Positions 1 through 26,463 of a stretch of 26,463 nucleotides of DNA are shown here, piece after piece. Numbering within the stretch: position 1 is the stretch's first letter; the number at the start of each line of letters is the position of its first letter. The stretch spans positions 1 through 26,463 of the IMG/VR virus record IMGVR_UViG_3300033429_000017; one strand, 5' to 3'. The position numbers and the translations under genes were made by a program. The notes under the pieces are model-generated. The model made no database searches. It saw only the letters and a list, made by a program, of their open reading frames with translations, and was not told the origin of the DNA. The DNA comes from a virus.

Positions 1-1019
1 CCTGCGAGGTCGACACCAGCGGCACGGACGCGAGCCTAGGCCGAGCGGTGCACGACTCAATCCAGGGGTGGATTGACGGAGGCCGCAAGGGCGAACCGGA
101 GGCGCAGCCCTACGCCAACGCGCACGGCGCCGACCCGGCCATGGTGCTCGAGCTGGCGCTGGCGGCGCCGACGGCCCTCGCGCAAATCCGCGAGGACTTG
201 GCGGCCGCGCAGGCCGAGGTCAAGATTGACGGCGGCGGCGTGCGCGGGCGTATCGATGTCCTCGGCATCAGCGGCAAGGGCAAGGTGCCGCACGCAATAT
301 CAATCATCGATTGGAAAACCGGCCGCGACCCGCAAGCCGGCACCAAAGTGATGCAGCGCCTGGCCTACGCCAGCGCCGCCGAGGCGGTCTACGGCATGCC
401 GGCGCAAGGCTACATCTACGCCGCCGAGGCATGGCTGGCGGCGGAGGAATTGATAGAGTCGCGCTTCGACCTCGACACCATCAAGGGTTTCCGTCGCCGC
501 CTCGCCGACCGCCTGGCCTATCCGACGGCGCACCCGGGCGAGCATTGCCGGTACTGCCGGCGGCTGCACCAATGCGCGCCGCGCGACGCCTATCTAAGGT
601 CGGCCGCGGCCGCTCTGGTCGAGGTAGGCGACGCGATGCCGACGGCCGAGGCGCTGGCGGCGGTCTGGGACCAGAGCAGAGCGCTGAAACAAGCCATCGA
701 GAAATATGAGAAAGCGGTCGACCTGGCCATCGAGCCGACCGGTGCGCTCGAGCTACCGGACGGGCGGCGCATCGAGCATATGGTCGTGACGCGCGACCAT
801 ATCGACGCGCGCAAGGCGTGGCCGGTGCTCACCAAGGCCGGGCTCGGCGCGGACGACATCAACCGCGCGCTGACCGTCAGCAAAACCAAGCTGCTCGGCA
901 TGGTATCGGCTCGCGCGGCACGCGGGCGCAAGGTGGCCGAGAAAACAAACCTCGTGACTGCGCTCGACATTGCGGGCGCTATCTCGCGCACGGCCAGCCG
1001 GCGCAAAAGGGTCTCGTAG
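1..1019 (+). CDS. Cas4/DUF2800-like PD-(D/E)XK exonuclease (5' partial)
   Basis: The reading frame is open from base 3 without a start codon, so the gene begins outside the window. The GTG at 48 is internal, because the GRAVHD stretch typical of these nucleases is split by it. Visible motifs are the GxxxH-like segment (nt 39-54), GRIDVLG (nt 247-267) and the catalytic IIDWKTG (nt 303-323). Near the C-terminus lies a CxxCxxxxxC cluster (nt 546-575) of the kind that binds an iron-sulphur cluster in Cas4/AddB nucleases. The product probably resects double-stranded ends to give single strands for the Bet protein encoded next. That pairing is typical of phage recombination modules. The family is clear; the exact subfamily (DUF2800 or generic PDDEXK_1) is a judgement. 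Confidence 0.8.
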   Translation, partial: CEVDTSGTDASLGRAVHDSIQGWIDGGRKGEPEAQPYANAHGADPAMVLELALAAPTALAQIREDLAAAQAEVKIDGGGVRGRIDVLGISGKGKVPHAISIIDWKTGRDPQAGTKVMQRLAYASAAEAVYGMPAQGYIYAAEAWLAAEELIESRFDLDTIKGFRRRLADRLAYPTAHPGEHCRYCRRLHQCAPRDAYLRSAAAALVEVGDAMPTAEALAAVWDQSRALKQAIEKYEKAVDLAIEPTGALELPDGRRIEHMVVTRDHIDARKAWPVLTKAGLGADDINRALTVSKTKLLGMVSARAARGRKVAEKTNLVTALDIAGAISRTASRRKRVS

Positions 1020-1030
1020 GGCGGGCGATA

Positions 1031-1065
1031 CGGCCCTTGCACGGGCCGCGTCCGACTAGTAGGAC
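1031..1065 (+). promoter_or_regulatory. paired hairpins in the leader between exonuclease and Bet genes
   Basis: A 6-bp perfect stem (CGGCCC at 1031-1036 with GGGCCG at 1043-1048) is followed by GTCC/GGAC arms at 1050-1053 and 1062-1065. No T-tract follows, so it is not a standard intrinsic terminator. An A/C-rich unstructured stretch leads to the GGAG ribosome site of Bet. The structure could stabilise or separate the two messages; that is inference. Confidence 0.35.
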
Positions 1066-1105
1066 ACGACCAGAGAAGCAACCAACAACCAACCACGGAG
1101 TGATT

Positions 1106-2089
1106 ATGTCCGACACAAGCCCCGTAGCACTAGCCAAGGTCGAGCCGGAAATCGTCGACGTCCGCCGCAAACTCGAGGACCCGACGCACCTCCAGAAAAT
1201 CAAAGACATCTATTGTCCCGGCGCCGACGACGTCGAATTCGCGCTCTGTATCCAGACCGCGATGCATCTAGGCTTCGACCCGTTCGCGCGCGAAATCTAT
1301 TTTATTCCGATGTGGGACCCCAAGCTGCGGCGCGAGAAATTCATGCCAGTGGTCGCCATCGACGGCCTACGCCTCGCCGCAGAGCGCACCGGGCTCTATG
1401 GCGGCCAGACCGAGCCGCAATGGTGCGGGCCGGATGGCAAGTGGGTCGATGTCTGGCTCGGCGACGGCCCGCCGGCCGCCGCCAAGGTCGGAGTGTATCG
1501 CAGGGACTGGGAGCGCCCGTTATACTGCGTGGTCAGGTATAAGTCGTTCGTGAAGGCCGGAAAGGACGGCAAGCCGCGCGCGCAATGGGCCACGATGCCC
1601 GACCATATGCTGCTGAAATGCTGCGAGGCGCAATGCCTCCGCAAGGCGTTCAGCCGCCAGCTATCGGGCGAGTACGAGGTCAAAGACGCCGAGCCCAACG
1701 AACAGTCCTTGGGTTTTCGCGTGCGCGAGGATCCGCAAGACATCATCAAGCAATTGGCCGAGGCGCCCGACCGCGACGCCCTCGACGAGCTGGCGGCGAA
1801 GGCGGGCCAGCTGCCCGACGAGCACAAAGACGCCGCGCGCGAGGCATGGGCGACGGCACGGGCGCGGGTCGACGACCAGGCGCGCAACGCCGTGAAGTCC
1901 AAGTCCAAGGCGGCGGCCCAGGCGCGGCGCAAGTCGAAGCAAAAGCCGGCCGAGCCGGAGCCCGCGCCAGCGGTCAGCGCGCACGACTACGGCCCGGACG
2001 CGATGACCCAGGCCGAGCTGGCGGCGGTCGAGGCGTCGGCGGCTGAGACCGCCGGATTTGGCTTTGGTGAGGAAACCGATGGCGATTGA
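1106..2089 (+). CDS. bet: Bet/RecT-family single-strand annealing protein
   Basis: The product (327 residues) is a phage recombination protein of the Bet/RecT family, which coats single-stranded DNA and anneals complementary strands in recombination-dependent repair and replication. The N-terminal 200 residues carry the family signature: a segment reading LCIQTAMHLGFDPFAREIYF, then PVVAIDGLRLAAERTG, and later CCEAQCLRKAFSRQ. The C-terminal 100 residues are charged and low in complexity (Ala, Lys, Pro, Glu), as usual for the tail that contacts host SSB or the partner nuclease. The start is ATG at 1106 with GGAG seven bases upstream. It lies 86 bp behind the exonuclease gene and overlaps the next gene by 11 bp. 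Confidence 0.92.
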   Translation: MSDTSPVALAKVEPEIVDVRRKLEDPTHLQKIKDIYCPGADDVEFALCIQTAMHLGFDPFAREIYFIPMWDPKLRREKFMPVVAIDGLRLAAERTGLYGGQTEPQWCGPDGKWVDVWLGDGPPAAAKVGVYRRDWERPLYCVVRYKSFVKAGKDGKPRAQWATMPDHMLLKCCEAQCLRKAFSRQLSGEYEVKDAEPNEQSLGFRVREDPQDIIKQLAEAPDRDALDELAAKAGQLPDEHKDAAREAWATARARVDDQARNAVKSKSKAAAQARRKSKQKPAEPEPAPAVSAHDYGPDAMTQAELAAVEASAAETAGFGFGEETDGD

Positions 2090-2303
2090 CCGAGCACAAA
2101 TCAACCGGCGATTTTGGCCCAGCGAGCTGACGAAAGCGCAGCACGAGGATTGCGACGAGCTGCGCCACGCCGCCGAGGCGTTTGCGGAGGAAATCATAGG
2201 GCGCACGCCTGCCTCGCGCGAACAGAGCCTGGCCCTGACGCAGCTCGAGCAGGCGTCTTTCTGGGCCGTCGCCAGCATTGCGCGCCACCAAACAACAGAT
2301 TAG
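2079..2303 (+). CDS. Acb2/Tad1 hairpin-domain-like small protein (candidate anti-CBASS/anti-Thoeris sponge)
   Basis: The 74-residue product starts at ATG 2079, with GAGG six bases upstream, and overlaps the end of the Bet gene. From memory it matches the Acb2/Tad1 hairpin family (formerly DUF7681). It has an N-terminal helix around residues 20-41 and then PASREQSLALTQLEQASFW at residues 44-62, continuing AVASIAR. This corresponds to the family pattern of SREKSLALTKLEEA followed by a W and IAR. Known members bind cyclic oligonucleotides or cyclic ADP-ribose variants and so block CBASS or Thoeris signalling. Location in an early recombination operon suits an anti-defence role. Many family members are untested, so the ligand is unknown. 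The residue match is my own reading, not a search result. Confidence 0.68.
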   Translation: MAIDRAQINRRFWPSELTKAQHEDCDELRHAAEAFAEEIIGRTPASREQSLALTQLEQASFWAVASIARHQTTD

Positions 2304-2908
2304 GCTGCCCTGCCGGTTAGCTCGCCCTTGCCGGTACACCGGGCGCGGTCGTCGCGGGTAACGCGCGGCGCGTTTGCTTCGGCCGCGTCCGGCTGTTATG
2401 GTCTCGGCAGCGGCGAGGCGATGGGTCGATTTTCCGTGGTTGGCGGTCCCCCTGTCGTCTTGCCGCCCGCGCCTTTGGTGCCGCTGGCCCTGCAAAAAAA
2501 ACTCCTTGTTAGCTTTACGTCTCCAGCGGCACCGCCCTATTTGCTTGCCGTCGCGGTCTGTGTATACTCCTGCGCCGTTGGGTCGCAGTGCCGAATCCAA
2601 CACGGCGATTGAGTTGCCGGCGCCGACGCCCTAACCCGCGGCCCAGCTTAGTCGGCGCCGGTTCAATCGTTACGCCGTGTCGCGTTCTGCGACGCGTTAT
2701 ATTCAATCATCATCGTGACGCACCGAGCAACAGACGCCAGACAGAAAAACGACACGCACGATTTGCACGCAACTCGGGACGCTGATATGGGCCTCGCGTG
2801 CGTTATGAGGTCCTCGAAATGCTCGACTGAACCGCCGCAGGCCGGGGCGCGGACCCATCATAGCGCACAACTTTGAGCGCTCCGGCCTGCGACGATTATC
2901 GAGGCGAT
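2304..2908 (+). other. 605-base stretch without a convincing gene
   Basis: Short open frames here on both strands are arginine/proline-rich and lack good ribosome sites, so I call none of them. Visible elements are a candidate promoter at 2541-2568, a CCGGT-AC-ACCGG inverted repeat at 2331-2342, a GTCGC/GCGAC hairpin at 2679-2693 and a run of eight A at 2493-2500. No tRNA or CRISPR array was seen. The position between the recombination and replication genes fits a regulatory region or a small RNA, but the sequence does not show which. Confidence 0.5.
2541..2568 (+). promoter_or_regulatory. candidate sigma70-type promoter for the replication genes
   Basis: TTGCTT at 2541-2546 and TATACT at 2563-2568 are separated by 16 bases. 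This is the best -35/-10 pair I found in the gap, and it points towards the initiator gene 340 bases downstream. The -35 box is imperfect and the host sigma factor preferences are unknown. Confidence 0.35.
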
Positions 2909-3814
2909 ATGGCTCGCTACCGAACGGTTGATATCCGGATACACAGCGACGAAAAATATCGGAACCTCACCAAGCCCGAACCGTGCGGGCAATATTTGTT
3001 TCTCTATCTATTGATTGGTCCCCACACAGGACCCATTCCTGGGCTTTTTCGGCTGAGCCTCGCAGGCCTGGCCGACGAGCTTGGCTGGACCGTTGAAACC
3101 GTTTCGAAACCGTTTGCGGAATTGTTTCGAAACGGTATGGCGAAGGCCGACTGGGACGCCCGTTTGGTCTGGCTCCCGAACGCGCTGAAGTACAACCCGC
3201 CCGCCAACCCGAACGTGATCAAGGGCTGGGCGAAAGCGTGGGACGAGCTGCCGGAGTGCAGTCTAAAAGACGAAGCATATCGCGCATTTAGCTCATTCTT
3301 GGACGGATACTCGGAACCGTTCCGAAACGGTTTCGAAACGGTTTCGAAACCGTTTGGTAAACCGTTTCGAAAACAGGAACAGGAACAGGAACAGGAACAG
3401 GAAACAAATACTCGTGCAGCCGACGCTGACGCGCCGGGATTGATTGACGCGAAACCGAAAAACGGAAAGAAGCCCAGCGCGGCCGAGGTCGACGCAATCT
3501 GGCAACACTACCGGGCGCATCACCAGCGGGCGGTCGTGACGCTCCGGCGCGGGCGGAAAGAATACCGGCTGATTGAGCGGGCGCTGGAAGACTTCGGCGC
3601 CGATGACGTTCGGAAGGCCATAGACGGATACCATAGGAGCCCATGGCACACCGGGACCAACCCCAGCGGTAAGCAATACCTTGGCATCGACCTAATTCTG
3701 CGCGATGCCTCGAAAATTCAGGCCGGCATCGAGATGGCCGAGCCGCGCTCGAGCGGCGGCGGCCCGCGCACGCTAGTTGACTACCGACCGGGCGCGCACG
3801 ATACAAACCACTGA
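2909..3814 (+). CDS. phage replication initiator with winged-helix domain
   Basis: The product (301 residues) is an O-type replication initiator that would bind the origin and recruit the helicase encoded next. Residues 1-95 (opening MARYRTVDIRI) form a winged-helix DNA-binding domain with LADELGW before the recognition region. Residues 155-166 are a KQEQEQ-type linker, and residues 190-270 are a helical C-terminal domain of the kind seen in phage DnaB-loading proteins. The peptide ETVSKPF occurs twice (63-69 and 143-149) because the gene carries iteron-like DNA repeats in the same frame. I chose ATG 2909 (GAGG four bases before it) over the in-frame TTG at 2873 because the family begins at this motif. 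DnaD-like or O-like subfamily is not resolved. Confidence 0.8.
   Translation: MARYRTVDIRIHSDEKYRNLTKPEPCGQYLFLYLLIGPHTGPIPGLFRLSLAGLADELGWTVETVSKPFAELFRNGMAKADWDARLVWLPNALKYNPPANPNVIKGWAKAWDELPECSLKDEAYRAFSSFLDGYSEPFRNGFETVSKPFGKPFRKQEQEQEQEQETNTRAADADAPGLIDAKPKNGKKPSAAEVDAIWQHYRAHHQRAVVTLRRGRKEYRLIERALEDFGADDVRKAIDGYHRSPWHTGTNPSGKQYLGIDLILRDASKIQAGIEMAEPRSSGGGPRTLVDYRPGAHDTNH
3095..3135 (+). repeat. upstream iteron pair inside the initiator gene
   Basis: GTTTCGAAAC occurs at 3101-3110 and 3124-3133, each flanked by ACCG or CGGT. These copies match the main cluster at 3316-3372 and lie within the winged-helix coding region, about 200 bp upstream of it. They may be additional initiator-binding sites. 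Confidence 0.6.
3316..3403 (+). repeat. iteron cluster plus CAGGAA tract: candidate replication origin
   Basis: Palindromic TTTCGAAA units start at 3331, 3342 and 3365. Degenerate copies start at 3320 and 3353, so four successive units are spaced exactly 11 bp apart (one helical turn). Positions 3336-3355 form a perfect 20-bp palindrome, AAACGGTTTCGAAACCGTTT. Five perfect CAGGAA units follow at 3374-3403, giving a strongly purine-rich strand. Iterons followed by a strand-asymmetric purine-rich tract inside the initiator gene is the layout of the lambda origin in gene O. The repeats are directly visible; origin function is inferred. Confidence 0.7.
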
Positions 3815-3830
3815 AAAAAGGAAAGAAAAA

Positions 3831-5075
3831 ATGGACCCAACCACGGAAACCAGAATCATCGGCGCAGCGTTGTCTGAGCCGGGCCTATGGCTATCACACG
3901 CCGACAGAATCAACGGCGAGCTATTCTCAGCCAACCGGGCCCTTGCCTCGGCGCTCTGCGAGATGCGCGACGCAGGCCAGCCGACCGACCCGCAATCCGT
4001 GCACGCCTGGCTCGGCGCGCGCGGCCGGGGCGTCGCGATGTCGGACTTGCTCGAGCTCGCCGAGCATTCGCCGCTGTCGCCGGAGTCGATGGCGGCAGCC
4101 GTTGCCATGCTGCACAACCAGGCGAAGCGGGCGGCGCTCCACAAGCTAGGCAAAGCGCTGACCGAAACCAGCATCAACAGGCGGTATCATGTCGACGATG
4201 TCATGGCAGAAACCATGTCGACGCTAGCAGCCATCGGCGCGAGGTCGGCGCAGGCGCTGGAGCCTATCGGCGACGGTCTGAAGCGGGTCGTCAAAAACCT
4301 CGGCAAGCCGGTCGAGCGCACGGTGAAGACCGGGATATCAACCATCGACGCGGTAACGGGCGGCTTCAGGCCTGGCCAGCTCGTCGTGCTGGGCGCTAGG
4401 CCGAGCATGGGCAAGACATCGCTGGCGCTCGGCATCACGCGCCAAGCCGCATTGGCTGGCAAAACTGTGGCGTTTTTCAGCCTCGAAATGTCGTCCGACG
4501 ATGTCATTTGTAGGATACTGGCGGACCTAGGCGACGTCGACCTTGGCCGCATCATGCTGCACGACCTGCGCGAGCAGGACTTGACCGCCGTGCTGACGGC
4601 GGCGAACAAGCTACACAAGACCCGCGTTTTCATCGGAGAGAGCACGGACCAAATCGAGGGCGTCTGCACGCAACTCCAGCACCAGCACGGGCTCGACCTG
4701 GTCGTGGTCGATTACCTGCAGCTCATGAGCATCAGGGCCGAGAGTCGCGAGCAGCAAATTGCAACGCTGTCGCGCGGGCTCAAGCAACTGGCCAGGCGTG
4801 CCAAGGCGCCGGTCCTGGTCTTGTCCCAGCTCAACCGCAACTTGGAACAGCGGGTGAGCAAGCGGCCGCAGCTCAGCGACCTGCGCGAGTCCGGCGCCAT
4901 CGAGCAAGACGCCGACGTTGCGATGCTGCTCTGGCGGCGGAGTTACTACGACCCGGACGCGGACCAGACCGAGGCCGAGTTGGTTGTAGCCAAGCATCGC
5001 AACGGACCCGTCGGCGTGGTGCCGCTCGAGTGGGACGAGACGCGGGCCAGGTTCAGCGCGGGAAATCGCCAATGA
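3831..5075 (+). CDS. dnaB: DnaB-type replicative helicase
   Basis: The product (414 residues) is a hexameric ATP-dependent helicase that unwinds the fork during phage replication. Residues 1-100 form the N-terminal helical domain. A linker follows, then the RecA-like domain from about residue 160. It has Walker A GARPSMGKTS (188-197), SLEMS (217-221), Walker B VVVDYLQLM (291-299), LSQLNR (331-336) and the arginine-finger region RPQLSDLRESGAIEQDAD (345-362). The C-terminus ends with KHRNGPVG, normal for the family. Length is slightly below bacterial DnaB (about 450-470). ATG 3831 has an AAAAAGGAAAG ribosome site and lies 16 bp after the initiator gene. The TTG at 3777 would overlap that gene and is less likely. 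Confidence 0.95.
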   Translation: MDPTTETRIIGAALSEPGLWLSHADRINGELFSANRALASALCEMRDAGQPTDPQSVHAWLGARGRGVAMSDLLELAEHSPLSPESMAAAVAMLHNQAKRAALHKLGKALTETSINRRYHVDDVMAETMSTLAAIGARSAQALEPIGDGLKRVVKNLGKPVERTVKTGISTIDAVTGGFRPGQLVVLGARPSMGKTSLALGITRQAALAGKTVAFFSLEMSSDDVICRILADLGDVDLGRIMLHDLREQDLTAVLTAANKLHKTRVFIGESTDQIEGVCTQLQHQHGLDLVVVDYLQLMSIRAESREQQIATLSRGLKQLARRAKAPVLVLSQLNRNLEQRVSKRPQLSDLRESGAIEQDADVAMLLWRRSYYDPDADQTEAELVVAKHRNGPVGVVPLEWDETRARFSAGNRQ

Positions 5076-5287
5076 GGGGCCAATTTCGCGTTTTCAGTCT
5101 GCGACATAGGCCAGGACACCAGGGACGGCAGAAGAGCGGCAAAAAACCGCGCCGCTGCGACGCCTCGAAGGCGCTGGCGACCCCGGTTCGGCCCGGTCTG
5201 CGCGACGGCGTATCGCGGCGCGACGTCGCACGATGCGACTGCGGCCGGTGCCCGAATTGCTGGGCGACCGGCGAGCGCCGCCGATGA
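5072..5287 (+). CDS. small basic protein with cysteine cluster
   Basis: A 71-residue product starts at ATG 5072, which overlaps the helicase stop as ATGA, so it is probably made by translational coupling. The C-terminus holds CDCGRCPNC, four cysteines in nine residues that could bind a metal. The rest is very basic (many Arg and Lys), compatible with nucleic-acid binding. I do not recognise a family. The stop overlaps another ATGA at 5284, which opens a frame across the palindrome array. High GC makes spurious frames common, so confidence is moderate. Confidence 0.5.
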   Translation: MRGQFRVFSLRHRPGHQGRQKSGKKPRRCDASKALATPVRPGLRDGVSRRDVARCDCGRCPNCWATGERRR

Positions 5288-5293
5288 TTGAGT

Positions 5294-5448
5294 TTTTACA
5301 CGACCGTGTAAAAGCTCAGAACGGACGCCGCGACTATTTACACGACTGTGTAAAAGCACGTCCAACCAACCCAAAATACGTAAAGGAAAAACGAGTATTT
5401 ACACGACCGTGTAAAAGCACAGCGCGAGTATTTACACGACCGTGTAAA
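5294..5448 (+). repeat. four-copy palindrome array, TTTACAC-GACY-GTGTAAA
   Basis: Copies occupy 5295-5312, 5337-5354, 5398-5415 and 5431-5448, all in the same orientation, with start-to-start spacings of 42, 61 and 33 bp. Each has perfect 7-bp arms around a GACC or GACT centre, and the only difference between copies is in that centre. Flanks are also shared: GAGTA (or a variant) before and AAGCAC (or AAGCTC) after. The region is more AT-rich than its surroundings. Likely roles are binding sites for a dimeric repressor, an initiator or a partition-type protein. Read as RNA, each copy is a weak AU-rich hairpin. No par or repressor gene is in the window. Confidence 0.85.
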
Positions 5449-5509
5449 AGCACATGGAATCAAGCGCAAATAGGCGCAATCAGCAAAATTGCAACGGGAT
5501 AGGTGAATT

Positions 5510-5857
5510 ATGAATCGTGATATAGAGCATCTGGTCAGGCTGGTGATTTCGGAGATGCGCGACGCCGCCGCGCGCGTCGAGCGTCAGTCCGGCATGCTGC
5601 TGCGCGCGCGTTTGCGTGCGCGTTTCTGGCGCCGCAAGTGGCGCAATGTGAGACGTCGCTGGAAACAGCGCGCCCGCCCGCCGTCCGTGGGGCTCTGCGA
5701 GTGGCGGTCTAAGGAATCAAAATACGGCGTTTTATATTGGGAGTGCCGCTGGTGTGGCGTCACTACCTTGCGACCAACAACGATAAGCGAGCAGCGGCGC
5801 CTCGGTAGACAGTGCCCGGACGCGCCGCAGAACGGAGACGCAGTTGCTGCTGATTGA
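5510..5857 (+). CDS. hypothetical protein with zinc-ribbon-like cysteines
   Basis: The 115-residue product starts at ATG 5510 with AGGTG just upstream. Residues 1-30 are helical. Residues 31-55 are extremely basic (RARLRARFWRRKWRNVRRR), and residues 63-102 hold C63, C79, C82 and C102, with ECRWCG resembling half of a zinc ribbon. A DNA- or RNA-binding role is plausible. It sits directly downstream of the palindrome array and overlaps RusA by 14 bp, so it belongs to the replication/recombination operon. I recognise no family. Confidence 0.7.
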   Translation: MNRDIEHLVRLVISEMRDAAARVERQSGMLLRARLRARFWRRKWRNVRRRWKQRARPPSVGLCEWRSKESKYGVLYWECRWCGVTTLRPTTISEQRRLGRQCPDAPQNGDAVAAD

Positions 5858-6188
5858 AATACCGATGCCGACGCCGTCGCTGAACAGGCTCCAGCGTATG
5901 CACTTCCATGCGCGCAAGCGCTTGCGCGACCAATATGAGCGCATCTGTCGGGCTCGCGCGTCGAGCCTGCACCGCGCGCGGCCGGGCGAGCACAAGTGTA
6001 TTCGCATCGAGCGCCACGCGGCGCGCGAGCTTGACCACGATAATTTCGTCGGCGGATGCAAGCCGCTGGTTGACGCGCTCAACCGCGCCGGCCTGATTTG
6101 GGACGATAACCCAAAGCATCTGCGCGTCGAGTATCGCCAGGTCAAGGCGACCGGCAAAACGGCGCGTACGCTGATTGTGCTGCCCTAG
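5844..6188 (+). CDS. rusA: RusA-family Holliday junction resolvase
   Basis: The product (114 residues, close to E. coli RusA's 120) cuts Holliday junctions made during phage recombination and replication. The active-site pattern is present: LDHDNF with D64 and D66, K73, D77 in VDAL, and WDDNP with D87/D88. These correspond to the acidic pair, lysine and third aspartate of RusA. The start is TTG 5844, supported by GGAG six bases upstream; a later ATG at 5865 would remove the first beta strand. It ends the plus-strand operon, and its TAG stop shares two bases with the stop of the convergent endolysin gene. Confidence 0.9.
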   Translation: MLLIEIPMPTPSLNRLQRMHFHARKRLRDQYERICRARASSLHRARPGEHKCIRIERHAARELDHDNFVGGCKPLVDALNRAGLIWDDNPKHLRVEYRQVKATGKTARTLIVLP

Positions 6189-6817
6189 GGCAGCCGGTGC
6201 CCGGCGTCCTCGAGGCGCCAACGGGCATCGCGGCCAACCCGCTCCGCCATCGTGTCCGTTACCGCCGAGCGGAAGGCGGACATCGACAACCGACCGCCCG
6301 GACACGCCGCGGGCTCGCCCGGCGCCTTGTCGCCGCCGTGCGCCTCTCGGCATTCGCCATGCCCGACAACCGCGCGAGGCGGCAGGCCGAGCATCAGGCA
6401 AAGGTCGGCGCATAGGCTGACCGCCGCGCGCCATTGCTTTTCGCCTGGCGTGTCAACGCGAAAGTCGCCAATCAGGCCGATGCCAATATGCGACGCCGAA
6501 TAGACGCGGGCGTGGTGCCCGATTTCGCCTAGCTCCAGCGCTTGCCAAACCTGGCCGTGCAGGTCGGCGTGGCCACGATCGCCGCCCACAAAAAATGTGT
6601 AGTGGTTTTGATGGCCCGTGGCCTGCGCGACGTCCGGCCAGCGCGGGTCGCGGCCGGTGAATGCGTCGCATATCTCGAGCGCGTCGTGGCCGACGAACAG
6701 GCCGGCCTTTAGGTCGATGCCGCAGCGGTGCAGCATCAGGCCGTTGATTGCGTCGATGCTCCGAGGCTGGGCTTTGTGGTCGCGCACGCGGTCGATGATG
6801 ACCTCGACGGCGGGCAT
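6185..6817 (-). CDS. endolysin: N-acetylmuramoyl-L-alanine amidase (Amidase_2/PGRP fold)
   Basis: The product (210 residues) would cleave the amide bond between MurNAc and L-alanine in peptidoglycan to lyse the host. Candidate zinc ligands are H30 (LMLHRCG), H153 (VVGHGE) and C172 (ACPGG), with K164 in the catalytic position. The middle has HYTFFVGGDRG and ASHIGIGLIGDF, typical of the fold. There is no signal peptide, so export would depend on a holin. I chose ATG 6817, which overlaps the preceding stop as TGATG; GTG codons at 6844 and 6838 are in frame but have no ribosome site. It is the last gene of the late operon and lies about 7.5 kb from the holin and spanin genes. Confidence 0.85.
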   Translation of the reverse strand: MPAVEVIIDRVRDHKAQPRSIDAINGLMLHRCGIDLKAGLFVGHDALEICDAFTGRDPRWPDVAQATGHQNHYTFFVGGDRGHADLHGQVWQALELGEIGHHARVYSASHIGIGLIGDFRVDTPGEKQWRAAVSLCADLCLMLGLPPRAVVGHGECREAHGGDKAPGEPAACPGGRLSMSAFRSAVTDTMAERVGRDARWRLEDAGHRLP

Positions 6818-7053
6818 CACTGCGGGGCGCTCGCGCACGGACACGGCACGCCGAGGCGCGTGAAACTGCCGCAGAACAGACAGACAGAATGTATTTTCGC
6901 GTTCATTCCATGCTTGACGAACACATTGGCCGCCGCCAGGTCGAGCTCGGCGCGAGCAACGCCCAGCTGCGCCTCGCGTATCTGGAGTCTCGCGTGCAGC
7001 TCACTGAGCGTCTCGACGTCGCTGGTGTTTGCGTGTTTGGTCTCGAGTGCCAT
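6817..7053 (-). CDS. small coiled-coil protein with C-terminal cysteine pairs
   Basis: A 78-residue product starts at ATG 7053 with AGGAAGGG upstream. Residues 11-45 form a likely amphipathic helix or coiled coil. C58, C61, C71 and C73 (CLFCG and CPC) suggest a small metal-binding knuckle. It lies between the large fibre gene (gap 11 bp) and the endolysin (TGATG overlap). It could be a fibre assembly helper or a lysis regulator, but nothing in the sequence decides this. I know no family for it. Confidence 0.65.
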   Translation of the reverse strand: MALETKHANTSDVETLSELHARLQIREAQLGVARAELDLAAANVFVKHGMNAKIHSVCLFCGSFTRLGVPCPCASAPQ

Positions 7054-7064
7054 GGTCGCCCTTC

Positions 7065-9779
7065 CTAGGTCGCGCTGGTAAGGCCCGCGCCTTCCAGCGC
7101 ATCAATGATTGCTGTGATTGCGGTGATTGACGTCGCCAGGTCGGTCGGGTCGCTGATTTTCGCCGGCTGCGACGCTGGTGGTGTGACGCCGAACGCGCCA
7201 AAGCCTTTGCCGATTTGTAGCTCCTGGTCGTACGAACCGCCGATTGTGCCGATTGTGCAGCGCCCGGACGCCGTGGTCGCTGCAAGCCGGCCGATGGCTA
7301 TCGCCTGGTCGTGTCCGCTGCCGACCGTCGCGGTCGCTCCAATGGCGACGCCATAATCCGCGCGGACCCTCGCGGTCGAGCCACCGATTGCGATACCGTA
7401 CGGATTATCCACCCGCGCCGACGTGCCCATTGCTATGGCCGACGTTGCGCCCGCATCGACCAGCGGATTGCGGCCCAACGCTAACGCACCGATGGCGTTG
7501 GCGTCCGCGCCTTCTCCGATGGCGACGGCGCCGGAATAACCGGCATCGACACCAGCGCCTTCGCCGATGGCAATCGATTTTAGCGCGCCAGGTTCGACAG
7601 CCGCGTTGCGCCCAACGGCTATCGCGCCATCGCAACCCGAGGCGGGCGTGCTGTTGCCGACGACTGCGTTGTATCCCAGCGCCACGGCGCCGGTGCTGCT
7701 GCCGCTGTTCGACGCGTAGACCTTCGAGCCGTAGCCTGTCGCGACCGCGTAGGTTTGGCCAGCGCCCACCAGGGCGTCAGCGCCAACTGCCATCGCGCCC
7801 GCGACGCCTGCGCCGCCGAGGGCGCCAACGGCTGCGCCCGCTCCTATGGCCATGCCGCCGAGCGTAAACCCGCTCGCGACGTCGAAAACTCGACTGTTGT
7901 AACCAATTGCGAGCGACGTCAATGCGGCGTCGCCGACGAACGCGCCGTTACCTATTGCAATCGCGGCCACACAACCGGCGCCCGCCGACGTCCCTGAGCC
8001 GACGATGGTTGCGTTGGTGGCGCCGGGGTCGACAACGCCGGCCTCGCCGATACAGACCGAAGCCTCGCAGCCCGCGCCGGGCGTTGCGTTGCCTATTGCC
8101 GCGTTGCGCCCAATTGCCAACGCTCCGGCGCTATCGCCGGATGAAACGTCATAGACTTTCGCGGTAAAGCCCAGCGCCATGGCGCCGATATTCGCCGAGC
8201 CGGTCACGGCCGCGCCTTGCCCTGTCGAGATTGCGCCGGTTGCGTCCGCGAGGGCCTGGTAACCGACCGCAACGACGTTGGAGCCCGACGCCTTCGACGA
8301 TGCTCCTACCGCCACGCCATTGATGGCGCCCGGGTCGACAACCGCCAGCTCGCCCATACAGACCGCCGCGTTACAGCCAGCGCCAGGCGTAGACGCGCCG
8401 ACCGCGGCCTCGTAGCCGATGCAAATCGCGCCGTCGGAGTCGCCGGACGAAACCGCGTAGACCTTGGCCTTGGCTCCGAGCGCCAGGGCCGTGGCCTGCG
8501 CTGATAGACTGCGCTCGCCGAGCGCGATTGACCTGGCCTCGAGGGCGTCGCAGTCGTAGCCGATGGCGATGCCGCGCACGCCGCCGCCGACCTCGGCCTG
8601 CGGACCGATGGCGATGCTATTCGAGGCGCCGGTATTGACTCGCGAGTCGAGCCCGATGCTCACGGATGCGTCGACGCCCGTGGTGCCGTCGCCAGTCCGG
8701 GCGTTACGGCCTATCGCGAGGCCGCCCGTGCTGGCGCCGCTGGAAGGGTTCGGCACGGTTGCCGAGCCGCCGAGTGCGACGGCCGAAACCGCGCCGGCCA
8801 CTGCAGACGCACCGACGGCGAGGGTTGTCGATGCGGACACCGCCGCCTGATAGCCGACAGCGACCGAGCTCGCAGCGGCTGCTGGAATATCGACGTTGTA
8901 GCCAACGGCCACGCAATTGCCGCCGGTGTCGATTGATGCGTTTTGCCCGACGGCGACGCTGTTTTGGCCTGCGACAGTGCACGAGCCACCAACGGCAATA
9001 CCGTTATTTGCGGTCACGCTGGCCGATGAGCCGACGGCAACGGCGAAGGTTGCGTTTGCCACCGAGCCCCAGCCCAAGGCCACACCAGCCGCGCCAGTAG
9101 ATACCGCGCCGGAGCCGAACGCCTCTGAGCTGCCGCCCGCGCCGGGCTTACTGATGCTACCTGCGGCCGGAAACAGCATGGCGCCCGCGTCGCTCAGCGT
9201 GACGCCGGAGTCCTGGACCGTGTCGCCGCCGGTGCCGTTCCAGCGCGTCAAGGCGTGGTCGGTGCTGCTCGGCGGCAGGCCGATGCTTGGCGCCGGGTCG
9301 AGCCACGATGTCGCGCCGCCGCCGCCCGCGGTCAGCAATTGGCCGGTCGTCGCTGCGCCGCTCGACATATTGGCCGGGTCTAAGGCGGCCTGGTCGACCG
9401 CCAACGTACGGTCGGCGCTCAAGTCGCCGCCGCCGTTGATGCCGGTGCCGTTGTTGATGGCACGGGTCGTCGGGACGTGACCCGCGACGCTGCCGACGTT
9501 CGTGATATTCTGACCTACGAACGAAACCGCGCCATCGGGTTTTTTGATAATTTTACCGGTCGCGCCGTCGAAAACGGCGATGTCGCTATCGGCGACGCCG
9601 CCCGCTGGCCCGGTGACATCACCGAGGCCGGTCTCTGTCGCCCAGTCGATGCCGCCCGCGCCATCCGCGGTTAGGACCTCGCCGGCGGATGCGCCCGCGC
9701 TGCTCATATTGCCGGGCTCGAGCTGGGTCTCGTCGATGATGCCTATCGGCTGGACTGTGGCGATTTTGAGGTCGACCAT
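7065..9779 (-). CDS. long tail fibre with YadA-type trimeric adhesin head repeats
   Basis: The 904-residue product starts at ATG 9779 with AGGAG upstream. Residues 1-225 are a phage-like N-terminal part with short repeats (QLEPGNMSS and ALDPANMSS). Residues 225-850 are dozens of about 14-residue repeats of the form AVGxxAxV, AIGxxA or ALGxxA. They match the left-handed parallel beta-roll of trimeric autotransporter heads (Hep/Hag, YadA head). The last 40 residues form a helix (SITAITAIIDALEGAGL) that could be a trimer cap. No signal peptide, stalk or membrane beta-barrel is present, so this is not a bacterial adhesin. Position at the end of the tail operon supports a receptor-binding fibre. 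The receptor is unknown. Confidence 0.85.
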   Translation of the reverse strand: MVDLKIATVQPIGIIDETQLEPGNMSSAGASAGEVLTADGAGGIDWATETGLGDVTGPAGGVADSDIAVFDGATGKIIKKPDGAVSFVGQNITNVGSVAGHVPTTRAINNGTGINGGGDLSADRTLAVDQAALDPANMSSGAATTGQLLTAGGGGATSWLDPAPSIGLPPSSTDHALTRWNGTGGDTVQDSGVTLSDAGAMLFPAAGSISKPGAGGSSEAFGSGAVSTGAAGVALGWGSVANATFAVAVGSSASVTANNGIAVGGSCTVAGQNSVAVGQNASIDTGGNCVAVGYNVDIPAAAASSVAVGYQAAVSASTTLAVGASAVAGAVSAVALGGSATVPNPSSGASTGGLAIGRNARTGDGTTGVDASVSIGLDSRVNTGASNSIAIGPQAEVGGGVRGIAIGYDCDALEARSIALGERSLSAQATALALGAKAKVYAVSSGDSDGAICIGYEAAVGASTPGAGCNAAVCMGELAVVDPGAINGVAVGASSKASGSNVVAVGYQALADATGAISTGQGAAVTGSANIGAMALGFTAKVYDVSSGDSAGALAIGRNAAIGNATPGAGCEASVCIGEAGVVDPGATNATIVGSGTSAGAGCVAAIAIGNGAFVGDAALTSLAIGYNSRVFDVASGFTLGGMAIGAGAAVGALGGAGVAGAMAVGADALVGAGQTYAVATGYGSKVYASNSGSSTGAVALGYNAVVGNSTPASGCDGAIAVGRNAAVEPGALKSIAIGEGAGVDAGYSGAVAIGEGADANAIGALALGRNPLVDAGATSAIAMGTSARVDNPYGIAIGGSTARVRADYGVAIGATATVGSGHDQAIAIGRLAATTASGRCTIGTIGGSYDQELQIGKGFGAFGVTPPASQPAKISDPTDLATSITAITAIIDALEGAGLTSAT
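7490..8470 (-). repeat. long super-repeats inside the fibre gene
   Basis: On top of the 14-residue motif, a longer unit starts with KVY..SSGDS and continues through TPGAGC, VC.GE and VDPGA. It begins near 8464, 8160, 7890 and 7725, the last two copies being more diverged. The first two copies are about 100 residues apart. This indicates internal duplication and a target for recombination that changes fibre length. Confidence 0.65.
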
Positions 9780-9788
9780 GGGGCGCTC

Positions 9789-10094
9789 CTACGCTTGCGG
9801 CCGTACAATCAGCACGGGCGTTTTCTCGGCCGGCAGGCGCGTCACGGTCGTGCCGGTATTAAACACGTATTCGATTCGGTGCGTCCCGGCGACCAGGTCG
9901 AGGGCGTCCCACACGACGTGAAACGTGCCGGCCGCGACGTCGTCGATGATGGCCGTTTTGCTGAGCTCGCCGCCGGACTCGTAACGGACCGTGACCGTGA
10001 TGCTGACGAAGGCCGTCAGGTCAAAGCCGGCGTCCGTAAACAGGCCTGGCCCGGTGTTGCCTTCGACCTCGTGTATTACCGTGCAAGTCGTCAT
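9789..10094 (-). CDS. BppU-like beta-sandwich protein, second copy
   Basis: The 101-residue product starts at ATG 10094, overlapping the upstream stop as ATGA. It is predicted to be all beta: ITVTVRYESGG, then FHVVWDALDLVAGTHRIEYVF, a pattern I associate with BppU N-terminal or Ig-like baseplate/fibre adaptor domains. It sits directly before the long fibre gene (9-bp gap), so it may help join that fibre to the baseplate. The family assignment is from pattern memory only; a generic Ig-like domain is the alternative. Confidence 0.6.
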   Translation of the reverse strand: MTTCTVIHEVEGNTGPGLFTDAGFDLTAFVSITVTVRYESGGELSKTAIIDDVAAGTFHVVWDALDLVAGTHRIEYVFNTGTTVTRLPAEKTPVLIVRPQA

Positions 10095-10489
10095 ATCGTC
10101 GGCCTCACTGCGAATTGCCCGGTCAGGTGCACCCGCGTGTCGCCTCCGGCGGTCGTGCGCCTGATTTCGTAGATCCAATAGGTCCAGGCGGTGGCGCTCG
10201 CCGTGGCGGTATCCGCGGCATCAATCTCGAATACCGTCTGGCCCTGGCCGGGCTCGCTGTGCTGGCCTGGGCCGTTCGTCTTGACGAACACGGCCGCACC
10301 GCCGACCGACTCGTTGACGGTGAGCGATATCGTATCGTTGTTGATGGCGATGGCCTTGCCGTCGCCGTCGGTTATCGTGGCCTCGAGCTCATTGTCGGTG
10401 CCCCACACGAGAGAGAGGTCAAAGCACTGCGGCTCGACCGATAGCGCCGGGCAGACGAGCCGAACGCAGCTTGATTGCGCGCATGTCAT
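10091..10489 (-). CDS. BppU-like beta-sandwich protein with cysteine-rich N-terminus
   Basis: The 132-residue product starts at ATG 10489, overlapping the LamG gene stop as ATGA. Residues 1-22 hold four cysteines (MTCAQSSC, VCP, QC). The rest is beta-rich: DLSLVWGTDNELEATITDGDG, ISLTVNESVGG, VFEIDAADT, WTYWIYEIRRT and VHLTGQFAVRP. This is the strand order and spacing of the BppU N-terminal/Ig-like family of baseplate upper proteins. With the next gene it forms a pair between two adhesin-type proteins. Role in fibre attachment is inferred from context. Confidence 0.65.
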   Translation of the reverse strand: MTCAQSSCVRLVCPALSVEPQCFDLSLVWGTDNELEATITDGDGKAIAINNDTISLTVNESVGGAAVFVKTNGPGQHSEPGQGQTVFEIDAADTATASATAWTYWIYEIRRTTAGGDTRVHLTGQFAVRPTI

Positions 10490-12120
10490 CGTGTGAACCT
10501 CCCACCGACGGTTGCCAGCCAGCGGACCATGCCGCCGACCGTGATGGTCTTTTTCGTGCCCGGGTAGGCGGGCCGTGCTGTGACGGCCGAGCTGGCCGCT
10601 ATGACCGCCGCCGCCGAAACGTTGGCGCTTACGTCCGCGGTAAGCGACGACTGGCCGCTGACTGTCGCCGAGACCGGAGCCAATGCGCTTACGTCCGCGG
10701 TAAGCGCGGACTGGCCTGCGACTGTGGCGCTCGCAGGCTGCGCCCTGGTCACGGTCGCGGTTGCGCCGGATGCGCCCGCGACCGTGGTCGACACGGGGAC
10801 CAGAGCGGATAGGTCCGCAACGGCGGAGCTTTGTCCGGTCACCAGTGAGGAGACTGGCACCGTTGCGGACAGCGACCCAGCAACGGCAGACTGAGCCACG
10901 ACTTGAGCCGCCGCACCGGCCGTGATTGTGGCCGCGGCGGTTGTTGCAGATTGCGCCGTGATTGTGGTGCTCAACGTGCGAATACGGTCGCCGGTGACCG
11001 TCAGCGCGGACTGGCCTGCGACTGTGGCCGAGACCGGCACGTTGACGCTGGCGTCGGCCGCCACGCTCGACTGGCCTGCGACCGTGGCGGCCACCGGAAC
11101 GGTTGCGCTAGCCGTCGCGGACAGCGCGGACTGGCCGACAATTGGGATACCGCCCACGCTCGCGCGGACGTTGGCCGCGGCGGTCAGTGCGGACTGCGCC
11201 AGGACCGTCGCCCTGATTGGCGCCTCCGGCCGCATGTCGGCAGTCAGTGTGCTCTGCCCTGCGATGGTTGCGGCAAGCGAGGCCGTCACGCTGACGCTGG
11301 CCGCCAGCGCGGATTGCCCGGCAACCGTTGCCGCCGCGTCACGGGCTCGCGTCATCGTCGCAGCGACCGCGCTCTGCCCGGCAACGGTTGCGTTGCCGAA
11401 TTCGTACCATAAATCTTGCGCCGCAATCGGCGCCATAGGTCGGACGATGCGCGGATTATCGACGGCGCCAGGGGCGTTTTCGAGCGTGCCGAACAGGCCG
11501 CCGCGGTGGTCTGGCTCCGGCGAGGCGCGCGAGGCGAGCTCCATTAGAAAGCATGGAATCGGGCGCAGGAATAGCGGCGAGAAGCCAGCCGCCATCATTT
11601 GGTGCTCTGCTAGGGTCAAAAGCCGCGAGCACGCGAAGACTTGGGCGACCTCGCCGCTCAGATAGTTGGTGTTGGGCGCGTTGTACGCCGCCGCGATGAC
11701 CATGGGCGTGGTCGTGTCGACCGTGCCCGGTGTATTGGCGACCTTGGTCCCGATGATGGCGCCGTCGTACCAAATCTGGAGTTGGCCAGTTGGCGAACCG
11801 TCCGTGTGGTCGGCCGCCAGCAGATGCCAGTTGCCGTCCGTGATATTGGTCGCGGTGCCCTCGGCGCGCTGTCGCCCGGTGATATCGGTCTCGACATCCC
11901 AACGGATGGTCTCGTTGACCCCGCTATTAAACTTTAACTCCCAACCCTCACCGCCGTCGAAGCCGCCGGCGCGCTTACCGAGAATCATCGAGTCATTAGC
12001 GGGCGCGGTCGGGAACCGGAGCCACGCAAAAACGGTGAAATCACCGCCGCCGAAATTGATAGACGCAGCGCTCGGGACGCTGATTGACTGGCTGGAGCCG
12101 GCCGAAAATGAGCGCGCCAC
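10486..12120 (-). CDS. LamG-domain protein with about fourteen 20-residue repeats
   Basis: The 544-residue product uses GTG 12120 with AGGGGAAG upstream. Residues 1-175 are a concanavalin-like LamG domain: SISVPSAASINFGGGDFTVFAWL at the start, then WHLLAADHTDG and QLQIWYDGAIIG, a common carbohydrate-binding fold in phage fibres. A linker (176-240) leads to about 14 tandem repeats of roughly 20 residues with consensus ATVAGQSALTADVSA plus a short linker, then a basic tail. The repeats probably form an extended beta structure that displays or trimerises the lectin domain. Copy number could vary by recombination. It lies in the host-recognition block, with ATGA coupling to the next gene. Confidence 0.8.
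   Translation of the reverse strand: MARSFSAGSSQSISVPSAASINFGGGDFTVFAWLRFPTAPANDSMILGKRAGGFDGGEGWELKFNSGVNETIRWDVETDITGRQRAEGTATNITDGNWHLLAADHTDGSPTGQLQIWYDGAIIGTKVANTPGTVDTTTPMVIAAAYNAPNTNYLSGEVAQVFACSRLLTLAEHQMMAAGFSPLFLRPIPCFLMELASRASPEPDHRGGLFGTLENAPGAVDNPRIVRPMAPIAAQDLWYEFGNATVAGQSAVAATMTRARDAAATVAGQSALAASVSVTASLAATIAGQSTLTADMRPEAPIRATVLAQSALTAAANVRASVGGIPIVGQSALSATASATVPVAATVAGQSSVAADASVNVPVSATVAGQSALTVTGDRIRTLSTTITAQSATTAAATITAGAAAQVVAQSAVAGSLSATVPVSSLVTGQSSAVADLSALVPVSTTVAGASGATATVTRAQPASATVAGQSALTADVSALAPVSATVSGQSSLTADVSANVSAAAVIAASSAVTARPAYPGTKKTITVGGMVRWLATVGGRFTR
10560..11391 (-). repeat. tandem array of 60-bp coding repeats
   Basis: About 14 units of 60 bp (one of 63 bp) encode the GQS repeats of the LamG protein. 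DNA copies such as GACTGGCCTGCGACTGTGGC recur with few changes, whereas the first and last units are more diverged. This suggests recent expansion in the middle of the array. Confidence 0.8.
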
Positions 12121-12132
12121 GGGCTTCCCCTA

Positions 12133-12627
12133 TCAGGTCTCGCGTATTTCGATGCGTGCCAACTCGGCGTCGCCGACCATGGTGTCGGCGGCGTTCGTGG
12201 CGTCCCTGGTGATGCGCAGCCGGAAAGACTCGCCCGCCGCCAGGGAATCAATCTGCGCGCCGTCGGTGAACGCAATCTCATCGTAGGCGCGGGCGCCATT
12301 GGTCGCCGGAGCGCTTGCGTTGACCGCCTGGGCCGTGGCGAATGAGTCGCTGTCGATGTCCGTCACGTCCTCTTGGTGCCGCTCGAAGGCCGCCAGCCAA
12401 CGCGTGACGCCCGTGGTCGCGGTCGTCGCGGACCATATGATGGCCAGCGTCAGGCCGCCGCCGTTGTAGTTGCGCGGCAGCAGCGTCTCGAAGTCCAGGT
12501 TTTCGTTCGCCGCAGCGTCGAAGTCCCACACGAGATGGTTGTTGCGCGTATCAAACTGAGGCGCCGCGGTCGCAGGCGGCGCACCGGCCTGGGCGTTGAA
12601 CACCAGAAGCGTTTGTCCGGAGGCCAT
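12133..12627 (-). CDS. conserved phage structural protein, probable fibre-associated beta-sandwich
   Basis: The product (164 residues) starts at ATG 12627, overlapping the upstream stop as TAATG. It contains FDTRNNHLVWDFDAAANENLDFE, then LPRNYNGGGLTLAI, DIDSDSFATAQAV, IAFTDGAQIDSLAAGESFRLRITRD and ADTMVGDAELARIEI. I recognise this as a recurrent family of unnamed proteins near tail-fibre genes in proteobacterial phages, without known biochemical function. Strand-rich sequence suggests a jelly-roll or Ig-like decoration or receptor-binding head. It is paired with the small helical gene just upstream, as in other phages. Confidence 0.7.
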   Translation of the reverse strand: MASGQTLLVFNAQAGAPPATAAPQFDTRNNHLVWDFDAAANENLDFETLLPRNYNGGGLTLAIIWSATTATTGVTRWLAAFERHQEDVTDIDSDSFATAQAVNASAPATNGARAYDEIAFTDGAQIDSLAAGESFRLRITRDATNAADTMVGDAELARIEIRET

Positions 12628-12887
12628 TAAATCACGCCTTTCCCGTAGCGCTTGAGCGCTACGTACGCGAACACGCCTATTTTCTCGACGTTCGTAAGCG
12701 CGGCCTTGGCTGCGGCTGGAAACACGTTGTTGACCGCGACGGCGTTGTTTGACCACCAGGCATCAACGGCGTTGATGGCGGCCCGAAAGTCCGCCTTGGT
12801 CATCGGGCCGCCCCGGTTCTCGGGCCGCATCCGCGCCATAAAGGCGGCCCAGACCGCCGCCCTATCCAAATCAGGTAGAGCTGCCAT
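12627..12887 (-). CDS. small helical phage protein, partner of the preceding family
   Basis: The 86-residue product is all helical: LDRAAVWAAFMAR, then KADFRAAINAVDAWWSNNAVAVNNVFP, and a hydrophobic-basic end (IGVFAYVALKRYGKGVI). I recall similar small proteins next to the 12133-12627 type in phage tail regions, with unknown function; a chaperone or connector is possible. The start is ATG 12887, four bases after the stop of the upstream gene. Its ribosome site is weak (GGACTG), which suggests reinitiation. Confidence 0.7.
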   Translation of the reverse strand: MAALPDLDRAAVWAAFMARMRPENRGGPMTKADFRAAINAVDAWWSNNAVAVNNVFPAAAKAALTNVEKIGVFAYVALKRYGKGVI

Positions 12888-12891
12888 GGTA

Positions 12892-13296
12892 TCAGTCCAG
12901 CGTGATGGTCAGGTTGCCGATTTCGAAAATGACCGTGTCGCCGTTGTCGATGGTCTTGCTCGACGTCAGCGCGGCGTGGGCCAGCATATTGCCGCCCGTC
13001 AGCGCGTCAAAGAACGCCATATGCGTGATAACGCCCCACGATGCCGTTGCGGTCACAAACGTCATATCGGTGCCATTCGACTTCGAGCCGCCGGAGGCCG
13101 CTGGCCAATTGGTCAGGTTGTTCGCGACGGCCAGGCGCGCATAGGAGCCGCCACCAGGCTCGGCGATGCCGGTGCCGTCGTCGGTCGGGTCGGCCGTGCT
13201 GAGCGCCAGATATAGGGTCGCCGGGGCGGCGTACGCGGCGTTGGCCCAAACGTGGTCGAGCAGCTCGTTTTCGAGGTAATCACCGAAACTTGACAT
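12892..13296 (-). CDS. Gp80-like tail fibre/decoration protein
   Basis: The 134-residue product starts at ATG 13296 with AGGAG nine bases before it. The sequence SFGDYLENELLDHVW, then PATLYLALSTADP, SYARLAVANNLTNWP, TASWGVITHMAFFDA and ALTSSKTIDNGD is typical of a widespread beta-rich phage family near fibre genes, which I recall as Gp80-like. It is probably a virion surface component in the host-recognition block. The family resemblance is strong; the exact virion location is not known to me. Confidence 0.75.
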   Translation of the reverse strand: MSSFGDYLENELLDHVWANAAYAAPATLYLALSTADPTDDGTGIAEPGGGSYARLAVANNLTNWPAASGGSKSNGTDMTFVTATASWGVITHMAFFDALTGGNMLAHAALTSSKTIDNGDTVIFEIGNLTITLD

Positions 13297-13307
13297 TGCT
13301 TTTGCTC

Positions 13308-13652
13308 CTACGCCCCGGCGGGCGTGTCTTGCGTCCGCCGGTGTAAACCAGCGCCATTAAAGGTTTTTTCAAACTGCGACACTGCTCGCACCATGCGCTC
13401 GGTCTGCTCTGCCGCAATCTCAGTCTGCCTGCGCGCTTGCTTGGTTGCAACGCTTAGGTCGTCGAGCCGCTCAATCACCCTGTCCAGACGGGCTATGATG
13501 TTTTCAAGTTGCGCCATGATTTCTTTGGTGCGGTCGGTCGATAGCTTCGCGGTGTCGTGGTCTTTGCGCTTGAGTAGGTAGGCGAATACCTCGCGCAGGA
13601 TAAGCAACGAGACGATGGCGCCCATGGATATTTGCGTTGCGGTCTCGACCAT
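13308..13652 (-). CDS. membrane-anchored coiled-coil protein in the lysis cluster
   Basis: The 114-residue product has one hydrophobic segment (residues 8-27, ISMGAIVSLLILREVFAYLL) and then a long charged helix (40-100) with heptad-like LENIIARLDRVIERLDDL. The topology recalls small phage membrane proteins such as XhlA-type helpers or a holin accessory, although XhlA has the reverse order. It starts at ATG 13652, overlapping the upstream stop as TGATG. It closes the lysis cluster and leads into the fibre block. Function is not assigned. Confidence 0.65.
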   Translation of the reverse strand: MVETATQISMGAIVSLLILREVFAYLLKRKDHDTAKLSTDRTKEIMAQLENIIARLDRVIERLDDLSVATKQARRQTEIAAEQTERMVRAVSQFEKTFNGAGLHRRTQDTPAGA

Positions 13653-14221
13653 CAATCCCTCGCTTCGGCTGTAGCTTGTATCAGCACCGTCGACGTTAGC
13701 AAAATGGCCACTGTAGCAGCGGCCGAAGCCGCAGCGACAAAGGCGGGCGAGCGGTGCCACGCGCGCGCGTGCGCGAGCTGGATTCGTAGCAGCTTCGAGC
13801 GGCGCCGGCCTGCATCGGCGACCGCCGCCGCCAGCGTCTCGGCCTTGGCCAGCTCGATGCGGTGCAGCGTCGCGGCGTGGTCGAGGTCGATGGCGGCCCG
13901 CTCGGCGCAGTCCTCGATTTCGAGCGCGAACCGAATCGAGTCGACGATAGGGTAGAGGTCGCCGGCGAAGGGGGCGCTATCGCCTTGGCTTAGGGCGGTT
14001 ATCTGCGGCTTGTCTTTCGAGGCGCTTGGCGACGCGACGAAGGTAACGCACGCGCTTGCTAGGATTGCCGCGCATCGCCTCGACCTTCGCCTTGCGGCCG
14101 GCGTCGAGGCTGCGGATGGCTTGGCGGTATTCGATGTCCGCGATGTCGTTGGCCAGCTTCGCGCCTTTCTCGGCGGCGAGCTGGGCGAACCTCTCGTCCC
14201 GGGCGATTTGGTCCAGCTCAT
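13652..14221 (-). CDS. candidate outer spanin-like protein overlapping the upstream gene in another frame
   Basis: The frame runs from ATG 14221 (AAGG upstream) for 189 residues. Residues 1-48 are basic and look like a shadow of the upstream gene. Residues 45-66 then read like a signal peptide: an Arg-rich start, a hydrophobic AAILASACVTFVA, and possible lipobox ASAC. Residues 78-90 give SQGDSAPFAGDLY, a motif I have seen in phage lysis-cluster proteins. A helical domain follows, and a second hydrophobic segment (about 165-184) ends the protein. I found no ATG, GTG or TTG closer to the signal-like region, so the true start is uncertain. The part after the overlap is convincing as coding sequence. 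Rz1-type function is inferred. Confidence 0.5.
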   Translation of the reverse strand: MSWTKSPGTRGSPSSPPRKARSWPTTSRTSNTAKPSAASTPAARRRSRRCAAILASACVTFVASPSASKDKPQITALSQGDSAPFAGDLYPIVDSIRFALEIEDCAERAAIDLDHAATLHRIELAKAETLAAAVADAGRRRSKLLRIQLAHARAWHRSPAFVAAASAAATVAILLTSTVLIQATAEARD

Positions 14222-14372
14222 CGGCCACCGCCTTGCGTGGTGACTGATGCGGCGAGCGGGAGAGCCGCATCAGAAACCACAGCAGCACGGCGCCGATGGC
14301 CACCACGGGGATATGCCATCGACGTACGAGCCATCTATATCCTCGGCCTAGGACGGTCACGAATGCGCACAT
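13977..14372 (-). CDS. candidate inner-membrane spanin-like protein
   Basis: The product (131 residues) has an N-terminal membrane anchor at residues 21-36 (IPVVAIGAVLLWFLMR) preceded by arginines. A charged helical domain follows (KAVADELDQIARDERFAQLAAEKG and beyond), ending in a very basic tail. That topology matches Rz-type i-spanins, which link the inner membrane to an outer-membrane partner. ATG 14372 was chosen; the TTG at 14399 is weaker. It overlaps the end of the holin gene by 38 bp, and its own 3' half overlaps the 13652-14221 gene in another frame, as Rz and Rz1 do. The function rests on topology and position. Confidence 0.6.
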   Translation of the reverse strand: MCAFVTVLGRGYRWLVRRWHIPVVAIGAVLLWFLMRLSRSPHQSPRKAVADELDQIARDERFAQLAAEKGAKLANDIADIEYRQAIRSLDAGRKAKVEAMRGNPSKRVRYLRRVAKRLERQAADNRPKPRR

Positions 14373-14655
14373 CGTTACCGAAAATGCTCTGCAATACAAG
14401 CTTGTGCGCGTGGCCGCAGAGCGAGCCCAGCACGACGCCGAGCAATAGGCGCTCGCCGACCGTGCCGTCGAGCAGGCCCGGGAGCCAGACCGCGGCAGAG
14501 CATGCCAGCACCGGTATCACCGGCAGCAACCGGACCCAATACGGATTGACGTTGAGGCTCGGCATGATTTTGGCCGCCAGCGACATCGACGCTGAGACCG
14601 CGACCATCACGAGTAGGTGCTCGCTCCGGAGTAGGTATTCAGCGAACACGCCCAT
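14335..14655 (-). CDS. holin candidate with three membrane segments
   Basis: The 106-residue product has hydrophobic segments at about 13-30, 40-58 and 67-88 and a short basic tail (RIRDRPRPRI), the size and topology of a class I holin. It would open the inner membrane so the amidase endolysin can reach the cell wall. ATG 14655 follows GAGG with six-base spacing, nine bases after the stop of the fibre gene. It lies next to two spanin-like genes, which supports the assignment. No named holin family was recognised. Confidence 0.65.
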   Translation of the reverse strand: MGVFAEYLLRSEHLLVMVAVSASMSLAAKIMPSLNVNPYWVRLLPVIPVLACSAAVWLPGLLDGTVGERLLLGVVLGSLCGHAHKLVLQSIFGNDVRIRDRPRPRI

Positions 14656-14663
14656 GCCGCGCC

Positions 14664-15959
14664 TCAGATTACGTCGACCATGAATTGGAAAAGCTCGACT
14701 TGCCACTCTATTGACGTGCCGAACAACGCCGCCGCGAATACGTCGAGGCTGGCGGTCGTGTCGACTGTGACGGTATTGACAATTGATTGGATGTCAATCG
14801 GTCGCACCGACGACGACGTTTCATCAAACATCGACCGCCATCGAAGGTCGGCCGCGCCGGCGAGGCCCAGACCGCGTATCGATAGCTCGCATTCGACGTA
14901 ACATCGGTCCCAAATCAGCGAAGCTCGGGCCGGATGGAAGATTTGCACGCCCGTCGGCGCGGTGTACGGCGATGGCCCAACCCCGATGCTGCCGACGTAG
15001 ACCCGTGGCGACGGGAACGTCGAGATGCCACCTAGGTCTTCCAGGGTGAACTGAGCCCGAACCCTGATAATCGTGCCGATGCGCAGAGTGTTGGCCGGAA
15101 TGACGTGCCTCAGCGGCGCCGTACCGACGCCGCCGCCGTAGGGGACTTCGTTGATGACATAGGTCGTTGCGGCCGTGGCGCCAGGCGTCTGCCCTAGAAC
15201 AGCATCGTCGCTAATGTTGTAGACGATGGTGTCAAGGTTTTTGTAGCCCGCCGTGCGCTTCACCGCCATTTGCTCGGTATTGGCGTCCAGGTAGATGTCG
15301 CCGAGCGCTGGTGAGGTCGGCTGGGCCTTGCCGATGATGCGCGTGACGCCGCGGGCCGGGTCGACGCCGCCGGCGTTCTGCATCTGCAAATAGCGGTCGG
15401 CGTAAATCGTCGGCTGGCCGCTGGTTCCGTCCATTCGCATAAACCGCGACTTACTGTTGGCGTAGGAGCCGGAGCCGGACCCGCCGGTCTCGGCCTCCGA
15501 AACCTCGAAATCGATACGCCCGCGGCCGGTGCCGGTGCTGACGCCGCTCTCGACCACGACCGAGCCCGAATTGCGATTTGTGCCGACGCCGTCGCCGCTC
15601 TGCAGCCCCACATCGCCGCCCACGCCGCTCGTATCAGCGTGCCCTGCGCGGACCGTCAAATCCCCGCCTGCGCCGGTCGCGTTGGCCTGGCCAGCGCGGA
15701 GCGTCAAATCGCCGCCTTTGCCGCTGGTGTCAGGCTGCAGGCCCTCCACAATCAGGTCGTTCTCGAGCGAGCCCTTGTGGACCCGCTCTTCTAGCCATCC
15801 GAGCCAGGCGCCGGCGTAGTATTGCAGCCAATTGAAATAGGCGCTCGGCGGCTGGTCGTTGAGGGTCCAGCCCGTGACTTTATCGCCGACGGTCGGTTCG
15901 GTCCGGTTCAAGCCGCCCGTGTTCCAGGTTGGTATTTTGTTGGGTTGCGGTTCGACCAT
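14664..15959 (-). CDS. tail fibre attached to the baseplate
   Basis: The 431-residue product starts at ATG 15959, overlapping the upstream stop as TGATG. Residues 1-60 (PTWNTGG, then EPTVGDKVTGW, PPSAYFNWL and WLGWLEE) form a common phage N-terminal domain found directly downstream of baseplate genes, likely the attachment region. Residues 70-150 are glycine-rich repeats (GGDLTLRAGQ, GGDLTVRAGH, GGDVGLQSGD), probably a fibrous stem. The rest is beta-rich and may be the receptor-binding head. It ends the baseplate gene set and precedes the lysis genes. Confidence 0.78.
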   Translation of the reverse strand: MVEPQPNKIPTWNTGGLNRTEPTVGDKVTGWTLNDQPPSAYFNWLQYYAGAWLGWLEERVHKGSLENDLIVEGLQPDTSGKGGDLTLRAGQANATGAGGDLTVRAGHADTSGVGGDVGLQSGDGVGTNRNSGSVVVESGVSTGTGRGRIDFEVSEAETGGSGSGSYANSKSRFMRMDGTSGQPTIYADRYLQMQNAGGVDPARGVTRIIGKAQPTSPALGDIYLDANTEQMAVKRTAGYKNLDTIVYNISDDAVLGQTPGATAATTYVINEVPYGGGVGTAPLRHVIPANTLRIGTIIRVRAQFTLEDLGGISTFPSPRVYVGSIGVGPSPYTAPTGVQIFHPARASLIWDRCYVECELSIRGLGLAGAADLRWRSMFDETSSSVRPIDIQSIVNTVTVDTTASLDVFAAALFGTSIEWQVELFQFMVDVI

Positions 15960-16495
15960 CAAAGGACCTCGCTTTCGCGTGCACCGCGGTTGCGTATCGC
16001 GGTCTTTATGTACCAGCCGCCGTCGAACCGGCTGCCGCCCGCGCCGTCAAAGGCGAAGACAGGCGCGGTCTCGTAGTATTCGAAAACGCCGTGCACGCCG
16101 GCCGCCTTGGCCTGATACATCGCGTCGGCCGCAATCGCGCCGACGCCGACATCGAGTATCGGGACAAAATCGATTTTGAAGTCCGCCGGAAAGCTCTCGA
16201 CCAGCGTAAACGCCGCGTTCGCCGCCGTGGTGCCGGTGACAAGTCGAATGATTTCGTTCAGCTGCGGAATCGTGCCGCCCGCCGTGTTGACGCGTATCTG
16301 AGCGCGCAAGAGCGCCCGATAGCGGTCGTCGTCGAGGCCGTTGCGCTCCAGCCCGATAATCTGGCCGAGGCCATCGAGCTGGACGCCTACGGCTGCGTCG
16401 AGCGACGTATCGGTCAGCAACGCGGTGGCCGCCGCGTCCAGGGCCTGGAGCTCGTCGACGTAAGACCGGGCCAGCAATTCGAGGTCGTTACTCAT
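15959..16495 (-). CDS. DUF2612-like baseplate wedge protein
   Basis: The 178-residue product matches the pattern of DUF2612/tail-protein-I type wedge proteins: helical N-terminus, then VQLDGLGQIIGLERNGLDDDRYRALL, IRVNTAGGTIPQLNEIIRLVTG and a small beta region. These proteins sit at the outer end of the baseplate wedge and connect baseplate J to the fibres. Gene order agrees, although the beta-propeller gene is inserted between J and this gene. It starts at ATG 16495, overlapping the upstream stop as ATGA. Confidence 0.78.
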   Translation of the reverse strand: MSNDLELLARSYVDELQALDAAATALLTDTSLDAAVGVQLDGLGQIIGLERNGLDDDRYRALLRAQIRVNTAGGTIPQLNEIIRLVTGTTAANAAFTLVESFPADFKIDFVPILDVGVGAIAADAMYQAKAAGVHGVFEYYETAPVFAFDGAGGSRFDGGWYIKTAIRNRGARESEVL

Positions 16496-17532
16496 CCGCG
16501 CCCGCTCCGGAATTGGGTTATCAGACGACTTACGGCGTCGCCTGCCATATCGTCATTGGCCGAAAACGCCGGGCCGACTACGCCGGGCCCCTTGGTGTCG
16601 GCAGGCACATAGTCAGGCTGGTCGTCGTCGTACGTAACGTAGACGCTGCCATTGCCGCCGGTCGCCAGGGCGGAAACCGCCGAATTCGCCAGCCCGGCCA
16701 GCGGATACGCCACGACCGTCGATATCTCGGTCCAAGTCGACCCGTTGTCGGCGCTGAGCCAAAGCCGGCCCGTGGCGTCGGCTATGGCCCAAGTATTGTC
16801 GGGCGCCAGGGGCGCGACCGCCACCAGGGCGACCGATTCGCCGAGGCTGACGTCGGCCCATGACCCAGATATGGGGTTGGCCGAGCGGTAAACCGCGCCG
16901 TTGCTGCCGACGGCCAGAAAGATTGAGTCATTAGCCCGGACGGATGCCAGGAAAACGCCGCCGCCTATCACGTAGGGCGTGATAAACGAGCCGTTGGCGG
17001 CGCTCGGGCTGGCCGTAACGAAGCCCGACAGGCCGACCGCGGCCCAGCCGGTGCCGGGCCGGTACGCGACGCCATACCACTGCTGTGATCCAGTCCAGCG
17101 GGTCGACCATGCTCCGCCGCTGGTCCGGCCCCAAATGACGCCGAAGCCGCCCGCGACAAAACGCGACGCCGCTCCGCTGGCCGCGACGACGTCGAACAGG
17201 TCGGCGGCGCCAGCGAGGTTTTGACCGGTCCAATTGAGCCCTTGATTGATGGATGTCTCGATTACCGCGTTGACGCCGACCGCAACGGCTTCGTCGATGT
17301 CGGCCGCATAATCCACGCCGTAGAGCTGGTCGGTCCCGGCTGGCGTTCGCGACGTCCAGACCGTCGGTGACAAGACCAGGTCGGCCGTATTGGCCGTGGC
17401 GATTGCGGGCGTGCCAGACTCGACGCCGACGACGATAGCGCGGTTCGGGCCGATGACTGCGGCGCGGTAAGTGGACAGAGCGGCGCCTATATTCGATTCG
17501 CGCCACCAGGTTCCCTTTACGACTATCGCCAT
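16492..17532 (-). CDS. BNR-type beta-propeller protein in the baseplate operon
   Basis: The 346-residue product has repeats such as VVGVESGTPAIAT, AVAVGVNAVIETSINQGLNW, AAVGLSGFV, FLAVGSNGAVYRSA, WAIADATGRLWLSADNGSTW and ALATGGNGSVYV. This alternating strand pattern with SxDxGxTW Asp-box motifs is typical of six- or seven-bladed propellers (BNR/sialidase-like, Ycf48-like). No clear catalytic sialidase residues can be named. It is likely a baseplate-bound receptor- or glycan-binding protein, or a depolymerase remnant. It is separated by 2 bp from baseplate J and overlaps DUF2612 by 4 bp. The start is ATG 17532 with a weak ribosome site. Confidence 0.75.
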   Translation of the reverse strand: MAIVVKGTWWRESNIGAALSTYRAAVIGPNRAIVVGVESGTPAIATANTADLVLSPTVWTSRTPAGTDQLYGVDYAADIDEAVAVGVNAVIETSINQGLNWTGQNLAGAADLFDVVAASGAASRFVAGGFGVIWGRTSGGAWSTRWTGSQQWYGVAYRPGTGWAAVGLSGFVTASPSAANGSFITPYVIGGGVFLASVRANDSIFLAVGSNGAVYRSANPISGSWADVSLGESVALVAVAPLAPDNTWAIADATGRLWLSADNGSTWTEISTVVAYPLAGLANSAVSALATGGNGSVYVTYDDDQPDYVPADTKGPGVVGPAFSANDDMAGDAVSRLITQFRSGRG

Positions 17533-17534
17533 CG

Positions 17535-18716
17535 CTATGCCGGAGTAGAGTTGACCACTATGTCGCCCGTGTCAAACGTGGCGAGCTCGCGGATACCGAG
17601 CGGGATATTGCTGGTGCCCGTCGGCGGGCTCACGGTGTCGATGTAGAACAGGGTTGAATCAACCACGCCAGCGACCGAGAAAACCTCGGCTTGAAACCGC
17701 TCGTAGATAACGTCGTCGCCAAGCGTGAGGCTGTCGCCGAGCAGAGCCAGGGCGTCTTTGATGGCCTGGTCGGCGGTCGCCGGCTCGTAGACCGCCGGGT
17801 CGTAGGTTACGTCGGCGCGGATGTAGATTGGCGTCGTGTCCGGGCGCGTGAAATTGATGTCGTGGTCGACGCCCTGCGAGTCGGTGACGGTCTCGGTCAC
17901 GTCGCTGGGCGGATGGCCGTATGTCTCGATACCGGCGCACTTGCTCCCGAATACGGCGGCCGCAACCGCGGCGTCGGTGCCTCCGTCGGCGAGGACCTCG
18001 ATTGACTTGGGCGGCAGGCTGCGGCTGTCGGTGATATTCGAAGCGTTTTCGAAAACGAAACACTGCACGACATCGTCGACGTCGAGGACGTCCGCGCGGA
18101 TGGCCTCAATCGTGGCCGTACCTTGGACGCGTAGCAGCTCGAGGCGGCGCAGGCGCAGCTCGGCGTCGGTCTCGAGGTTCTCGCCGAGCTCGGCATCCTC
18201 GACCGCCGCGGCCGTCGACCAGCCCGCGACCGGTGTTTCGATGGTCAGAACCTGGCCGGTGCTAAGCACCACGGGCCCGAAATTTTCCGACTCATAGGCG
18301 ACCAGGATAAAGCCTGCGCCCGGGATAGTGGCGTCCTCGACCGAGACGAAGCGCTCGCCCGTGGCGTCGACCGAGACGACCCGGCCGGTCAGCAGCACGG
18401 TCCCGGGCGTGCCGTTGCAGCGGATGTCGACGGTCGAATGCGTGGCGGGCTCGCGTGTGACGCCCGTGATTGCCGATACCTGGTCGAGCGCTTCGCCGGA
18501 GGCACTGTCGGGGTACAGCGACCGGTAGACAGCGCCGAGGACTTCCCAACCCTCGGCGACCGCCGCCGCAAAGGTCGCGTTCAGCTGGCCGAGGACCGCC
18601 TCGCCGCCGGTGTTGACCTGCGACCCAAAGTCCGACTTTTGCTTCGCTTCGATGTCCGCGAGGATGTCGGAGATTAGTTTCGGGTTGTAACCGGTACTGG
18701 TGACGCCGAAGCTCAT
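17535..18716 (-). CDS. baseplate J-like wedge protein
   Basis: The 393-residue product is the main wedge component of contractile tails. Signature segments are DSASGEALDQVSAITGVTR (residues 70-88), GTPGTVLLTGRVV, then EDAELGENLETDAELRLRRLELL. The C-terminal part includes LTLGDDVIYERFQAEVFSVAGVVD and a final beta region. Length fits phage J proteins (about 350-480). It forms wedges with the gp25-like protein encoded upstream. The ATG overlaps the gp25 stop (ATGA). Confidence 0.93.
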   Translation of the reverse strand: MSFGVTSTGYNPKLISDILADIEAKQKSDFGSQVNTGGEAVLGQLNATFAAAVAEGWEVLGAVYRSLYPDSASGEALDQVSAITGVTREPATHSTVDIRCNGTPGTVLLTGRVVSVDATGERFVSVEDATIPGAGFILVAYESENFGPVVLSTGQVLTIETPVAGWSTAAAVEDAELGENLETDAELRLRRLELLRVQGTATIEAIRADVLDVDDVVQCFVFENASNITDSRSLPPKSIEVLADGGTDAAVAAAVFGSKCAGIETYGHPPSDVTETVTDSQGVDHDINFTRPDTTPIYIRADVTYDPAVYEPATADQAIKDALALLGDSLTLGDDVIYERFQAEVFSVAGVVDSTLFYIDTVSPPTGTSNIPLGIRELATFDTGDIVVNSTPA

Positions 18717-19078
18717 AGGATGAAAACCTCCGTGAAATCGCGGGCGGTGTCCTCGCCTGCCAGCTTGGCGCTAAATGAGACGCTCAGCTCTCGCGTGGCC
18801 GCGTCCAGCGCCAGGTCGATGCGCTGGAGCTCGTCGACGCCCGGCGTTGTCGCGATGGCGCGGCGGTAGACCGACTGGATTGCGGCCAGGTTTGGGTTTT
18901 TGACCCATATCTGCGAGCGGTAGGGTAGGCCGACGCGCTGGTCAAGAAACCACTCGCCCTTGACGAAGCGTAGGCGGATTTTGAGTTGCTGCGCGACCGC
19001 GTCCGCGCCGGTCACGAACCGGAGGTCGTCGCGGCTCAAGTCGAGCTCGCCGAAGTTGTCTAGCGCCAGGTCGCTCAT
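18713..19078 (-). CDS. gp25/W-like baseplate wedge protein
   Basis: The 121-residue product has the gp25-like pattern: DLSRDDLRFVTGADAVAQQL at the start, then LRFVKGEWFLDQRVGLPY and AIATTPGVDELQRIDLALD. It belongs to the lysozyme-like gp25/W family (without catalytic role) that bridges sheath and wedge. The position between spike and baseplate J genes, with ATGA overlaps at both ends, agrees. DUF2634 is a closely related alternative label. Confidence 0.88.
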   Translation of the reverse strand: MSDLALDNFGELDLSRDDLRFVTGADAVAQQLKIRLRFVKGEWFLDQRVGLPYRSQIWVKNPNLAAIQSVYRRAIATTPGVDELQRIDLALDAATRELSVSFSAKLAGEDTARDFTEVFIL

Positions 19079-19821
19079 GTGGCCTTGACCTTGTCCGCCG
19101 CGACGGATTGCGGCGTGTGGGGCGGCGACGATGACGGCGTCGTCGTTGAGATTAGACCAGGCACGGGAGTCGCTCCAACGGTCGCGGTTGTCAGGTGGAT
19201 ATGGCTATCAAAAAGCGCCTGGAACGTGACCAGGTCGGTGCGGAAATCGTCCAGCTCGGTCTTGACCTTCGCGGCCAACGCCACGAAGTCCGCCGCGTTT
19301 TTCTCGTACAAGTTCACCTGGTCGTTACCGATGTGCACGACCGGGCCGCCATCCTCGCCCATGACCATATCGGTCTCATCCGTGGCGCTCAGCGCCTCGG
19401 CGTCGTTGTACCAGCCGAGGACGGCGACCGGGTCGCTCAGGTTGTGCATTTCGAACGTGCCCGGGTCGGTCTGGCGTATCAGGTCGGTCGACGCCTGGCG
19501 CTCCTGGCCTATCTGATAGGTCTCGGTCGAGCGCTCGCAGAAAACCAGCATGCATCGGTCGCCGGTCTGCACCGGCATCGTGAGCTTGAAGCCGCCCGCC
19601 CGCGGGAAACACACCGGCACGCCAGGGATAACCGGCAGGTCCTCGGATAGCTCGCCGTCGACGGTCGACTGCAGGCGCTTGATAAGCGGCTCGACGCCCG
19701 CCTTTTGCGTCGCCGGGTCGTAGGAGTCGATACGGCCTGGCAGCATGACATGGACGTCCGCCAGCCTATCCTCGATGGCCTGGGCGATGACGTCCGCCAG
19801 CTCTGGGCTCCGTTGGCTCAT
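19075..19821 (-). CDS. Gp138-like membrane-piercing tail spike
   Basis: The 248-residue product starts with a helix and an OB-fold-type domain (VHVMLPGRIDSYDPATQKAGVEP at residues 23-45) followed by VPVCFPRAGGF and MPVQTGDRCMLVFCERS, as in the phage phi92 Gp138 family. The middle is a repetitive beta region. The C-terminus has HIH at residues 207-209. In P2 gpV and related spikes an HxH motif from three chains binds iron at the tip; a similar site is inferred here. A Ser/Thr/Pro-rich tail follows. The trimer would form the central needle below the hub. Confidence 0.82.
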   Translation of the reverse strand: MSQRSPELADVIAQAIEDRLADVHVMLPGRIDSYDPATQKAGVEPLIKRLQSTVDGELSEDLPVIPGVPVCFPRAGGFKLTMPVQTGDRCMLVFCERSTETYQIGQERQASTDLIRQTDPGTFEMHNLSDPVAVLGWYNDAEALSATDETDMVMGEDGGPVVHIGNDQVNLYEKNAADFVALAAKVKTELDDFRTDLVTFQALFDSHIHLTTATVGATPVPGLISTTTPSSSPPHTPQSVAADKVKAT

Positions 19822-20660
19822 CGGGGCTTTAACTCCAAATCAGCAAACCAGTCGGTTCCGTGGGTGTCACCGTTATACGCGACTTTTTCGGTGCGGTAAA
19901 ACCCGCTTACTTGCTCCGACGACAGGGCCACCACACGCCCCGGCTCCAGCTGTGGTATCAGCAGCGCGCGGACCTCGACTATACCGTCCTCGCCCGACTC
20001 CGGCGAGCCAATCATACCACTGTCGCTGTCGAGGACGATGGCGTCGTTGGGCTCGATGGCGTCGGTCGGGCCGAGCAATTGGAGTTGGCCGTTTTGAATG
20101 CTCCAGTCGTAGCCGTAGGTTTTCGCGAGGCGGTCGAGCTCCTTTTTGGACGAGCCCGACAACACCATGCCGTTGGCGAAATCAGTCAGAGCCCCGCGGA
20201 TGTTACCTTTGGCGATTTGCTCCCTGGCGTTGCCGAGGCCAAGGCCCAAGCTTTCGGCGACGCGCTCGAACGCGCCGGCGACGCTGACTTTTTCGAAGCT
20301 CAGATTGATGCGGCCCTCGCGCAGCTCCTTGCCGCCGTCCGTACTTTGAAATGATGTTATCCAATCAACGCCGTCGCGCACGCTCTTGCCGGCCTCGAGC
20401 TTGCCGCTGAATATGGTCGACGACTGGCCGGAGTAACCGGCTTCGAGCGTGGTCAAGATGCCTTTTTCGCCGACCTTCGCCCGGGTCGCCTCGGCGAGAT
20501 TGTAGACTGCAATTTCGGCAGTGTTGGGCGACTTGCCTCCGTCGCGTTCAATGTTGAACGTGACGCGCAGAATCTCGTTGCGAGCGCCGTCCGTGGTCTC
20601 AGACGAAACGAGCGTGCCGCCCAGATTGAGCGCAAAGGTTCTATTCCACAATTCACCCAT
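19818..20660 (-). CDS. baseplate hub protein
   Basis: The 280-residue product lies between the plug and spike genes, where the hub (gp27/XkdQ-like, late control D-like) is expected. It has an N-terminal beta domain (FALNLGGTLVSSETT, ILRVTFNIERDGGKSPNTAEIAVYNL) and then LEAGYSGQSSTIFSGKL. An alpha/beta middle (GRINLSFEKVSVAGAFERVAESLGL) carries the AFERVAES helix typical of hubs. The C-terminus has LEPGRVVALSS and VSGFYRTEKVAYNGDTHG. It would anchor the spike and receive the tail tube. Confidence 0.82.
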   Translation of the reverse strand: MGELWNRTFALNLGGTLVSSETTDGARNEILRVTFNIERDGGKSPNTAEIAVYNLAEATRAKVGEKGILTTLEAGYSGQSSTIFSGKLEAGKSVRDGVDWITSFQSTDGGKELREGRINLSFEKVSVAGAFERVAESLGLGLGNAREQIAKGNIRGALTDFANGMVLSGSSKKELDRLAKTYGYDWSIQNGQLQLLGPTDAIEPNDAIVLDSDSGMIGSPESGEDGIVEVRALLIPQLEPGRVVALSSEQVSGFYRTEKVAYNGDTHGTDWFADLELKPR

Positions 20661-20985
20661 CGACCAGTTTGCCGCCCTCGTCGTAGACGAAAACCGACGT
20701 CGAGCCCAGCGTGTCGCGGTCCGGGTCGTCGTCGTTTTCGGCGTTGGTCGCGTACATGCCGCCGTCCGGGCGCCCTTGCTGGACCCACGCTTGCGTCAGC
20801 TCCCAATTGGAAACCAGCTTGATGCCTTCGCGCAGGGGTGTGCCATCGACGTCGCCCATGCTGAAAAACCAATGCGCAGAGCGAACGTTGTAGACCATCG
20901 TTACTAGGAACACGACGCTATCGAGCTCGACGGTGAAGTCGTAGACGCTCAGGTCGGTCCGGGTCGGTATCTCGAGCACGGCCAT
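20653..20985 (-). CDS. baseplate plug-like protein
   Basis: The 110-residue beta-rich product reads VLEIPTRTDLSVYDFTVELDSVVFLVTMVYN, then WFFSMGDVDGTPLREGIKLVSNWELT and a negatively charged ENDDDPDRDTLG near the end. This matches the phage baseplate plug (cyanophage-type, DUF6983) family as I remember it. It lies between the Dit-like and hub genes as in related myoviruses. It overlaps the hub gene by 8 bp. Confidence 0.75.
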   Translation of the reverse strand: MAVLEIPTRTDLSVYDFTVELDSVVFLVTMVYNVRSAHWFFSMGDVDGTPLREGIKLVSNWELTQAWVQQGRPDGGMYATNAENDDDPDRDTLGSTSVFVYDEGGKLVDG

Positions 20986-20987
20986 GG

Positions 20988-21584
20988 CTACGTTCCAAGC
21001 GCTGAATTGATAAGACCGCCGAGCACGCTGGTCTTCTCTTCGACCTCGGTCGCGGCCGGTTTCGTTTGTTTGCGGCCTTGCTGGCGCTTGCCTTTGTGCA
21101 CCGGCTCGACCGGCTCCGGAGCGTCAACGGTCTCGACGCTGGCGCGGCGGAATTCGCGCAGCGTCAGCGCGATGTCGAGGATAAAGCGTTTGGCCGCGTC
21201 TTTGGGCGCGGCCAAGCTCGTAATCATCATATTTTCATATGTGCGCGTTTCGGTCGCCACGGTGAGCAACGCGGCGATATTTTGCAGCCGTTGGAATTCA
21301 TCGAAGGCACTTTGCGCGCGCTCGAACGGGGACGTACCGACCACGGACGGGCGCAGACTCTCGTCGAAGTTGAGCAGAATGGGGTGATTGCTGATGATGC
21401 CGTTGATGTCGAGGACGTCGGGCTCCTTGCGGGCGTGGTCTGCGACGTTGGCGCCGTTCTCGACCGGGTGCTCGGTGACGACCAGCTTCGATTGGTGCCG
21501 CTCCGACACCGTCGCGTCGAAGGCAATCTGGCTGTCGTCCGAGCTAATGACGACCTGGTAGGGCGTGTCGGCGGTGCTGGTCAT
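20988..21584 (-). CDS. Dit-like tail/baseplate hub protein
   Basis: The 198-residue product has the N-terminal domain of Dit-like phage proteins: SKLVVTEHPVENGANVADHA (residues 33-52), LDINGIISNHPIL, then FDEFQRLQNIAALLTVATET and ENMMITSLAAPKD, and ALTLREFRRA. The C-terminal 50 residues are charged and flexible (HKGKRQQGRKQTK). It follows the tape measure gene with an ATGA overlap. It probably forms the ring between tube and hub. Confidence 0.8.
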   Translation of the reverse strand: MTSTADTPYQVVISSDDSQIAFDATVSERHQSKLVVTEHPVENGANVADHARKEPDVLDINGIISNHPILLNFDESLRPSVVGTSPFERAQSAFDEFQRLQNIAALLTVATETRTYENMMITSLAAPKDAAKRFILDIALTLREFRRASVETVDAPEPVEPVHKGKRQQGRKQTKPAATEVEEKTSVLGGLINSALGT

Positions 21585-23176
21585 GGCGTCGAGCCTCCGG
21601 CGAGCAGCTGTTGCGCCGTCCGACGGTTGCCGTCCGCCGCCGCTCTGCCGACGACCGGGCCTACGACGGCAGCGATGCCTGCGCCGTCGCCGCCAGGGGC
21701 GTTGACGTTAACCTCAATGTTTTGGTTGGCGTTGACGTCGCCACCGCCTGCCGCGGGCGAGCCGGGCGCCGTGATGCGCTCGGGCCCGCCAAGGCCCAGC
21801 GCTCCGGCGAGCTCGCCGGCGGCGCTGAAAAAGCCGCTGACGCGGTTGATAAATGGCTCGAGCTTGTCGGAGAAAAACCCGACGATGTCGAGCATCGTCC
21901 CCAAGATGACTTCCTTTGCGACCGACAGCATGCGCCGTACCTCGGCCAGGGCGCCGATGATGAAATCGCCGACCGCCATCGACGCGGCCTGCAGGCCATC
22001 GACGACCGCGCCGACCATCGTTTCCATGGCGTCCGGGACGCCGAAAATCTTCTCAATCCAGAAATCAATGGCCGTGGTAAGGATGCCGCCAAAGGCCGCC
22101 AGAGCGCTGCCACTCTCCTCGAAGAACGTCATAAACTCGCTGGCCAGGCCGGCAATCACGCCCTTGCCTTCGGTCAGCGCGAGCCAGAGGTCCTCGACGA
22201 TGAGCAGCGCCGCGAATATCAGGCCGCCGATGATGGTGAACGTGATGATAAACGGGGCCTTGATGGCCAGGATTGCGCCCAGCAACGCCGCGAAAACGAC
22301 CTTGCCGACCGTGCCCATTTGGGTCAGGCCGACGGCAAGCCCGGCGATGGTCGTGACGACCAGCTTGATGGGCGCGACCAGCAACCGCAGCGCGGACACC
22401 AGCGGCCCCTTGATGGTCTTCAGGATGTCGTTCAGTGACACCAGCATATCGGCGGCGCCGGGCACGAATTCTTTGCCGATGGCCACGGCGATGTCGTGCA
22501 GGTTGCCCATTAGGCGCTTGGTCTGATTCGCGAAGCCGGCCGATGTTTTCTCGGCGTCACCGTGCGCCTTGGTGGTGTTCGCCAGGATGAATTGATACCG
22601 CAGCATGACCTTTTCGGCCTGCGACATTTGCTTTGTCGTCTTGCCGAGGCCTTGCTCGAGCGCGAAAGCGTCGAGCGCTGCGACGTTCATTGCGACGCCG
22701 AAACGGAGCAGCGGCTCGCTCTGGCCGACGAGCCCGGACCGCAGGGCCTGCAGGGCGTCCTCGTCCGTGGCGTTGAAAAACGAGCCCAAGTCAACGGCGA
22801 GCTGGGCCATATTGGTGCTGAGCTCGGCCGTCGCCTCGGCGCTGCCGAGCGTCGGCCCCACGACAGCGCCGAGCGTGGCGGCATATTCGCGCATTGCGAA
22901 TTCGCTGCGGCCGGCAGCATCGCCGGACTCGCGCGCCCACGCGAGCACGGCGTCGGTCTGGTCCTCGAACGCCGTCGTTACGACGTTCATTGTTTCGTCG
23001 ACGTCGCTGGCGAGGTCGAGGACCTTTTTGAAACCGACCGCGACCAGCCCGGCGCTCAGCGCAATGCCGAGCTTTCCGGCGGCGTCCTTGACCCGCTGGA
23101 ATCCCGACTTGGCCTTTTTCTCGGCCTTGGGGTCGACGTCGTAGCCGATACGCGTGAGCAGCTCGCGGACAATCAC
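21581..23176 (-). CDS. tail tape measure protein
   Basis: The 531-residue product sets tail length and assists DNA passage through the host membrane. Residues 1-200 contain an alpha-helical TMP domain (SDVDETMNVVTTAFEDQTDAV and GRSEFAMREYAATLGAVVGP). Residues 265-340 hold several hydrophobic helices, including KVVFAALLGAILAIKAPFII. The final part is Gly/Asn-rich (GGGDVNANQNIEVNVNAPGG). At about 1.5 angstroms per residue, the tail would be near 80 nm, which is an estimate. The start is GTG 23176, overlapping the upstream stop as GTGA. The 531 residues are on the short side for myoviruses. Confidence 0.92.
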   Translation of the reverse strand: MIVRELLTRIGYDVDPKAEKKAKSGFQRVKDAAGKLGIALSAGLVAVGFKKVLDLASDVDETMNVVTTAFEDQTDAVLAWARESGDAAGRSEFAMREYAATLGAVVGPTLGSAEATAELSTNMAQLAVDLGSFFNATDEDALQALRSGLVGQSEPLLRFGVAMNVAALDAFALEQGLGKTTKQMSQAEKVMLRYQFILANTTKAHGDAEKTSAGFANQTKRLMGNLHDIAVAIGKEFVPGAADMLVSLNDILKTIKGPLVSALRLLVAPIKLVVTTIAGLAVGLTQMGTVGKVVFAALLGAILAIKAPFIITFTIIGGLIFAALLIVEDLWLALTEGKGVIAGLASEFMTFFEESGSALAAFGGILTTAIDFWIEKIFGVPDAMETMVGAVVDGLQAASMAVGDFIIGALAEVRRMLSVAKEVILGTMLDIVGFFSDKLEPFINRVSGFFSAAGELAGALGLGGPERITAPGSPAAGGGDVNANQNIEVNVNAPGGDGAGIAAVVGPVVGRAAADGNRRTAQQLLAGGSTP

Positions 23177-23331
23177 TTGCGCAATCCCTGTTGGGCCTTC
23201 ATTTTGGCCGCTTCTTCGGCCTCGATGTCGGCTTGGATGTCGAGAATTTCATGCATCGCATAGAGCTCGTCGATGTCCCAATGGGTTGTAATCTCCTGAT
23301 ACGTCGCAATCTGCCGCACAGCCAGGCTCAT
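23173..23331 (-). CDS. small second tail-assembly chaperone ORF
   Basis: A 52-residue product starts at ATG 23331, overlapping the previous stop as ATGA, and ends by GTGA overlap with the tape measure gene. The sequence is an acidic-helical peptide (ATYQEITTHWDIDELYAMHEI and DIEAEEAAKMKAQQG). Its place between the chaperone and the tape measure gene corresponds to the lambda GT or second chaperone position. I saw no slippery heptamer at the junction, so coupling rather than frameshift is likely. It is very short, and function is by position. Confidence 0.65.
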   Translation of the reverse strand: MSLAVRQIATYQEITTHWDIDELYAMHEILDIQADIEAEEAAKMKAQQGLRK

Positions 23332-23813
23332 TGCTGGCCAATATCTCCTGAGATGCTCTGGGACTGGCCGGCCTTGGTGAGCCCCGCTAGGCCGCTGATA
23401 GCGCCGCCCAGCCAGTCGGTAAAATTTCCAAAATTGACCTGCATGGCGAACCAGAGCCACTGGTAGAGCAACGGCAGGTCGCCTCGGAAAACGGCCTCGA
23501 AGACGACCGGCAGTTTCTTGCCGTCGCACCACGACACGCCCGCCATGGTGTTGACGAGCTCGCGCATCTTGGCCTTGCTGATATTCTGCGCGAGCGTCGC
23601 AACCGCGGACGATATCCGCGGGTCGTCGACGTCGAGGTCAAGCGGGCTTGCCGCCGTTCCGAGCGCCCCCGCTGCGCCGATGCCAGCGCCGAGCGCTGGC
23701 GCCAGCGCCTGGGCGATGTCAATCATGACATCCTGCGCGTCGAGCGGCGGCAGTTTGAAAACCCTGAACGTGTGGCCTCCGATGGCCTTTTCTTGCGCTT
23801 CCAACTGACTCAT
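23328..23813 (-). CDS. tail assembly chaperone
   Basis: The 161-residue product has HTFRVFKLPPLDAQDVMIDI at the start, a glycine/alanine stretch (ALGAGIGAAGALGTAA), then AKMRELVNTMAGVSW and a C-terminal LPLLYQWLWFAMQVNFGNFTDWL. This order matches tail assembly chaperones of myoviruses with DUF3383/DUF3277 tails: small, just after the tube gene, holding the tape measure before assembly. It starts at ATG 23813 with AAAGGGCGAG upstream. Confidence 0.78.
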   Translation of the reverse strand: MSQLEAQEKAIGGHTFRVFKLPPLDAQDVMIDIAQALAPALGAGIGAAGALGTAASPLDLDVDDPRISSAVATLAQNISKAKMRELVNTMAGVSWCDGKKLPVVFEAVFRGDLPLLYQWLWFAMQVNFGNFTDWLGGAISGLAGLTKAGQSQSISGDIGQQ

Positions 23814-23835
23814 TTCTCGCCCTTTCGTTTGCTAT

Positions 23836-24270
23836 CTAGGTTGTTGGTACGTTGCCGCCCGCGAATATCTCGAGGTTGTCGGTCTCGAAAATCCACTCGC
23901 GGTTCGTCTCTTCGTTCGATTTCTCGAGGTCGGGCGGCTTGACTATCCAGGCCGTACCGGCCGTGATTACGTCCGCGCCGGACAAGTCCTTTGCGAGCAA
24001 CGGCCCCACCACGGAGCCGGTGCGCTCGTCGGTCTGGCTGAGCGCCGACAGCGTGGCGTTGCTGGCGCTGGAACCGAGCAGCGTCAGCGTCACGCGGCCA
24101 GAGCGGTCGCCGGACTTGGCGCGGGTCCCGTCGCCGCCGGAACCTACGGTCAGGTTCCAGCTGTCGTTGTTGCGCGCGGCCGCGATGAATGTGCCCGGCG
24201 CAAAGCCGGTGATTGGCACGCCCGCGAAGGCCATGGTCACGAAATCAGGTTGATACGTCGATACGGTCAT
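23836..24270 (-). CDS. tail tube protein (DUF3277-like)
   Basis: The 144-residue product begins STYQPDFVTMAFAGVPITGFAPGTFI, followed by SWNLTVGSGGDGTRAKSGDRSG and VTLTLLGSSASNATLSAL, a typical DUF3277 pattern. The protein stacks in hexameric rings to form the inner tube. It sits directly downstream of the sheath gene (18-bp gap) and has AAAGGAA as ribosome site. Confidence 0.9.
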   Translation of the reverse strand: MTVSTYQPDFVTMAFAGVPITGFAPGTFIAAARNNDSWNLTVGSGGDGTRAKSGDRSGRVTLTLLGSSASNATLSALSQTDERTGSVVGPLLAKDLSGADVITAGTAWIVKPPDLEKSNEETNREWIFETDNLEIFAGGNVPTT

Positions 24271-24288
24271 CGTCGATTCCTTTCTGCC

Positions 24289-25620
24289 CTACGGGGTCAC
24301 CGTGCCGCGGACGACCACTTTATGAATGGCGCCGGCGAGCGTCGCCAGGAACGTGATTGGCGAAAGCACCCGCGTCGCCCTGGTCGCGGACGGCACGTCA
24401 GCGGCCAGCGGCGCGTTGACGATATAGTCCTCGTCCGGATTGATGCCGCCGTTGAAAATGCCCTGCCGCAGTACGCCCTCGACCTCGGACACGATGGCCT
24501 GAATCCCGCTGTCCGTGTAGGGCAGCTTCGGATTGACGGCGAGCGCGCGAAACACGTTTTCTTTGGTCCGCGCCTGCAGCCAGTCGACGAAGCGAATAAC
24601 GTCGATGAATTCGCCCGACGTCGTGACGCCCTCGGCGGTGATGTTGATGCCGCCCGCGGTCGTGTAGGTGTTGCAGTTTTTGCCGTCGGCGAAGGCGATT
24701 TCGCCCGTGGTCAAGGCCGAGGCGGCCACGGTCGCCAGGGTCTGGAATTTCCAGGTCGTCGAGCCCGGGTCGGTCGGCAGCTGCCGACCCAACCAACCGG
24801 CGGCCGGCGACGGGTCCAGGTCGTAGGCGTACATCAGGAAGGTCCGGTCGAAGGCGCTCGTCTGGAGCGTCGACGCGATGTCACTGGAGCCGGACTCGAT
24901 GACGTCGGTGTCCTGTGTCTCGGCGCTGTAGAGCAACGGCACCGCCGCGGACTCGGTCGCGGTCGCCAGGTCGGCGATATTGACCGCGTCCCAAAGGTCG
25001 ACGACGAAGCCGTAGAAATCGGTCGTCGCGCCCAACAGCGTGGCCAGGTCGGTATCGGCGCTGGCGTCGAGCGTATTGTCGTTGAACGTCCACAACTTGG
25101 GGTCGAATTCGACGGTGAACGCGACGCCCGCGGTTGCCGCGCCGCCAGGCGACGCCGCCTTTTCAACATCGAGGTCGGTCGTGTTGTCGGTGGCGTTGAC
25201 GTCCTCGGCGCCTGCGTCGATGAGCGCCACCAGGCCGGCGGTGATTTCGGACACGGTCGGCGTGGCGTCCGTGGTGAACGAAAACTCCGTTCCGTTGATG
25301 CTGACGGCGTAGGCGGTCGACGCCAGCACCGGCGACTTCGGCGTCAGCTTGACGTCGCGGATTGCGGGCGTCGAGCGGCGGCCGACGACCACGCTGGCCG
25401 GGCGTGGGTTCTGCGCGAAGATTGCGGCGGCCAGTTTGTAGGCCAAATCGCCGACCACAAAGCCGTCGTCGGTCATCTCCGTGAGATTGCCGTACGTCCG
25501 GAAAACCTCAGGGAACCGCGTGTGATACGTCAGCACGGCCGGCGTGCCGAAGCCCTGGCGCGATACTGTCGCCGTCTCACGGCTGATTTGTACATCTACG
25601 TGTTTATCGATGGCAGACAT
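24289..25620 (-). CDS. contractile tail sheath protein (DUF3383)
   Basis: The 443-residue product is the sheath that contracts on infection. The DUF3383 family features are the start (SAIDKHVDVQISRETATVSRQGFGTPAVL), RPASVVVGRRS (around 93-103), and the C-terminal part with FRALAVNPKLPYTDSGI and QGIFNGGINPDEDYIVNAP. The end, FLATLAGAIHKVVVRGTVTP, is characteristic. Length agrees with the family (about 450-500). It starts at ATG 25620 with AGGAGCG upstream. The antisense frame of 545 residues on the plus strand is a GC artefact. Confidence 0.94.
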   Translation of the reverse strand: MSAIDKHVDVQISRETATVSRQGFGTPAVLTYHTRFPEVFRTYGNLTEMTDDGFVVGDLAYKLAAAIFAQNPRPASVVVGRRSTPAIRDVKLTPKSPVLASTAYAVSINGTEFSFTTDATPTVSEITAGLVALIDAGAEDVNATDNTTDLDVEKAASPGGAATAGVAFTVEFDPKLWTFNDNTLDASADTDLATLLGATTDFYGFVVDLWDAVNIADLATATESAAVPLLYSAETQDTDVIESGSSDIASTLQTSAFDRTFLMYAYDLDPSPAAGWLGRQLPTDPGSTTWKFQTLATVAASALTTGEIAFADGKNCNTYTTAGGINITAEGVTTSGEFIDVIRFVDWLQARTKENVFRALAVNPKLPYTDSGIQAIVSEVEGVLRQGIFNGGINPDEDYIVNAPLAADVPSATRATRVLSPITFLATLAGAIHKVVVRGTVTP

Positions 25621-25631
25621 TCAACGCGCTC

Positions 25632-26231
25632 CTATGCGTTAGGGTCTAACAACTCGTCGGTCCATTGGATACCAGCGGGCGCCCCGGTGATGTTGGCGGT
25701 GGCCTCGACCTTGCTGAACCAGCCCGGGTCCTGCAGGTTCGGCCACTCCGTGAGGGCAACGTTTGACATCGTGCCGAAGCGGAAATCGACCTGCGCCCGC
25801 TTTATCCACTGCGTGCCGACCTCGAGGTCAAGCATCTGCACCGGGCCACGGTCGCGGATGCCGAGGTTTGCGGCCCGCATCCGGTAACGGAATTCGGGAA
25901 TAGCGAGGCTCGAAACGACCGCGTCTGCCCGCATGCGGCTGTCGCAATACGGGTCGTCGGACGCGTCCGGGCCTACATGGATTTGGCAGCTCAGAACGAA
26001 ATCGCGCGGCCCCACGATGAGCAGCGAGCCGTCGGCCTGCACCCGCTCTTCGTCGAGCGCCCCGGCCGCAATCGTGCCCGGTAGGACGTTCAGCGACGCG
26101 TAGGGATAGGCCGGCTGCGGCGCGGCCTGGTCGGCCCATATCGTCTCGCAGCCAGATACGTCGACGAACCACTGCCAGAGCGTGTCGCGTATCAGGCGCC
26201 AATCGATAGGCTGAAAGGCGGGCGCTGTCAC
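25632..26231 (-). CDS. tail terminator / neck protein (LIC12616-like)
   Basis: The product (199 residues) starts at GTG 26231, overlapping the upstream stop as GTGA, with AAGG seven bases upstream. The ATG at 26273 would overlap the upstream gene by 46 bp. Sequence segments DWRLIRDTLWQWFVDVSG, YPYASLNVLPG, FVLSCQIHVGPDA, and WFSKVEATANITG near the end agree with phage neck terminator proteins that cap the tail before head joining. Position between the neck gene and the sheath agrees. Confidence 0.82.
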   Translation of the reverse strand: MTAPAFQPIDWRLIRDTLWQWFVDVSGCETIWADQAAPQPAYPYASLNVLPGTIAAGALDEERVQADGSLLIVGPRDFVLSCQIHVGPDASDDPYCDSRMRADAVVSSLAIPEFRYRMRAANLGIRDRGPVQMLDLEVGTQWIKRAQVDFRFGTMSNVALTEWPNLQDPGWFSKVEATANITGAPAGIQWTDELLDPNA

Positions 26232-26463
26232 TGGCCCACCTTGGTGCAGGTATAGCGGCTGTGCGACGGCCATTTTTCTTCGCCGCCGACCTCGTACTCG
26301 ACGCCCTGGTAGACGATGCGGTCCGCGACGTCGTTCGGGCTGGCGGCGGTACGCAAATCCGCGTGCGTAAAAATCGTGATGGCGCCGTCCTTGCGCGAGC
26401 CCTCGGGCAAGCGCTCGATGGCGGCCTGGCTCGCAGGCTGGACGTTGCCGCTCTGCCAGGTCA
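26228..26463 (-). CDS. head-tail joining/neck protein (5' part outside the window)
   Basis: The reading frame is open to the window edge. The visible 77 codons encode WQSGNVQPASQAAIERLPEGSRKD, then AITIFTHADLRTAAS, ADRIVYQGVEYEVGGEEKWP and YTCTKV. This resembles the C-terminal half of small neck or head-tail connector proteins of myoviruses, where an LPEG-R...ifT..L pattern precedes a conserved VYQGVEYEV segment. It lies directly upstream of the terminator gene, which is the expected place. Only the C-terminal part can be read. Confidence 0.65.
   Translation of the reverse strand, partial: TWQSGNVQPASQAAIERLPEGSRKDGAITIFTHADLRTAASPNDVADRIVYQGVEYEVGGEEKWPSHSRYTCTKVGQ

Follow-up and report, generated by a model that had tools for sequence, protein, structure and literature searches.

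Origins of replication located inside initiator genes are already well known from lambda, the Stx phages, and RepA_N plasmids. In lambda and Stx phages, iterons occupy the middle of the initiator gene O, beside a special unwinding tract (PMC7466680). The Rep protein of the RepA_N replicon pSK41 is composed of a winged-helix N-terminal domain, a linker encoded by the origin, and a separate C-terminal domain, and the boxes lie centrally in the rep gene (PMC5703833). DnaA-trios are repeated.A. triplets next to DnaA boxes (PMC8287927). DnaD binds pairs of 5'-TnnT-3' (PMC10201434), which lie on the strand opposite the DnaA-trios.

The window, which is the whole stretch of DNA analyzed here, is a linear IMG/VR virus record of 26,463 bases and is probably a genome fragment. 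The gene of a RecT-type annealing protein, the initiator gene downstream of it, and the gene of a DnaB-type replicative helicase constitute a replication and recombination module (Table 1). In profile searches, the N-terminal half of the initiator matches phrog_1701, a DnaD-like helicase loader (E 1.7e-22), and the C-terminal half matches phrog_16167, a replication initiation protein (E 2.3e-10). The initiator is predicted to be formed by an N-terminal winged-helix domain, a linker encoded by the repeats, and a separate C-terminal domain. The AlphaFold model has a mean pLDDT of 84.8 with low confidence in the linker stretch, and a single-sequence model of the C-terminal domain alone has a pLDDT of 46. 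The main iteron cluster and the tract of hexamers fall between the two predicted domains.

Table 1 Features of the initiator locus, with positions in the window.
Feature	Position	Strand	Basis or details
Initiator gene, 301 aa	2909..3814	+	Matches to phrog_1701 and phrog_16167; AlphaFold model
Predicted recognition helix codons, residues 62-74	3092..3130	+	Secondary structure of the model; overlaps the upstream iterons
Upstream iteron pair AACCGTT	3097..3114		Cores at 3097 and 3108
Asn100 codon	3206..3208	+	Covaries with a base of the iteron half-site
Main iteron cluster, AACSGTT cores	3315..3366		Cores at 3315, 3326, 3337, 3348, 3360; spacing 11, 11, 11, 12 bp
Spacer from last core to tract	3367..3373		7 bp
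(CAGGAA)5 tract	3374..3403	+	Perfect units; tandem repeat and relatives
DnaB-type replicative helicase gene	3831..5075	+	DnaB_C 6.5e-82; phrog_19

The first-pass annotation of the window described four successive copies of the palindrome TTTCGAAA at an 11-bp period. Exact copies of TTTCGAAA within the initiator gene are positioned at 3102, 3125, 3331, 3342, and 3365. The first two are the additional copies that the annotation had placed about 200 bp upstream of the main cluster, and they are real. The series of four holds only in part: two exact copies are 11 bp apart, whereas the remaining ones are a one-mismatch TTCCGAAA at 3320 and a degenerate TTTGGTAA at 3353, and the next exact copy follows 23 bp on. 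The window contains seven copies of TTTCGAAA compared with 0.34 expected, a number reached in none of 100 shuffles. The five copies within the gene compare with 0.14-0.67 in protein-preserving shuffles, and none of 1000 such shuffles reaches five. The peptide ETVSKPF is encoded twice, as had been noted. We discarded the idea that TTTCGAAA is the bound unit, since it only arises where adjacent AACSGTT cores (S = C or G) meet and is not kept in relatives. The unit in the register conserved among relatives is a pseudo-palindromic 7-bp core, which in the window has the sequence AACSGTT. Five cores form the main cluster without interruption, and the cluster also scores as a tandem repeat with a period of 11. 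The upstream cluster, in which a degenerate third core AACGGTA at 3131 follows the pair, is about 220 bp away from the main one. The GC-skew profile of the window has no distinct switch at 3.3 kb; with its divergent gene blocks, a linear fragment of 26 kb does not allow the profile to decide.

The five perfect CAGGAA units reported to follow the palindromes were confirmed at 3374-3403, 7 bp beyond the last core. The tract has A at every third base on the plus strand, and T at every third and CTG at every sixth base on the other strand. It forms ten.A. trinucleotides in a row (CAG GAA five times), where the DnaA-trio pattern requires at least three. The opposite strand, (TTCCTG)5, offers pairs of 5'-TnnT-3', as the DnaD recognition element requires. 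Given the encoded peptide QEQEQ, an equally long run occurs in 4-15 of 1000 synonymous shuffles. The tract of the window is by itself only moderately unusual, and it is the comparison with relatives that points to selection at the level of DNA. Ranked by stability, the tract is within the lowest 3.1% of all 32-mers in the window, at a GC content of 50%. In relatives, its stability is only mildly below that of the remaining initiator gene (mean z 0.93), so recognition of the sequence seems to be weightier than easy melting. A two-quartet G-quadruplex of the GG runs is disfavoured, since the variants CAGAAA, CAGTAA, and CCAGAA break GG. A structured RNA was rejected as well: an Rfam search of the window gave no match, and a strand-specific RNA role poorly fits the inverted tracts found in some relatives.

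As in the lambda and Stx origins, the iterons of the locus occupy a central part of the initiator gene and adjoin a special tract. The lambda ori layout invoked in the first-pass annotation stands to this extent and fails for the protein family and the next gene. The iterons of the window are 7-bp cores at 11/12 bp, the tract is a hexamer array with 50% GC instead of an AT-rich stretch, and the next gene encodes a DnaB-type helicase instead of a lambda-P-type loader. The initiator has no match to O-like families up to E 0.1 in the phrog profile search, in which phrog_1701, phrog_16167, and others were matched; some of the relatives do match O-like families.

RepA_N replicons and the DnaD-like organisers of phages are closer to the window than lambda. 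RepA_N replicons have in common with it boxes in the part of the gene coding for the linker, a separate C-terminal domain, and, as far as the predicted fold goes, an N-terminal winged helix. They differ in the core sequence and in the 11/12-bp spacing, and the available part of the pSK41 report describes no hexamer tract. A Pfam scan of the initiator gave no RepA_N match up to E 0.1. The predicted N-terminal fold matches 5kbj, 4pt7, and 4pta, with Z 6.0 over 88 residues for 5kbj, tied with CRP domains; a Foldseek search of the PDB yielded nothing below E 0.05. The fold of the model is compatible with RepA_N but not discriminating. The DnaD-like organisers of Firmicutes phages (Geobacillus virus E2, Listeria phage LP-030-3) possess a related N-terminal domain, and their genes contain 11-bp repeats followed by a six-base tract in the same place. 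However, their cores follow the pattern ATACnGTAT, and the place of (CAGGAA)n is taken by, for example, (AAAAAG)n, (GAAGAAGAAAAA)n, or (GCTAAT)n. The bacterial basal unwinding system together with the DnaD element resembles the locus in its double-strand boxes, short spacer, and trinucleotide-periodic single-strand motif. In contrast to that system, the locus has no DnaA boxes near the tract and a different initiator, and its tract is inside the gene, in an orientation to the boxes that is not fixed.

Relatives were gathered from species genomes and viral contigs with the N-terminal domain alone as a query, so that the tract was not used, and a scan seeded partly by KQEQEQEQ was left out of the tract frequency. 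The tract is present in 158 of the 167 distinct initiator genes found by the N-terminal domain (24/28, 70/71, and 64/68 in the individual sets), typically after AASSSTT cores spaced by 11/12 bp. It is missing from a few complete relatives among the 167, namely L284, L290, L302, and L386. The closest relative, L004, has 63% identity; both its cores, with spacings of 11, 11 and 11, 11, 12 bp, and its tract are placed correspondingly. The search for the same cluster in related phages, which the first-pass annotation had proposed, is thus positive, and the presence of the cluster in related initiators favours its reading of a candidate origin inside the gene. The commonest gap between the cores and the tract in relatives is 7-8 bp, and the next is 20 bp, which corresponds to one more degenerate unit. 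Hundreds of other phages keep the signal of iterons and tract inside the initiator gene. The host titles among the relatives found by the N-terminal domain are mostly Beta- and Gammaproteobacteria, with additional Alphaproteobacteria, Desulfovibrio, and some metagenome bins. The phrog_1701 profile is matched in 66 of 67 relatives, and two related proteins were found in plasmids. Genes of helicases, primases, or DnaC-type loaders are common directly downstream of the initiators of relatives.

Replication slippage might have spread the tract, which would then encode no more than a flexible polar linker, with no function of the DNA. Six-base units do expand in frame by slippage, the linker has low model confidence, and synonymous shuffles match the run of the window at the frequency given above. 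We nevertheless regard slippage as hardly credible, given the frame and strand switches, frozen silent bases, and varying amino acids among relatives, and the presence of the tract in nearly all of them. Most genes translate the tract as EQEQ, others as GTGT, and two groups, which read it from the opposite strand, as PVPV. The label of frame and strand changes 10 times on a tree of 80 representatives. The GT-frame tracts contain 123 Gly, Thr, Ala, Ser, and Val codons, of which 122 end in A, compared with about 9-20% elsewhere in the genes, while hexamer positions 4 and 6, which change the residue, are only about 70% conserved. Pro in the PV-frame genes is encoded by CCT in 9 of 10 tract codons versus 2 of 27 elsewhere. 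Silent sites that are frozen and replacement sites that are free are the reverse of protein selection and therefore indicate that the DNA is selected. The earlier suggestion that DNA function shapes the protein gains support from these frame switches with frozen silent sites. A DNA-only scan of viral contigs with (AACAGG)4 yielded 82 matches in the initiator family (81 by a stricter count) among 120 matches listed, compared with 20 in initiators among 120 listed for the synonymous control (GAGCAG)4; viral contigs are unevenly sampled, several of the scans represent the best 80 or 120 matches listed, and cluster weights are approximate.

Across the two common frames, the hexamer consensus is CAGnAn, with the two A positions conserved the most (98-100%), followed by the C and G of CAG. 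Runs with T at every third base have a median of 13 versus 4.8 in shuffled sequences, and exceed nearly all codon shuffles in 82 of 94 genes of the first set of relatives. The polar residues E, K, D, N, and Q have A as the middle base of their codons. The A positions of the EQ-frame genes and of most Firmicutes genes could thus be attributed to polar codons too, and the decisive cases are GT, PV, VT, and NANA.

The iterons carry a similar signature. Upstream of the tract, 82 representatives contain 472 AASSSTT cores, where synonymous permutations give 149 and codon shuffles 29. Together, the codon comparisons show that in both iterons and tract, selection acts on the DNA itself and not only on the peptide it encodes. 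Successive cores in relatives are mostly 12, 11, 24, or 23 bp apart. The second core cluster of relatives is located about 170-220 bp upstream, on codons 58-74, where 206 cores compare with 61.5 by synonymous permutation. The same codons that specify the predicted recognition helix contain the upstream binding site, and their choice is skewed in favour of preserving it. In the L004-L393 initiators (codons 58-74), the DNA coding for the helix is itself a copy of the site which this helix probably reads.

The flavours of the core among phages are AAGSCTT, AACCCTT/AAGGGTT, and AACSGTT, and the half-site covaries with residue 100 of the initiator. When all cores are considered at a threshold of 30%, Ser is combined with G-only half-sites in 41 genes (41/41), Asn with C-containing half-sites in 37 (37/39), Asn with G in two, and Ser with C in none. 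The linker cluster alone gives the same split at a threshold of 25%, with six Ser genes having a minor C share. On the tree, the core flavour changes six times and residue 100 changes seven times. Well supported branches provide only three independent pairs of flavour and residue, which nearly always agree and are too few for significance. The covariation supports direct binding of the cores by the winged-helix domain. Residue 100 is positioned just before the helix that follows the wing, outside the recognition helix, and its contact with a base is therefore only a candidate.

Palindromic sites and a winged helix would also suit a repressor, and iteron initiators are often autoregulated. It is nonetheless improbable that the repeats are operators by which the initiator represses its own or other genes, with no origin at this place. 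The sites lie within the gene, at a depth of 190-460 bp, and invariably accompany a tract, and a repressor would explain neither the tract nor the frame switches.

The 73 Firmicutes-type representatives, the hosts of which were assigned from named relatives and not from the contigs themselves, carry other units, among them (AAAAAG)n, (GAAGAAGAAAAA)n, (AATGAC)n, (AATAAC)n, and (GCTAAT)n. In most of them, one strand of the tract shows a T at each third position; in 52 of the 73 genes, such runs surpass nearly all codon shuffles. The phage vB_SmeS_BUCT702 (L481), recorded as a Stenotrophomonas phage, has a Firmicutes-type initiator encoded by a 36% GC gene with (CTAATA)n, and its stated host may be wrong.

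The main rival for the reader of the tract is the host primase. The tract would then be an array of DnaG start sites, (TTCCTG)n with CTG every six bases, priming the first strand, while the iterons serve for binding. The primases of E. coli, P. aeruginosa, and Y. pestis, all gammaproteobacterial, use CTG (PMC5204125), and the C-terminal domain of the pSK41 initiator binds DnaG (PMC5703833). CAG is kept in 485 of 533 hexamers, and Gln is encoded by CAG in 94% of tract codons versus 58% elsewhere. However, departures that keep A at every third base and lose CAG number 37, and the reverse only 3, although in the EQ frame a CAG-to-CAA change does not alter the residue. Most of the Firmicutes units, for example (AAAAAG)n, lack CTA, TTA, and CTG, and the fixed fifth base in GT-frame genes is left unexplained. 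We therefore consider the primase array unlikely.

A host reader could serve unrelated initiators, and the coding-strand tract fits the published search pattern of DnaA-trios, (.A.){3,} (PMC8287927). An array of DnaA-trios used by the host DnaA, and not by a phage factor, is nevertheless very improbable. The orientation of the strands relative to the iterons is not kept, and DnaA boxes were rejected as part of the locus: none is near the tract, and box-like sites are depleted in the initiator genes of the family (17 versus 28.2 in codon shuffles). At least one initiator, L102, has an unrelated N-terminus and replication-family matches, yet the tract is present in its gene after different repeats. 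The winged helix of the family thus need not be the reader of the tract, and L102 hints at a shared reader or one from the host. L102, L081, and L485 (phi297) are initiators or likely initiators with unrelated N-termini and an AACAGG-type or GGGACA-type tract in the linker. The similar (GGGACA)n tract of Pseudomonas phage phi297 is without A at every third base.

We consider it likely that the region is a theta-type origin in the initiator gene, where the iterons bind the winged helix and the periodic tract is the site of melting or helicase loading. Its identity as an origin is strongly suggested by comparative anatomy and by analogy. The winged-helix domain would bind the 11/12-bp-phased AASSSTT cores (AACSGTT in the window) of both clusters, which the covariation strongly supports. 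An oligomer of the initiator on the main cluster would then melt the adjacent (CAGGAA)n tract. The single strand with T, or A, at every third base would be read by the initiator or by a partner from the replisome, and would set the place of helicase loading; this step is modelled on DnaA-trios and the DnaD recognition element. As the gene order suggests, the DnaB-type helicase encoded by the neighbouring gene would load, or other phages would use a DnaC-type loader to deliver a helicase, and replication would start. The DnaD-like match, the helicase, primase, and DnaC-type genes downstream, and the analogy make a strand-opening, helicase-loading site the most likely role of the tract. The orientation of the tract to the iterons varies, being inverted in the PV-frame genes, so a polar reader fits poorly.

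More tentatively, we speculate that phages of Proteobacteria and Firmicutes share an origin code that is independent of frame and strand, in which helically phased iterons, recognized by the initiator, are followed by a trinucleotide-periodic array with A or T at every third base, read as a single strand by a common replication factor. The code would be a phage counterpart of the module of DnaA boxes, DnaA-trios, and the DnaD element, used by related and some unrelated initiators, with the upstream iterons also encoding the recognition helix.

The literature on phage origins that was searched, mainly papers accessible without subscription, yielded no description of the tract. Within it, the retention of the tract through changes of frame and strand, the third-base periodicity in two bacterial divisions, and the covariation of a residue with the iterons appear to be new. 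The arrangement can be expressed as a searchable rule of AASSSTT cores at 11/12 bp, a 7-8 bp gap, and a tract with A or T at every third base, with which the probable origin can be located in many phages and prophages where none has been mapped. The frame switches provide a clear example from nature in which DNA function takes precedence over the sequence of the protein, and the link between Ser or Asn at residue 100 and the iterons offers a testable specificity residue. The tract could also serve as a compact phage model for the part played by trinucleotide-periodic single strands in directing unwinding and the loading of the helicase, a question still open for bacterial origins.

Several other features of the window were observed. 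Positions 5289-5454, directly after the helicase gene, contain four copies of an inverted-repeat unit of about 30 nt (TTTACACGACCGTGTAAA), 33-61 bp apart, which look like an operator or a second repeat array. A small gene at 2058-2300 matches Pfam PF24729 (1.5e-14), the Acb2/Tad1 hairpin domain; proteins of this family are anti-defence factors with which phages sequester signal nucleotides. The minus strand at 7065-9779, near the tail genes, encodes a protein of 904 residues rich in short AVG/AIG-type repeats, which we take to resemble the repetitive heads of trimeric adhesins, and which is probably a tail fibre or appendage.

Follow-up and report, generated by a model that had tools for sequence, protein, structure and literature searches.

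Lambda-type iterons sit inside the replication gene O. Three palindromic CI sites with the half-site AGTTCAYR have been described for TP901-1 and Staphylococcus phage phi13 (PMC8516035). The TyrR box reads TGTAAA-N6-TTTACA (PMC4374768), and the CopR/CopY operator reads RNYKACANNYGTMRNY (PMC7253601). Here we analysed a 26.5-kb virus fragment, the whole 26,463-nt stretch of which we call the window, and examined an array of four palindromes near the end of its early operon. As in CI-type operators, the array repeats a dyad-symmetric site about 15-20 bp in length. It has the same hexamers and the same 6-bp centre as the TyrR box but in the opposite order (TTTACA-N6-TGTAAA), and by this hexamer order it is not a TyrR box. 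With the CopR/CopY operator it has the TACA...TGTA symmetry in common, whereas the centre is 2 bp in CopR/CopY and 6 bp here, at odds with the ACA-N2-YGT spacing of that operator. We tentatively read the array as a lineage-specific operator-type cluster in non-coding DNA for a dimeric phage regulator, a reading that we place just short of an even chance.

Sequence and arrangement of the palindromes

The window contains four exact matches to TTTACACNNNNGTGTAAA, an 18-base word of the form TTTACAC-GACY-GTGTAAA. All four have the same orientation, and the start-to-start steps between them are 42, 61 and 33 bp:

5295-5312, + strand: palindrome copy 1, TTTACACGACCGTGTAAA, centre GACC; its arms extend to 5289-5318
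5337-5354, + strand: palindrome copy 2, TTTACACGACTGTGTAAA, centre GACT; exact motif match
5398-5415, + strand: palindrome copy 3, TTTACACGACCGTGTAAA, centre GACC; exact motif match
5431-5448, + strand: palindrome copy 4, TTTACACGACCGTGTAAA, centre GACC; its 30-nt unit is that of copy 3

When up to three mismatches were allowed, the record gave five motif matches against a mean of 0.15 in shuffled sequences, and no shuffle reached five. Among palindromes with 7-bp arms, none in the record other than this one shows comparable repetition; next in rank come the inner part of the array sites, present three times, and a palindrome present twice. In three of the array palindromes the arms measure 8 bp (TTTACACG/CGTGTAAA), and the palindrome of copy 1 is longer, reading TGAGTTTTTACACG-AC-CGTGTAAAAGCTCA.

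Aligned in register, the copies share a unit of about 30 nt that runs from -6 to +23 (yGAsTw-TTTACACGACyGTGTAAA-AGCwCr). Identity among copies is 17-18 of 18 bases in the core and 3-6 of six on each side, where the partly conserved, asymmetric flanks read GA.T and AGC.C, and it approaches background beyond these flanks, starting at -7 and at +24. Such a sharp fall of identity outside the core is expected for a protected site. Since copies 3 and 4 are identical across 30 nt at a spacing of 33 bp, they probably arose by a recent tandem duplication, which would leave about three independent copies. Relative to one helix face, the palindrome centres deviate by no more than about 2 bp (Monte-Carlo P 0.024, post hoc), and near-cofacial centres would suit cooperative binding.

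A sequence-only reading of the window had described four palindromes with invariant 7-bp arms, a variable centre and irregular spacing, and the exact matches, the shuffle test and the measured steps all reproduce that description. Its end of the array (5448) is correct and its start (5294) is one base early. It had also taken both orientation and flanking bases to be shared, which holds fully for the former and only in part for the latter.

We also searched for the motif in wider collections. A scan of viral contigs returned the 18-bp motif in 22 contigs, as single isolated copies in unrelated contexts and, by rough estimate, not above chance. A relaxed scan of viral contigs for arrays with two TTTACA-N6-TGTAAA units gave two matches, L076 (54-bp period) and L077, both ruled out as the same element by their other centres, spacing and contexts. 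In L076, another phage contig, positions 961-1176 hold a compound palindrome built around TTTACA-N6-TGTAAA and present in four copies of 54 nt each; they occupy a gap close to terminase-like genes. A peptide similarity (FTxxCK) shared by the window and L076 was set aside, since any in-frame TTTACA-N6-TGTAAA encodes it. In genomes, the relaxed scan found mostly Bacteroidales tandem repeats of TTTACA-N6-TGTAAA with a 22-bp period (MAGs L079, L083, L085, L087 and L090, among others), the rest lying in unrelated bacteria; one Alloprevotella MAG has TTTACA-N6-TGTAAA arrays at several loci. Arrays with the array's own arms and centre were found in neither the viral nor the genome collections, BLASTN against phages and plasmids gave no match, and no further copy of the motif lies at another promoter within the 26.5 kb.

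Gene neighbourhood and comparison with a collinear relative

Relatives were sought in the collections searched via DnaB, RecT, the initiator, the 115-aa protein downstream of the array and a tail protein. One viral contig is collinear with the window, IMGVR_UViG_3300038948_000007 (L045/G001, 42.9 kb), and no other contig was found to share this part of the early region. The tail protein led to further related contigs, but these gave neither a motif nor an early-region match and are thus uninformative on the array slot; a baseplate-protein search of genomes returned no relatives. On the + strand of the window, the early genes run in the order exonuclease, RecT, 81-aa protein, initiator, DnaB, 71-aa ORF, array gap, 115-aa protein and RusA, and the lysis and tail genes on the - strand converge on rusA at 6185. 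The features around the array are as follows:

5072-5287, + strand: 71-aa Cys-rich ORF (CxCGRCPxCWA), the upstream neighbour; a similar motif lies in the same place in L045
5288-5509, no strand: AT-rich non-coding gap with the array, judged by GC and codon usage
5510-5857, + strand: 115-aa basic Cys-motif protein, the downstream neighbour, 48% identical to its L045 homologue
5844-6188, + strand: RusA-like Holliday junction resolvase, the last early gene

The array had been placed behind dnaB; it does lie downstream, by about 0.2 kb, but not directly, the 71-aa ORF intervening. This ORF has no Pfam match. Of those window proteins that were scanned, none was identified as a DNA-binding regulator. 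From the 42.9 kb of the relative and the 26.5 kb of the window we estimate that about 16 kb of the genome lies outside the fragment, and the regulator region probably lies there. The 81-aa protein (2058-2303, + strand) carries an Acb2/Tad1 hairpin domain (Pfam PF24729, E 1.5e-14) and has no PADLOC entry; its relatives include anti-defence sponge proteins, which sequester cyclic nucleotides. A 904-aa repetitive protein on the - strand (7065-9779) has a sub-threshold YadA-head match and is possibly a tail fibre or adhesin.

Besides the 115-aa protein, identity to L045 is 64% for the initiator, 57% for DnaB, 71% for a tail protein and, in the best segment, 60% for RecT. In L045 the slot of the array, flanked by the Cys-rich gene and the homologue of the 115-aa protein, is taken up by two short ORFs (12109-12306 and 12303-12473) whose stops and starts overlap. 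They carry CxxC motifs and match Pfam Zn-ribbon entries weakly and below threshold. The array is absent from this slot, and nothing within two mismatches of the motif occurs anywhere in the 42.9-kb contig. As far as can be seen from this one informative relative, the array is specific to the lineage of the window. Elsewhere in L045, ahead of the early genes, lies an ORF (5281-5538) that is weakly HTH-like, below threshold; this region falls off the left end of the window.

The sequence-only reading had let its case hang on conservation of the arms in related phages, and on this count its suggestion of an auxiliary origin or centromere-like site is weakened, the one collinear relative having neither array nor motif. 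Operators differ between related phages, so this absence does not refute a phage-specific repressor or regulator site; a relative that differs exactly at the array slot is what would be seen with phage-specific regulatory sites.

A second set of repeats, GTTTCGAAAC, lies at 3099-3372, inside the lambda-O/DnaD-like initiator gene. Since the L045 initiator gene has kept GTTTCGAAAC-type repeats too (9754-10051), these are likely origin iterons. The sequences of GTTTCGAAAC and TTTACACGACCGTGTAAA differ, and only the iterons are kept in the relative; the array is not of the initiator-iteron type, just as the two sets had been judged unrelated from the start. A CAGGAA run coding EQEQEQ is also present in the initiator gene, at 3374-3406 of the window and 10051-10105 of L045, and in another initiator homologue, L101.

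These comparisons bear on the possibility of a centromere-like site or auxiliary origin, at which a ParB-like or replication protein would load on the four sites for plasmid partition or for opening of AT-rich DNA. Repetition and clustering of palindromes where the record is richest in AT, so close behind dnaB, would suit such a site. It is nevertheless weakened by the collinear relative, which has no array and no motif to two mismatches while its initiator-gene repeats are kept, and no ParA/ParB-like family was found among the early-region proteins scanned in this incomplete genome; we regard it as unlikely.

Folding and coding status of the AT-rich gap

The GC content at 5284-5510 is 43.6%, against 64.6% for the whole record, which bears out the earlier description of the gap as AT-rich, and the lowest-GC 168-bp segment of the record (5364-5531) overlaps the array gap. 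In the gap, the + strand yielded no sigma-70-like promoter and the - strand a single weak one, with the reservation that the host's sigma factors may differ.

The array region folds better than shuffled sequences (z -4.7), and copy 1 forms a hairpin of 13 bp with -15.6 kcal/mol. Stems with GACY loops in the early transcript could control mRNA stability or translation, or bind an RNA-binding protein; every copy faces the same way with respect to transcription, and the centre change in copy 2 would still permit a G-U pair. However, the hairpins of copies 2-4 are weak (-5.8 to -7.6 kcal/mol), with the pairs beyond the arms broken, and bases beyond the arms are conserved without pairing. Since any palindrome folds well, and the array region matches no Rfam family, such RNA hairpins are also on the unlikely side.

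An alternative is a small palindromic element, mobile or amplified by slippage and functionless for the phage. It would agree with a sharp 30-nt unit in one orientation, with the identity of copies 3 and 4, and with a relative that lacks it. Yet it has no copies elsewhere in the record and no dispersed family with the array's arms and centre in the viral and genome collections scanned, and we hold this explanation to be rather improbable.

An ATG at 5284 overlaps the upstream stop (ATGA) and starts a 72-codon frame that runs across the array, and the short ORFs in the L045 slot start likewise. The array might on this ground be a small gene of 72 aa whose repeats encode (D/E)YLHDRVKA and are now partly frameshifted, for which we see a slim chance. 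The codon score of the array frame (-0.81) is below that of every one of 75 equally long chunks of real genes (mean +0.31, minimum -0.26). This measure has its limits, as the neighbouring 71-aa and 115-aa ORFs are also low (about -0.25), though they score far above the array frame. TTA codons, used 1.1 times per 1000 codons phage-wide, occur in copies 1 and 2. The 61-bp step from copy 2 to copy 3 shifts the repeat into another frame while the DNA sequence is kept, so that the repeats stand in two frames. No homologue of the 72-aa array peptide was found, and tblastn of the phage collection gave no match for its ORF, for the alternative frame or for the 115-aa protein. The codon usage of the array gap is non-coding. 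Least probable of all, and by our estimate very improbable, is an orientation-specific unit of about 30 nt gained in one phage lineage and multiplied in its early operon as a new type of nucleoprotein or RNA control site, with a binder of an undescribed family, possibly one of the small Cys-motif proteins next to it.

A proposed operator-type cluster and its counterparts

Binding of the array by a dimeric protein had been proposed from the sequence; the sites, their repetition and their AT-rich non-coding gap all stand. A dimeric binder fits best, given the invariant arms, the DNA-level unit, the non-coding composition, the AT-rich gap and the near-cofacial spacing; from these we infer the binder, its dimeric nature, its cooperativity and the regulatory outcome. 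In the operator-cluster reading, the regulator would be a dimeric sequence-specific protein, most likely phage-encoded, in the part of the genome outside the fragment. Each 18-bp palindrome would be bound by a dimer, with one subunit per 8-bp half-site (TTTACACG), and several adjacent dimers, on almost one face of the helix, would build a nucleoprotein patch. This patch may modulate transcription that crosses the gap or starts in it and leads into the possible targets, the 115-aa gene and rusA, by roadblock, repression or activation. Against the operator-cluster reading, the scanned window proteins yielded no DNA-binding regulator and the + strand of the gap no sigma-70-like promoter; the 26.5 kb hold no further copy at another promoter, and no relative carries the array; the orientation is shared and the flanks are asymmetric, neither of which a symmetric dimer site requires; and copies 3 and 4 look duplicated, which lowers the effective copy number.

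If confirmed, the array would mark a point of phage-specific control within the early operon and would supply a defined 18-bp bait for a regulator search. The phage group is barely sampled, and in it the probable origin repeats are conserved and the second array is not.

Among known systems, the array resembles lambda-type iterons in its clustered dyad repeats, their similar length and their position near replication genes. The equivalent of those iterons here, however, is the GTTTCGAAAC set in the initiator gene, which is conserved in L045, whereas the array is not. The array differs from the CI-type operators of temperate phages in its half-site sequence, which is unrelated, and in its location, which is not between divergent repressor and lytic genes, no repressor gene having been found in the record. 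It resembles them in having clustered dyad-symmetric sites in a phage regulatory gap, and our reading leaves the known principles of phage regulation unchallenged: the array would be a familiar kind of control region.
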